Shown piece after piece: positions 1-64,000 of a DNA stretch of 64,000 nt. Each line of letters begins with the position of its first letter. The stretch's first letter is position 1. A program made the position numbers and the translations under genes. The DNA is taken from contig JAHFRU010000014.1 of NCBI GenBank assembly GCA_023266115.1, positions 1 through 64,000 on the forward strand, read 5' to 3'. The notes beneath the pieces are model-generated. The model made no database searches, was not told where the DNA came from, and saw only the letters and a program-made list of their open reading frames with translations. This stretch comes from Gammaproteobacteria bacterium (GTDB lineage: Bacteria; Pseudomonadota; Gammaproteobacteria; VBWC01).

Positions 1-148
1 GCGGACATACCTATGGCGCGCCCCGCATTTTATGCGACCTGCGAGAGGTGGGCGAACTACGGAAGCGAAGCAAGTCCATTCTGTGAAGATGAAGTGTCCA
101 CCGAAGCGGGTCAAGTCCAGCTTCAGATCAATATTTGAGCCTCTCGCC

Positions 149-2242
149 ATGAAAAAATTGAGCATTGTATTAATTCCATTTTTGCTCTTATCGATCAGCC
201 CCTCTGCGCTGGCACAGCCGAACGAGGAAGATGACCTGGCATTGATATACGGCGACGAGGAATTTGTCAGCATTGCTACTGGACGCAAGCAGCCTATCGC
301 TCGCGCTCCGTCAGTCGCCAGTGTTATTACATCGGCGGACATTACCGCTATCGGAGCGACCGACCTTGATCAAATTATAGATACCGTCCCGGGATTTCAT
401 GTTTCAAATTCCGCTGGCGGCCTTAATCCCGTTTACATAGCGCGAGGCATCCACTCTCAATTTAATCCGCAAGTTCTGGTGCTGATTAATGGGATCCCCA
501 TCACCAACCAGTTTCTGGGCAACAGAAGCCAAATTTGGGGAGGGATGCCGATAAAAGACATCTCGCGCATCGAAATTATACGTGGCCCGGGTTCTGCCTT
601 ATATGGGGCGGATGCCTTTGCAGGAGTGATCAACATTATCACCAAGTCCGCTGAGGATATTGACGGAACCGAGGTCGGAGGGCGTGTCGGGACATACCAT
701 ACAAGCGATGCATGGTTATTGCACGGTAGAAATTCCGGCGACCTTGACGTGGCGCTATCACTGCAAATCCACGACACCGATGGGTACAGGAAACCTGTTG
801 TTGCGGATGTTCAATCTGGACTTGATGGCCTGTTCGGGACCAGTGTCTCCTTGGCGCCGGGTCCAGTCAATACCGATCGGAATAATGTTGATGCGCGCTT
901 AGACATCGGGTACGCCGATACACGACTTCGAATTGGCTATCAAGGCAGGAAGAATGCTGGGACAGGTGATGGTGGTAGTCAAGCCTTAGATCCGGCTGGG
1001 ACCAACGACAGTGACCGCTACAACTTAGATCTAACTCACCATAAACTTGCGATAACACCAAACTGGGACCTGACAACTCAACTTAGCCTATTCAATACCA
1101 GCGCGAAATCAGATCTCGTGTTGCTACCACCGGGGCACACGAACCCATTCGGCGCATTTCCAGATGGCGTAATTGGGAACCCATATATTTTCGAACGTCA
1201 TACTCGCCTGGGAGTCACTGGGGCTTACACTGGCGGTACGCCGCATCAGATACTAGTCGGAGCGGGCTTCAATTACATCGACATGTACAAAGTGCGTGAA
1301 TCCAAGAACTTTTCTACTGGCCCTGGTGGACTACCAATACCGCTCGGCTCTGTTGTCGATGCTAGCAATGACCCAACCCTCGTGTTTATTCAACCGCATG
1401 ATCGCGAGGTATATTACGTCTTCGCTCAGGATGAGTGGTCTTTTGCTCCCGACTGGAGCTTCACTGCTGGCGTGAGATACGACGATTATTCGGACTTCGG
1501 TAATACGGTGAACCCGCGGTTAGCGCTGGTATGGCAAACAAGGTTCGATTTGACCAGCAAATTGCTTTATGGTCGTGCGTTCAGGCCGCCCTCGTTCGCA
1601 GAGCTTTATAACATCAACAACCCTATCGCGTTCGGCAATCCTGATCTGGATGCCGAGACAATCGACACGGTAGAACTCTCATTTGATTTGCGTTCGACAA
1701 ATGGACTACGCAATAATCTTTCGTTATTCCGATACGAGATGAATGATATTATTCGCTTCGTCGCGGATCCCACCCCGGCCATAACATCGACTGCACGCAA
1801 CGCCGGCGAACAATCTGGTTACGGACTGGAATGGGAATCGGCCTGGCAATACGATAACGACCTGACGTTACGCGGAAACTATGCCTTTCAACGCGCCAAG
1901 GATCGAGCCACGAACAGCGATGCTGGACACGCGCCGCACCATCAAATTTACCTCCGAGCGGATCAACGCCTGAGATCAGGCCTGCTCATTAATACTCAAT
2001 TAAACTGGGTGATTGACCGTGATCGCGTCGCGGGGGACACGCGGCCGCCGGTGGAAGATTACGCTACGCTTGATATCACTCTACGGCATCGCCGGCCGAA
2101 AAGCCCGCTGGAATTAGCCGCATCGATCCACAACCTTTTTGACGAAGACGCGTTCGAACCGAGCCCCGCACCGGGATTGATTCCAAACGATTTACCATTG
2201 CCGGGCCGTAGTTTCTTTTTAGAAGCGAACTATCGTTTATAA
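149..2242 (+). CDS. TonB-dependent outer-membrane receptor (signal peptide, plug, beta-barrel)
   Basis: ORF 32..2242; likely start ATG at 149 (MKKLSIVLIPFLLLSISPSALAQ signal peptide). Plug-like motifs 'IARAPSVASVITSADI', 'VLINGIPI', 'IEIIRGPGSALYGADAFAGVINIITK'; C-terminal barrel ending 'FFLEANYRL'. Confidence 0.93.
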   Translation: MKKLSIVLIPFLLLSISPSALAQPNEEDDLALIYGDEEFVSIATGRKQPIARAPSVASVITSADITAIGATDLDQIIDTVPGFHVSNSAGGLNPVYIARGIHSQFNPQVLVLINGIPITNQFLGNRSQIWGGMPIKDISRIEIIRGPGSALYGADAFAGVINIITKSAEDIDGTEVGGRVGTYHTSDAWLLHGRNSGDLDVALSLQIHDTDGYRKPVVADVQSGLDGLFGTSVSLAPGPVNTDRNNVDARLDIGYADTRLRIGYQGRKNAGTGDGGSQALDPAGTNDSDRYNLDLTHHKLAITPNWDLTTQLSLFNTSAKSDLVLLPPGHTNPFGAFPDGVIGNPYIFERHTRLGVTGAYTGGTPHQILVGAGFNYIDMYKVRESKNFSTGPGGLPIPLGSVVDASNDPTLVFIQPHDREVYYVFAQDEWSFAPDWSFTAGVRYDDYSDFGNTVNPRLALVWQTRFDLTSKLLYGRAFRPPSFAELYNINNPIAFGNPDLDAETIDTVELSFDLRSTNGLRNNLSLFRYEMNDIIRFVADPTPAITSTARNAGEQSGYGLEWESAWQYDNDLTLRGNYAFQRAKDRATNSDAGHAPHHQIYLRADQRLRSGLLINTQLNWVIDRDRVAGDTRPPVEDYATLDITLRHRRPKSPLELAASIHNLFDEDAFEPSPAPGLIPNDLPLPGRSFFLEANYRL

Positions 2243-2257
2243 GTGCGCCACATCTTT

Positions 2258-3874
2258 CTATATCCCCAAGTCCCGTTGCGGGGATGCCCCGTCGAATGAC
2301 TGACGTTCCATATGCTCGTTATTCTCGGCAATCGGCAACGGGATATACACGGTAAATCGGGTTCCCTTGCCCGGCGTACTATCCAGATCTATCCGGCCAC
2401 CCATCATGGCGCAGAAGCGCTGGCTGATCGTTAATCCAAGCCCGGTACCGCCGAAATGGCGTGTGGTACTCATATCGGCCTGGCGAAACGCCTCGAATAC
2501 CCTCGCCTGCTGCGCGACGTCCATGCCGATGCCGGTATCACGGACAGCGACCTTCAGTTCGTGACGTGCATGCGCAACGTCGAGCACTACAGTTCCATTG
2601 GTGGTGAACTTGGCGGCATTACTCAGCAGATTCAGCAGGATTTGCTGTAGTTTTGCCGAGTCTACCGCCAATAAATCAGCGTCTTGTTTGATCTCGATCC
2701 GGAACTCGTTGTTGTTCTTTTTCATTAGAGGCCTGACGGTATCAGCTACCTGATCTATAAGTTCATGAAGGTTGACCGGATCAATAAAAATATCCATCCG
2801 GCCAGATTCAATCTTAGCGAGGTCAAGAATGCTGTTTATCAATGAAAGCAAGTGATTTGCGGAATTCTGTACCCTTTTTAGATCCGAGATACTTTCCGCC
2901 TGGCCGATAGCCTCCAGCTCCTCCATCACCATTTCCGTGTAACCAAGAATCGAGTTCATCGGCGTGCGTAGCTCATGACTCATGTTCGCCAGAAATTCGG
3001 ACTTATGACGGCTGGCTGCTATTGCCTCATCCCGCGCCTGGACGAGCTCCAGTGTGCGCAATGCGACTTCACGCTCCAGGCCATCGCGCTGTTCACGCAA
3101 CCGCTGGTCGCGATCCTCCAGTGCTGTCATCATCTTATTGAAGGCATGCGCCATATGAACCACTTCGGCGGGCCCTTGTTCAGCGGCACGCAACGCCGTT
3201 TCCCCCACCTCGGATCGCGTCATGATCTGCGAAAGATCCTGTATCGGCGTAGTCATGCGGCCGACAATGCGACGAAGAAACACGAGCAATACGACCGTGA
3301 TCGACAAGGAAATAACAACATTTTGTGCAAAAATGAGCTTCTGCTCGAGAAGCAACGCCTCTTTTGTCATGGCAATATGGACAAACCCGATCAACTCGGG
3401 CTCCACGGCGGTCGACTCAAACGGTGAGACTGCTACATCCGATCTCCCGGTAAAAACCGGCGCGACGAAATGAATCAAGCGATCGGTCTCACGCGAAAGC
3501 AACTGACCTTCATGTCTTGGTAGCACATCGATGGGTGGTTCCCAGTCTACGGCACGGCCCACTTTGAGCAGGGTATCCCCACCCTGGTCATAAATCGCGA
3601 CGTGATACACATCAGGAAAGGCAAGCGTCGCATGAGCCGAATCTACGGCATTCTCTTCCGCACCGACCAGCAGCGCCAACCGGCTCTGATCCGCAAAGTT
3701 CTGCGCAACCTGGGTGCCTTGCTGTACTAGCTGACCATGCGCGCTGGTGCTGGCAAGCCACGCCGTCGTCAGCGACGATGCCAGTGCCAGAAAAACGATT
3801 CCGATCGAAACGGTCATCAGCAACTGTTTCTGGAAGCTGGATCTGGGTGACACGATTTTCTTGAGAAACTTCAT
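2258..3874 (-). CDS. Membrane sensor histidine kinase (HAMP, HisKA, HATPase_c; no receiver domain)
   Basis: 'KSEFLANMSHELRTPMNSILGYTEMV' H-box, 'LLNLLSNAAKFT' N-box, 'VRDTGIGM', 'GGTGLGLTIS' G-boxes; two N-terminal TM segments. Confidence 0.94.
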   Translation of the reverse strand: MKFLKKIVSPRSSFQKQLLMTVSIGIVFLALASSLTTAWLASTSAHGQLVQQGTQVAQNFADQSRLALLVGAEENAVDSAHATLAFPDVYHVAIYDQGGDTLLKVGRAVDWEPPIDVLPRHEGQLLSRETDRLIHFVAPVFTGRSDVAVSPFESTAVEPELIGFVHIAMTKEALLLEQKLIFAQNVVISLSITVVLLVFLRRIVGRMTTPIQDLSQIMTRSEVGETALRAAEQGPAEVVHMAHAFNKMMTALEDRDQRLREQRDGLEREVALRTLELVQARDEAIAASRHKSEFLANMSHELRTPMNSILGYTEMVMEELEAIGQAESISDLKRVQNSANHLLSLINSILDLAKIESGRMDIFIDPVNLHELIDQVADTVRPLMKKNNNEFRIEIKQDADLLAVDSAKLQQILLNLLSNAAKFTTNGTVVLDVAHARHELKVAVRDTGIGMDVAQQARVFEAFRQADMSTTRHFGGTGLGLTISQRFCAMMGGRIDLDSTPGKGTRFTVYIPLPIAENNEHMERQSFDGASPQRDLGI

Positions 3875-3881
3875 ACGGTCT

Positions 3882-4862
3882 TCAGGGCGCCGGAAACATC
3901 AGATCAAATTTTTGCTGCTGTTCCCTTGTTATGCTGATGCCGAGATGATCCGCCGTACGGCGATTAACCGCTATCCTCACATCACGCAGTGGAAAAATTA
4001 CCGGGTCAAACCGCGCGCCGTCGGAAATACTTTGTTCGGCCATGGTGGCCAGCCTTCTTCCCAGCGCGACGTTGTCTGGATAAAACGAGAAGAGGGCACC
4101 TCTCTTCGCATGCGCTGGATTACTTGAAAATACCAGTATGCTGCGGTCCCACGACTCCTTGAGGACCAATGGCAATATGACCTTTTCATCAACCGTTCCG
4201 GCATCCACTGGAATCCATAATGCAGAATTACGGGGGTCCGCTTTTTCAAGCACGTCCCGATACAACCTCGCGGACTGCTTCATGCCCTCCGCCGGGTACG
4301 CGAACAACTCAAGGCCGTGGTGACGCGCCGCGATTCTCGCAAGGTCTATCAACCACGCACTGGCCAATGGGTCATAAATAACGTGAACGCGTTGCATAGC
4401 AGGCGCGAGCGCCTTGAGTTGCTCGAACAGCGTCTCAGGATCTGTATCCAGACTGATGCCGGATTCCCGCCTGGCTGGATCGGGCGTTAACAACAGCGCT
4501 CCACCGATGACTGGAACCAGGTCAGCGACAGATTTAGCGGCATTAACGCCACTGCGGCCCAGCGCAATAATTGCTCCAATATTATTGCCGGTGAGCCAGG
4601 CCTCCAGTGCCTTCTGCTCATATTCACGGGATAGCACATACGTCTTGACTTGACGCGTCGACTGCTCGTCTACACCGGCGATGATTTCCTGAAAAACGCC
4701 TTGATATGGCTCCCGAACATCGGGGTAAATCACCGCCAACGGTCTTTCACCGGAAAAACCTGGCGCTGGCAACAACGCCAGTAAAATGCTGGCGACCAAG
4801 CAGCGAAATGTTTTCCGAGCGATAGACTCCGTTCTCATTTTGCCGGGGAACAAGATAGCCAA
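3882..4862 (-). CDS. ABC-type substrate-binding protein (PF04392-like)
   Basis: Signal peptide then 'LAVIYPDVREPYQGVFQEIIAGVDEQ...IIALGRSGVNAAKSV...PVIGGALLLTP'; periplasmic-binding fold sequence pattern; no adjacent permease or ATPase. Confidence 0.78.
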   Translation of the reverse strand: MAILFPGKMRTESIARKTFRCLVASILLALLPAPGFSGERPLAVIYPDVREPYQGVFQEIIAGVDEQSTRQVKTYVLSREYEQKALEAWLTGNNIGAIIALGRSGVNAAKSVADLVPVIGGALLLTPDPARRESGISLDTDPETLFEQLKALAPAMQRVHVIYDPLASAWLIDLARIAARHHGLELFAYPAEGMKQSARLYRDVLEKADPRNSALWIPVDAGTVDEKVILPLVLKESWDRSILVFSSNPAHAKRGALFSFYPDNVALGRRLATMAEQSISDGARFDPVIFPLRDVRIAVNRRTADHLGISITREQQQKFDLMFPAP

Positions 4863-5077
4863 AACAACGCATGGATTCGCAGACTGTTATTATTCTCGGA
4901 CTGTACAGCCACGCTAAATTCTAGGTTATTTACTGAAAACTTAACAGCGACGGAATGCGGCAAGTCTGCCATATCGGGCCACACCGACAAGAGATGTTAA
5001 AAAGGCCGCGAGATCAAAATGCCCAGTGCGCCGCGGGCGACTATGCTTCAACGAATCCGCCCGGCATTAAGTCGCGT

Positions 5078-5971
5078 TCAAAGCCGATACCCAACCTGGA
5101 AGCCAAATACGTACATTTCGCTTTTCGGCTGCAGCACCAACACCGGCGTACCCCCGATCGATGTCGAAACGGGCGCCGACTTACTGAAGCGGTAACTTTC
5201 ATAATAAAGGGTTAGCCCAAGCCTGGATGACGGGGCAGCATGGCCGAACGTGTACTTGGCAAACATCGACCATTCCCGGCCTGGCGAAAGCGTGACAGGG
5301 CCGTCAAAAATTGCTACCCCCTCGCGCGTTTGAAACGGCTTCCTCGCACCCACCTGGAGATAGTTCGTGCTCTCACCGCGCAGGCCCATCAGCCCGATAC
5401 CAAACTCAGAAAAAGAAACTTGGTAAGTTTCCTTTATGCCAAGCGCCTTGACACCGGAAGCGGTCACACCATCTTCGATGTTTCTTGTCCAATTCTCTAT
5501 TCCAAGGCCACCCAAAACATCCACCATATTCATAAACGGCCATATGTCCAAACGGACCCGTCCACCTAGTGCAAGTCTCAGCTGGTTTCCCTGATAGGCG
5601 ACGTTGGTATCCAGAGGCTGTCCACTTTGTGTCTGCCCATCGTAGATCAGGTCACCAAAATAATTTTTTAATTGAACCTCATAGAGAGGCCCGGCAGTGC
5701 GCCGGTCGAGGTTGTTCTTCGAAACACCAAGCGTATATCGGACGCCGGTTTCCTGTAACAAACGCCTGTCGGCGTCGCCAAATTCCTCCCAAATAAAAAA
5801 CTCCGCACCAACAACAACATCAGGACCCGACCGAACGCCCGACTCGCCGGCATACACGGACGAGTCTATCTGACAGACGGATATCAGCAGCAGGAAAAGA
5901 AATGGCGCATAGCGATTCCGGTGACAGCGGGGCACGTGCGCCTCCATGCGATTATCCACCAACCAAACCAT
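5078..5971 (-). CDS. Predicted outer-membrane beta-barrel protein of unknown function
   Basis: Hydrophobic N-terminus, alternating amphipathic strands, C-terminal 'EMYVFGFQVGYRL' typical of OMPs. Confidence 0.6.
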   Translation of the reverse strand: MVWLVDNRMEAHVPRCHRNRYAPFLFLLLISVCQIDSSVYAGESGVRSGPDVVVGAEFFIWEEFGDADRRLLQETGVRYTLGVSKNNLDRRTAGPLYEVQLKNYFGDLIYDGQTQSGQPLDTNVAYQGNQLRLALGGRVRLDIWPFMNMVDVLGGLGIENWTRNIEDGVTASGVKALGIKETYQVSFSEFGIGLMGLRGESTNYLQVGARKPFQTREGVAIFDGPVTLSPGREWSMFAKYTFGHAAPSSRLGLTLYYESYRFSKSAPVSTSIGGTPVLVLQPKSEMYVFGFQVGYRL

Positions 5972-6164
5972 AATGACGGGGGTGTCCAGAAAGACTTATC
6001 CGCCCGGGTTAGACCCACAGTTGTTATTAGTCTTATAAACGCGCCACGGGCTATGACATTTGTCGGCTATGGTAGCAGGTTCTTTAGCGCATCGGGCGTT
6101 CCCGGCAGATCAACGAGGGCGCGTATAAGATCGACGCGAGTCACCACGGGAAACACTGTATAAA

Positions 6165-6189
6165 CCGCTGCGGGAAAGATGCGCAGCGG
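6165..6189 (-). terminator. Possible Rho-independent terminator hairpin downstream of the 6251..6487 gene
   Basis: Perfect 8-bp inverted repeat CCGCTGCG-GGAAAGATG-CGCAGCGG; on the minus strand it is followed by short 'TTTATA'. Weak U-tract. Confidence 0.4.
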
Positions 6190-6250
6190 CTTAACTTACT
6201 GCGGCGGTACAGCGCTGGCAACGCCAGCTTAACGGGGAAGCGAGGGTTCT

Positions 6251-6487
6251 TTAATCCTGATCGTCCACGGTACGAAAATCCATGTCCCCAAAGTCAGCCA
6301 TGTCATCCCATTCGTTACCCCATTTGTCGAACAAAATACTCTTGACCGACTTTTGCTGATACTCCTGCATATAGAGCGGATCTTCTGTCACTTCCATCAG
6401 CCGAAGATGCGTGTCATATCCGCTTTGCTGGGTGGGCTTTTTCATGGCCTTAACCTCCGGGTTGTTCCTTGCTACAGAAGGAATCAC
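6251..6487 (-). CDS. Small hypothetical protein
   Basis: ORF of 78 aa; an internal start MKKPTQQSGYDTHLRLMEV is possible. Acidic C-terminus; no family recognised. Confidence 0.45.
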   Translation of the reverse strand: MIPSVARNNPEVKAMKKPTQQSGYDTHLRLMEVTEDPLYMQEYQQKSVKSILFDKWGNEWDDMADFGDMDFRTVDDQD

Positions 6488-6774
6488 ATCGCCTTAACGC
6501 CCTGCACCTGGTAGCGCCTCCGACATCAGTCGCCGTTGACGCGTCTTACCTATAATATCGGCGCTGAATTTCGATGACTTTAGCGGAATATTCCGGCGCG
6601 ACCCCTGACCGGCTATTGGTGACCACGAACCACGGTGACCGTTCCCGTCGTTGACCTGCATGGTTTGTCAGAATACGTCGCCAGAAAAAAGCCGGGCGTG
6701 TACAGCAACCAAAGAAAAGTGATTGTGGAGAGGCTGAACAGACAACTATCAGCAGCGAAAAAGCTCCGGTGAGA

Positions 6775-7221
6775 TCAGGACGTCGTATCGTAAATTCGAA
6801 GGAATCGATCGGTCCGGCGCAGACAGAAATCCAGCAGCATCGAGAGAAACTCGTTCAAACGCCGCTTCTCAAACCGACTGTACATAGCAGCGTTGGGATA
6901 CGGGTACAGCGGCGCATGAGGCGACCGGCTCTGGTAGCTGACGACCTCTGCGGCGCGGGCATCATGGTAGATACGCAGCGTCATCGACGGATCAGTCACC
7001 CAACGGCTGTTAATCTTGAGGCGAAGTATCAGCGCGATCGTCGTCGTATATTTTGCACTGTCGATCACGCGAATCTGCAACTCAAGGTCACGTGGATTTC
7101 TAAAAACGAGACCATCCCCCAGTTGATCGATGTCTGGCACCAACGCGATCAACTTGTCATAATTCTCGTCGTACAGCTCCAACGGCCGGTAGGCGACAAT
7201 TTTTTTCGAAAATGTCTGCAT
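6775..7221 (-). CDS. DUF1249 (YqiB-like) family protein
   Basis: 'NYDKLIALVPDIDQLGDGLVFRNP...LELQIRVIDSAKYTTTIAL...MTLRIYHDARAAEVVSYQ...NEFLSMLLDFCL' pattern. Confidence 0.8.
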   Translation of the reverse strand: MQTFSKKIVAYRPLELYDENYDKLIALVPDIDQLGDGLVFRNPRDLELQIRVIDSAKYTTTIALILRLKINSRWVTDPSMTLRIYHDARAAEVVSYQSRSPHAPLYPYPNAAMYSRFEKRRLNEFLSMLLDFCLRRTDRFLRIYDTTS

Positions 7222-7328
7222 ACATTGTCATTGTCGATGTTTTTATTGTTATCGGCAATAACCTTCCCGTATTTATCGAATCTTCCGTAACTGCTCCGGC
7301 AATCGGTCTACCGTGTTTCCCATGAACC

Positions 7329-8096
7329 TTAGGAAGTTTTTTTGGCGAAGTTCTCGATAACTTTCTGCAGAGGCGCGATCAAATCCATTGGCAAGGGGAA
7401 AACAATGGTATTTGTTTTGTTGCCGGCTATCTCCGTCAAGGTCTGCAGATAACGTAACTGGATCGAACGCGGATCCTGTGATAGCACACGCGAGGCCTCC
7501 AGCAAATGCTGCGAAGCCTGGAACTCGCCCTCGGCATGAATGACCTTTGCACGACGCTCACGTTCCGCCTCGGCCTGACGGGCAATCGCCCTTATCATAC
7601 TTTCATCAATATCCACGTGTTTGATCTCGACATTCGACACCTTGATGCCCCACGCGTCAGTCTGCTTGTCGAGGATGTCCTGAATATGATTGTTCAACTT
7701 TACGCGCTCGGCCAGTATTTCATCCAGTTCATGCTGACCCAGTACAGACCGTAACGTGGTTTGAGCGAGCTGACTGGTGGCGATCTGATAATGCTCAACC
7801 TGTATGATCGCTTTTTCCGGATCGATCACCCGAAAGTAAATAACGGCATTGACCTTGACGGACACGTTATCGCGCGAGATGACATCCTGGCTTGGCACAT
7901 CCATCGTTATCGTGCGGAGATCGACCCGCTCCATCTGCTGAACGACCGGGATAAGAACGCTCAGGCCTGGACCTTTGATCTTGTAAAAGCGGCCGAGCAG
8001 AAAAACAACGCCGCGCTCATACTCACGCAGCACGCGAAACGCCGACGCAAAAAAGACAATCACGAGCCCAACGATGATGTAACTCATATAAGCCAT
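7329..8096 (-). CDS. SPFH/band-7 domain protein (slipin/stomatin-like)
   Basis: '[71 protein letters not shown]'. Confidence 0.95.
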
Positions 8097-8099
8097 CGG

Positions 8100-9524
8100 T
8101 TAGTTCTCCTCTGAGGATTTCTGATCATCCGCTTTCACGTCAAGCGTCAATCCATGAATCTCCGTCACACACACATTCTGTCCACGTTTCAGAGGTCCAG
8201 CAGATCGCGCGCCCCAGATCTCGCCATGCACCCTGATTCGCCCATTGCCTTCAAAATCGTCCAGCACCTCCCCGATGCTACCGATCATCTGCTCATGACC
8301 ACTGACCACCGGTCGCCGACGCGCCTTGAACGCCATACCGAGGAAAAAGATAAAGAAACCGGCATTCAGGAACGCAAACGCAGCTATCAGCGGGTACGAA
8401 ATGCCGAACCCCGGCGCACCGGTATCGAGCAAAATAATGGAGCCGATGACGAACGCGATAACACCGCCAACACCGAGCGCACCAAAACTGGGGACAAAAA
8501 CCTCCCCGATCATAAAGGCGACGCCCAGCAACATCAGCCCAAGGCCCGCATAGTTGATCGATAACACCTGAAACGCGAACAAGGCGAGCAGCAGACATAC
8601 GGTGCCGGCGACGCCAGGCAACACCATACCGGGATTGGCGAACTCATAGATTAATCCGTAGATTCCGACGAGCATCAAAATATAGGCGACATTGGGATCA
8701 GTGATAGTTGTCAGTAACCGTGTCCGCCAACCCGGATCCAAACGCTGCACGGTCATCCCCGATGTACGGACCTCACGATCCTGGCCGAGTACGCTGATCT
8801 TCTTCCCATCCAATTGTGCGAGTAAAGTGGGCACACCGTCCGCGATGTACTCGATCACCCCCTCTTTCAACGCGTCTTCGGCGGACAGGCTGGCCGCGTC
8901 ACGCACTGCCAGTGCCGCCCATTCCACATTGCGGCCACGCAGTTGTGCAAGTCCGCGGATATAGGCGACCGCATCGTTGACGATCTTGCGTTTCATCGCA
9001 TCATCATGCCCCTCTTTGTCCGCGGACTTCGAATCGTCACCCCCGCCTTTGTCGCCGGGCATGCAGGCGCGGCGATCTGGACAGGGGTGGCAGCACCAAG
9101 ATTGGTCCCGGGTGACATCGCTGCAACGTGGGCGGCGTATAAGATGTATGTGCCCGCGCTCGCGGCACGCGCGCCGGCCGGCGCAACGTATACAGCGACC
9201 GGGACCGGCGAAGCGACTATGTCCTGGATAATCTGCCGCATCGACGTATCGAGGCCGCCGGTGGTATCGATCTGGATGATGGCCAACTCCGCCTGGCCGT
9301 CGCGGGCCTTTTCAAGACCACGCTTGATGTAGTCGCCCGCCGCCTGGTCCTATAACACCCCGAACTTCGAGGAGCACAATATTCCCCTTATTTAGCGCAA
9401 GGTTTAATGCCGAGAGAACAATAAGGGAAAGGAATAGCGCAACGCGCGAAATGCATAATTGCCTATGACGGATTTTTGCGGTCATTCGAGATATTAACGG
9501 TATCCAACCCATGAATAACCGCAA
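8100..9524 (-). pseudogene. NfeD-family membrane-bound serine protease (ClpP-class), split by two apparent frameshifts
   Basis: Three ORFs in different frames make up one NfeD protein: 9312..9524 (signal/TM, '[17 protein letters not shown]'), about 9060..9345 ('[88 protein letters not shown]'), 8100..9062 ('KIVNDAVAYIRGLAQLRGRNVEWA...' to the C-terminal NfeD domain). Confidence 0.85.
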
Positions 9525-9703
9525 AATCGACGATCAGATTTTCAAATACAGCCGTTGGCGCCACGATCTTCACGGCCGAAATACCTGACTCTTAGGCTCG
9601 ATAATACCTGCTTCATCTGGCTTTTTTCGTTCGCTGCCTAGGCGACTATCGGTTTCGCCTCTATACTACGCGCCTTTTTTTGTACGGTAAAAGGATTCAG
9701 GAT

Positions 9704-11053
9704 ATGCATATGGATATGCCAACCGCAGAAACCCGCGGCGGCACGAGTAATACGATATCCCGCACGGCTCGCCAGCTGTGCGGACTGGCGCTTGCAGCGG
9801 TCGTGTTGTGCGCCTATCAATGGCTGGAACTCGTCGCCATCAACAGTGGCGGCACAGCGCCGTTATGTAACGTCAGCGAAACCGTTAATTGCGCCGCCGT
9901 CTGGAACTCGCCGGTATCGGTCGCGGTTCACCATATAACCGGTATTCCGATCGCCGGCTGGGGCCTGACGTGGGGCATGGCGGTTCTTGCTCTCGCCGTG
10001 CTCATGCTGATGCAGAGCACACCAACCGCGCCGGCAGGTATCCCGATTCGGGCACTACAGTTAACCATCGGCGTCGCACTCGCGGTATGCCTGCTACTAC
10101 TCGCGTATAGTATCGCCATTGCGGTATTCTGTCCGACATGCTTGGCGTTTTATCTATTCGTGGGAGTGATGACTTATATGATTACGCGCATACCTGCTGG
10201 AAATAACGCGAACTGGCTCAAGGCCGCGGGGTTGAGTGCCGCGGTACTGATACCGGTACTGGCCGTCGTCTTTGCAATTAGCTTGTACAGCACACGCGAC
10301 AGTTTTGCGGAAAGTACACCCTCCCCCCAGGGTACAACTTCCTCGTCAGAAAACCCGCTGGCACGTTTTCTGACGTCGCAACCTAAAGACCTGCAGCAAT
10401 ATCTGAGCAATGTATTGGCCGAGTATCGCCATACCAAGCCCGGCAATGGCGGCGTGGATGCGACACGCGTGACCTGGGGCGACAAGAATGCTCCGGTTCA
10501 CCTTGTCGAGTGGATAGAGATCCGCTGCTCGCATTGCCGCGATCTCCATAAGAACCTCGATCAACTGCGCGAGCTGGCGCCGCCTGATGCGTGGAACATC
10601 GAAACACGTTTCTTTCCGCTCGACAGCGAGTGCAACAGTTCTGTGCAACGCTCACCTGGAAACGGCGTCAGCTGCCTTGCGGCGAAATTACTGATCTGTC
10701 TGGCGGGCGACCAAAAAGAGGACGCGGTACGCGCGGCGCTGTTTCAAAACCAGTCTCAACTCACGACAGCGAGCATTTGGGAACTCGCCGGTACCAGTGG
10801 AATCAAGCGCGAAAAATTACAGCCATGTATAGATGCGCCGGCCACCGCGAAAACGCTGCAGCAGGACATCGACCTCGCCTTGCAGTACAAAATTGAAGGG
10901 ACACCGCTGGTAGTGATCAATGGACGCAAAACCGTGGCACTACCTCACATGATATTTGCGCTGATCATAAGCCAGGGACGCGCCGACGACCCGGGATTCG
11001 ACGTACTGCCTCCGCCGGAGGTGACGGGCAAGACCGACAACCAGGCGTTATAA
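9704..11053 (+). CDS. Vitamin K epoxide reductase (VKOR) domain fused to a thioredoxin/DsbA-like domain
   Basis: ORF 9680..11053 (start could be 9680, 9704 or 9710); VKOR cysteines 'LCNVSETVNC' and 'FCPTC', multiple TM helices, then thioredoxin-like 'WIEIRCSHCRDLHKNLDQL' and 'IEGTPLVVINGR' cis-Pro loop. Confidence 0.88.
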   Translation: MHMDMPTAETRGGTSNTISRTARQLCGLALAAVVLCAYQWLELVAINSGGTAPLCNVSETVNCAAVWNSPVSVAVHHITGIPIAGWGLTWGMAVLALAVLMLMQSTPTAPAGIPIRALQLTIGVALAVCLLLLAYSIAIAVFCPTCLAFYLFVGVMTYMITRIPAGNNANWLKAAGLSAAVLIPVLAVVFAISLYSTRDSFAESTPSPQGTTSSSENPLARFLTSQPKDLQQYLSNVLAEYRHTKPGNGGVDATRVTWGDKNAPVHLVEWIEIRCSHCRDLHKNLDQLRELAPPDAWNIETRFFPLDSECNSSVQRSPGNGVSCLAAKLLICLAGDQKEDAVRAALFQNQSQLTTASIWELAGTSGIKREKLQPCIDAPATAKTLQQDIDLALQYKIEGTPLVVINGRKTVALPHMIFALIISQGRADDPGFDVLPPPEVTGKTDNQAL

Positions 11054-11054
11054 C

Positions 11055-11657
11055 CTAACCGCGCCATTGCGCCCGGACATGGTCGCGGTTCAGCGCCAGC
11101 CATTGCAGCGCAATGATGGGTGCTGCGGAATTCAGGCGTCCGTCGCGCAAGGCTTCGTGCGCCTCTTCCCATGTCATCACTACCACACGGATATCCTCCC
11201 CCTCTTCGTCTAGGCCGTGAATTCCGCCTGCCTGTGACGCGTCCACCTTACCGCAAAACAGGTGAATGCTCTCGGTAGAGCCGCCGGGACTGACAAGATA
11301 GCTGCATATCGGAATCAGCGCCTCTATCCGGCAACCGGCTTCCTCCATCGCTTCGCGATGCACCACCTGGTCAGGCATCTCGCCACTGCGAACCGCCCCC
11401 GCGACGATTTCCGTGGTCCAGGCGCCGCCCGGTATCTGCATGGCTCCGATCCTGAATTGCTCGATAAACACCAGCATGTCGGCACGCGAATCATAAAGCA
11501 GCACCGCTGCGCCATCATCGCGCCGGAACAACTCGCGAGCAATCTCGTCGCTCCAGCCGCCGGCAAAAAGACGATGACGCAATCGGTAGCGCTCCAGGCG
11601 AAAGTACCCGTCGTAACAAACCGTTTTTTCGAGAATTTCAATGTCGTGGTCTTGCAT
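11055..11657 (-). CDS. nudF: NUDIX hydrolase, ADP-ribose pyrophosphatase (NudF-like)
   Basis: Nudix region 'GAVRSGEMPDQVVHREAMEEAGCRIEALIPI'; 'RRDDGAAVLLYDSRADMLVFIEQFRIGAM'. Confidence 0.88.
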   Translation of the reverse strand: MQDHDIEILEKTVCYDGYFRLERYRLRHRLFAGGWSDEIARELFRRDDGAAVLLYDSRADMLVFIEQFRIGAMQIPGGAWTTEIVAGAVRSGEMPDQVVHREAMEEAGCRIEALIPICSYLVSPGGSTESIHLFCGKVDASQAGGIHGLDEEGEDIRVVVMTWEEAHEALRDGRLNSAAPIIALQWLALNRDHVRAQWRG

Positions 11658-11771
11658 GGCTGGTGTTCCGTAATCTTCGGCAGTTCGTTAAATGAACGAA
11701 AACCCGTGTACGCAGGTCTCGCCACTCCGCTACCATAAACGCTGGCGCTATAGTGTCATTGTTATCGAAAA

Positions 11772-12188
11772 ATGTCAGATCGATACTGGGAACATTTTCA
11801 TCACGAGGCCGACATTGGCGTCCGCGGCGTAGGGCCCACTGTCGCAGATGCCTTCGGCGAGGTCGCGTTAACGGCCGTTATTACCGATCCGGCGACGGTA
11901 GTTGGGCGAGCAACCATCGCCATCCGCTGTGAGGCACCCGACCCAGAGCTGTTGTTAGTAGACTGGCTGAACGCGCTTGTTTTCGAAATGACGACCAGAA
12001 AAATGTTGTTCAGCCGCTTTTCTGTATCCATCACCGGCCAGCAGTTACACGGCACAGCGACTGGAGAAACGATTGATATCGCCCGTCATGAACCGGCCGT
12101 GGAAGTTAAGGGCGCAACCCTGACGGAACTCAAGGTGTTCAAGGACAACCATGGCCTGTGGCATGCACAGTGCGTGGTCGACGTGTGA
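11772..12188 (+). CDS. Archease
   Basis: 'HHEADIGVRGVGPTVADAFGEVALTAVITD...LLLVDWLNALVFE' archease signature; directly upstream of rtcB. Confidence 0.92.
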   Translation: MSDRYWEHFHHEADIGVRGVGPTVADAFGEVALTAVITDPATVVGRATIAIRCEAPDPELLLVDWLNALVFEMTTRKMLFSRFSVSITGQQLHGTATGETIDIARHEPAVEVKGATLTELKVFKDNHGLWHAQCVVDV

Positions 12189-12193
12189 TATCG

Positions 12194-13624
12194 ATGGATA
12201 TTTCGTTATTTGAGCGCATGTCCGATTTCGCCTGGCGCATCAACCCGAGCGGCAATATGCGCGTGCCGGCGATCATTTACGCAAGCGAGGATCTCATCCG
12301 CGACATGGACGACAAGGTCCGGGAACAAATAATGAATGTTGCCACTCTGCCCGGTATCGTCGATGCGGCCTATGCGATGCCGGATGCCCATTGGGGTTAC
12401 GGCTTTCCTATCGGCGGTGTGGCCGCGTTCGACGCCGACGACGGAGGCGTGATTTCCGCAGGCGGGGTCGGCTTCGATATTTCCTGCGGTGTCCGCAATC
12501 TCCACACCGGCCTGACGCTGGCGGATCTGCTACTGCTGAGAAAGGAACTTGCCGACGCGCCCTATACAACGATTCCAGCCGGGCTCGGCAGCACCGGCCG
12601 GGTACACCTCAACAAGAAACAAATGAACGCGATGCTGGAAGGCGGCGCACGATGGGCCGTTGAACAGGGCTACGGCACGACCGGCGACCTCGCCCATATC
12701 GAGGAGCACGGATGCATATCCGGCGCAGATCCCACGCAGGTGTCCGAACGCGCCAAAAAACGCCAGCAGGATGAAATGGGCACGCTCGGTTCCGGCAACC
12801 ACTATGTCGAAGTGCAGCATGTGGACGAAATTTTCGATGTCTCTGCGGCAACGACCTTTGGCCTGCACACGGGAGACCTCATTGTCAGCATTCATTGCGG
12901 GTCACGGGGGTTGGGGCATCAGATCGGCACCGAATTCCTACGGCGCATGGCGATTGACGCGGCGAGCTATAAACTCCGGCTACCTGACCGCGAGCTGGCC
13001 TGCGCCCCTATCCTCTCGCCAACGGGAAAGGACTATCTGGGCGCGATGCGCTCAGCGATCAACTGTGCGCTTGCGAATCGTCAAATCATCACTCACCTGG
13101 TTCGCGAAGTGTTCGCCCGGTTGTTTCCGGACAATCGTTTGAACCTGATCTACGACGTGTCGCACAACACCTGCAAGGTTGAAGAACACGTCGTGGCCGG
13201 TCAACGACGCCGGCTATTCGTGCATCGCAAGGGTGCGACTCGCGCGTTCGGGCCCGGCCATTCCGCGATTCCCGAGGCCTACCGCGCGGTCGGCCAGCCG
13301 GTGTTGATCGGCGGTACCATGGGTACCGCTTCCTATATGCTGGTCGGCACCGAGCAATCCGGGTATCTTTCGTTCGGTTCCGCCTGTCACGGCGCCGGCC
13401 GAGCGATGAGTCGCCGCCAGGCGAACAAGCAATGGCAAGGCCGACAAGTGATTGATCAACTCGCGGCCGGCGGGATCATCGTCTGCAGCCCGTCTACCCG
13501 TGGCGTTGCGGAAGAGGCGCCCGGTGCATACAAGGACGTCAGCGCTGTCGTCGACGCAACGGCCGATGCCGGCCTGGCACGCAAGGTCGCCCGACTCAGG
13601 CCCCTGATCTGTATCAAGGGCTGA
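12194..13624 (+). CDS. rtcB: RNA-splicing ligase RtcB
   Basis: 'MPDAHWGYGFPIGGVAAFD...VGFDISCGVR', 'LGSGNHYVEVQ', 'HCGSRGLGHQIG', 'HRKGATRAFGPGH'. Start ATG at 12194. Confidence 0.96.
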   Translation: MDISLFERMSDFAWRINPSGNMRVPAIIYASEDLIRDMDDKVREQIMNVATLPGIVDAAYAMPDAHWGYGFPIGGVAAFDADDGGVISAGGVGFDISCGVRNLHTGLTLADLLLLRKELADAPYTTIPAGLGSTGRVHLNKKQMNAMLEGGARWAVEQGYGTTGDLAHIEEHGCISGADPTQVSERAKKRQQDEMGTLGSGNHYVEVQHVDEIFDVSAATTFGLHTGDLIVSIHCGSRGLGHQIGTEFLRRMAIDAASYKLRLPDRELACAPILSPTGKDYLGAMRSAINCALANRQIITHLVREVFARLFPDNRLNLIYDVSHNTCKVEEHVVAGQRRRLFVHRKGATRAFGPGHSAIPEAYRAVGQPVLIGGTMGTASYMLVGTEQSGYLSFGSACHGAGRAMSRRQANKQWQGRQVIDQLAAGGIIVCSPSTRGVAEEAPGAYKDVSAVVDATADAGLARKVARLRPLICIKG

Positions 13625-13826
13625 TGGCTATTTTGCGATGCGGATGCAAAATGCGGATGGCGCCGTTCCCGGCGGTTACGGCGCTATCCTAACCGGCGTC
13701 AACGCTGTAGCACGCCATGTTTCGGTTACCGGTAATACAGGCACGCCCATGATCGAGAAAAACAAGGTGGACCGGCATGCACAAAAAATGCGCGGCCATT
13801 AGGTCCCACTGGAAAGAACGGTTCAT

Positions 13827-14966
13827 ATGGCTGAACATCCAACGCAAACCCCGGTAACGCATTGGCCCGTCCTTGCGGGACTGACTGTACTGGCGGTCGT
13901 TGCCGTGATGGTAATCCAGTCAAAAATGCCGGCATCGGAATCCGCTGGCTGGCGGCCAGGATGGCAAGCTGCGGCACCATTCAACATTCCGCGCCGCGCG
14001 CTCGCCGCTGTCGCGGCGCCTGCGCCATCACCCGGCATCAGCACCAACGCACAGAATGCCCACGCCTACCTTTATGTCATCGGTGGCGTCGATAATTCCG
14101 GGCACTATGTGCGCGATACCGAGTATGCACCTATCTTGCCCGACGCTTCGCTGGGCCCGTGGCGCAAAACCTCCGCTTTGGCTGAAGACCGATTCTATCT
14201 GGCGGCCGCGACGCTGAACGGATACCTATACGCCGCCGGCGGCGGCCAGGGCGATCTGGGCTCCGACAACTTGCCGGTCGCTTCGGTGGAAAGAGCAAAA
14301 ATACTGCCTGATGGCAGCCTGGAACCCTGGGAACGCGCGTCGTATATGACCACGCCCCGGCGCGGACTGAAGCTCGTCACACACGATAACTACCTGTATG
14401 CGATCGGCGGCTACAACGGTGCTTTCCTGAAAAGCACCGAGCGAGCTCCGTTACTGCCGGACGGGGCGCTCGGCGAATGGCTGATCGACCCGGAACTGTC
14501 GGTCGTCGACCGTTACATTCACTCGGCCGCGATACGAAATGACACTGTTTACCTGGTGGGTGGACATGTGCAGGGTGGAAAAACGATGAGTTATGGCGAC
14601 GTCGAGAGCAGTCGTACGCGACGCGACGGCTCCCTGTCACCATGGCAAGTGGAAAAAACATTTCTGAAAATGCCACGCTTCATCGCGTCAAGTTTTGCAC
14701 TGCACGATTTCATTTACATACTCGGTGGCCACGACGGCGCGCAACGCATGCGCAGCGTCGAATTCGCCTCCCTTGACGCCAACGGTCATGTCGGCCCGTG
14801 GACATTCACCGCCGATATGCGATCACCGCGCAGCGCTACCTCCCTCGCGGTATACAACGATACCGTCTATGTCCTTGGCGGCATGGGAGAGTCCGGTGCA
14901 TTGAATACGGTTGAATCGGCGCGGCAACTGCGCGATGGCCATCTGGGCTATCACCCGGTGGACTAG
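13827..14966 (+). CDS. Membrane-anchored Kelch-like beta-propeller protein
   Basis: One N-terminal TM; about 6 repeats of 'YLYAIGGYNGAFLKSTERAPLLPDGALGEW'-type units. Confidence 0.8.
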   Translation: MAEHPTQTPVTHWPVLAGLTVLAVVAVMVIQSKMPASESAGWRPGWQAAAPFNIPRRALAAVAAPAPSPGISTNAQNAHAYLYVIGGVDNSGHYVRDTEYAPILPDASLGPWRKTSALAEDRFYLAAATLNGYLYAAGGGQGDLGSDNLPVASVERAKILPDGSLEPWERASYMTTPRRGLKLVTHDNYLYAIGGYNGAFLKSTERAPLLPDGALGEWLIDPELSVVDRYIHSAAIRNDTVYLVGGHVQGGKTMSYGDVESSRTRRDGSLSPWQVEKTFLKMPRFIASSFALHDFIYILGGHDGAQRMRSVEFASLDANGHVGPWTFTADMRSPRSATSLAVYNDTVYVLGGMGESGALNTVESARQLRDGHLGYHPVD

Positions 14967-14972
14967 CGGATT

Positions 14973-17219
14973 TTATGGACTGGTCTCAAGGTGCAGTTTA
15001 TCCGCATCGGCAATACGTTTTGCAAGCGTGGTGAAACGCCGCATGGAGTCCGTGTTGTTGATGGCGATGCGCAACGCCTTCTGCTGACCGACAATGACCA
15101 CCAACCGGCACCCCCGGGTAATCGCCGTATATAGCAAGTTGCGTTGCAACAATGGATAGTGCTGCGTCGACAGCGGTATTACCACCACCGGATATTCCGA
15201 GCCCTGGGCCTTATGGACCGTCGTCGCATACGCCAGGGCAAGCGCATCCATATCCGCCAGCCGGTAGTCGACGTCACGACCATCGAAACAGACGGTAATA
15301 ACCGCGTCATCGAGATCAATACGGGCGACAGTGCCGATATCGCCGTTAAAGACCTCCTTCTCATAGTCATTGGCCGTCTGGATGACCTTGTCACCGGTCG
15401 CAAACGTCCAGCCGTAGCGCGCGACCTTCATCGGTGGATCGGGGTTCAGGATCGCCTGCAACTCAATATTCAGCGATCTGGTACCGAGTCCACCGCGATT
15501 CATCGGACTCAGCACCTGAATATCCCGCACCGGATGAACACCAAAACGCTGTGGAATACGTTCGGTCACGACATGCATCAACTTGTCATGGACCTCCTCC
15601 GGCGTCTCGGCATTGATGAAGTAAAAATCGGCAGCGTCCCCGGCGCCCGGCGACGACGAAAGGCCCGGCGTCGGAAATATCGGCAACTCGCCGTTTTTTA
15701 TGCGATGCGCATTGACCACGATGGTGGACTCCGCGGCCTGACGAAATATCTCGGTCAGGTGCACCACAGGCACCCGCGCGGAGGCAATGATATCGGCGAG
15801 CACCATACCGGGCCCGACGGAGGGCAGCTGATCCGCGTCGCCGACAATCACCAGCGCCGCGCTGCCCGGAATTGCCCGCAGCAACTGATACATCAGCACC
15901 ACATCGACCATCGATGCCTCATCGATGACTACCAGGTCGGCCTGCAAGGGATTGTCGCTGTTTCGCCGGAAACCGAAGGTCGCCGGATCAAACTCCAGCA
16001 CGCGATGTATGGTCTTGGCCTCCATGCCGGTAGAATCCGCCAGACGCTTGGCGGCGCGGCCGGTCGGCGCGCACAACACCACCTCAGCGGACGTGGCCTG
16101 TATGCAGCGTAATATCGTGTTGATAACCGTCGTCTTGCCGACACCGGGTCCGCCGGTGATAACACTGATCTTGCTTGCCAGCACGCGAGTGACCGCGCGT
16201 TGTTGGCTGGCGGACAAGGCGATACCGGTTTCCGCCTCGACTCCCGGGATAACGCGAACCGGATCGATTCCAACCCAGAATGGCTCGCCGTTCAGCAACC
16301 GATGCAAGTGCGCCGCGACACCGGTTTCGGCACGGTGGAGCACCACGGAAAATACGCACGGTACGCCATCGATCTCTTCACCAACGAGATGGCCGTCGTG
16401 CATTTCTTCATCCGTAGCACGCTCCACAAGGTCCTGACCGACATCGAGGAGCCGCGCGGCGTCCAACACGAGTTTTGTTCGTTCGGCGCCGCAGTCACCC
16501 CTCTGGGCGTAACCGCCCAGCACATGCCGGATGCCGGCCCGGATACGCAGCACCGCGTCCGGCGCGATTCCGAGTCGTTGCGCCAACGCGTCGGCGGTTT
16601 TAAACCCTATCCCATCCATATCCAGCGTCAGCCGGTACGGGTCCTCGCTGATTTTCGCGATCGCCTCATTACCGTATAGCTTGTAAATTCTGACCGCGCG
16701 CGTTGTGCCGATACCGTGGGAATGCAGAAAAGTCATGATATCTTTGACCGATTTCTGCTCAGCCCAGGAGCGGGAGATACGCTCGACCCGCCGGACGCCG
16801 ATGCCGCCAATCTCCGTCAATCGAGCCGGTTCGAACTCGATAACGTCGAACACGTTCGCGCCAAACCGATCCACCAGTGCCTTGGCGAAATGCGCGCCAA
16901 TCCCGTCGATCGTGCCCGATGCCAGGTACTTCTCAATCCCCTCCAGTGTTGCCGGTGGCACCACGGCAATGTGCGTCGTGCGGAACTGGAGTCCGTAGGT
17001 GCGATCGTTGATCCACTTACCGTGACATTCGATGGTTTCGCCCGGCGACAGTACCGCGGCGGTGCCGACCACCGTCACCGGCTCTTTCGTATCCGAAACC
17101 TTGACTCTGGCGACGCAAAAACCGGTATCACCCGCGTGAAACACGATGCGCACCACGACACCGCCAAGACGCTGCCCGGACTCGTTGGCCTGCTCGCCAG
17201 GCAAAATGGATTGGGTCAT
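14973..17219 (-). CDS. recD2: RecD2-like ATP-dependent DNA helicase
   Basis: N-terminal HhH region ('IGGIGVRRVERI', 'MDGIGFKTADALA'), Walker A 'ITGGPGVGKTTVI', 'VIDEASMVDV', C-terminal 'LALAYATTVHKAQGSEYPVVV', 'LLYTAITRGCRLVVIVGQ'. Confidence 0.93.
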   Translation of the reverse strand: MTQSILPGEQANESGQRLGGVVVRIVFHAGDTGFCVARVKVSDTKEPVTVVGTAAVLSPGETIECHGKWINDRTYGLQFRTTHIAVVPPATLEGIEKYLASGTIDGIGAHFAKALVDRFGANVFDVIEFEPARLTEIGGIGVRRVERISRSWAEQKSVKDIMTFLHSHGIGTTRAVRIYKLYGNEAIAKISEDPYRLTLDMDGIGFKTADALAQRLGIAPDAVLRIRAGIRHVLGGYAQRGDCGAERTKLVLDAARLLDVGQDLVERATDEEMHDGHLVGEEIDGVPCVFSVVLHRAETGVAAHLHRLLNGEPFWVGIDPVRVIPGVEAETGIALSASQQRAVTRVLASKISVITGGPGVGKTTVINTILRCIQATSAEVVLCAPTGRAAKRLADSTGMEAKTIHRVLEFDPATFGFRRNSDNPLQADLVVIDEASMVDVVLMYQLLRAIPGSAALVIVGDADQLPSVGPGMVLADIIASARVPVVHLTEIFRQAAESTIVVNAHRIKNGELPIFPTPGLSSSPGAGDAADFYFINAETPEEVHDKLMHVVTERIPQRFGVHPVRDIQVLSPMNRGGLGTRSLNIELQAILNPDPPMKVARYGWTFATGDKVIQTANDYEKEVFNGDIGTVARIDLDDAVITVCFDGRDVDYRLADMDALALAYATTVHKAQGSEYPVVVIPLSTQHYPLLQRNLLYTAITRGCRLVVIVGQQKALRIAINNTDSMRRFTTLAKRIADADKLHLETSP

Positions 17220-17511
17220 GGGTGGATAAGGCGGTAAAGCCTGTCATACGTTGTAAGAATATTTCGGTCCAGGCATTTTAACCTGTCGCGTTCCTTTACA
17301 TAATCAGTCGGGAATTCATACCGCCATCCGCAAGACCACTGATTAGAAGATGATTCCATTATTTTTTTTTGATATGGCATACAAACTGCTGCCGTCTCCC
17401 CATACGGATTCGACAGCCGTAATCAGTCCAGGGCGGCTTCATCCAAGCGTAGCAACACGGTTGCGCGCCATTGAAACACGCGCTTCGTCACGCACGAAGA
17501 CGGGGTAGGCA

Positions 17512-17784
17512 ATGGGGGTAGAAGATATGGTTGTACGTGCCAATGGCTTGATAAGTAACGCCGCCGATCTCACGGAAAGCGACAGTGATAGTAACGATAT
17601 CGTCGATGTCGAAAATCTGCTCCCGGAAGATATTCTCGACGGCGACGATCTGAATGACCCATCCGCCAACACGTCACACCAGGCCGACCGCCCCCGCTCC
17701 CGCCGCCGGGAACTCGAAGCATACCTCGAACAAAAACGGCTGGAAGAATGGCTCTACGACCCCCTGGACGATACATCACATTAG
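17512..17784 (+). CDS. Small acidic protein, possibly PA3496-like
   Basis: 90 aa; C-terminal 'RSRRRELEAYLEQKRLEEWLYDPLDD' resembles small 'RRxxExYLEERRL' proteins of gammaproteobacteria. Confidence 0.55.
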   Translation: MGVEDMVVRANGLISNAADLTESDSDSNDIVDVENLLPEDILDGDDLNDPSANTSHQADRPRSRRRELEAYLEQKRLEEWLYDPLDDTSH

Positions 17785-17837
17785 TCGCCCTCCTGAAAAC
17801 CTTATGACATTCCCCGCTGACAAGACCGCGCCTGGAA

Positions 17838-18653
17838 TCACTGGTTTCTGCGAAAAAGTATAAATGTCATATCGTCCGGTTTGCTTGGATGTCCTGCTTC
17901 CTGCATCGCCATGTAGTGACGACACTCCTCCATCAGTTGCATCGAACATCGTCGCAACGGCCCCTTGCGAATCAGATTGACAATCTCCTCATCAAAAAGA
18001 TTATCCGACACACCGTCGCTTGCCAGAATTATCGTGTCCCGCGCGGCGAGTTTCAGCGTCGGCCCGATATCAATATGCATTTCGTTACTACCGAGGACGT
18101 TGGAAACGAGATGCCGGTCCGCATGATTGGCGGCCTCAGTCTCGTCCAGCATACCGGACTCAACTGCATAGCCCACCGGTGAGTGAGAAATTGTGCGGAA
18201 TTTGATCTTGCCACGCTGGCCGGCCACGAGAATCATGGAATCACCTATATGGTAAGTTCGACAGACGTTGTCCTGAATCTCGACCACGGCCAGTGTCGTT
18301 GCCGCCCCTACTCCCAGACCGACGATCGCCTCATTCGCCTTCTCGATGCCATCGAGAATGCCATCCCGCAGGCTTTGGCCGCTACGTTGCGCGGCCGCAA
18401 TCGCCGCGGCGATATGCTCTATCGACAATCGCGCCGCATCGCGTCCCGACGGAGCGCCACCCAACCCGTCTGCAACGATCAACACGCCGCTATCCTCGCC
18501 AAACGGCACAACGGCGGCCGCATCTTCGTTCGGCGATTCCCTTCCCGGTGAACGCCGCGTAAACAGAGTGACGCTTGCACCACTGAACAACACTTCTTGC
18601 GGCGCTGGCAGATCCTGCTCAATAAATGACCGATATTCAGCTACCATATCCAA
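17838..18653 (-). CDS. PP2C-family protein phosphatase
   Basis: 'NEDAAAVVPFGEDSGVLIVADGLGGAPSGRDAARLS', 'YHIGDSMILV', 'DTIILASDGVSDNL', 'PDDMTFILF'. Confidence 0.92.
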   Translation of the reverse strand: MDMVAEYRSFIEQDLPAPQEVLFSGASVTLFTRRSPGRESPNEDAAAVVPFGEDSGVLIVADGLGGAPSGRDAARLSIEHIAAAIAAAQRSGQSLRDGILDGIEKANEAIVGLGVGAATTLAVVEIQDNVCRTYHIGDSMILVAGQRGKIKFRTISHSPVGYAVESGMLDETEAANHADRHLVSNVLGSNEMHIDIGPTLKLAARDTIILASDGVSDNLFDEEIVNLIRKGPLRRCSMQLMEECRHYMAMQEAGHPSKPDDMTFILFRRNQ

Positions 18654-18675
18654 CCTGTCTGGCGCTTACACAGCG

Positions 18676-19413
18676 CTATTCCCACTGCATGGTTTCGAGA
18701 TAAATCTTCAGTTTTCCAGCTGTCTTGAATTTTTTCAGTATCAACGAACGTTTGAGGCCGGAACAGATGCTCTTCATTTCTCCGGGCAGCCTGGCATAAT
18801 GTTTCTTTCCGCCCAGAGCCTCGTAAAAGATATGGATCATGCTGACCACATCATCCTGGATGTTCTGCGCGCTTGGCGCGCCCCAATGGAACATGTCTAG
18901 TAGCTTCAGCTCAAAACCAAGGCCGTAACGGCAAACGATGATGTTGTCAGAATGCAGATCACCGTGGTATTCGCCGACCCGGTGAATCCCTTCGATACCA
19001 TTGGTAAGCGCGTGCAATAGATGGAGCGCCTGGAACGGCATGAACCGCTTGCCGGGCTGACGCTGCAACAGGCTGCTCAGCAGCTCACCCTCGACAAACT
19101 CTGACACCAGAAACGACACGGGGATTCCGTGGTAAACAATCGTGTCCTGGGTATGATACTGAATGACAAATGGACAATGACGCAGCTTGTGTAACTTTCT
19201 CGCATAAAACTTCAGCGCCTTGTCACGGACATTCCGCTTCGGGAAAAAGAATTTCGCGGTACGCTCTATGCCAGTGGCCCGCTCCCGAATCTGGTATACC
19301 TCGCCTTCCCAACCCGCGCCAAGCAGTGACACGACTTCGTACTTCCCCGCGAGAATTCGCCCCGGGCTGAAATTGAATTCTTCTATCTGATTGCCGCGCG
19401 GTGTCAGCGCCAT
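18676..19413 (-). CDS. Protein-kinase-fold protein (Ser/Thr kinase-like)
   Basis: 'LAGKYEVVSLLGAGWEGEVYQI', 'AKFFFPKRN', 'HRVGEYHGDLHSDNIIV', 'LKLLDMFHWG'; adjacent to PP2C on the same strand. Confidence 0.85.
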   Translation of the reverse strand: MALTPRGNQIEEFNFSPGRILAGKYEVVSLLGAGWEGEVYQIRERATGIERTAKFFFPKRNVRDKALKFYARKLHKLRHCPFVIQYHTQDTIVYHGIPVSFLVSEFVEGELLSSLLQRQPGKRFMPFQALHLLHALTNGIEGIHRVGEYHGDLHSDNIIVCRYGLGFELKLLDMFHWGAPSAQNIQDDVVSMIHIFYEALGGKKHYARLPGEMKSICSGLKRSLILKKFKTAGKLKIYLETMQWE

Positions 19414-19923
19414 AACATACCCGTTCGCGACCGCTTCGTCGATACGTCTGGCCTGTCACATACGACCATCCGCTGATTTTACCTAACGTAGAACGATATA
19501 CCTAGCCGGGATTTGCGGCTCGCTCGCGTAGCGCAACCCTGTCACCATCGACCCGGGCAGCCGGAACAGCGTCGCAAGCGCGCCACAAGCGTTGAAAGAA
19601 ATTTCTCGAGTAGTACTGAGCTCGGACCACGGCATCGGCGCGATCGGTCATTTTTGTCCTGCATCGAGAGGCATAACAGGGATCGATTAAAGTGATGAGC
19701 GACGCTCGGGCCGTCAGCTTCTCCACCCGCGTACACCTTCGGGGTACCGTTCGATGGTAATCCAATGCCCGCCTCGCTGACCGGCCTGGGCCGCCGGAAC
19801 CCCGAAATTCCTCCGTCTCCAACGCTTTACCGACCCGAAAGCAGCCTTAAGTCAGGGAGGGGTGCGCCGATACAGAGGTAAGGCCTGAGATGCACCGCGA
19901 AGTACTGCTTAACGGAAACCCTT

Positions 19924-20712
19924 ATGACCAGATATGTACGCCGCAACCTTCACCTTGTCGGCGCCATCCTGTTGCAGGTCTGGCTGGTTACCCCTGTCCT
20001 CGCGATACCCCATAACCAGGCGGAACTTCTTGAACGTCAGGACTTTAGTTCCTTAGCGCTGGAAATTCTGCCAGAAGCGGAACGCGGTAACCTGGACGCG
20101 CTTTACAAGCTCGGCGTGATGTATGCCCACGGAATCGGCGTAACCAAGGATATCAACCAGGGGTTACGTCTTCTGAAAGAGGCCGCGAGTTATGGCAGTA
20201 CCGACGCACAGTTGATGCTCGGTTTGCTTTACCAGATGGGCGCTGACGTGACGGCGGACAATGCCGTCGCATTTGACTGGTTTCACCAGGCCGCCGTCCA
20301 CGGCAATAATGACGCCCAACTGTTTGTTGGCCTGATGTATGCGAAAGGACAAGGGGTAGACCCGGATTTTACGCAGGCGGTATCATGGTTCCGGGAAGCC
20401 GCCACGCATGGTAACGGCATGGCCGAATTCAGCCTGGGTGTTATGTACACCATGGGACACGGCGTGCCTCAGGATTTCAAGACTGCCCTTTCCTGGTACT
20501 TCAAGGCGGCGAAACAAGGCAACGCGCGGGCACAATACAATATCGGGGTAATGTATGACCTGGGCGCTGGCGTGGATAAAAGCGACAAAGACGCCGTCCA
20601 CTGGCTGCGCGAGGCTGCGGCACAAGGGTTCCCGCTTGCGCATATCTATCTTCAGCAGAAGCAGACCGAGGAGCAGGTACTCGCCCCATCACACGCATTC
20701 GCATCATTCTAG
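19924..20712 (+). CDS. Secreted Sel1-repeat protein
   Basis: Signal peptide and about 5 tandem Sel1 repeats, e.g. 'ALYKLGVMYAHGIGVTKDINQGLRLLKEAASYG', 'AQLFVGLMYAKGQGVDPDFTQAVSWFREAATHG'. Confidence 0.93.
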   Translation: MTRYVRRNLHLVGAILLQVWLVTPVLAIPHNQAELLERQDFSSLALEILPEAERGNLDALYKLGVMYAHGIGVTKDINQGLRLLKEAASYGSTDAQLMLGLLYQMGADVTADNAVAFDWFHQAAVHGNNDAQLFVGLMYAKGQGVDPDFTQAVSWFREAATHGNGMAEFSLGVMYTMGHGVPQDFKTALSWYFKAAKQGNARAQYNIGVMYDLGAGVDKSDKDAVHWLREAAAQGFPLAHIYLQQKQTEEQVLAPSHAFASF

Positions 20713-21239
20713 GTTTACTGACCGATCAATTTCAGCAATTAAGCCAACCAATTCGTCGGCCCTATCCTGATCCCGCGCGACCACCAGCGGAATACGCCTG
20801 TGTGTTGGAATGAACGTGCTCACTTTCGAGAATGAACGGGACATCCATCCAGAGACAGTCGTTGTGCTGACAGGTGGACAAATTCCACAGCGGACGGTGC
20901 AAGAGTACCTCGTAGGCAAGTACAACGTAGCGGGTGCCGAAACCGGGGGCCGGCAAAATTCTCCTGGTACAGCTGCTCATATAGCCCAAGAAACCGCGCC
21001 TCGTCGAAAGCAAGCGTCGCTCCAACCTCATCCCGAGAAAGACGGCGGAACGCTTGCTCGACGGGCTCGTCCTAAAAAATCCAGCTACCCGGGACAACCC
21101 AGTATCCGCGGGCCGGCGCATTGTCCCGCAATCCGGGCAATATGCGGCTATCGCCGCCCCTGACAATCAGATCGATCGATACCAACGGCGTCAGGCGAAC
21201 TATCTCAGCAACTTCCGCGCAATCGAGCGACGTCGGCAT
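20704..21239 (-). pseudogene. gmm: GDP-mannose mannosyl hydrolase-like NUDIX gene, decayed (stop plus frameshifts)
   Basis: My translation from ATG at 21239: 'MPTSLDCAEVAEIVRLTPLVSIDLIVRGGDSRILPGLRDNAPARGYWVVPGSWIF*', then 'EQAFRRLSRDEVGATLAFDEARFLGLYEQLYQENFAG', then 'FGTRYVVLAYEVLL...QHNDCLWMDVPFILESEHVHSNTQAYS', then 'RIPLVVARDQDRADELVGLIAEIDRSVNLE*' in changing frames. Confidence 0.72.
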
Positions 21240-21477
21240 TGAGTCAGTTTCAAGATGAACAGTATTTTTTCACGACACGATTTGGAACGATGAAACCTTC
21301 GCTTTCGGCCGATACCGGCCTGGTGCCGAAGAAAAACTACTGATACGTGATCGCTCCCCAAAATAACGCCGTATCGTGGCGCCGCCTGGCGGCGTCATCA
21401 GCAGCCCCCCGCGTCAGAATAGTTGTCACTGATTTCTGTAATCTCTGGAGCGAGCGGGAGGCGGAAGGTGACGAGAG

Positions 21478-21771
21478 ATGTCGAGGTATTCGCAGGAGTT
21501 GAAGCAGACTGTGTTGAAGCGAATGATGCCGCCGGAGAGTCGATCGGTGGCGGAGTTATCGAGGGAGACAGGCATCACGGAAACGACCCTGTACAATTGG
21601 CGGAATGTGGCCAGACGAGCGGGGGCGGTGATGCCGGGAAGAGGACAGCAGAAGGCGGAGGAATGGGATTCCCCGGCGAAGTTTAAGGAGAAGGCGTTGG
21701 CGGAGGCGGCGACCTTGCTGGTGCCGGCAAAAAAATATCGGGCGCTCCCGCTACAGGACGAGGACATCTGA
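21478..21771 (+). CDS. IS3-family transposase orfA (HTH)
   Basis: 'MSRYSQELKQTVLKRMMPPESRSVAELSRETGITETTLYNWRNVAR'. Confidence 0.85.
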   Translation: MSRYSQELKQTVLKRMMPPESRSVAELSRETGITETTLYNWRNVARRAGAVMPGRGQQKAEEWDSPAKFKEKALAEAATLLVPAKKYRALPLQDEDI

Positions 21772-21791
21772 CTGAACTGTCGGAGCGCCGG

Positions 21792-22535
21792 GTGATGATC
21801 GAAGATATTGGCAAGGCACGCGGTGAAGGTGCGCGTCTGGTAGCGGCGTGTGAAGTGGCCGGCATCAGCCTGCGCACCTATCGACGCTGGACGCAGGGTG
21901 ACGACGTGCGGGCGGATGGTCGCCTGACGGCCGTGCATCTGCCGCCGGCCCATCGGTTAAGCGAGGCGGAGTGCGCCGAGGTGCTGCGTGTGTGCGGTGA
22001 ACCGCGCTTTGCCAGCCTGCCCCCGTCGCAGATCGTGCCAAGGCTAGCGGATGAGGGCGTGTACCTGGCCTCGGAGTCGAGCTTCTATCGGGTGCTGCAC
22101 GCCGACAACGGCTCACCGATGAAATCGGCGACCCTGCTGGCTACCTTGCAGTGGCTGGGCGTGACGCCTTCGCACAGTCGGCCGCGCGTGTCGAATGACA
22201 ACGCCTAGGCGGAGAGCGTGTTCCGGACGTGCAAGTACCGGCCGGAATATCCGAGTGAGGGCTTTGCCACACTGGACAAGGCCCGTGCCTGGATGCTGCG
22301 CTTCGAGGCGTGGTACAACACCGGGCACCGGCACAGCGGGCTGAACTTCGTGACACCGGAACAGCGCCATACCGCGCAGGCAGAGGAGATTATGAAACAG
22401 CGCATGGATGTTTATGAGACAGCACGTGCGCGCAACCCGCGCCGATGGAGTGGTGACAGCCGGAACTGGTCACTGCCACAGAGTGTCTGCCTCAACCCGG
22501 GAAAATCGGCTGACCCACAGGCTCAGGCCCCATGA
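21792..22535 (+). pseudogene. IS3-family transposase orfB, internally deleted and carrying a premature stop
   Basis: 'ISLRTYRRWTQG...YLASESSFYRVLHADNGSPMKSATLLATLQWLGVTPSHSRPRVSNDNA*AESVFRTCKYRPEYPSEGFATL...FEAWYNTGHRHSGLNFVTPEQRH'; the catalytic-core segment normally between the 'FYRVL' and 'LHADNGSPMK' motifs is absent. Confidence 0.85.
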
Positions 22536-22576
22536 TCGAAACGGTGACAACTATCTTGAAAACTGCCGGCAACCCG

Positions 22577-22954
22577 CTAACGCCGTTCGAGATCACTATC
22601 GGCGCTGGACAAGAGTTTTCTCAGCTGCTCCATATCCCTGCTGCGAATCTCCAAAATATCCAATTGGACCCCGACGCGATAACGACCAGCTTCTGGTACA
22701 AAAGTGACGTGCCGGATGACCCCCTTTACGGATACGAGCTTTGCTGATTCTATTTTTATGTAGAGCTGCACCTGGTCCCCAGCGCCAAATTCCTGAGCCG
22801 TATCAAATCCAATCCCGAATTGATTGAAGTCGACGGACTCAACTTTTCCCGGCTTGGCGAACAGACCCCGCCATCCGGTCTTTTGGATGAAAACGTCAAT
22901 TCCATTCGTGACAAAACGCTCGCGTTTCCGCCTGTCGGGGCCATCGTACATCAC
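22577..22954 (-). CDS. PilZ-domain protein
   Basis: 'DRRKRERFVTNGIDVFIQK...VESVDFNQFGIGFDTAQEFGAGDQVQLYIKI...VKGVIRHVTFVPEAGRYRVGVQL'. Confidence 0.82.
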   Translation of the reverse strand: MMYDGPDRRKRERFVTNGIDVFIQKTGWRGLFAKPGKVESVDFNQFGIGFDTAQEFGAGDQVQLYIKIESAKLVSVKGVIRHVTFVPEAGRYRVGVQLDILEIRSRDMEQLRKLLSSADSDLERR

Positions 22955-23108
22955 GACGCCCCTCCGCAGTGACCGACGCTGAACGCGAGTGCTATCTCAT
23001 GAAACATAGGCACTCTCCTGAACGCACTTTCACTTGAATGAGCCGGAATGTATCATAAAGCTCTGACCGAGAGCACGAGAGCGAGCCCCTCCTTTCCATT
23101 TCAAAACC

Positions 23109-24077
23109 TTGACAGCAAACATGGAACCTTCCCTTCAGGATGACCCAACGCTCCGGATTCTTGAATCCAGAGTGGGTAGAGTCCATTTGCGACAACGCCT
23201 TGGAATCGAAACGGATTATGAAGCAAAGATATTCGGTCAGGGCCGCAATTTTTTTCATATAGAAAACTGGATATCGATCCGCTCCGTTATCCGCCATACA
23301 CTCCGGCTGTTCGGACTATATGCACGTGGCCGACGGAATGCGCGAAATATCCAGCGACGTGAAAATATTATTCCGGTAAGAAACCTCCCGACTGCTTTCG
23401 ACGGCTACACGTTGCTACATATCACTGATCTTCACCTGGACATGGACGATGACATTCCTCAGGCGCTTATTGCCGCGCTGAGCGGGCTTCAGTACGACGT
23501 CTGCGTACTGACCGGGGATTTCCGCGCCAACACGTTTGGCCCCATCGATGCGGCAATGCGAGCCATGGAAATGATACGCCGCTATCTTGAAGAACCGATC
23601 TACGGCATCCTTGGGAACCACGACAGCATCCGGATGGTCCCGGGCTTCGAAGCAATCGGCATTCGCATGTTGCTAAACGAATTCGTGAGAATCGATCGGG
23701 CAGGAGAGGCGATATACATTTCCGGAATAGACGACCCCCATTATTACGGAGCCGATAACATGGAAAAGGCATCCGATAACATTCCACCGGAGGCCGTTTC
23801 GATACTCCTGGCCCACTCTCCCGAGGTATACCGGCATGCCGCACACGCCGAGTTCGACGTCATGCTGTGCGGACATACCCATGGAGGCCAGATCTGTTTG
23901 CCCGGGGGCTTTCCAATGCTGCTTAATGCGGATTGCCCACGCCGATTCTGCGCCGGCGCCTGGCAATATCACCAGCTGCAGGGTTACACGTCCGTCGGCT
24001 CGGGTCCATGCGTCGTCGACGCCCGTCTCAACTGTCCTCCAGAAATCACACTACATCGTCTTGTGAGATCCGCTTAG
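23109..24077 (+). CDS. Metallophosphoesterase (calcineurin-like)
   Basis: 'LLHITDLHLDMDDD', 'VCVLTGDFRAN', 'YGILGNHDS', 'DVMLCGHTHGGQICLPGG'. Confidence 0.93.
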   Translation: MTANMEPSLQDDPTLRILESRVGRVHLRQRLGIETDYEAKIFGQGRNFFHIENWISIRSVIRHTLRLFGLYARGRRNARNIQRRENIIPVRNLPTAFDGYTLLHITDLHLDMDDDIPQALIAALSGLQYDVCVLTGDFRANTFGPIDAAMRAMEMIRRYLEEPIYGILGNHDSIRMVPGFEAIGIRMLLNEFVRIDRAGEAIYISGIDDPHYYGADNMEKASDNIPPEAVSILLAHSPEVYRHAAHAEFDVMLCGHTHGGQICLPGGFPMLLNADCPRRFCAGAWQYHQLQGYTSVGSGPCVVDARLNCPPEITLHRLVRSA

Positions 24078-24095
24078 CGCTGCCAGCACCGTACA

Positions 24096-24578
24096 TCAGG
24101 TGCGGCGTACCGGAAATATTCCGGATATGCGCGATAACAGCAAACCGATTATCACGAATCCGGCGACCACGAACGCCTCGTCCTTCCAACCCAACGCAAA
24201 CTCCTGGCCTAACGCAATTGTGGGCACCAGTGACTCCGGCGTTTGATCAAGAACGGACGCCCTGCCGCTAGGGGCGATGCCCATACGCCTTTTAACAAAG
24301 CTGGAGAAAATGTCCCCCGCCATCGCGAGCAGCCCAACCATCAGACCCGTTTGTATCGAAACGCCCACAAGCGGCGCGGCAAATGCCGTCACGGTGACGG
24401 CGCCAGCGAAGCCCCGAATCGTTTTCGCTGCCCCCAGCATCGGCCTGCCATCCACGAACAAGGCCCCGCCATCCAGTGGATAGCCGAACCTTTCTCGCAA
24501 GAAATAGCGGATAATTATCGGAGCGCCGTTTGCAATCAGCAGCAGGGCTAACAACTTCAACGAAGATATGACGTCCAT
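24096..24578 (-). CDS. CDP-archaeol synthase-like (DUF46/CarS family) membrane protein
   Basis: 'NGAPIIIRYF...YPLDGGALFVDGRPMLGAAKTIRGFAGAV...MAGDIFSSFVKRRMGIAPSGRASVLDQTPESLVPTI'. Likely start ATG near 24578. Confidence 0.82.
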   Translation of the reverse strand: MDVISSLKLLALLLIANGAPIIIRYFLRERFGYPLDGGALFVDGRPMLGAAKTIRGFAGAVTVTAFAAPLVGVSIQTGLMVGLLAMAGDIFSSFVKRRMGIAPSGRASVLDQTPESLVPTIALGQEFALGWKDEAFVVAGFVIIGLLLSRISGIFPVRRT

Positions 24579-24653
24579 TGCCTGCGGGAGTGATAATATT
24601 GTGATCGGCGATTCCAGATACCAGCAACGACTCGACCAAATTTTGTCATAAGA

Positions 24654-24860
24654 ATGAATCAATCGGGAAGCGGGTTTTTAAAACAGAAACTCAACGAGCT
24701 CCGGATCGAGCACCGTGATCTCGATGACGTCATCGCACGGTTAGCGGCGGATATCGACGTAGACCAGCTGCGGCTAAAACGGCTAAAAAAGCGCAAACTG
24801 TTTCTAAAGGACTGCATCGCCGCGCTCGAGAGCCGGCTAATCCCGGATCTTGATGCCTGA
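24654..24860 (+). CDS. YdcH/DUF465-like small coiled-coil protein
   Basis: 'FLKQKLNELRIEHRDLDDVIARLAADIDVDQLRLKRLKKRKLFLKDCIAALESRLIPDLDA'. Confidence 0.82.
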   Translation: MNQSGSGFLKQKLNELRIEHRDLDDVIARLAADIDVDQLRLKRLKKRKLFLKDCIAALESRLIPDLDA

Positions 24861-24918
24861 AAACTCCCGATCCAATACAGCCGAGGGAGCCCCCTTACGC
24901 AACTTTTAGAGATGCCGC

Positions 24919-25065
24919 TCATAACAGCGCACGAACAGCGCCAATGATACGTTCGATACCGCCGACGTCGCACCGCGACTCCAGCAACCAGACAGCATAC
25001 GGAACGGCAGGAGCGCGCTCCGAAAGTTTACGGAAGGCGCTGGCGAACTCTTGTAACTCACGCAT
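24919..25065 (-). CDS. Small unlisted ORF or gene remnant (48 aa)
   Basis: Below the ORF-track cutoff; reads 'MRELQEFASAFRKLSERAPAVPYAVWLLESRCDVGGIERIIGAVRALL*', protein-like composition, no strong RBS seen. Confidence 0.3.
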   Translation of the reverse strand: MRELQEFASAFRKLSERAPAVPYAVWLLESRCDVGGIERIIGAVRALL

Positions 25066-25278
25066 GGCCGATTCATCTACTGACAGCGGGCCAGCTGGCT
25101 ATCGGGCCTGAACGCCGAACTGCATCCAGGCCACGTATCGCTGCCCTGCCTTCTCCGGCGCCAAATGCCTATCACGGAAAACCGACCGCCACGAATCAGC
25201 ACCATTCGCTAGCTAACCAACCATCCTAGTTGGCTACCCGCCATTCAAGAACAGCGTGTCGCCGTCGCTAGACCGGAC

Positions 25279-25608
25279 ATGAAGCTTACGCGCATTGCAT
25301 GCCTGCTGCTGCTCGTCGCAAGACCACTGGCAGCCAGCGGAGAAACCGTTAATTACTGTAATGACGCGGAGGTACAACAGGATTGGTCGAAACTGATGGC
25401 CAAATACCGGCACATTCCGGAATGGCAGGATATCGATCGCTATCGCACCACCCTTTGCAACGAAGTTAACAGCGGCGAAATATCCGTCGAAGCGGCAATA
25501 GAGCTGTTTGAAAATGCCCGCACACAGAAAATAGAAGAACTACGCGAGCGCATCAAACGTCAGATGCCAACCGAACAGGACCGAGCATCCCGGTCGCAGA
25601 TCGGCTGA
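25279..25608 (+). CDS. Secreted hypothetical protein
   Basis: Signal peptide 'MKLTRIACLLLLVARPLAASG' and 109 aa total; no family recognised. Confidence 0.6.
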   Translation: MKLTRIACLLLLVARPLAASGETVNYCNDAEVQQDWSKLMAKYRHIPEWQDIDRYRTTLCNEVNSGEISVEAAIELFENARTQKIEELRERIKRQMPTEQDRASRSQIG

Positions 25609-25621
25609 CGTCGTCTCCGCC

Positions 25622-27313
25622 CTAAACGCGGCGGCGTATCCCGACGCCTGCCGTTCCAGCGGCAATCATCAGGAAGAAAAGCTCGAGCAATCCGAACGCG
25701 CCGGTAACAGCGTCGGGCGATGTCCCGGTCGACGCCGACGCTACGTCGCTGGATCCGGCCGTGCTGCCTGCCGGACTGCTGGTCGTGGAGGACGTATCGG
25801 TACCGGTCTGCGCGACGGTAGTGGTATTCGTCGTACTGCCGCCACCGGTTTGCGCAACAACCCCGACTGGCAACTCGAATTTTGCCGAAAAAATCTCCGC
25901 TGTATTGTCACTGTTAGAACCTGCGAGGTCCGCAGCGGTGTAAAAAAACGCGGTGGCGCCGTCGGCGGAAACTTTTGCCTTGATGTAGTTACGTTCCTGA
26001 TCCGCATGGGTCAGCTGGGTAAGCCCCGTACCGTCACTGCGAATCGCGAAGATCTGCTGGTAATTCCCGGTGCTTATTCCGTCAGCAAGGAGTGACTCCG
26101 ACGAAAAAATGACCACGCTACCGTCTGCCGAAATACTCGGCCATTGCGCGTCATCATTTTTGTCATCGCCAAAGGTAAGCTGTGTCAGGCCGCTACCATC
26201 GCGCTTGACGACGAAAATGGCGTCGGCCAAGGCTGCATTCGTCCCGGGAATTCCGTTTGCCGGATCGCCCCATGGATTGATGCATGCTGAAAATGCGATC
26301 CGGGTACCGTCGGCCGAGATGCTGGCCTGGAACGACTCTTCCTGTGATATATGGCCAGGTGCGACGATATCCGTATCCGTCACCTGAACGACGTAATCGG
26401 CCCGGTTGCCGCCGGCGGTCAGATAACCGGCGAGATCAAACACAAAGATCTCGTCGCTTCTATCATCATTCAACGGCGGTGTCAGATCCTGGAACGAGTC
26501 AAAAGCAACGGTTGTACCATCCGCAGAGATCACCGCATTGCGGGAGGCGTCATCTCGAATATAGTACCCGGCGCCCTGCGGTATCGGCGAACCCACCGTG
26601 AGCTGCTTCAGCCCGGTACCGTCCGCGCGGATGGCAAACAACTCCTTGGTATTATCCGTATTTTCCCCGAGCGGGTCACGATTGGATTCAAACACGATAA
26701 CGCTTCCGTCACCGGAAATGTCGGGTTTCAAGGCATAGTCACCGACGCCGTGGGTCAGTTGTTTAAGACCGGTGCCATCGGTATTCATCACGAAAATCTG
26801 CGGCTGTGGATAATACTGCGTAACGGTTATAGGTTGAGCATTCTCGTCAACGGTATCGACGTTGATAACTTCCGGCGGATTTTCGCCGGTAAGATCCGAC
26901 GACGACTCGAACACCACCACGGAACCATCCGCCGACAACTTGGGGTAGCGCGCATCACCGCTGGTCGTATGGGTGAGCTGCCGCACCCCGGTTCCGTCGC
27001 TGTTCATCACAAAGATACTGTAGATCGCCAGAGGATTCTGCCCGGCTACCAGATCGGCATCGGAACTGAACGCTATCGTGGACCCATCCGCCGACACACT
27101 GGGGTAGAACGCGCCCAAAGCATAGCTTCGGGGGTCGACAGGATCGTTAGGGTCTAACGGCAGCGGTGGCGGCGTGAACGCCGTCAGCTGCACTATCGAA
27201 GGCGCTTCCGTCGCGAATACGGGCGAAGCAACCGCCATCAATAGCGCCACACCGGCGACAAACAGTCTGGAAGCGCATTTGTCCGTCATCTGATCCCCCG
27301 GAATACCTGGCAT
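25622..27313 (-). CDS. Secreted TolB-like PD40 beta-propeller protein with C-terminal TM plus RRR tail
   Basis: Repeated 'ISADGSTIAFSSDADL...IFVMNSDGTGVRQLTH' units; Ser/Thr-rich linker; C-terminal 'GAFGLLELFFLMIAAGTAGVGIRRRV'. Likely start at an internal Met (MTDKCASRLFVAGVALLMAVASPVFA). Confidence 0.85.
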   Translation of the reverse strand: MPGIPGDQMTDKCASRLFVAGVALLMAVASPVFATEAPSIVQLTAFTPPPLPLDPNDPVDPRSYALGAFYPSVSADGSTIAFSSDADLVAGQNPLAIYSIFVMNSDGTGVRQLTHTTSGDARYPKLSADGSVVVFESSSDLTGENPPEVINVDTVDENAQPITVTQYYPQPQIFVMNTDGTGLKQLTHGVGDYALKPDISGDGSVIVFESNRDPLGENTDNTKELFAIRADGTGLKQLTVGSPIPQGAGYYIRDDASRNAVISADGTTVAFDSFQDLTPPLNDDRSDEIFVFDLAGYLTAGGNRADYVVQVTDTDIVAPGHISQEESFQASISADGTRIAFSACINPWGDPANGIPGTNAALADAIFVVKRDGSGLTQLTFGDDKNDDAQWPSISADGSVVIFSSESLLADGISTGNYQQIFAIRSDGTGLTQLTHADQERNYIKAKVSADGATAFFYTAADLAGSNSDNTAEIFSAKFELPVGVVAQTGGGSTTNTTTVAQTGTDTSSTTSSPAGSTAGSSDVASASTGTSPDAVTGAFGLLELFFLMIAAGTAGVGIRRRV

Positions 27314-27713
27314 GTTCGCGTGCCTGCTATCAGTTACGATAATATAAGCAAAAACCGAACCCTTAAAAACTATTTCTCTATTTACAATGAGTTACCGACA
27401 AGCTAACACCGGCACCCTGTGTTCCTAAACGAAAAATGTAAACAGGGCCGACGCCCATCCGGTGTCCGGATGCACGCTAGTCCGTTAGCGCCGATGGAAT
27501 TTTCCCTACCCTTGAATAGCCCGCACTATACGCGGTTTTCTGCGCCACGACAATTACCTTGGCGCTCACCGCGCAGCCGATGCCGGTTGTTGACGCCCGA
27601 ACCTACCGAATACCTCTCACGGATTGTATCGTTACGCCGCTAAACCCTGTAGTAATACAGGGCATGTTTCGGGTAAGAAATTTTGGTTACGGACAACAAC
27701 GTGTGGCCTGTCG

Positions 27714-28505
27714 ATGAAAGTACCGTCTCCCTTCGAGCATTTTGATCCGATACAGGGCGCCGCGCCGACCATTGGCGGTACCAATCTCGGCTACATCGCC
27801 ACGCGGGCGCGCAAAATACTGCAGCATCGCGACAGCGCTGCGGTCAAGTATGCGATGCCGACGCTGAACTGGATCCTGCACCAGGAGGACCGCGACCTGA
27901 TCGTTCGGACGATAACGCGGAAAAACGAGGACGCTTCGTATCTTTCGCCGACATTGATTTTGCGCTACCAGATGCAGCTGTTCGATATCTCCGGACAGAT
28001 AGAATTTCCCGATGCCACGTGGCCGGAGTATTTCGCCGTACTGTCGCTCGCGTTGGTCGGAAACGTGTACCGGCCGCCACTCGCGTTGCGTAGCAACAGG
28101 AAGTTGAGCGAATCCGAGATCAGCATCCGCTTCCGCGAATATGCCGGGCAGTTAAGCACCGATGCCATGGAGGCCATATGTTTTGCGGAATTGTTACTGG
28201 AAAAGACCAGCCAGGCTGCGGAGCATGATCCCGACGGTCAAATTCGCATTGCAGATTCACTCGACGACGTTGAGACCTTTGAACAACGTGAACAGTTGAA
28301 ACTCGATTTTCTCGCGTTCTTCCTCGCCAAGAAATTCAAGAGTTTTACCGATGCGGCGCATGCGTATCTAAAGCAACTCGGTCCCGAAGAAAAAAAGGCG
28401 GTACAGAATTCAACGGCCATAGCAACCTTGGCAGACGCGCTGCGGGCGTTTGAAGAACGCAGCCGCGCCTTCGAAGACCGCCTGAACAAATCGCAGTACC
28501 CGTAG
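27714..28505 (+). CDS. Hypothetical protein
   Basis: ORF 27624..28505; plausible start ATG at 27714 (MKVPSPFEHFDPIQGAAPTIGG); helical, no family recognised. Confidence 0.6.
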   Translation: MKVPSPFEHFDPIQGAAPTIGGTNLGYIATRARKILQHRDSAAVKYAMPTLNWILHQEDRDLIVRTITRKNEDASYLSPTLILRYQMQLFDISGQIEFPDATWPEYFAVLSLALVGNVYRPPLALRSNRKLSESEISIRFREYAGQLSTDAMEAICFAELLLEKTSQAAEHDPDGQIRIADSLDDVETFEQREQLKLDFLAFFLAKKFKSFTDAAHAYLKQLGPEEKKAVQNSTAIATLADALRAFEERSRAFEDRLNKSQYP

Positions 28506-28527
28506 AACAACAGGACAGTTTGGTTCG

Positions 28528-29749
28528 TTAGCGAGGACCCGGCTCTGAACCAGAGCCGTCATCAGCATCGCCTATGCCGCCGTAGTATCGCTGCGCCAGC
28601 GCCCAGGCGTCCTTGCCGACCCGCGCACAAGTATCCAGGCCACGCCGATCATCCACCTCCACGTGAATTCCTCCCCATAATCGCGAAATGCCCGCCTCAT
28701 CCGCGGCATCGTAGAACGATGCCCATTGCAACACGATATCCTCGGTCGGGCCAATCTCGAAGTGGCGAAAATGGTCCCGTGGCGCACGCTTCTCTCCCAG
28801 CCGCCCGGAAAGTACTTGCTACCGGTAAACTCGGTCAATACCTCGGCACCCGCACGACTGAACGTGCTGTGGCCGGACACATGTCCTGCAAACGGCGGCG
28901 TCACGAAGGTGTTGCGCTGGTACGGCGCCCATGCCACGGCGCGTTGCCATTTCGCACCGCTGAACTCATGCTCGACGTCCCCCGGCTGGCCGGGCCACGT
29001 AATTATCGCGATCCCGCCTTCATGCCCCTCCAGATCGTAATGGCGGGCGCCAGGCGCCGTCGTGTCTCGCGTAATGACCTCGACCAAACCGGGGACCAGC
29101 GGCAACCCGTCGGGGTGATACACCGGCAGCGCCGGGGTCGCGGATTGTCCGAGACCGCCCATATAGCGGGTGGCGGAGATCGGCCCTCTTCCCCCGATTC
29201 TCTCCACAAGGGGATGATCGCTGACGTAGTTGGCAAGCGTGTTCCAATGCCCCGGCGGGGTTTCCGATGACGGCCCGTCCGCCCAGAACTCGGCGAGCAC
29301 GCGCCCGTAATCACGGTGTTTAACGATGTTGAGCTCGTAGGACTTGCCGGTGTACGGATTCGCGGTATAACCGTGACCGTCGTTATTTCCCAGCGTATTG
29401 CTGCCCTTGGAACGCGGCGAATCACGGCAAGCACATGCTCGTTCCAGCGACCTGCCACCGACCAGCGTTCGTCATCAACGAGAACCGGCAGGCCCGTAGC
29501 AGCGGCGTCCTTCGTTGCGGACACGACCGGCGCGGTCGCCGGTGCCAGCGCTGACGGCGGCTCGGCCGGTGGCTGTGTTAGTTCGACAAGCAACGCGAAT
29601 CCGATGACCCCGACGACCAGCAGCAAAACGATAACCTTCGGCACGCCAATCCTATGGCCAGGCTGGCGATGCTGCTGCGCGAGGTTTGCTTCGTTCGATT
29701 GATCCGGCACCGGTAGTGCGGTCAAGAATCCGGTAAACTGCCCCAACAC
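28528..29749 (-). pseudogene. Vanadium-dependent haloperoxidase-like protein, frameshifted and internally deleted
   Basis: Frame 1 (about 29425..29749): TM plus 'ERWSVAGRWNEHVLAVIRR'. Frame 2: 'NTLGNNDGHGYTANPYTGKSYELNIVKHRDYGRVLAEFWADGPSSETPPGHWNTLANYVSDHPLVERIGGRGPISATRYMGGLGQS...YHPDGLPLVPGLVEVIT...PPFAGHVSGHSTFSRAGAEVLTEFTGSKYFPGGW'. Frame 3: 'APRDHFRHFEIGPTEDIVLQWASFYDAADEAGISRLWGGIHVEVDD...GKDAWALAQRYYGG'. Confidence 0.85.
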
Positions 29750-29758
29750 CCGGACGCG

Positions 29759-30223
29759 CTAGTTTTCAAAACAGATTTCCACGAAGAAAACCCCCGTGTC
29801 GACGGTGAACGGCAGGATGATCTTGGGGCCCCGCGATTTGTGATCGACTACGTGGTTCTTGCCCGACACCACCGCTGGCAGCGCCATATCGAAATCATAA
29901 CCCTGGTCACCCAGCAATTTTTTAGCGCCGCCGGAGACCATGTTGATGATCTCACCAACCAGATCGGTCACCGTCGCATCGACGCCCGCAGGTTCTTCAT
30001 TCAGCATGCGTTTTGCGATATCCAGGATCACCGGTTCCGGAAACGAAATCGCGATCGACCCCCGGGCCTTGCTCCCGGTCATACCGATGATGCCAGTGAC
30101 ATCGCCGCGCGATACGTCGCCCTGTTTGACCGCCGGGCGACCGGGCTTGGCATCAATCTTTGCCATGGTCGACAGGACGTTCAGTATGGACACCAAAATC
30201 GGATTAACAAATTCTACGTTCAC
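29759..30223 (-). CDS. cheX: CheX-like chemotaxis phosphatase
   Basis: 'EFVNPILVSILNVLSTMAKIDAKPGRPAVKQGD...DVTGIIGMTGSKARGSIAISFPEPVILDIAKRML...VTDLVGEIINMVSGGAKKLL'. Confidence 0.88.
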   Translation of the reverse strand: MNVEFVNPILVSILNVLSTMAKIDAKPGRPAVKQGDVSRGDVTGIIGMTGSKARGSIAISFPEPVILDIAKRMLNEEPAGVDATVTDLVGEIINMVSGGAKKLLGDQGYDFDMALPAVVSGKNHVVDHKSRGPKIILPFTVDTGVFFVEICFEN

Positions 30224-30541
30224 GAATCCTATATCGCCCGATTATTCGTTATTTTTTGTTATATCGGTTCGGCAACCCGAATCGTTGAGTGCCGGCGGGC
30301 CCTAATTGACACCGGCCGGCGAAGAACACGCAAGCGGGCGCTTCTTATCGGCCAAAGATCAGTCTAACAGCTTGTTGCTCGACGCCGGTTTCAGCGGGAT
30401 CAGCTACTTTGAAGGACACCTGGCGGGCTGGCGCAGTGGTGGATTCCCACTGGGAAAACCGCCAAATCACTGATCCAGCGCACCGCCGTTACGCGCCGTC
30501 TGCACACTCGGCGGGACACGCTTACCCGGAAAACAGGTCAA

Positions 30542-30793
30542 TCAGCAGGCCGACGCACAAGCGCGGAACTCCGCCTCGCAATCGGCATTTTCTTCCCTGG
30601 ACCCGTCACCGTGCGCCACGCATGTCGGGTAGGCGTCAGTACAGCTGGCGACACAGGACGATTTGGTCGGTTGCTCGGGCGCGGCGGCTGGCTCAGATGT
30701 CGTCGCTACTGCATCCTGATGAACAGGATTACCGCCGCAAGCCGTGACAAACAGGGTGACAAACGCAATCACAACGATGGCTTTCGTTTTCAT
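30542..30793 (-). CDS. Putative small Cys-rich lipoprotein
   Basis: 'MKTKAIVVIAFVTLFVTACGGNPVHQ' lipobox-like; C-terminus 'KSSCVASCTDAYPTCVAHGDGSREENADCEAEFRACASAC'. Confidence 0.6.
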   Translation of the reverse strand: MKTKAIVVIAFVTLFVTACGGNPVHQDAVATTSEPAAAPEQPTKSSCVASCTDAYPTCVAHGDGSREENADCEAEFRACASAC

Positions 30794-30863
30794 TTCCCCC
30801 TCGCGAACACATTTGTATCTTGGCGTCCCGCAAGGCACGGGACGTGAACACAGAACAGCCGTA

Positions 30864-31397
30864 CTAGTGTTTTTGACTGCTGGCGTTATTTTCCGGCGGA
30901 ATACCCGGCGTAGCCGGCGTGCGTTTAACCACGGGCTGCGGCTCAGGTTCGGCGCTCAGCGTCGGGTAGACGCAATACACCGACTTCGCCTGCTTGGCGG
31001 CATCAATGATATCGAGGCTCTTCTGAAAGACGATACCGGCATCGATGATCGCGTCGGCTGCCAGGACGGCACCGACGCCGCTGACGATTGATGTTGCACG
31101 TGCGGATGAACGTTTCAGCACCAGAACCGCAATTGCCGGTGCAAGTCTCGCAATCGCGATGCCGCTGGAAGTTTTCAGAACACCCGAGGATAACGGGACA
31201 CCGAGCCACTCGCTCAGATACTGGTACATCAGGCGATCGATACATTGCTCGCTCTCCGCCCGCGCCAGCGCAGGATGTTCGACGCGATCAACCAGGTTCG
31301 GTGCACTAGCAGCGTAATCCGCAACCCGTGTGCCGCGCGGACCACGCATCGCGTGACCCACCGTACTCGCACCAGGCACCCATTCCCACCACGCCAT
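30864..31397 (-). CDS. Hypothetical protein
   Basis: 177 aa, hydrophobic middle, Pro-rich tail; no family recognised. Confidence 0.5.
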   Translation of the reverse strand: MAWWEWVPGASTVGHAMRGPRGTRVADYAASAPNLVDRVEHPALARAESEQCIDRLMYQYLSEWLGVPLSSGVLKTSSGIAIARLAPAIAVLVLKRSSARATSIVSGVGAVLAADAIIDAGIVFQKSLDIIDAAKQAKSVYCVYPTLSAEPEPQPVVKRTPATPGIPPENNASSQKH

Positions 31398-31538
31398 GAG
31401 GCGTTCCTCCGAATCCTGAACAACGGAATCTTAGTTTATAGCCCTATGTCTACCAAACAACAAGTGATGCATTAACTATTCCACTGCGATAGCGGAAATT
31501 ATGCGTCCGGAGGCGCCCGTAGCCTTGTTAACGAAAAA

Positions 31539-31614
31539 TGGTGGGCCGTGTTGGAGTCGAACCAACGACCATCGGATTAAAAGTCCGGTGCTCTACCGAC
31601 TGAGCTAACGGCCC
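31539..31614 (-). tRNA. tRNA-Lys (anticodon TTT), 3' CCA encoded
   Basis: Minus strand reads GGGCCGTTAGCTCAGTCGGTAGAGCACCGGACTTTTAATCCGATGGTCGTTGGTTCGACTCCAACACGGCCCACCA; 7-bp acceptor pairing, anticodon loop CTTTTAA, T-loop GGTTCGACTCC. Confidence 0.97.
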
Positions 31615-31688
31615 GAAAAAAAAGAAAATTCGCCATCATACTGATATGGCGCGGAAGCGCAAGTGCTGGATCGCCGATGTTTCGTGAT

Positions 31689-32384
31689 TCAAATACTTGA
31701 CGACACGGCATACGGGGTCGGATCCGCCACACCTGCCTGCCGAAAACCCGCCGCCCGCAGGCGGCACGAGTCACACTTTGCGCACGCCCGTCCATTGGCG
31801 TCCGCCTGATAACACGACACCGTCATCGAGAAATCGACGCCCCGCTGCGCCCCGGCCTGGATAATCTGCGCCTTGGTCATCGCGATCAACGGCGCGCGAA
31901 TATGACAGGCGTCGCCGTCGACACCGGCACGCGTGGCAAGATTGGCAACCTGCTCGAACGCCTCGATAAATTCCGGCCGACAATCCGGATAACCGGAATA
32001 ATCAAGCGCATTGACACCGATAAAGATATCGCGCGCCGCCAGCACCTCCGCCCATCCCAGCGCCAACGCAAGAAACACCGTATTACGAGCCGGCACGTAG
32101 GTTACCGGAATACCGGCCGTCGGCTGTTCGGGAACCGCTATCGACAAGTCAGTCAGCGCTGACCCGCCGATAGCACCAAGATCCAGCGGCATGATCTTGT
32201 GGGCCACAACGCCGAGTGCGGCAGCGACGCGCTGCGCCGCCTGAACTTCGACACGATGACGCTGACCATAATCGAAGCTCAGCGCATGGCAATCGAAACC
32301 CTCGTCCCGGGCGATCGCCAGCGCTGTTGCGGAATCCAGCCCACCGGACAACAACACCACCGCTCTGCGTCGCTTATTCGCCAT
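31689..32384 (-). CDS. queC: 7-cyano-7-deazaguanine synthase
   Basis: '[35 protein letters not shown]', '[18 protein letters not shown]', '[24 protein letters not shown]'. Confidence 0.96.
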
Positions 32385-32438
32385 TTCCTGATGTCTGCAC
32401 GCTATGGGTCACCCGGCATCTGGACATGCCGGCCGCGC

Positions 32439-33104
32439 TTAATGACCGGGGACAGCGCCCCAGAGATATTTGTGCAACTGTACCTGCATGCGTACCGGCA
32501 ACTGGTCGGCAAGAATCCAGTCCGCCAGCCGGGTCGCATCAAGCTGCTGGTAACTTGGCGAGAACAGTATCTCGCAGCACCGGGCCAGCTCATGTTCGAC
32601 GACCATCGTTTTCGCCCATGCGTAATCATTTTCATCGCACATCACGAATTTGATCTGGTCGGACGGCTTCAGATGCTCGAGATTATCGTAACGATTTTTT
32701 GCCTGTTCGCCGGAACCCGGCGTCTTCAGATCCATGACGATCACCACGCGGCGGTCGACTTCCTTGATATCGAGCGCACCGCTCGTCTCCAGCGACACAT
32801 CGTAGCCGATATCACACAACTTCCTAAGCAGATCCAGGCAGGGTTTTTGCGCCAGAGGTTCGCCGCCGGTAACCGTCACGTAACGGGTATGATAGCGCGC
32901 GACCTGCTCGATGATGCCATCAATACCCTGCAACTCGCCACCGTGAAACGCATACTCGGTATCGCAGTAACCGCAACGCAACGGGCATCCGGTCAGGCGC
33001 ACGAACACCGTGGGCAGCCCGACCGTCCGCGACTCGCCCTGCAGCGAGTAGAATATCTCGGTAACGCGTAACTTCGCCGGGCTTTCCTGTATTGCTGTCG
33101 ACAT
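32439..33104 (-). CDS. queE: 7-carboxy-7-deazaguanine synthase (radical SAM)
   Basis: 'EIFYSLQGESRTVGLPTVFVRLTGCPLRCGYCDTEYAFHGG', 'VTVTGGEPLAQ'. Confidence 0.95.
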   Translation of the reverse strand: MSTAIQESPAKLRVTEIFYSLQGESRTVGLPTVFVRLTGCPLRCGYCDTEYAFHGGELQGIDGIIEQVARYHTRYVTVTGGEPLAQKPCLDLLRKLCDIGYDVSLETSGALDIKEVDRRVVIVMDLKTPGSGEQAKNRYDNLEHLKPSDQIKFVMCDENDYAWAKTMVVEHELARCCEILFSPSYQQLDATRLADWILADQLPVRMQVQLHKYLWGAVPGH

Positions 33105-33200
33105 TGTTCCGTGTTCCTGCGTGGGCCGGGGAATCATCGTGGCGGGCAACAAAGCCCGGAGCAATCGGTTCTGAGGTATAACAAACAGACTCGGCCGGTG

Positions 33201-34013
33201 CTACCGTCCTTCCTGCTTCATTTTTTGTAGACGTTGCTGGCCAAGCCGGGCGGCAGTCGACTCGGGGAATCGCTGCGCGAGTCGCTCCAGGATCTGAAGC
33301 GCCTGCGCCCATTCCTGTAACTCATAATAGGAAAAGCCGATCTTTACCATGGCGTCAGGCACCTTGGCGCTCGTCGGATAAAGCTGCTCAACCTTTTTAA
33401 ACTCCTCGACCGCAGTCGGGAACCGGCGCATGACGTAGGTCGCCTCGCCTATCCAGTACTGCGCATTATCCCGGTAACTCCCGCTGGAATAATCCGCCAG
33501 ATACTTGCGAAACGCGGTTATCGCGTCATCGTAGCGGCGGGTCTTCAGCAACTCGAACGCCTGTTCGTAGGCGGCCTGTTCCTGCGCGGCGTTGACAACG
33601 GCACCAGCAGCGGGGGCAGTGGCAACGGGGCCCGCGGACACGGGCGCTGCAGGCGCCCCGGCCACGCCGCCTTTTTCAACGTCCCGTAATCGCCGGTCGA
33701 TGTCGACATAGAGATCGCGTTGCCGCTCACGGACACCATCCAGTTCGTGCGTCTGCTCCTCGAACTGGCCACGTAGCGCCTGTACCTCCTCCTGCAAAAC
33801 CTGCAGACGGCGGAACATATCGATCAGCGTCTGGTTTTCGCCGCCGGCACGCTGGACAACACCGGTCTCCGGCGCACCGGATAGCACTGAGTCGCCGGAT
33901 GCGGCGTCAATAACCGGAGGCAACCCATCCGGCGCCGCGATTGCCGACGGCACCACCAGATACGCGGCAACAACTACCGCGCCTATCGCGATGAAGCGGT
34001 CCGGTAACTGCAT
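33201..34013 (-). CDS. cpoB: Tol-Pal system coordinator CpoB/YbgF
   Basis: Coiled-coil N-terminus, TPRs 'AFELLKTRRYDDAITAFRKYLADYSSGSYRDNAQYWIGEATYV'; adjacent to pal. Confidence 0.92.
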   Translation of the reverse strand: MQLPDRFIAIGAVVVAAYLVVPSAIAAPDGLPPVIDAASGDSVLSGAPETGVVQRAGGENQTLIDMFRRLQVLQEEVQALRGQFEEQTHELDGVRERQRDLYVDIDRRLRDVEKGGVAGAPAAPVSAGPVATAPAAGAVVNAAQEQAAYEQAFELLKTRRYDDAITAFRKYLADYSSGSYRDNAQYWIGEATYVMRRFPTAVEEFKKVEQLYPTSAKVPDAMVKIGFSYYELQEWAQALQILERLAQRFPESTAARLGQQRLQKMKQEGR

Positions 34014-34555
34014 TAACGGCTGGTATAGACGATCTCGACGCGGCGATTCAGGCGCCAGGAATCCTCTTCATGCCCGAGAGCGACCGGGCGTTCCTCGCCA
34101 TAGCTGACGACGTCGAGCTGGCCGGATGAAGCGCCCTGCAACATCAGAAACTGGCGCACAGCCTTCGCACGGCGCTCACCCAGCGCCATGTTGTACTCAC
34201 GCGTACCACGCTCGTCACCATGGCCTTCCAGCGTCACTTTCGCCGCCGGATGACCCGCCATATACGCCGCGTGGGCTTCTATAACCGCGGTAAATTCATC
34301 GCGCACGACGCTGCTGTCGAAATCAAAATAGACAACGCGCTTGGCGAGCATGCCGTTAGGATCATCGAGCGCGTTACCACTAAAGCCGCGGTCGTCAGAA
34401 ATACCTATGCCCGAACGGACGTCCCGGCTGGTGTCCGTGGCGGCGTTGCTCTCCGGCATTGCAGCACCTTTCTTGGCGGCCTTGTCACCGCTCGCACACG
34501 CAACCAGCAACACCAGCGGTATCGCTGTCACCAGAACTTTTACAAAACTCTTCAT
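34013..34555 (-). CDS. pal: Peptidoglycan-associated lipoprotein Pal
   Basis: Lipobox 'LLVACASG'; OmpA-like 'VYFDFDSSVVRDEF...VTLEGHGDERGTREYNMALGERRAKAVRQFL'. Confidence 0.96.
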   Translation of the reverse strand: MKSFVKVLVTAIPLVLLVACASGDKAAKKGAAMPESNAATDTSRDVRSGIGISDDRGFSGNALDDPNGMLAKRVVYFDFDSSVVRDEFTAVIEAHAAYMAGHPAAKVTLEGHGDERGTREYNMALGERRAKAVRQFLMLQGASSGQLDVVSYGEERPVALGHEEDSWRLNRRVEIVYTSR

Positions 34556-34579
34556 TGCCTACTCCTCGTAGTATGGTTA

Positions 34580-35881
34580 TTACTGTCTAAACGGTGACCA
34601 GGCGGGCTCACGGGCTTCGCCGCGTTGTTCACTTAATCGTTGATGCACCCGACCGTCGACGGAGACTGCTGCCAGCACCCCGCGGTTACGATCCTCGGTA
34701 GCGTAAATTACCATGCTACCATTTGGCGCGAAACTTGGCGACTCGTCCAGTCTGCCCTTGGTCAGTACCCGCAGGGTCTTCGTCGCCAATTCCAGAATCG
34801 CCACCCGGTAATTACCGCCCTGGGCATGCACCATCGCGACCAGCTTGCCGTCCGGGGAAACCCCGGGCCGGGCATTATACGTACCTTCGTAGGTCAGGCG
34901 TTCGGCGCTACCCCCGCGGCTGGACACCCGGTAGATCTGCGGCTTGCCGCCACGGTCGGACGTGAAGATGATCGAGCGGCCATCCGGAGTCCATGCCGGC
35001 TCGGTGTCGATCGCAAAACTGTCGGTTATCCGGCGTAACTGGCCGGTGCCCAGCGTCATGACGTAGATATCCGGGTTACCGTCTTTCGACAATACCAGCG
35101 CCAGCTCCTTGCCGTTGGGCGACCACGCCGGCGCCCCGTTGAGACCGCCGAACGCGGCAATCCGGTCACGTTTACCGGAGGCGATCTCCTGGGTATAAAT
35201 CGCCGGCCGGCCGCTCTCGAACGATACATAGGCCAGCGTCGACCCGTCCGGTGACCAGGACGGCGACAGGATCGGTTGACGCGAATTCAGCACCGGGCGC
35301 GGGCTATCACCGTCCGCATCGGCCACCAGCAGCGAATACTGCGTCGTGCCGCCGCTGGTCGTCGCGGTCACATAGGCAATGCGCGTTGCAAATGCCCCCG
35401 GGACGCCGGTAATCGTCTCGAAGATGATATCGCTGATCTGGTGTGCGGTGCGCCGCAAATCCTGCTCGTTCGAGTGCACGCTGTAACCGGTCAGCTGCAC
35501 GCCCTTGAATACGTCGAACAGTTGAAACTGGACCGCGTAGCCACCGCCCTGCCGGCTGATCTTGCCGATGACCAGATTCGCCGCGCCCAGAATTTTCCAG
35601 TCCAGAAAATTGACCTGCGCCGCATCGCGCGGCCGCGCCAGGAAATCCTTCTCCGGCAACGGCGAAAAAATCCCGCTGCGCCTCAGGTCCGAGTTGATGA
35701 TCGCGGCGAAATCGAGCGGCGGCGAGGCGGGCTCGTCCCAGCCAAACGGCGAGACGGCGATCGGCAGCGCGCTTTCAACGCCTTGCGTGATCTCGATATC
35801 GAGTACCGCGTGGGCACGTCCGGCGACGAGCAACAGCCCCGTCGCCACAAGCCAGCTCATACGCATGAATTTTTTCAACAT
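34580..35881 (-). CDS. tolB: Tol-Pal system protein TolB
   Basis: '[30 protein letters not shown]' propeller repeats; N-terminal TolB domain; operon position. Confidence 0.96.
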
Positions 35882-36823
35882 TTAGCCTTCCGGTTTAAAG
35901 GTGAACAGTATCTCACGATCGAACAGCGCCGGGTCGGGCGGCGGCGGCAGAGGTGAGGCGCGATGCACGGCGGATTCCACCGATCGCTTGAACACGGCGT
36001 CACCATTACAGTTGATGGCCTCCACGCCGACCACTTCCCCGCCGGGTATCTGTGTCACCCGCACCTGGCAAGACCAGCCCGACTGGGCCGTCGCCGGTCT
36101 CGGCCAGTTGCGTTCGACCTTCTGGGCAATCGCGCGTTCATATTGCCCGCGCAGCGAACTCAGCCGCCGGTTACGCTCGGCATCCAACGACTGCTGTTCC
36201 GATGCCAGCTGCTCCTGCAACGCGCTCTCTGCCTCCTGCCGGCGTTTCTCTTCCTCGGCCTTGCGCTTCTTGTCGATTTCCGCCTGCTTCTTCTTGCGCT
36301 CGGCGTCTTCAGCGGCGCGTTTCTTGTCCTGTTCTGCCTGATTTTTCTTGCGCGCGATCTCTTCCGCGGCGCGCTTTGTTTCAGCCTCCGCCTGTTTCTT
36401 CTTCAGCGCGGCGTCATCGGCCGCGCGCTTCTTTTGCAGATCGGCCTGCTGTTTAATATCTTCCTGGCGTTTTTGTTCGGCGAGTTTCAGCTTTTGCTGT
36501 TCCTCGATCTGCTGCTGCCTGGCCTCGGCGAGGCGCTGCTCCTCACTCTCGTGCGCCTGTTGTGCCTCCTGCACCTTGCGCTCCTCCTCGATCCGGCGCG
36601 CCTCGTCCCGCTCGCGTTTCTGCTCGTCGGCCTTGACCCGTTTCTCAACCTCGGCGCTGAGCTTGGCCTCGTCGACGACAACGGCCTGGATAACGTCGGC
36701 AGGCGCTGCCGGCGGTGGCCTGGAGGGCAGGCCCAGGCTGACAACGGCGATGATCGCGAGAGCCACATGGCTCAGAACGGCGTACAGAAACGGTCGCGCA
36801 TTGTCGCGATAAGGCGGCTGCAT
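35882..36823 (-). CDS. tolA: TolA
   Basis: N-terminal TM, long K/E/A/Q helical domain, C-terminal 'AIAQKVERNWPRPATAQSGWSCQVRVTQIPGGEVVGVEAINCNGD'. Confidence 0.95.
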   Translation of the reverse strand: MQPPYRDNARPFLYAVLSHVALAIIAVVSLGLPSRPPPAAPADVIQAVVVDEAKLSAEVEKRVKADEQKRERDEARRIEEERKVQEAQQAHESEEQRLAEARQQQIEEQQKLKLAEQKRQEDIKQQADLQKKRAADDAALKKKQAEAETKRAAEEIARKKNQAEQDKKRAAEDAERKKKQAEIDKKRKAEEEKRRQEAESALQEQLASEQQSLDAERNRRLSSLRGQYERAIAQKVERNWPRPATAQSGWSCQVRVTQIPGGEVVGVEAINCNGDAVFKRSVESAVHRASPLPPPPDPALFDREILFTFKPEG

Positions 36824-36832
36824 CGGGCCGGA

Positions 36833-37264
36833 CTACTTGCTCTTCGCAGGCGGCGGTTCGGTCATCAGGCCGACGCTGGGCGCACCGGCCCGTTGCAGCA
36901 ACGCCATCGCGGTCACCACCGAACCGTAGGCAACGTCCTTGTCGCCGCGCACCAGCACCGGCGTACCGGGCTGAAGACGCAACACGATGGCGACGCGGTC
37001 AACCAGCGTCTCGTGATCGATGCCTTCTTCCTGGCCATCACCGACACTGAGGAAAAACTGGCCATTCTTGTTGACCGTCACCACCAGTGGATCTTTATCC
37101 TTACGGTCAACCGGCGCCGCGGTCGCCTGCGGCAGGTCGACATCGACACCCTGCTGCAACAGCGGTGCGGTGATCATAAAAATTACCAGTAACACCAGCA
37201 TCACGTCGATGTACGGTACGACGTTGATGTCCGACATCGGTCGTTTTGTGCGTTGTTGGGGCAC
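36833..37264 (-). CDS. tolR: TolR
   Basis: 'MSDINVVPYIDVMLVLLVIFMITAPLLQQGVDVDLPQA'. Confidence 0.96.
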   Translation of the reverse strand: MPQQRTKRPMSDINVVPYIDVMLVLLVIFMITAPLLQQGVDVDLPQATAAPVDRKDKDPLVVTVNKNGQFFLSVGDGQEEGIDHETLVDRVAIVLRLQPGTPVLVRGDKDVAYGSVVTAMALLQRAGAPSVGLMTEPPPAKSK

Positions 37265-37285
37265 GATAATTCCTCGAATGGATAA

Positions 37286-37990
37286 TCAGGCCGTGCGGGT
37301 CTCGCCCTGCGGGACGACGACATGCGCCTGACGCTGCAGGATGCTGGAAAACTCCTCGACAAACGCCTCGTAACGATTCTCCAGCCGCACCACGTCATCG
37401 TTGTAGCGGTTATAGGCAATCACCGCCGGTATCGCCGCGAACAGACCCATCGCCGTCGCGATCAGCGCCTCGGCGATACCGGGGGCCACCAGCGCGAGCG
37501 TCGCCTGGTGCACGTTACCGAGCGAACGGAACGAGTTCATGATACCCCAGACGGTACCGAACAGACCGACATAAGGACTGGTCGAACCGACCGTGGCGAG
37601 AAACGACAAATGCGCTTCCAGCGCCTCGATCTCGCGGCCCCGCGCCACGCGCATGCCGCGTTGCGCGCCTTCGAGTATCGCCTTCGGATCGATGCCCGGC
37701 TGCTTGCGCAGGCGGACAAACTCCCGGAAACCGGATTCAAAGATCGCGTCCATGCCGCTCGGCTTCTCATCGCGCGACGCCAGCTTCTTGTACAGCGTAT
37801 TGAGATCGCCGCCTGACCAGAAATTCGCCTCGAAATCGTCGGCGGCACCATGGGCATCGCGGGTCACCCGCCATTTGCGGAATATGATCGTCCACGAGAT
37901 GATCGAAATGACCAGCAACAGCAGCATGACAAGCTGCACCACAAAACTCGCGTTGGCAATCAGATGGAAAAGCGATAGGTCAGCGGTCAC
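37286..37990 (-). CDS. tolQ: TolQ
   Basis: 'HLSFLATVGSTSPYVGLFGTVWGIMNSFRSLG...VAPGIAEALIATAMGLFAAIPAVIAYNRY'. Confidence 0.96.
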   Translation of the reverse strand: MTADLSLFHLIANASFVVQLVMLLLLVISIISWTIIFRKWRVTRDAHGAADDFEANFWSGGDLNTLYKKLASRDEKPSGMDAIFESGFREFVRLRKQPGIDPKAILEGAQRGMRVARGREIEALEAHLSFLATVGSTSPYVGLFGTVWGIMNSFRSLGNVHQATLALVAPGIAEALIATAMGLFAAIPAVIAYNRYNDDVVRLENRYEAFVEEFSSILQRQAHVVVPQGETRTA

Positions 37991-38393
37991 CGAATATCTC
38001 CGTTATTAAATTGGGCGGAATCGCCTGTGGCTTCATCGTGGCCGCATTGACACACGCCACTTTGACCTCCGCGACGCATAAAGTTTCCCGGTTGTCGTCA
38101 TCGCGCACGACTTTTTGTGCAAACACCAAGCTCGCCCGGCCGCGCGAGGCGATCGTCGACACCACCGTCAACCGGTCATTGAATCTTCCGGGCCGGAAAA
38201 ATTCGACATTGGCGGATCGCACCGCGAAGATGATCCCGTCCTGGCTGAGCAGTTTATCCTGTTCGACGCCAAAACTGCGCAGCCATTCAGTACGGGCACG
38301 CTCCATGAATCTGAGGTAATTGGCGTAATACACCACGCCACCACTGTCCGTATCCTCGTAATAGACCCTGACCGGCCAGCTAAATTCGCTCAC
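37980..38393 (-). CDS. ybgC: Acyl-CoA thioesterase YbgC
   Basis: 'VRVYYEDTDSGGVVYYANYLRFMERARTEWLRS'. Confidence 0.95.
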   Translation of the reverse strand: MSEFSWPVRVYYEDTDSGGVVYYANYLRFMERARTEWLRSFGVEQDKLLSQDGIIFAVRSANVEFFRPGRFNDRLTVVSTIASRGRASLVFAQKVVRDDDNRETLCVAEVKVACVNAATMKPQAIPPNLITEIFGDR

Positions 38394-38404
38394 CCCGGCA
38401 CCTG

Positions 38405-39472
38405 CTAGTCATTTCCCGGCGCGGTATCGTTAAACAGGTTCATCAGCTGCGGCGACTGGTCGTCACGCCGCGGCGCGGCCAGTCCGAAGTGCAGATAGGC
38501 GTTCCGCGTCGCCATGCGCCCGCGCAAGGTGCGCATCAGAAACCCCTGCTGGATCAGAAACGGTTCCAGCACATCCTCAATCGTGGTGCGCTCCTCGCCT
38601 ATGGCCGCCGACAGGCTGTCAACACCCACCGGACCGCCGTCGAACTTCTCGATGATGGCCAGCAGCAGCTTGCGGTCCATGGCATCAAACCCGTTCTGAT
38701 CAACGTCGAGCATATCGAGCGCGGCGACCGCCAACAGGCCGGTGATATGTCCGTCGCCCTTCACCTCGGCGTAGTCGCGCACACGGCGCAATAGCCGGTT
38801 GGCGATGCGCGGCGTGCCGCGCGAACGTCGCGCGATCTCGGTTGCGCCGTGGCGATCGGCGACAATATCGAAAATACTGGCCGACCGCTCGACGATATGG
38901 ACCAGCTCATCGACACTGTAGAACTCGAGACGCTGTACGATGCCGAACCGGTCGCGCAGCGGCGACGTCAGCAGTCCGGCACGCGTGGTCGCGCCGACCA
39001 GTGTGAACGGCGGCAGATCGAGCTTGATCGAGCGCGCCGCCGGCCCCTCGCCGATCATGATATCGAGCTGGAAATCCTCCATCGCCGGGTACAGCACCTC
39101 CTCGATCACCGGGCTCAGGCGATGGATCTCGTCGACAAACAACACGTCGCGCGGCTCGAGATTGGTCAGCAGCGCCGCGACATCGCCGGCGCGCTCCAGC
39201 ACCGGCCCCGAGGTATGGCGGATATTGCTGCCTAACTCGTTGGCGATGATATGCGCCAGCGTCGTCTTGCCCAGTCCCGGCGGGCCGAATATCAAGGTGT
39301 GATCCAGCGCTTCGCCGCGCTGCTTCGCCGCCTGGATGAAAATTTCCATCTGCGCGCGCATCGCCGCCTGGCCGATGTAATCCGCGAGGCGCGCCGGACG
39401 AATCGAGTGATCCAGCGCCTCGTCTTCGTGCGCGATGCTGACGGGCGCCACCAGCCGATCGGTCTCGATCAT
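38405..39472 (-). CDS. ruvB: Holliday junction helicase RuvB
   Basis: '[14 protein letters not shown]...[22 protein letters not shown]', '[15 protein letters not shown]'. Confidence 0.97.
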
Positions 39473-39526
39473 GCCGGCGCTCCGGATGCACTGTTCAGGT
39501 CACTGTTCATATCGATCATGCAGCAA

Positions 39527-40129
39527 CTACTTCACCGCGGACTGTAACGCCCGCCGGATGATCTCCTCGCTCGACAGGCCGCGGGCGTCGACCACGCGCA
39601 CCATGCGGCTCGCCTCATTGGGTTTGTAACCGAGCGCGACCAGCGCGCTAACCGCGTCACCCAGCGGCGTGACATCCGCCGCAACACCGGACATCCCGGC
39701 ACCGCTTGCGCCCGGTTCCGCTTCCCAGTCCTCGAGCCGGTCACGCATTTCCACCACCAGCCGTTCGGCGGTCTTTTTGCCGACGCCGGGCAGACGCGTC
39801 AACGTCGCCGTATCCTTGTTGAGCACGCAGCTGACGAACACGTCGGCGGCAACGCCGGACAGTATCGTCAATGCCAGCTTGGCACCGACGCCGCTGACCT
39901 TGATCAACTGGCGGAACAAGCGCCGTTCGCGCTCACTGGCAAAACCGTAGAGCAAGTGCGCGTCGTCGCGTACGACGAGGTGCGTATACAGCGTGATTTC
40001 CTTGCCGACCGGCGGCAGGTTGTAGAACGTCGTCATCGGCGCGTCGACCTCGTAACCGACGCCGTTGACATCCAGCACCAGTGACGGCGCCTGTTTGGCC
40101 AACAATGTACCGCGCAAGCGGCCGATCAT
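39527..40129 (-). CDS. ruvA: Holliday junction protein RuvA
   Basis: Start ATG at 40129 '[31 protein letters not shown]'; HhH '[13 protein letters not shown]', '[21 protein letters not shown]'. Confidence 0.96.
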
Positions 40130-40641
40130 GACCAGCGTCCCTGCGCCGCGCCGGCCACCGCGCGCCGATAGCCGGAATGCCTGAGATGACTGTGACACAG
40201 CGCCACGGCCAGCGCGTCGGCCGCGTCCGCCTGCGGCTCTCCCTGCAGTGCCAGCAACGCCTTGACCATATGCAGCACCTGGTGTTTCTCGGCGTTGCCC
40301 TTGCCGGCAATCCCCTGCTTGATCTGCGCGGGCGTATATTCGGCCACCGGCAGCGACTGCATCACGGCGGCACAAATCGCCGCGCCCTGGGCCTGCCCGA
40401 GCTTCAGCGCCGAATCGACGTTGCGATTCATAAACACCGTTTCGATGGCGATCTCATCCGGCTGGTGAGCCGCGATGAGGTCCGTGACCTCGCTGAAGAT
40501 CGCCTTCAGGCGCGACGGTATATCGCCGGGCGGGACACGGATGCAACCGCTGGTGACGTACAACGAGGTATGCCCCCGCGTTTCGATGATGCCGAAGCCG
40601 GTAATGCGCGAGCCCGGATCGATGCCAAGAATGCGCGTCAC
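40126..40641 (-). CDS. ruvC: Holliday junction resolvase RuvC
   Basis: '[19 protein letters not shown]', '[26 protein letters not shown]', '[12 protein letters not shown]'. Confidence 0.96.
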
Positions 40642-40763
40642 AATTGCTTCTTCACGTCTGGTTGCCTTTGCCGCCTGTCTCGATCGGACTCAGAATAAAC
40701 CCGGAAATATCCTCGCGCGCACGGGGCCGGATACTGGCGACCATCATTACGCGAAAGTCCGCC

Positions 40764-41510
40764 TTATGCAATCTCTGCCAGCACGTCGTCGGGGATATCC
40801 GCATTCGAATAGACGTTTTGCACGTCATCGTCTTCTTCGAGCATTTCGAGCAGCTTGACCATCTTGATGCCGTCTTCGGTATCCAGCGCCGCATCGGTAG
40901 TCGCGCGCATTGTCACCTCGGCGACTTCCGGCATAAGCCCGGCCGCAGTCATCGCGTCGCGCACGTGCGCAAACTGTTCCGGCGATGTCAGCACGTCTAT
41001 CGAACCGTCTGCGTGGGCCACAATATCATCGGCACCCGCTTCCAGTGCCGCCTCCATCACGGCATCCTCACCAATGCCGGCGGGAAAACTGATCACGCCG
41101 GTCTCGGTGAACAAAAAAGCCACCGAGCCGCTGGTACCGAGATTACCGCCACACTTGGTAAACGCATGACGCACCTCGGCCACCGTGCGGTTGCGGTTGT
41201 CGGTCATGCAGTCGACGATCACGGCCGCGCCGCCGGGCCCGTAGCCTTCGTAACGGATCTCTTCCAGCGCATCGGCCTCATCGGCGCCGGCGCCGCGCCG
41301 CACCGCACGTTCCAGCGTATCCTTGGCCATATTCGCGGCCAGCGCCTTGTCGATGGCGAGCCGCAGGCGCGGGTTTGCCGACGGGTCAGCACCGCCGTGG
41401 CGCGCGGCGATTGTCACTTCACGGATCAGCCGGGTAAAGATCTTGCCGCGCTTCGAATCCTGGGCCTTTTTGCGGTGCTGGATGTTCGCCCACTTGCTGT
41501 GCCCTGCCAT
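40764..41510 (-). CDS. yebC: YebC/PmpR-family regulator
   Basis: '[37 protein letters not shown]...[29 protein letters not shown]'. Confidence 0.97.
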
Positions 41511-41566
41511 GGTCCTGCTCTTCGCGTTGAAAACCGGCGCAAGTCTATCACTGCGGCCCCGTCCGT

Positions 41567-42244
41567 TTAAACGCCCGCCGGTGCGTCCGGAAAATGGCCG
41601 GTGGCAAGAAAGCCGTTGACGTTACGCGCGACCGCCGGCGACAACAACAGGCCGGTATGGGTGGTCCTGATGGTCAGGTGCGCCGTGGCGCCGGGCAGCC
41701 GAGTTTCGGCGACGGCGACCGTACCATCGCTCGGCCCGTCAAACCGGCAGAACAACCGACCGGCCCCGTGCGGGGAAATGCCGGCGATAATGCCGATCTC
41801 GGGCGGTTTCTCGCCGACACGAACCGGCGCCAGCAACCCGTCGATTCCACCCGGCCCGAGCAGCCAGCGCCCCCAGCCTGATCCGGCCAGCATACCGGCG
41901 ACACGACTGCCAAGAAACGGCGTGCCGAGGGCGACCACGCGACCGGGTTTTCGGTCCGGATACTCATTGAGTAGTTGCCATACGACGCACCCGCCAAGAC
42001 TGTGCGCGACATAATGCACGGTGTCGTTGGGCAGGGCTGATGCGAACTGGCGCAGTTGCGCGGCATGATCGGCGATGGACGCCTGCCGGGAATGATACGG
42101 AAACCGGTGTACAGCGAAGCCGCGTTTTTTCAGGTGCCGCGCCAGCCAGGCCATTTCATGACCGCTCATCCAGAGGCCATGGACCAGAATGACAGCGGGG
42201 CATCGCGGTGCGACTGACGAGGCCGATCCCGGCCTGTTAACCAT
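41567..42244 (-). CDS. Alpha/beta hydrolase (lipase-like)
   Basis: '[16 protein letters not shown]', '[17 protein letters not shown]', catalytic Asp/His region '[11 protein letters not shown]...[10 protein letters not shown]'. Confidence 0.88.
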
Positions 42245-42300
42245 CGTAGCCGGAGCTCAGCCTAAGGAAAGAATTCGCGAACATTTGATCTATTGCCGAA

Positions 42301-42390
42301 TCGTCATTGCCGCGTACGCAGGAATCCCGAAAGCGATGCTGTCAAACTGGGTGCCGGCTCGCGGGAAGCGGCCGGAAGACGGGATCCATC
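42301..42390. repeat. Degenerate REP/BIME-like paired palindrome
   Basis: 'TCGTCATTGCCGCGTACGCAGGAATCCCGAAAGCGATGCTGTCAAACTGGGTGCCGGCTCGCGGGAAGCGGCC...GGGATCC' resembles degenerate GTCATTCCCGC..GCGGGAATCC units in inverted orientation. Confidence 0.4.
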
Positions 42391-42417
42391 AACGGTGCGC
42401 AAGTATTCAGCGGCGCG

Positions 42418-43515
42418 TTAGCTGACCGCAAACATCCGTTCGAGCGCCAGTCGTGCCGGTTGCGCCTCGTGTGCGGCGACGCGCACCTGGTTGACGATAT
42501 TACCGTCGACCAGATTCTCCAGCGCCCGCAACAACTGCGGCGGGTTGATGCGAAACATCGTCGAGCACATGCTGATGGTCGTCGCCATGAAGTGCACCGC
42601 CTTGCCCTCGCCTTTGAACTGCTCGTGCAGGCGGTTAACCAGATTCAACTCGGTGCCGACCAGCCAGCGCGTGCCTGGCGCGGAATTCGCGATGGTGTTG
42701 ATGATGTATTCCGTGGAGCCGACGTAATGTGATTTCTCGCAGACCTCGAACGAGGCCTCGGGATGCGAGATGACCTGCGCGTCGGGGTACTTCGCCAGAA
42801 ACTCGTCTATTTGCTCCGGATGGAACATCTGGTGCACCGAACAATGCCCTTTCCACAGAATCACGCGCGCATCGCGGATCTGCTCCGGCGTCAGGCCGCC
42901 GCGCGGCTGCGTGTAGTCCCAGACGACCATCTGCTCCAGCGGTATGCCCATGCGGTAGCCGGTGTTGCGGCCGAGATGCTGGTCGGGGAAGAACAGCACC
43001 TTGGGGCGCTGCGCAAAACTCCAGTCGAACACCTTGCGTGCATTGGTCGAGGTGCAAACGATACCGCCGTGGCTGCCGCAAAAGGCCTTCAGGTCGGCAG
43101 CGGAATTGATATAGGTGGCCGGCGTGACGTCGGCCTCGACATCGATGACCTCGCCCAGTTCGCGCCACGCGCGCGCTACATTGGCGAGGTTGGCCATGTC
43201 GGCCATCGAACAGCCGGCCGCCAGATCGGGGATCATCACGATCTGATCCGGGCGCGTCAGGATGTCCGCAACCTCGGCCATGAAGTGCACGCCGCAAAAC
43301 ATGATGTACTCGGCCTCGGTACCGGCCGCCTGCCGGGACAGCTTCAGTGAGTCGCCGGTAAAATCGGCATGCCGGTAGACCTCGTTGCGTTGATAGTGAT
43401 GGGCGAGGACCACCAGCCGGTCTCCGAGCGCCCGCTTGGCCGCGCGGATGCGCTCGGCGATCGCGTCGTCCGGCAACGCGGTCAGTTCTGCTATCGCTTG
43501 TGCGGCTACCGCCAT
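42418..43515 (-). CDS. nadA: Quinolinate synthase NadA
   Basis: 'VVLAHHYQRNEVYRHADFTGDSLKLSRQAAGTEAEYIMFCGVHFMAEVADIL', 'AGCSMADM', 'VISHPEAS'. Confidence 0.97.
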   Translation of the reverse strand: MAVAAQAIAELTALPDDAIAERIRAAKRALGDRLVVLAHHYQRNEVYRHADFTGDSLKLSRQAAGTEAEYIMFCGVHFMAEVADILTRPDQIVMIPDLAAGCSMADMANLANVARAWRELGEVIDVEADVTPATYINSAADLKAFCGSHGGIVCTSTNARKVFDWSFAQRPKVLFFPDQHLGRNTGYRMGIPLEQMVVWDYTQPRGGLTPEQIRDARVILWKGHCSVHQMFHPEQIDEFLAKYPDAQVISHPEASFEVCEKSHYVGSTEYIINTIANSAPGTRWLVGTELNLVNRLHEQFKGEGKAVHFMATTISMCSTMFRINPPQLLRALENLVDGNIVNQVRVAAHEAQPARLALERMFAVS

Positions 43516-43599
43516 CGCTGCTCCGATCGCCTAATAACGGGTCAATACGCCGTCGTGAATTCAGACTGAATGATCAGGTGTTGGTTCATCGCCAAACGA

Positions 43600-45438
43600 C
43601 TATACGCCGAAACCGTTAGCTGAAAAACCGGAACCGGACGGTGTTTGTATTGCGTTAGCGCCGGTCGCCGGGGGCTGGGCAAGACGGATACCGAGTTCGC
43701 GCAACTGCTTCGCGTCGACAGCCGCCGGTGCCGCCGTCAGCGGACAGGCGGCCGACTGGGTCTTTGGAAACGCGATGACATCGCGGATCGACGCCGAACC
43801 GCTCATCAGCATCACCAGCCGGTCGAGCCCGAACGCGATGCCGCCGTGCGGCGGGCAGCCGTACTTGAGCGCCTCAAGCAGAAAACCGAATTTCTCCGCG
43901 GCCTCGTTATCGCCGATGCCGAGCAGCCGGAATATCCCCGCCTGCACGTCGGAGCGATGATTCCGAATCGAGCCGCCGCCGATCTCGATGCCGTTGAGCA
44001 CCATGTCGTAGGCGCGCGACAGCGCATCGCCGGGGTTGGCCTCCAGCTGCGCGATATCGTCGATGGCCGGCGCCGTGAACGGATGATGCAACGACGACCA
44101 GCCCGCGCTCTTCTCGTCCCACTCAAACATCGGGAAGTCCGTCACCCACACCGGCCGCCAGCCGCGCTCGACCAAGCCCAGGTCATGTCCGAGCCTGACG
44201 CGCAGCGCACCGAGCGCCTCATTGACGATCCTGGCCTTGTCGGCGCCGAAGAAGATCAGATCGCCGTCGCGCGCGCCAGTGCGTTTCAGCACGGTGTTGA
44301 TCGTGTCATCCGGCAGGAATTTCAGGATCGGCGACTGCAAGCCGTCGCGGCCTTTATCAATCCGGTTGACCTTGATATAGGCCAGACCCCGGGCGCCATA
44401 GATGCCGACGAATTTAGTGTAGTCGTCGATCTGGCCGCGCGTCAGCTCGCCGCCGTTGGGCACGCGCAAGGCGGCGACACGGCCGGCGACATCACGCGCC
44501 GGTCCGGCGAATACCTTGAACTCGACGTCCTGCATCAAGTCACTGACCTCGACCAGTTCCAGCGGGATGCGCAGGTCCGGACGGTCGATGCCGTAACGCG
44601 CCAGCGCCTCCTTGTGCGATATCCGCGGGAACGGCGCAGGCAGCGCCTCTTCCAGTACCTTGGTGAACAACTCGCGGATCATCGCCTCCATCAGCGCCAT
44701 GATCTGTTCCTCGTCGATGAACGACGCCTCGATGTCGACCTGGGTAAATTCCGGCTGGCGATCGGCGCGCAGATCCTCGTCGCGGAAACAGCGCACAATC
44801 TGGTAATAGCGATCCATACCCGACATCATCAACAACTGCTTGAACAACTGCGGTGACTGCGGCAGCGCGAAGAACGAACCCGGATGGGTACGGCTCGGCA
44901 CCAGATAATCGCGCGCGCCTTCCGGCGTCGCCCGGGTCAGAAACGGCGTTTCGATATCGAGAAAGCCCTGTGCGTCGAGATAGTTGCGCAGCACGCGCGT
45001 GGCATCAACACGCAGCTTCATGCGCCGGAACATGTCGGGGCGGCGCAGATCGAGGTAGCGGTAACGCAGCCGCACCTCTTCGCTGGCCTCGACTTCCTCG
45101 TCGATTTGAAACGGCAGCGGTTCCGAGCGGGCAAGTATCGCCAGGCGGATACCAAGCACCTCGATCTGGCCGGTGGCCAGATCGGCGTTCACCGTCCCGG
45201 CCGGCCGGCGCCGGACGAGGCCCGACACACGCAGCACGAATTCGCTGCGCACCTGCTCCGCGGTCTGAAAGCTCTCCGGGGCGTCAGGATCGAACACCAG
45301 CTGCACGATGCCCTCGCGGTCGCGCAGGTCGATAAAAATCACGCCGCCATGGTCGCGGCGGCGGTGCACCCAGCCGCACAGTTCGACCTGGCTGTCTACC
45401 TGTGTCTCGTTCAGTTGCCCGCAATAGTGACTACGCAT
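43600..45438 (-). CDS. aspS: Aspartyl-tRNA synthetase
   Basis: '[51 protein letters not shown]', '[28 protein letters not shown]', '[15 protein letters not shown]'. Confidence 0.97.
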
Positions 45439-45473
45439 AATGGAAAGTCCTGAAACCGGCAAAGGCCGGAATG

Positions 45474-46136
45474 TTACGGTCCAGGCGTGCCGCGCGCAAC
45501 TCCGCCGGCCGGTCCGGCCGGTTTTCGCCCCGCTGCCGCGTTATTCTCGCGCGGCGTGACGACCCCCATGGAGATTATCATCTTCAACGCGTCATCGACG
45601 CTCATGTCCAGTTCCACGACGTCCTGGCGCGGCACCAGGATAACGAAGCCGGAGGTCGGATTGGGCGTGGTCGGCACGTAGATATTGATCAGGTCATAAC
45701 CGGTCTTCGCTTTCGCCTCGGACGCGGTCTCGCCGGTCTGGAACCCGATCGTCCAGATACCGTTGCGCGGGTACTGTATCAATAGCGCCTTGCGAAACGA
45801 CTTGCCGTTCGAACTCAGCAGCGTTTCGACGACCTGTTTCACGGCGTTATATATACTGCGCACCAGCGGGATACGCGCCAGCACCGCCTCCCAGGCGGAC
45901 ACCAGCCGGCGGCCAAAGAAGTTGGCGACGATCATGCCGGTCAGCACCACCACCACCACTGTCAACACGATGCCCAGTCCGGGGATGTGGAAACCCAGTA
46001 GCGTGTCGGGACGCAGCGCCGCCGGCAACAGCAACAGGCTGCGGTCCATCAGGTTGACCAGCAGGTTGAGCACCAGCAGCGTCACCCCCAGTGGCACCCA
46101 CACCAGCAGACCGGCAATCAAATAACGTCGCATCAT
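45474..46136 (-). CDS. DUF502 family membrane protein
   Basis: '[29 protein letters not shown]...[19 protein letters not shown]...[18 protein letters not shown]' type sequence (see ORF). Confidence 0.92.
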
Positions 46137-46166
46137 GATTCACACCTGCTCGTTGGCCGCGGGCCT

Positions 46167-46505
46167 TTATGAAGCAGCATCGCCGGTCTTCTTGGCATCA
46201 ACAGTCTTGCCGGCGTCGACGACCTTCTTTTCGCCCGACCCTGAAGCGGCATCGGACGAGGCCTTGTCGGTCTTGTTTTCCGTTTTGTCCGTCGCAGTCT
46301 TCTCCGCGGGTTTCTTGCCGCGATTCTTGAAATCGGTTTCGTACCAGCCGGTACCCTTCAGCCGAAAGCCCGCCGCCGACACCAGTTTTTTCAGCTTGCC
46401 TTGACCGCCGCAGTCAGGACAATCCGCCAGCGGCGCATCGCTGATTTTCTGGATAACCTCCAGGCAATGGCCGCATTCCGCACATTCGTATTCGTATATA
46501 GGCAC
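46167..46505 (-). CDS. FmdB-family zinc ribbon protein with low-complexity tail
   Basis: 'MPIYEYECAECGHCLEVIQKISDAPLADCPDCGGQGKLKKLVSAAGFRLKGTGWYETDF'. Confidence 0.93.
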   Translation of the reverse strand: MPIYEYECAECGHCLEVIQKISDAPLADCPDCGGQGKLKKLVSAAGFRLKGTGWYETDFKNRGKKPAEKTATDKTENKTDKASSDAASGSGEKKVVDAGKTVDAKKTGDAAS

Positions 46506-46678
46506 AACGTTACTCCCGAAAACTATTCAACCTGATAGAAACGCGTCATTCATGAGGGCCGCCAGCGGCGATTTCAAGTCCGCCATGGTACCACGCTACG
46601 CGCTGTCGCAGTGGCGTTGTGCCCGGCGGGACCCGCCGTATTTGCGCCGCTGTCCGCCACTCTGGTAGCTTCGTCAGG

Positions 46679-48460
46679 ATGAGCACCAGGAAAACCGGCG
46701 ACTGGTCGGCGATACGAACCGTACTGCCCTTTCTCTGGGAACACCGAAGACGCGTGACTCTCGCCGTGACGTGCCTGGTGATTGCCAAGCTCGCCAATGT
46801 CGGTGTACCACTGCTGCTGAAGGGGATCGTCGATGCGCTGGACGCAACCCAAAACGCGGTACTCGTCGTGCCTTTGGCATTGGTGGCGGGTTACGGTGCG
46901 CTGCGCCTGACGACCTCGCTGTTCAATGAATTGCGCGACGCAATTTTCGCGAGGGTGACACAGCATTCGATCCGGCGCATTGCGCTGAAGGTCTTCCGGC
47001 ATCTGCACGAACTGGCGCTCAGCTTCCATCTCGACCGGCGTACCGGCGGTATCTCCCGCGATATCGAGCGCGGCAGTCGCGGCATCAGCTTTTTACTCAA
47101 TTTCATGTTGTTCAACATCGTGCCGACGCTGGTCGAGATCGGCCTGATCGCCACCATACTATTGGTCGTTTACGCGCCGTCGTTCGCGATCATCACGTTC
47201 GTGACCATTGCCATCTACATCGCGTTCACGCTGGCAGTGACCGAGTGGCGCATGAAGTTCCGGCGCACGATGAACGACCTCGATTCTAGGGCGAATACCA
47301 AGGCGATCGACGGTCTGCTGAATTACGAAACCGTGAAGTATTTCGGTAACGAGGAGTACGAAGCGACGCGCTACGATAACAATCTGCGCGAGTGGGAAAC
47401 GGCAGCGGTCAAGAACCAGACGTCGCTCGCGCTGTTGAATATCGGCCAGGGAACGGTGATCGCCGTCGGTATTACCGCTCTGCTCTATCTTGCCAGTCAG
47501 GGTGTCGTCGACGGCACGCTGACGATGGGCGACCTGGTGTTGATCAATGCCTACTTGCTGCAACTGTTCATCCCGATGAACTTTCTCGGCTTCGTCTATC
47601 GCGAAATCAAGCATTCGCTGGCGGACATGGAAAAGATGTTCAGCCTGATGAATCAGCCGATCGATATCAAGGACAAACCGGCGGCGCCGCCGCTGGTAGT
47701 TGGCGACGGACACGTGCGCTTCGAGCACGTCAGCTTCAGTTACGCGGCCAACCGGCAAATCCTGTTCGACGTCGCCTTCGAGGTTCCGCCGGGGCATAAG
47801 GTGGCGGTGGTCGGCCCCAGCGGCGGCGGAAAATCGACGCTGGCGCGGTTGTTGTTCCGCTTTTACGATGTCAGCGGCGGCGCTATCACGATCAACGGCC
47901 AGGATCTTCGCGATGTGACCCAGGCCAGCCTGCGCGCCGCGATCGGCATCGTGCCGCAAGATACGGTACTGTTCAACGATACGATCTATTACAACATCGC
48001 CTACGCCCGACCGGGCGCAAACCGTGACGCGATTGTCCGTGCGGCGCAGCATGCGCATATTCATACGTTCATTGAATCGCTGCCGGATGGCTATGACAGC
48101 CAGGTCGGCGAACGCGGCCTGAAACTGTCAGGTGGCGAAAAGCAACGCATCGCGATCGCGCGCACGATTCTGAAAAATCCCAGGATACTTATTTTTGACG
48201 AGGCGACCTCGGCGCTGGATTCCAAATCCGAACAGGCGATACAGGCGGCGCTCGCCGAAGTGGCGCAAAACCACACGACACTGGTAATCGCTCACCGGCT
48301 GTCCACGGTCGTCGACGCCGACGAGATACTGGTGATGGAACACGGCCGCATCGTCGAACGCGGCACACATCGCACGCTGCTGGCCGCCGCTGGCCGCTAC
48401 GCCAACATGTGGGCATTGCAACGCGAGGAACGGGAGCACGCGCAGCCTGCACTGGCCTGA
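46679..48460 (+). CDS. Atm1/ABCB7-like ABC exporter (TMD plus NBD)
   Basis: 'FRHLHELALSFHLDRRTGGISRDIERGSRGISFLLNFMLFNIVPTLVEI', Walker A 'GPSGGGKSTLARLL', 'LSGGEKQRIAIARTILKNPRILIFDEATSALD'. Confidence 0.95.
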   Translation: MSTRKTGDWSAIRTVLPFLWEHRRRVTLAVTCLVIAKLANVGVPLLLKGIVDALDATQNAVLVVPLALVAGYGALRLTTSLFNELRDAIFARVTQHSIRRIALKVFRHLHELALSFHLDRRTGGISRDIERGSRGISFLLNFMLFNIVPTLVEIGLIATILLVVYAPSFAIITFVTIAIYIAFTLAVTEWRMKFRRTMNDLDSRANTKAIDGLLNYETVKYFGNEEYEATRYDNNLREWETAAVKNQTSLALLNIGQGTVIAVGITALLYLASQGVVDGTLTMGDLVLINAYLLQLFIPMNFLGFVYREIKHSLADMEKMFSLMNQPIDIKDKPAAPPLVVGDGHVRFEHVSFSYAANRQILFDVAFEVPPGHKVAVVGPSGGGKSTLARLLFRFYDVSGGAITINGQDLRDVTQASLRAAIGIVPQDTVLFNDTIYYNIAYARPGANRDAIVRAAQHAHIHTFIESLPDGYDSQVGERGLKLSGGEKQRIAIARTILKNPRILIFDEATSALDSKSEQAIQAALAEVAQNHTTLVIAHRLSTVVDADEILVMEHGRIVERGTHRTLLAAAGRYANMWALQREEREHAQPALA

Positions 48461-48554
48461 GCGACAGCCATCTCACGGAACATTCCCGCGCCCGGTCACT
48501 CGAATCATGCAGCAGTGCTGATCGCTATCGCCACCGAGATCGACCGGATCGCCC

Positions 48555-49211
48555 ATGCCTTCGCCATACTCACCGATACAACTGCTGCTGTTTTTAGCCG
48601 CGCTTGGATTCCTGCCGGCATTGGTACAGATCGGGCTGGTCACCATTGCCTTCGAGAAACTCGGCCTGTCGCAGACCTCGGCGTTTTTGCTGTTGCTGGG
48701 CAGCTCGATCAACCTGCCGCTGTTCAGCATCGCTGCAACGCGCCCACCGGACGAACTGATACCCAGGCAACTGCGCGGCCTGCTGCGCCAGACGGCACGA
48801 CAGTTCACCGGCAGAACGCTGATCGCCGTCAATGTCGGGGACTGCGTGATTCCGCTGATGTTCTCGCTCTATCTGATACAACACCATCCCGTCACGCTCG
48901 ACACGGTAATCTACGCCACGCTGCTGGTGGCATTGATCTGCTATGTGGCCGCGCGCCCGATACCGGGCGTCGGTATCGGCATCCCGATATTCGTCGCGCC
49001 GCTGGTCGCGGCCGCGGTCGCCACGCTGATCGCACCGGATTACAGTGCACCGCTCGCCTACATCGGCGGGACGCTCGGCGTGCTGCTCGGCGCCGACATT
49101 CTGCGCTGGCGCGATATCCGCACGATTGGCGCACCTGTTGCATCGATTGGAGGGGTGGGCACGTTCGACGGCATATTTTTGACGGGTATCGTCGCGGTGT
49201 TGCTGGCATGA
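48555..49211 (+). CDS. DUF1614-like membrane protein
   Basis: Multi-TM; 'FEKLGLSQTSAFLLLLGSSINLPLFSI', 'IAVNVGDCVIPLMFSLYLI', 'APLVAAAVATLIAPDYSAPLAYIGGTLGVLLGADILRW'. Confidence 0.82.
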   Translation: MPSPYSPIQLLLFLAALGFLPALVQIGLVTIAFEKLGLSQTSAFLLLLGSSINLPLFSIAATRPPDELIPRQLRGLLRQTARQFTGRTLIAVNVGDCVIPLMFSLYLIQHHPVTLDTVIYATLLVALICYVAARPIPGVGIGIPIFVAPLVAAAVATLIAPDYSAPLAYIGGTLGVLLGADILRWRDIRTIGAPVASIGGVGTFDGIFLTGIVAVLLA

Positions 49212-49257
49212 GCAGCACGCCGCACAATACCAACAGGTAACGTGTCACGGGGAGGAG

Positions 49258-50418
49258 ATGTTTAATGACGGCACCGCAGCGAGAGTTCCTATGTATCAGC
49301 ATAACGACGCACTGAGCGAGCTAAACAACAAGAAATCGCTTTCCGGGAAACTGCAAAGCGTCCATGGCGTTCTCAAGCAACAGCACGACTGCATCGCGAG
49401 GATCGCGGTCGCCGTTTACGACCCCAAGACGGATCTGATCAAGACCTTTATTCACAGCAGCGGCAACACCGCGCCACTGTCGCATTACCAGGCGAAGCTG
49501 TCTGAATCGCACTCGTTGCTGGAGATCGTCAGCACGCGGCGGCCGCGCGTGGTTAATGACATGTCGGTGTTCGCCGACGGCAGGCAGGAACACACGCGAC
49601 GCATAGCCCAGACCGGCTACGGCTCCAGCTATACGATGCCGATGTTTCAGGAAAACGAACTGTTCGGCTTCATCTTTTTCAATTCATTTGAAAAAGATGT
49701 CATGAAACCGGAGTTGCTCTACCACCTCGACCTGTTCGGGCACCTGATCACGCTGGTCGTCATCAATGATCTGAATTCCGTACGAACGCTGCTGTCGACG
49801 ATCAAGGCGGCACGCGACATGACCAACTTCCGCGATATGGAAACCGGCTCTCACCTGGACCGGATGTCACGTTTCGCGCGCCTGATCGCCCGGGAACTCG
49901 CCGATAAACACGGCTTTGACGACGAATTCATCGAGCGGATTTTCCGTTTCTCGCCGTTGCACGACATCGGCAAGATCGGTGTGCCCGATCGCATTCTGCA
50001 GAAACCCGCCCCGCTCAGCGACGAGGAATGGGCGACGATGAAAACCCATGCATACAAGGGCCGCGAAATCATCGACACCATACTTGCCGACTTCGGTCTC
50101 GGCTCGGCGCAGCACATGGACGTGCTGCGCAACATTGCTGAACTGCATCACGAGACCATGGACGGCAGCGGCTATCCGCATGGCCTGACTGGACAACAGA
50201 TTCCGATCGAAGCACGCATCGTTGCCGTCGCCGACGTGTTCGATGCCTTGACGAGCAAGCGCCCCTACAAGGAACGCTGGAGCAACGACGACGCGTTCCG
50301 CATGCTCGATTCACTGGCCGGCACCAGACTGGACGCCGACTGCGTCAATGCGCTGGTCAGCAATCGCGCAGAGGTCGAACGCATACAGGCACAGTTCGAC
50401 GAGAGTCAGTACGGCTAA
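49258..50418 (+). CDS. HD-GYP domain cyclic-di-GMP phosphodiesterase-like protein with N-terminal GAF-like domain
   Basis: 'FSPLHDIGKIGVPDRIL', 'IAELHHETMDGSGYPHGLTGQQIPIEARIVAVADVFDALTSKRPYKE'. Confidence 0.93.
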   Translation: MFNDGTAARVPMYQHNDALSELNNKKSLSGKLQSVHGVLKQQHDCIARIAVAVYDPKTDLIKTFIHSSGNTAPLSHYQAKLSESHSLLEIVSTRRPRVVNDMSVFADGRQEHTRRIAQTGYGSSYTMPMFQENELFGFIFFNSFEKDVMKPELLYHLDLFGHLITLVVINDLNSVRTLLSTIKAARDMTNFRDMETGSHLDRMSRFARLIARELADKHGFDDEFIERIFRFSPLHDIGKIGVPDRILQKPAPLSDEEWATMKTHAYKGREIIDTILADFGLGSAQHMDVLRNIAELHHETMDGSGYPHGLTGQQIPIEARIVAVADVFDALTSKRPYKERWSNDDAFRMLDSLAGTRLDADCVNALVSNRAEVERIQAQFDESQYG

Positions 50419-50622
50419 CGCGGATTTAATACTGAACAACCGTGTGAATACAAAACGTTTGCTGCCGAATCGCGCCATAGCGCGAGCATCGCGATCTGCC
50501 GTATTCCAATACAGGTAATATCAGGTTATACTCCCGCCCGTTTTCTGCAGGACCCGACTACCAATTCCGTCTCTTTAACGAATTTGGTTGTTTCGTTTAG
50601 CCAGGACGCTAAATCAGCACTG

Positions 50623-50642
50623 ATTGCTGTTGCTACAGCAAT
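50623..50642. repeat. Perfect 8-bp inverted repeat with 4-nt loop
   Basis: ATTGCTGT-TGCT-ACAGCAAT in the intergenic region upstream of 50755..51918; no T-tract, so not a clear terminator. Confidence 0.4.
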
Positions 50643-50754
50643 TCCAGGCTGAATCTGAAAACGCGACAAGAATCTTTCCGTTCATGGGGAGCGGGCCTTT
50701 TGTTTCTTGACGTTTTGCGTTGCGCTCGTGCGCGATGCGACTGGGCTGATTACA

Positions 50755-51918
50755 ATGAAAAGAATCAGTATCGCCGCCGCCTGCATGCTCAGCATGGGGG
50801 TGGAAGCGGCCGACCTCACGTTGAAATGGAATAATTACAGCCCGCCGTTTGGCCACAATATCGTCGCTTATTGCGGCGTCAATGGCGCGGCGGCCCGGGA
50901 AATCACCTCGGTAGCAGCAACCGAAACGGCCGCATCGTTTTTCATACCGGTCACCGCCGGCGATACCGTGCGTTGTTACGTCCGCGCGCTGCGATTAAGT
51001 GATCTGGCGCTTTCCAGTCCCAGCGTAGCGGTGGTCTATAACGCCACCATCACCGACGCGCCTGCTGCCAAACCAGCACCTGTTCCTGCGCCCGCACCTG
51101 CGCCCGTACCCGCGCCAACACCCGCGTCTGTTCCTGCACCTGCTCCCGCACCTGTTCCACCACCGGCACCGACAATTCCCATCGGCAGTAGTAATACGCC
51201 GCCTGGAATCAGCGGAATGCCGCTCGCGCGCATCCCCTATGGCGACAGCTACTATTTTCGTCCGGTGACCACCGACGCGGACGGCGACTATCTGTATTAC
51301 GACATCACCAATCGACCCGCCTGGGCGGAATTCGATAGCGTAACCGCCGAATTACGCAGCTTGCGCGGTCGCCCGGCGATTTATGACATCGGCTTTTACA
51401 GTGGCATCGTGATTACCGTCAGTGACGGCCATACCACGCGGTCGCTACCACCGTTCAGCATCGAGGTCTACAGCCCGGGTGCCGCGCCCACCGTGACGCC
51501 GCCACCGGCAACAGCGCCGGTAGTGACCGTGCCGGCACCTACACCCGAACCAGCGCCGGCGCCGGCACCTACGCCAACACCAACACCAGCGCCAGCGACT
51601 GCCACTGCGAACAGCGCGCCGACCATCACCGGCACGCCACCAGCAATAGCAATCGTTAACTCGGTCTACCTGTTTATACCGTACGCGCGCGATGACGAAT
51701 ACGACCTGCTGGACTTCAGCATCCAGAACCTGCCGCCTTGGGCCCAATTCAACAGCGCCACCGGTGAGCTGCGCGGCATGCGAATCATGACGCCGGTGGG
51801 CTGGATCAAGCGACCGAACAGTTCTGACGTCGGCGTTTACCGAAACATCATTATTTCGGTGACCGATGGCAAGAAAACGACATCCCTGCCACCGTTCACA
51901 ATAACGGTAACGTACTGA
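50755..51918 (+). CDS. Secreted protein with two Ig-like (putative Ig/He_PIG type) domains and PA-rich linkers
   Basis: Signal peptide 'MKRISIAAACMLSMGVEA'; tandem 'TPPGISGMPLARIPYGDSYYFRP...DITNRPAWAEFDSVTAELRSL' and 'SAPTITGTPPAIAIVNSVYLFIPYARD...IQNLPPWAQFNSATGELRGM'; Pro/Ala linkers. Confidence 0.82.
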   Translation: MKRISIAAACMLSMGVEAADLTLKWNNYSPPFGHNIVAYCGVNGAAAREITSVAATETAASFFIPVTAGDTVRCYVRALRLSDLALSSPSVAVVYNATITDAPAAKPAPVPAPAPAPVPAPTPASVPAPAPAPVPPPAPTIPIGSSNTPPGISGMPLARIPYGDSYYFRPVTTDADGDYLYYDITNRPAWAEFDSVTAELRSLRGRPAIYDIGFYSGIVITVSDGHTTRSLPPFSIEVYSPGAAPTVTPPPATAPVVTVPAPTPEPAPAPAPTPTPTPAPATATANSAPTITGTPPAIAIVNSVYLFIPYARDDEYDLLDFSIQNLPPWAQFNSATGELRGMRIMTPVGWIKRPNSSDVGVYRNIIISVTDGKKTTSLPPFTITVTY

Positions 51919-51979
51919 CCGTCGATCACCTGCAGGTTACCATGGCCCGTCGGCAACCAGCTCCGGCGGGGACCTGTCC

Positions 51980-52804
51980 ATGAAAAAGTCTGTTTTGATC
52001 ACGGGCTGCTCCAGCGGCATCGGCTTGTGCGTTGCCACTGGACTGGCGGCGCGCGGTTACCATGTATTCGCCACTGCCCGCAAAGCCGAAGACCTCGCAC
52101 GACTTCGGCAACTCGGGCTGGACGCGCTGGCACTCGACTTGGACGACCCGACATCGATCAACGCCGCGGTTGACCATGTATTGAACAAAACCGGCGGTAC
52201 GCTCGATGCACTGTTCAATAACGGCGCGTATGGACAACCCGGTGCGGTGGAGGACTTAAGCCGCGACGCGCTGCGCGCGCAATTCGAAACCAACCTGTTC
52301 GGCACCATCGAACTCACCAACCGCATCATTCCAGTGATGCGCAGACAAGGTCACGGCCGCATCATCCAGAACAGCTCGGTGCTTGGACTGGTAGCGCTGC
52401 GCTACCGTGGCGCCTATACGGCGACCAAGTTTGCACTCGAAGCACTGTCGGATACCTTGCGCCTCGAACTGCGGAATACCGGCATACACGTGTCGCTGAT
52501 CGAACCGGGCCCGATACTGAGCCGTTTCCGGGAAAACTCGCACGCCGCGTACCGACGGTGGATACGACCGGAGACGAGTCCGCATCGTGAACAGTATCGC
52601 GCGCTGGAACAGCGTCTCGCGACGGCGGGAGCGGCCGTCCCGTTCACGCTTCCACCCGAGGCGGTGCTGAAAAAGGTGGTTCACGCGCTGGAAAGCCCGC
52701 GCCCACACGTGCGTTATTACGTGACCGTTCCGACCTGGCTGCTGGCCGTGTTGCGACGGATATTGCCGTACCGCGTGATGGACCGGGTACTGCGAAAGAT
52801 ATAA
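51980..52804 (+). CDS. Short-chain dehydrogenase/reductase (SDR)
   Basis: 'VLITGCSSGIGLCVATGLAARGYHVFATAR', 'LDALFNNGAYGQPG', 'YTATKFALEALSDTLRLEL'. Confidence 0.94.
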   Translation: MKKSVLITGCSSGIGLCVATGLAARGYHVFATARKAEDLARLRQLGLDALALDLDDPTSINAAVDHVLNKTGGTLDALFNNGAYGQPGAVEDLSRDALRAQFETNLFGTIELTNRIIPVMRRQGHGRIIQNSSVLGLVALRYRGAYTATKFALEALSDTLRLELRNTGIHVSLIEPGPILSRFRENSHAAYRRWIRPETSPHREQYRALEQRLATAGAAVPFTLPPEAVLKKVVHALESPRPHVRYYVTVPTWLLAVLRRILPYRVMDRVLRKI

Positions 52805-52871
52805 CCCTCTGCAACGGCGCACCGGCGACCGCAGCCAACCGACCCGTCGATGTAGTCACACCGGCGGTTTC

Positions 52872-55736
52872 ATGGTAAAAACATTCAGTTATTCAGACGT
52901 CCGGGTGATCCAGACCCGTCCTTTTGCAGGCACGGCCAGACAAGACAGGAAGATACGCTTGGACAGTTTCAAGACGACTGCAACGCTCACCGCCGCAGGC
53001 AAAACATACCATTACCGCTCACTGCGGGTACTGGAAGAACAGGGCATCGCCGAACTGGCGCGTCTGCCGTACTCGATACGTATTCTGCTTGAAAATCTGC
53101 TGCGCCATGAAGACGGCGAGACGGTCACTGCCGACGATATCCGCGCGCTCGCGAACTGGGGCAAGGACGGCAATTCGGACAGCGAGATATTTTTCATGCC
53201 GTCGCGGGTGCTGTTGCAAGACTTCACCGGCGTACCGGCGGTTGCCGATCTGGCGGCGATGCGCTCGGCGCTGAAGCGCCTGGGCGGCGACCCGAAACGC
53301 ATCAACCCGTATACCCCGGCCGATCTGGTCATCGACCACTCGGTGCAGGTGGACAGTTACGGCAACGCCCTGGCATTCGACGCGAACGCCGCACTGGAGA
53401 TGGAACGCAACCGCGAGCGTTATCAGTTTCTGCGCTGGGGCCAGAACGCGCTGAACAACTTCCGTGTCGTACCGCCGGACAGTGGCATCGTCCATCAGGT
53501 CAATCTTGAACATCTGGCCAGCGTAGTGATGACCGCGGAGCGCGACGGCGCAACCTGGGCCTATCCGGATTCGCTGATCGGCACGGATTCGCACAGCACC
53601 ATGATCAACGGCCTCGGCGTGCTCGGCTGGGGCGTCGGTGGTATCGAGGCGGAAGCGGCGCTGCTGGGCCAGCCATCGTCGCTGCTGACGCCGAAAGTTG
53701 TCGGCTTCAAACTCAGCGGCGCGCTGCCGACCGGATGCACCGCCACGGATCTGGTGCTGTCGATCACCGAACGCCTGCGCAAGCATGGCGTGGTCGGCAA
53801 GTTCGTGGAGTTTTTCGGCCCCAGCCTCGATACGCTGTCGCTCGCCGATCGCGCAACGATCGCCAACATGGCGCCCGAGTATGGCGCAACGATGGGGCTC
53901 TTCCCGGTCGATGACCGGACCATCGATTACCTGCACCTGACCGGACGCGACGCGTACATCCCGCTGGTTGAGCAGTATTACAAGACACAAGGCCTGTGGT
54001 ACACGGCCAGCCAGCCGGAACCGGTCTTTTCCGAGACCGTTGCCTTCGACATGAGCAAGGTGGTGCCGAGCATGGCCGGGCCCAGCCGGCCGCAGGACCG
54101 GGTCCCGTTGCAGTCGGTACGCACCTCATTCCGTAAAATGCTCGCCGATCAGCTCAAGGACAAAAACACCGGTGTGGACCCTGCCGCGATACAGAGCTGG
54201 CTGGGCGAAGGCGGCAGCCCCGCGCTGAACGCGCCGGAACTGGCCACCAGTCATCCGGACGCGGCGCTGAAAGAGCTCGGTAAAACCGTGCCGGTGCGCC
54301 AACCCGATGGCGTGGCCTACAATCTGTGTCACGGCTCCGTCGTCATCGCGGCGATTACCAGTTGCACCAATACGTCGAACCCGGCGGTGATGATCGCCGC
54401 CGGACTGCTGGCACGCAACGCAGTGAGACGCGGCTTGCAGGTCAAGCCATGGGTCAAGACCAGCCTGGCACCCGGCTCACTGGTCGTTACCGACTACCTG
54501 GTATCGTCCGGCCTGATGCCGTATCTGGAGGCGCTGCGCTTCCATCTGGTCGGTTATGGCTGTACCACCTGCATCGGCAACAGCGGCCCGCTGCCGCCAC
54601 ATATCCGCGCCGCGATTGAAAGCGGCGGCCTCGCGGTCGCGGCGGTGCTGTCCGGCAACCGAAATTTCGAGGGTCGGGTCAACGCGCGGGTGCGCGCCAA
54701 CTACCTGGGCTCGCCGCCGCTGGTTGTCGCCTACGCGCTGGCCGGCAATATCAACATTGATCTGACCAGGGACCCGCTCGGCGCGGATTCGGCGGGGCAA
54801 TTTGTTTACCTGAAGGACATCTGGCCGTCGCGGGAGGAAATCAACAGCGTCGTCGAGCACTCCGTGCTGCCAGCGCAGTTTGAACGCAGTTACCGGGATA
54901 TATTCAAGGGCGACAAAAAGTGGAACAGCCTGCCGGTCCCCACCGGCGAGCTGTATGAATGGGACGAGAAATCGACCTATATCAAGGAGCCGCCGTTTTT
55001 CGCGAATCTCACCGCCAAACCGGCACCACTGGTGGACATCAGCCATGCGCGGGTCCTCGCGCTGCTCGGCGATTCGGTTACGACGGACCATATATCGCCC
55101 GCCGGCTCGATCGGCAAGGACTCCCCGGCCGGCCGGTACCTGCTCGGTCTCGGTATCGAACAGAAGGACTTCAATTCCTACGGCGCGCGGCGCGGCAATC
55201 ATGAAGTGATGGTGCGCGGCACGTTCGCCAACGTGCGGTTGCGTAACCAGCTGGTGCCGGGCGTCGAGGGCGGCATGACGATCCATCTGCCGGACAAGAC
55301 GCCGATGCCGATCTACGACGCCGCGATGAAATACCGGCAGGAGAAAGTAGCGCTGGTCGTGCTCGCCGGCAAGGAATACGGCACCGGCTCGTCGCGCGAC
55401 TGGGCCGCCAAAGGGCCCAAGTTGCTCGGCATACGTGCGGCGATCGCCGAAAGCTACGAGCGCATACACCGCTCCAATCTGATCGGCATGGGCATCCTGC
55501 CATTGCAATACCGGGACGGGGAAAACGCCGCGTCACTCGGCCTGACCGGGCACGAGACGTTCGATATCGCCGGCCTCGCCGCATTGGCGCCGGGACAGAT
55601 GATCACCGTGACCGCGAAAAGCGGCAACGGCGAGCAAAAGGTGTTCAAGGTCACCACACGCATCGACACACCGAACGAGCTGGAATATTTCCGTAACGAC
55701 GGCATCCTGTCGTTCGTCTTGCGGCAAACGCTGTAG
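52872..55736 (+). CDS. acnA: Aconitate hydratase A
   Basis: 'SLIGTDSHSTMINGLGVLGWGVGGIEAEAALLGQPS', 'AAITSCTNTSNPAVMIAAGLLARNA', 'GYGCTTCIGNSGPLP', 'GKEYGTGSSRDWAAKG'. The true start may be an alternative codon near 52959. Confidence 0.97.
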   Translation: MVKTFSYSDVRVIQTRPFAGTARQDRKIRLDSFKTTATLTAAGKTYHYRSLRVLEEQGIAELARLPYSIRILLENLLRHEDGETVTADDIRALANWGKDGNSDSEIFFMPSRVLLQDFTGVPAVADLAAMRSALKRLGGDPKRINPYTPADLVIDHSVQVDSYGNALAFDANAALEMERNRERYQFLRWGQNALNNFRVVPPDSGIVHQVNLEHLASVVMTAERDGATWAYPDSLIGTDSHSTMINGLGVLGWGVGGIEAEAALLGQPSSLLTPKVVGFKLSGALPTGCTATDLVLSITERLRKHGVVGKFVEFFGPSLDTLSLADRATIANMAPEYGATMGLFPVDDRTIDYLHLTGRDAYIPLVEQYYKTQGLWYTASQPEPVFSETVAFDMSKVVPSMAGPSRPQDRVPLQSVRTSFRKMLADQLKDKNTGVDPAAIQSWLGEGGSPALNAPELATSHPDAALKELGKTVPVRQPDGVAYNLCHGSVVIAAITSCTNTSNPAVMIAAGLLARNAVRRGLQVKPWVKTSLAPGSLVVTDYLVSSGLMPYLEALRFHLVGYGCTTCIGNSGPLPPHIRAAIESGGLAVAAVLSGNRNFEGRVNARVRANYLGSPPLVVAYALAGNINIDLTRDPLGADSAGQFVYLKDIWPSREEINSVVEHSVLPAQFERSYRDIFKGDKKWNSLPVPTGELYEWDEKSTYIKEPPFFANLTAKPAPLVDISHARVLALLGDSVTTDHISPAGSIGKDSPAGRYLLGLGIEQKDFNSYGARRGNHEVMVRGTFANVRLRNQLVPGVEGGMTIHLPDKTPMPIYDAAMKYRQEKVALVVLAGKEYGTGSSRDWAAKGPKLLGIRAAIAESYERIHRSNLIGMGILPLQYRDGENAASLGLTGHETFDIAGLAALAPGQMITVTAKSGNGEQKVFKVTTRIDTPNELEYFRNDGILSFVLRQTL

Positions 55737-55946
55737 GCCGATGCGGTTTCAGCGGCGCGGCCTGCTGCTGGCCATCTGGTTTCCGGCGGCATCGGCGTTG
55801 ACAAGACGGATAGCGACGATACTCCGGGCCCGGAGCTGTCGTTTCAGCGTAAAGAAATCCGTCAGTTTCCGGCACCGCCGGTGCAAATCGCCGGGGGCCA
55901 TGCTAGCATCCCGGCATATCCATACGAATTCGCAGGGGGGATTACG

Positions 55947-56240
55947 ATGGAGCATGACCAGCGCCAACACACGCGTGTCGACCTGTCGCTCGAAACCATC
56001 TATTACGCCGAAGACGTCATCGGCGACGAGAGGGATCGCATGCACTACTTCGGCACCATCACCAATATGAGCAAGGGTGGCGTCGGCATGGTGGTCGGCT
56101 CCCCGCATGAAGTCAACGAGGAGCTATGGCTGGAAGGGATAGGACAATCCCCCATGCCACTCGCCGGCCTGGTACGCTGGATACGCAGTTACCAAGGCAA
56201 ATACGAGATGGGGCTGCAGTTCAGATCCGCTGACGCCTGA
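55947..56240 (+). CDS. PilZ-domain protein
   Basis: 'MEHDQRQHTRVDLSLETIYYAED...GTITNMSKGGVGMVVGSPHEVNEELWLEGIG...LVRWIRSYQGKYEMGLQF'. Confidence 0.83.
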   Translation: MEHDQRQHTRVDLSLETIYYAEDVIGDERDRMHYFGTITNMSKGGVGMVVGSPHEVNEELWLEGIGQSPMPLAGLVRWIRSYQGKYEMGLQFRSADA

Positions 56241-56283
56241 CGGCCCGATCGCCCGCGCGACACCCTGTCAGACAAATCGCGTC

Positions 56284-58884
56284 TCAGGCCGCGGACGCCG
56301 CGCGGCGCGCACTTTTGGCAAACAGCAGACCTTCCCCGCTCAGCTCTACCTCTATCGTATCGCCCGGAGCGAATTCACCCGCCAGGATGCGTTCGGCCAG
56401 CGGATTCTCCAGCAGCTGCTGGATGGCACGCTGCAGCGGTCGCGCGCCGTAGACCGGATCAAATCCCGCCTCGCCTATCCTGTCGAGCGCCGCGTCGCTG
56501 ATTCGGATGTCCATGTCACGGTCGCGCAGGCGCTGGCGCAACCCGCTGATCTGGATGGTGGCGATCGAACGGATATGTTCACGACCCAGCGGATGGAACA
56601 CCACCACGTCATCGATACGGTTGATAAACTCGGGCCGAAAGTTCTGCGCAACAATCTCCGTCACAGCCGCCTTCATCGCCTGATAGTTCTCTTCTCCGGC
56701 CATTTCCTGAATGATGTGCGAACCCAGATTCGACGTCATTACGATCACCGTGTTGCGGAAATCCACGACCCGGCCGTGACCGTCGGTCAGGCGTCCGTCA
56801 TCGAGCACCTGCAACAGGATATTGAATACCTCCGGATGCGCCTTCTCGACCTCGTCCAGTAAAATTACCGAATACGGTTTGCGACGCACCACCTCGGTCA
56901 GATAACCGCCCTCCTCGTAACCGACGTAGCCGGGCGGCGCGCCGATCAGCCGCGACACCGAGTGTTTTTCCATGAACTCCGACATATCGATACGCACCAT
57001 GGCGTCGCGCGTATCGAACAAAAATTGCGCGAGCGCTTTGCAGAGCTCGGTCTTGCCGACGCCGGTCGGCCCGAGAAACAGGAATGACCCGTTCGGCCGG
57101 TTCGGATTCGACAGCCCGGCACGCGAACGGCGGATCGCGTTCGCCACGACGCGCACAGCCTCTTCCTGCCCGACGATCTGTTGATGCAGCAATTCTTCCA
57201 TGCGCAACAGCTTGTCGCGCTCGCCCTCGAGCATCTTGGTCACCGGTATGCCGGTCCAGCTCGACACGATCTCGGCGATCTCCTCCTCGGTCACGCGATT
57301 GCGCAGCAGCTTCATCGTCTTGACATCGGCGCGCGACGCACCCTCAAGTTGTTTTTCAAGCTCGGGAATTCGACCGTACTGCAGTTCCGACATGCGCGCG
57401 AGATCACTGGCGCGACGCGCGGTTTCGAGCTCGATGCGGGCCCGGTCCAGATCCTCCTTGATCTGCTGCGCGCCCTGGACAATCGCCTTCTCCGTCTTCC
57501 AGATTTCCTCAAGATCGGAAAACTCGCGTTGCAGGGTGGCAATCTCGTTTTCGAGGTTCTGCAGCCGCTTCTTCGACGACTCGTCCGTTTCCTTGGTGAG
57601 CGCCTCGCGTTCGATCTTGAGCTGTATCAAGCGGCGCTCGAGACGATCCATAGCCTCCGGTTTGGAATCGATCTCGATACGGATACGACTCGCCGCCTCG
57701 TCGACCAGATCGATCGCCTTGTCCGGCAGATTCCGGTCAGTGATATAGCGGTGCGACAGGACAGCGGCGGAAACCAGCGCCGGATCGGTAATCTCGACGC
57801 CGTGATGGACCTCGTATTTGTCTTTCAGGCCGCGCAGGATCGCGATCGTGTCCTCGACAGACGGCTCATCGACGAGCACCTTCTGAAAACGCCGCTCCAG
57901 CGCCGCGTCTTTTTCGATGTACTTGCGATACTCATCCAGCGTCGTCGCGCCTACGCAGTGCAACTCGCCACGCGCCAGCGCCGGCTTGAGCATGTTGCCG
58001 GCATCCATCGCGCCTTCGGCCTTGCCGGCACCGACCATCGTGTGCAGCTCATCAATAAACAGGATCACCCCGCCTTCCTGTTTCTTCAGATCGGTCAGCA
58101 CCGCCTTCAGCCGTTCCTCGAATTCACCGCGGTACTTGGCGCCGGCGATCAACGCACCGAGGTCCAGCGACAGCAGACGTTTGCCTTTGAGGCCTTCCGG
58201 CACTTCGCCGTTAACGATGCGTTGCGCGAGCCCCTCGACGATGGCGGTCTTGCCGACCCCGGGCTCGCCAATCAGCACCGGATTGTTCTTGGTACGGCGC
58301 TGCAAGACCTGGATGGTGCGGCGGATCTCGTCATCGCGGCCGACTACCGGATCGAGCTTGCTCTGCTCGGCACGCTCGGTCATATCGATCGTGTATTTTT
58401 CCAGCGCCTGGCGCTGCTCCTCGGCGTTCGGGTCATCGACGCGCTCGCCGCCGCGCAGTTTGTTGACGGCCTCTTCAACGGCACCCCTGGACGCGCCCGC
58501 CGCGCGCAGCAATTTGCCGACGACACCCTGATCGTCGAGCGCCGCCATCACAAATAATTCGCTGGAGATGTACACGTCCTTGCGATCCTGTGCCAGCTTG
58601 TCAGTGACGTTAAGCACGCGGCCAAGGTCATTGGAAATATGGACATCGCCGCTGGCGCCCTTGACCTGAGGCAGACGATCGAGCGCCTCGCCGAGCTGGG
58701 AACGCAGTTTATTGACATTGACCGCGGACTGACCCAGCAGGTGCCGGACCGTCCCACCCTCCTGATCGAGCAGCGCAATCATCAGGTGCAATGGCTCAAT
58801 GAACTGGTGATCGCGTCCGACGGCGAGGCTCTGGGCATCGGCCAGCGCAAACTGGAATTTACTGGTCAGTTTATCCATTCTCAT
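56284..58884 (-). CDS. clpB: Disaggregase ClpB
   Basis: '[25 protein letters not shown]', '[25 protein letters not shown]', middle coiled-coil domain, '[26 protein letters not shown]'. Confidence 0.98.
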
Positions 58885-58924
58885 TGGTATCTACCCGAAT
58901 AGGCTGCTGTTTACCATTACCACT

Positions 58925-58951
58925 ATGGCGCCTGCACCGGGCAAATTCAAG
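58925..58951 (-). promoter_or_regulatory. Sigma32 (RpoH)-like heat-shock promoter upstream of clpB
   Basis: Minus strand GCTTGAATTTGCCCGGTGCAGGCGCCATAGT: CTTGAA, 15-nt spacer, CGCCAT (sigma32 consensus CTTGAA-N13-17-CCCCAT); about 40 nt upstream of the clpB start. Confidence 0.6.
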
Positions 58952-59084
58952 CAAGCCGCCGGCCCTGCATGAATCCGCTAACGGCGCACGACAAAGACAG
59001 TGAACGCCGCATTGATATATGATCTGCGCAGTCAGGCATTTCACACACGGCCACAGGCCGGACAACACGCTACGCATTCATTTT

Positions 59085-59927
59085 ATGACCTTACCTGATC
59101 CACCGGCGGACATCCTGCACGCCGTGCAACACGCGCTGGCCGAGGACATCGGCAGCGGCGATATCACGGCCGCGCTGATTCCGGAGACGGCGACCGCCCG
59201 TGCCGTCGTTATCGCGCGCGAGGCGGCGGTGTTGTGCGGGACGGCCTGGTTTAATGCGGCGTTTAACCAGCTCGACAGCCGCATCGCGATCGACTGGCAT
59301 CATCTAGATGGTGACGATATCGCCGCGAACGCGCGGCTCTGTGTCCTGCGCGGACCGGCACGACCGATGTTGACCGGCGAGCGCACCGCCCTGAACTTTC
59401 TGCAGACGCTGTCGGGCACCGCGACACTGGCACGGCGCTACGTGCAGACCGTGGCCGGCACGGGGGCCCGGGTACTCGATACCCGCAAGACCATCCCCGG
59501 CCTGCGCAGCGCCCAGAAATACGCGACCGCGGTCGGCGGCTGCATGAACCATCGTCATGGCCTGCATGACAGCATCCTGATCAAGGAAAACCATATCGCG
59601 GCGAGTGGCTCGATACGCGAGGCGATCGCGTGTGCCAGGCAGCACGCGCCCCACCTGCCGGTGGAAGTCGAGGTCGAGAATCTCGACGAACTCCATCAGG
59701 CGTTGGCGGAGGGTGCGGAGATTGTGCTGCTCGACAACTTCGCCATCGACGCGCTGCGCGAGGCGGTGGACATTAATCGCGGGCGGGCAAAGCTCGAGGC
59801 ATCGGGGGGTATATCTCTGGATAACATCCTGGCGGTCGCCGGCACCGGCGTCGATTTTATTTCGGTGGGCGCGCTGACCAAGAACGTGCGCGCGATCGAC
59901 CTGTCGATGCGCTTCGAGATCCGCTAA
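59085..59927 (+). CDS. nadC: Nicotinate-nucleotide pyrophosphorylase (quinolinate PRTase)
   Basis: 'LAEDIGSGDITAALIPE', 'TALNFLQTLSGTATLARRYV', 'DTRKTIPGLRSAQKYATAVGGCMNHRHGLHDSILIKENHI'. Confidence 0.96.
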   Translation: MTLPDPPADILHAVQHALAEDIGSGDITAALIPETATARAVVIAREAAVLCGTAWFNAAFNQLDSRIAIDWHHLDGDDIAANARLCVLRGPARPMLTGERTALNFLQTLSGTATLARRYVQTVAGTGARVLDTRKTIPGLRSAQKYATAVGGCMNHRHGLHDSILIKENHIAASGSIREAIACARQHAPHLPVEVEVENLDELHQALAEGAEIVLLDNFAIDALREAVDINRGRAKLEASGGISLDNILAVAGTGVDFISVGALTKNVRAIDLSMRFEIR

Positions 59928-60013
59928 TCGCCGATCCGTTGCTCTATAATAGCGCGACACCGGGCCGCCTGGCGGCCGGGATGACCGATCCATAACCGAC
60001 AACGTCTGACTAT

Positions 60014-61732
60014 ATGCGCGCCACACAGTTCTTGTTATCCACCTCGAAGGAAACGCCCGCCGATGCCGAAGTCATCAGCCATCAACTGATGCTGCGTTCC
60101 GGCATGATCCGTCAGCTGGCCTCCGGACTCTACTCGTGGCTGCCGCTGGGATTGCGCGTGCTGCGCAAGGTCGAGCACATCGTCCGCGATGAAATGAACC
60201 GCGCCGGCGCCCAGGAATTGTTGATGCCGGCCGTGCAACCGGCGGAGCTGTGGCAGGAATCCGGCCGCTGGGACCAGTATGGCCCCGAACTGCTGCGCCT
60301 GACCGACCGTCATCAGCGCTCATTCTGTTTCGGGCCCACCCATGAGGAAGTGATTACCGACATCGCGCGGCGCGAACTCCGCAGTTACCGCCAGCTGCCG
60401 GCCAACTTCTACCAGATTCAGACCAAGTTCCGTGACGAGATCCGGCCGCGCTTCGGCGTGATGCGGGCGCGCGAGTTCATCATGAAGGACGCCTACTCGT
60501 TCCATGTCGACGACGCGTCGCTGCGCGAGACCTACCAGATCATGTACGACACGTATTCGCGCGTGTTCACGCGCACCGGCCTGGAATTCCGCGCGGTAGC
60601 GGCAGACTCCGGCGCGATCGGCGGAAACTTCTCGCATGAGTTTCATGTGCTCGCCGCGTCCGGCGAGGATGCGATCGCTTTTTCGTCCGATGGGGAGTAT
60701 GCCGCGAACGTCGAGATGGTCGCGACGCTGCCGTCCGCAGCCCCGCGTTCCGCACCGACAACCACGATAGTGCCCGTGGCCACGCCGGGCAAGCACAGTA
60801 TCGATGATGTTGCCGGATTCCTGACGACGACACCGCAACAGTGCGTCAAGACCATCATCGTCCGTGGCGCCGAAAGTGAAATCGTGGCACTGGTGCTGCG
60901 CGGCGACCACGCGCTGAACGCGGTCAAGGCCGAAAAGCTGCCGCAGGTCGCTACGCCGCTGCGCTTCGCGACGGCCGAACAGATCAAGTCCGCCATCGGC
61001 TGCGGACCCGGCTCGCTCGGCCCGGTCGGTTTGAACATCCCGGTCATTGTCGATCATGCCGCCGCCGCGCTCGCGGATTTCGTCTGCGGCGCCAACAGCG
61101 AGGGCAAGCACCTGGTTGGTGTCAACTGGGACCGCGATCTGCCGGAGCCTGACGCTGCCGACTTGCGCAACGTCGTCGACGGCGATCCGGCACCGGTCGG
61201 CAACGGGCGGCTTGCCATCAAGCGCGGTATCGAGGTCGGGCATATCTTTCAGTTGGGCACCAAGTACAGTGCGGCGATGAACGCGACCTGCCTCGACGAC
61301 CAGGGCCGCAGCATTACCATGACGATGGGCTGCTACGGCATCGGCGTATCGCGCATCGTTGCGGCCGCCGTCGAACAGAACCATGATGAGCGCGGCATTA
61401 TCTGGCCGGACGCGATCGCGCCATTCCAGGTGGCGTTACTGCCGATGAACATGCACAAGTCGCAGCGTCTGCGCGACGCCGCCGAGCGCCTCTACGATGA
61501 GCTCAAGGCGGCAAATATCGACGTACTGTTCGACGACCGCAAGGAGCGCGCCGGCGTGATGTTCGCCGACATCGACTTGATCGGGATTCCTCACCGGCTG
61601 GTGCTGGGCGAGCGCGGCCTGGACGCGAACATCATAGAATACAAGGGACGCCGCGACGCGGACAGCCGGAATGTCCCGCTGGATAGCGCGGTCGCGTTTC
61701 TCAAGTCGAGGTTCGCGCCGGCCGACAAGTGA
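60014..61732 (+). CDS. proS: Prolyl-tRNA synthetase
   Basis: '[86 protein letters not shown]'; class II aaRS motifs and YbaK-type editing insertion. Confidence 0.97.
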
Positions 61733-62376
61733 TGCGGACCATCAATGGCATTCGCTGCATGTCTGACTGCGCCGCAAAAATCCGTCGCAATAACGCGCCT
61801 CTCGCGGCGCTGTCCCGCATGCTCATACCGTTGGTGACGGCGCTGGTTATTTCGGCTGCCAGTGCGGCAACCCCGGAGCCACCGGACGAAGCACTGCGCC
61901 TGCTGTTGCGTCAGGCCATCGAGGACAGCAGCAGCTTTGCCGACCAGTTCGACGCCGAGGTCTGGCTGACCGACATGTCGGGCAGACTGGAATCGAAGAT
62001 GCCGGCGCACGGCGACCGGGTATCGTTGCTGCGTACTGTCCATGAAGAAGCGGCCCGCGCCGAGTTACCGCCGGAACTGGTGCTGGCGGTGATAGAAGTC
62101 GAAAGCAACTTTGACCGCTGGGCGATTTCCGACGCTGGCGCACAGGGACTGATGCAGGTCATGCCGTTCTGGCTGAATGAAATCGGCCGGCCGCAGGATG
62201 ATCTGTTTGAGTCCAGAACCAACCTGCGGCTAGGCTGCACAATATTGCGCTACTACATCGACAAGGCCAAGGGCGATCTCACCCATGCACTGGCCAGATA
62301 TAACGGAAGCTACGGCAGTCGCGTCTACCCGCAGCGCGTCTTCGATACGCTGGCGAAACGCTGGTACCGGCAATAG
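61729..62376 (+). CDS. Lytic transglycosylase (SLT domain)
   Basis: '[36 protein letters not shown]', '[31 protein letters not shown]'. Confidence 0.92.
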
Positions 62377-62386
62377 GCGGTTTTGC

Positions 62387-62767
62387 CTACATGTTGTGAT
62401 GCTTCATTTTGCCGTCCTGCGGCATATCCATGTTCTCTTCCTGCATCATCTTTTTGTCTTCATGCATTTTCTTATGCTCGTCGCGCATTTCGTCCTGCTG
62501 TTTCATCATCTCGTCCATGCGCGCGATCATCTTGCCAAGCTTTTCCTTTTCCGCGGCGGAAGGCTTGTGTTCGAGATTTTTGACGATCTCCATCGTTTCA
62601 CGCAGCATCTGCATCATGTCGTGTGACATCTGATGGCGTTCTTTCGCCATTTTCATGTACATCTCGCGCTTGTCACCGCTTTCTTCGTCGGGATTTGCCA
62701 ACGCGACGCTGCCAAGCAATGCGGCAGCGACAAATCCGGCAGTCAGTATTCTGGTGAGCTTCATCAT
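62387..62767 (-). CDS. Secreted Met/His/Lys/Glu-rich small protein
   Basis: Signal peptide 'MMKLTRILTAGFVAAALLGSVALA'; mature part 'EMYMKMAKERHQMSHDMMQMLRETMEIV...MARMDEMMKQQDEMRDEHKKMHEDKKMMQEENMDMPQDGKMKHHNM'-like, helical. Confidence 0.72.
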   Translation of the reverse strand: MMKLTRILTAGFVAAALLGSVALANPDEESGDKREMYMKMAKERHQMSHDMMQMLRETMEIVKNLEHKPSAAEKEKLGKMIARMDEMMKQQDEMRDEHKKMHEDKKMMQEENMDMPQDGKMKHHNM

Positions 62768-62870
62768 CCTTTTTCTCCTTGTTGCCGGCACTGGAATCAA
62801 ACCGGAATAAACGTTCGATGAGGCCACTGGTATACGTCGGGCCACACACAAAAGTCAAGAAGCCGCCCGG

Positions 62871-63155
62871 TCAGTCCGTCGCATGAACCACGAATCCGGT
62901 CAGCGATTCGTGGTCAGGCTGCTCGACACAATTCACTGCCGTCACCCGGGCATGCGGCGGCCCGGTGACAAGCCAGGTCCGCAGCGCCGCCAACGCAGTA
63001 CTATCACCGCTCGCCAGTACTTCTACGGTACCGTCGCGGCAATTTCGTACCCAGCCGGTAACACCGAGTTCGTCCGCCTTCCGCCGCGTCGACTCGCGAA
63101 AGAAAACACCCTGCACTCGCCCCGCCACTATGCACCTGATACACTTTTCCATCAT
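62871..63155 (-). CDS. acyP: Acylphosphatase
   Basis: 'RCIVAGRVQGVFFRESTRRKADELGVTGWVRNCRDGTVEVLASG'. Confidence 0.95.
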   Translation of the reverse strand: MMEKCIRCIVAGRVQGVFFRESTRRKADELGVTGWVRNCRDGTVEVLASGDSTALAALRTWLVTGPPHARVTAVNCVEQPDHESLTGFVVHATD

Positions 63156-63268
63156 TAATGGACGCCGGTTGTTTCGAAAAAGTTTACCTGACGTCTGCGC
63201 CCTTAATATACCGGCGGCGGTGACCGTAGTACCGCCGGCACGATATGAACACGCGGAGCTTACCTACC

Positions 63269-64000
63269 ATGGCGAATCAGCGTTTCCGGATTGAAAAAGA
63301 CAGCCTCGGGGAATTCAGTGTTCCGGAGGACGCCTGGTACGGCGTACAGACCGCGCGCGCCATAGCCAACTTCCCGATCAGCGGCCGCCGGCCGGATCGG
63401 GATTTCGTCCTCGCGCACATCACGATAAAACGCGCCGCGGCAATCGCCAACCGACAACCCGCCTGGCTGGATGCGCGCCGCGCCGACGCCATCATGAAGG
63501 TCTGCGACCGGATTCTGGCCGGCGAACATCTCGATCAGTTCGTTGTCGACCGCTTTCAGGCGGGCGCCGGCACCAGCCACAATATGAACAGCAACGAGGT
63601 GATCGCCAATCTCGTCAACGTAGCGCTCGGCGGCCAGCGCGGCACCTATGATCCGGTCAACCCGAACGACCACGTCAATATGGGCCAGAGCACCAACGAT
63701 ACGATACCGACGGCGATTCGCCTCGCGGCGCTGGCCAAGCTGCCACGCCTGATTGCTGCGGTTGAAAACATGGCAACGGAATTCACACGTATCGGCACTG
63801 CCGAAGCGGACACGGTCAAGAGCGGCCGCACGCACCTGCAGGATGCGGTGCCAACCACCATCGGCCGGGAGTTCAGCGCCTACGCGTGGACGCTGACCCG
63901 CTGTGCGCGGCGGTTGGCGCTGACGCGCGAACCGCTGTGTTCGATCGGCCTCGGCGGCAGTGCCGCCGGCACCGGCCTGAACACCTCGCCAGGTTATGCC
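63269..64000 (+). CDS. Class II fumarase/aspartate ammonia-lyase superfamily protein (truncated by window edge)
   Basis: Not in the ORF track because it runs off the edge; reads 'MANQRFRIEKDSLGEFSVPEDAWYGVQTARAIANFPISG...AGAGTSHNMNSNEVIANLVNVALGG...DHVNMGQSTNDTIPTAIRLAAL...GRTHLQDAVPTTIGREFSAYA'. Confidence 0.92.
   Translation, partial: MANQRFRIEKDSLGEFSVPEDAWYGVQTARAIANFPISGRRPDRDFVLAHITIKRAAAIANRQPAWLDARRADAIMKVCDRILAGEHLDQFVVDRFQAGAGTSHNMNSNEVIANLVNVALGGQRGTYDPVNPNDHVNMGQSTNDTIPTAIRLAALAKLPRLIAAVENMATEFTRIGTAEADTVKSGRTHLQDAVPTTIGREFSAYAWTLTRCARRLALTREPLCSIGLGGSAAGTGLNTSPGYA

Follow-up and report, generated by a model that had tools for sequence, protein, structure and literature searches.

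A Vanadium Haloperoxidase-Like Gene in a Gammaproteobacterium: a Very Probable Unitary Pseudogene with Decay Predating a Species Split

The stretch of gammaproteobacterial DNA analyzed here (64,000 nucleotides, hereafter the window; contig C40 of a 3.1 Mb genome in 46 contigs, 98% complete) contains what is very probably the unitary pseudogene of a vanadium-dependent haloperoxidase-like protein, secreted or anchored in the membrane, from the PAP2/VHPO superfamily, and its decay very probably predates the split from a sister species. Relative to intact homologues, the locus carries two long deletions (A and B), a 3-bp loss, and a frameshift (C). A first-pass annotation, made from a reading of the sequence alone, had correctly spotted both the missing catalytic segment and the dead gene.

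Organization of the Remnant

The remnant occupies approximately 1.2 kb of the minus strand and is flanked by a CheX-like gene (29759-30223) and by an ORF of 263 amino acids (27714-28505) that is convergent relative to it. It aligns to vanadium-haloperoxidase-like proteins as three minus-strand pieces, which do not share one common frame. The N-terminal piece (29418..29749; WSVAGRWNEHVLAVIR), delimited by frame translation and by tblastn with residues 70-85 of the homologue L006, comprises a membrane anchor or signal segment and the start of the enzyme. The middle piece (28800..29418), which runs from SPRSKGSNTLGNND to KYFPGG, is homologous to L006 residues 326-571 according to the homologue alignment. 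A long open frame of 299 aa persists here, which counts against the pseudogene reading. The C-terminal piece (28528..28801) lies in a different frame.

The direct homologues are uncharacterized bacterial proteins of about 615-650 aa that combine the DUF6851 and VCPO_2nd domains, and the alignment with them extends along the length of the middle and C-terminal parts. The nearest intact relative is L006, from a Dadabacteria MAG (60% over the gapped middle part). Whereas these proteins are intact, the window copy is short of approximately 46% of the L006 coding length. On the other side of the CheX-like gene, a small, Cys-rich, lipoprotein-like ORF (30542-30838) was observed, with only a sub-threshold match to Pfam DUF1459.

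Loss of the K-x6-RP Segment

The translation SDHPLVERIGGRGPISATRYMGGLGQS, in which an internal deletion of the K-x6-RP motif had been suspected, is indeed what the minus-strand frame encodes. At the joint of deletion B (29180..29181, minus strand), GGG CCG is followed directly by ATC TCC at 29181/29180, and two sites that lie 114 bp (38 codons) apart in intact relatives are fused, with the loss of the segment that contains W-D-V-K and K-x6-R-P. Compared with L006, the window lacks 38 residues, from VVDDQEWDVK to KRKYDYVRP, together with one K/H/R a few residues upstream. The latter is the K/H/R of LEKRIGG, which was removed by an in-frame 3-bp loss 21 bp upstream of deletion B (29199..29204, minus strand, leaving LVE-RIGG).

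The 200-aa middle piece was used as the query to retrieve 68 loci from many phyla. Since the peptide patterns used for retrieval fall outside the missing segment, the sampling was not biased towards it. The homologues match over approximately 239 aa, compared with 200 aa in the window. Together with four intact members of the class, 67 of these loci give 71 independent genes (the raw tally was 72 loci, but L084 and L085 cover overlapping parts of a single gene); the remaining locus, L070, belongs to the sister genome. All 71 genes retain the segment and carry K-x6-RP, as the first-pass annotation had stated for relatives. The motif is missing only from eight loci, each of them a piece of the sister genome. 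In addition, every intact homologue having GP (37/37) shows a spacing of exactly 114 nt between GP and the RP of K-x6-RP. A natural short variant among the homologues was thus rejected, none of the 71 genes lacking the segment. A relocated motif was likewise rejected, with no K-x6-RP in any of the three minus-strand frames between 28500 and 29800, so that the motif is absent from the rest of the gene. Neither of the two outcomes that the first-pass annotation had named as refuting it was therefore found.

As the first-pass annotation had suggested, the borders of the segment were searched for direct repeats in intact homologues. Repeats of 0-9 bp were found there, mostly of 3-5 bp where present, and no long repeat occurs. 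The 114-bp loss may plausibly have arisen by slippage, with the GP and RP codons supplying the short stretches of identity.

Cofactor-Binding Residues

In the PDB, a profile built from 15 intact homologues finds vanadium chloroperoxidase and enzymes of the NapH type, including Curvularia inaequalis VCPO (1idq), NapH1/NapH3 (3w35/8cxl), 9ptr, and 4cit. In the profile search, the K...RP stretch is aligned residue by residue with 8cxl (NapH3), 9ptr, 9l8x, and 3w35, and the VCPO_2nd match of L006 (Pfam, residues 383-419) approximately coincides with the segment that the window lacks. In Curvularia VCPO, vanadate is held by Lys353, Arg360, Ser402, His404, and Arg490, with His496 as its axial ligand (PMC10278073). 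The missing lysine and arginine correspond to Lys353 and Arg360 when counted by profile offset, with the K-x6-RP stretch ending at residue 367.

Like vanadium-dependent haloperoxidases, the remnant keeps the SGH motif (28869..28877, minus strand, within HVSGHS) and the SRx5Hx3D motif, which includes the axial histidine (28651..28686, minus strand; SRLWGGIHVEVD), but the latter is in a different frame from SGH. In contrast to these enzymes, the window gene has frameshifts and lacks both the K-x6-RP segment, with its vanadate-binding lysine and arginine, and most of the N-terminal half, including the N-terminal helical domain (DUF6851 in Pfam, present in L006 and L014).

Loss of the N-Terminal Half

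A second gap, suspected between VLAVIRR and NTLGNND, proved to be real. At the joint of deletion A (29410..29425, minus strand), L006 residues 86-325 (some 240 codons) are absent between VLAVIR and SPRSKGSNTLGNND, the spacing in the window giving a loss of approximately 724 bp relative to L006 and a change of frame. The DUF6851 domain falls inside this deletion and is wholly lost. The simplest account of the upstream change in frame is that deletion A itself produced it. The view that loss of sequence was independent of the frameshifts therefore holds for the 114-bp segment, which was removed in frame, but most simply not for the ~724-bp gap.

Shared and Private Lesions in the Sister Species

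The same locus is found in G001 (VBWC01000014.1), a gammaproteobacterial MAG and the sole other genome of the order that was compared, with 92.7-95% nucleotide identity. G001 has the identical 114-bp joint and the identical 3-bp loss, lacking the same codon. Deletion B is thus not sequencing or assembly noise, because the sister genome has the same joint. Deletion A is probably also common to both species, although in the sister its joint fell within a further deletion of 134 bp. This deletion corresponds to 29303-29436 in the window (ends ambiguous by a few bases) and spans the deletion A site. The corresponding region of the window (29289..29438, minus strand) has imperfect direct repeats of 16 bp at its two ends (29438-29423 and 29304-29289, 12/16 identical), and only 4 of 63,800 positions across the window give an equally good repeat match at that spacing. 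Other lesions private to G001 are a 1-base gain (after 29157), a 1-base loss (at 28936), and a TAA stop.

Frameshift C (28800..28801, minus strand), where the window has one base fewer than G001, is private to the window genome. Since it is absent from the sister, frameshift C alone could reflect either an error or a recent change; in favor of an error, the difference is a single base in a G/C-rich run. That sequencing or assembly error also took out the catalytic segment and created the frameshifts at large is, nevertheless, barely credible: the 114-bp and 3-bp losses are identical base for base in another genome whose surrounding sequence diverges by several percent, and a clean in-frame loss of 114 bp is atypical of base-calling.

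Two further differences between the genomes were observed. At 28624-28644, a scrambled stretch reads GGCCTGGATACTTGTGC in the window and GGCCGCATACTCGGTGC in the sister (GLDTCARVG versus GRILGARVG), which looks like a 1-base insertion and a 1-base loss that cancel each other. The second lies at 26835-27155, within the PD40 beta-propeller gene (25622-27313), where insertions of 6, 9, and 6 bases that keep the frame separate the window from the sister.

Substitution Pattern and Loss of Constraint

Between the window and G001, substitutions in the remnant fall on codon positions 1/2/3 in the numbers 15/23/24, with no excess at the third position (p=0.42 for a test of its share against one third), compared with 4/4/36 in the CheX-like gene and ORF 27714-28505. 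The remnant has 44 nonsynonymous and 18 synonymous differences, versus 9 and 35 in those two neighbors (Fisher p=5e-7). The dN/dS values of the three remnant pieces are 1.93, 0.75, and 0.52, while those of the CheX-like gene and ORF 27714-28505 are 0.06 and 0.08, and that of the PD40 gene is 0.26. Purifying selection acts strongly on the flanking genes and has been lost from the remnant. The neutral substitution pattern between the remnants, together with the joint shared with the sister, supports real gene death rather than noise, as the first-pass annotation had held.

Overall divergence is, however, below expectation. It amounts to 5.8% over the remnant (28531-29749) and 4.2% in its middle part, which is about half of that at neighboring fourfold sites (10-12.5%) and is not predicted by simple neutrality over the whole period since the species split, even though nonsynonymous and synonymous changes are in balance. 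Because both kinds of site are low, constraint would be a less likely explanation than local variation in rate or recombination between the two lineages.

The low divergence could also be read as the mark of a natural short variant, that is, a non-catalytic VHPO-derived protein with a role kept after loss of the motif. The in-frame nature of the 114-bp and 3-bp losses agrees with such a protein, as does the combined length of deletion A and the 134-bp deletion in the sister (858 bp), which is divisible by three. However, codon-position bias is absent, lesions that disrupt the frame are present in both genomes, and no other homologue is missing the segment, which makes this reading very improbable. 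Hardly more probable is a related course, in which the shortened protein held a non-catalytic role temporarily after the 114-bp loss and then died independently in each species; if true, this temporary role would account for the below-neutral divergence.

Proposed Course of Decay

With regard to the pseudogene reading favored here, the common ancestor of both species would have lost the 114 bp bearing the K-x6-RP segment, in frame, as well as the 3 bp, and approximately 724 bp of the N-terminal half was most likely lost in the same ancestor. Judging from what is known of the family, vanadate would no longer be held in the known way without the lysine and arginine of K-x6-RP and the surrounding helix, and so the gene would have drifted, each species then acquiring its own frameshifts and deletions. 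A different order, in which deletion A or a frameshift killed the gene first and deletion B followed as a neutral event still before the split, is only somewhat less probable than even: both deletions appear to predate the split, two genomes cannot resolve their sequence, and nothing specific counts against it. The verdict of gene death is unchanged either way.

With its ancestral deletions common to both species, its later frameshifts and deletions specific to each, and its neutral substitutions, the locus resembles other bacterial unitary pseudogenes formed by deletion, and nothing about it is unusual among them. Such pseudogenes are ordinary and general knowledge is unchanged, but the locus provides a small, clear example of stepwise gene decay across two sister species, whose remnant fragments may be reported as separate genes by automatic annotation.

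Distribution

A profile search found no second copy in the window genome, and the reading that a second intact copy exists there was rejected. No intact orthologue was found within the order, both genomes compared being broken. In the class, intact relatives are present in 4 of 367 other genomes, and the enzyme is a patchily distributed accessory type.
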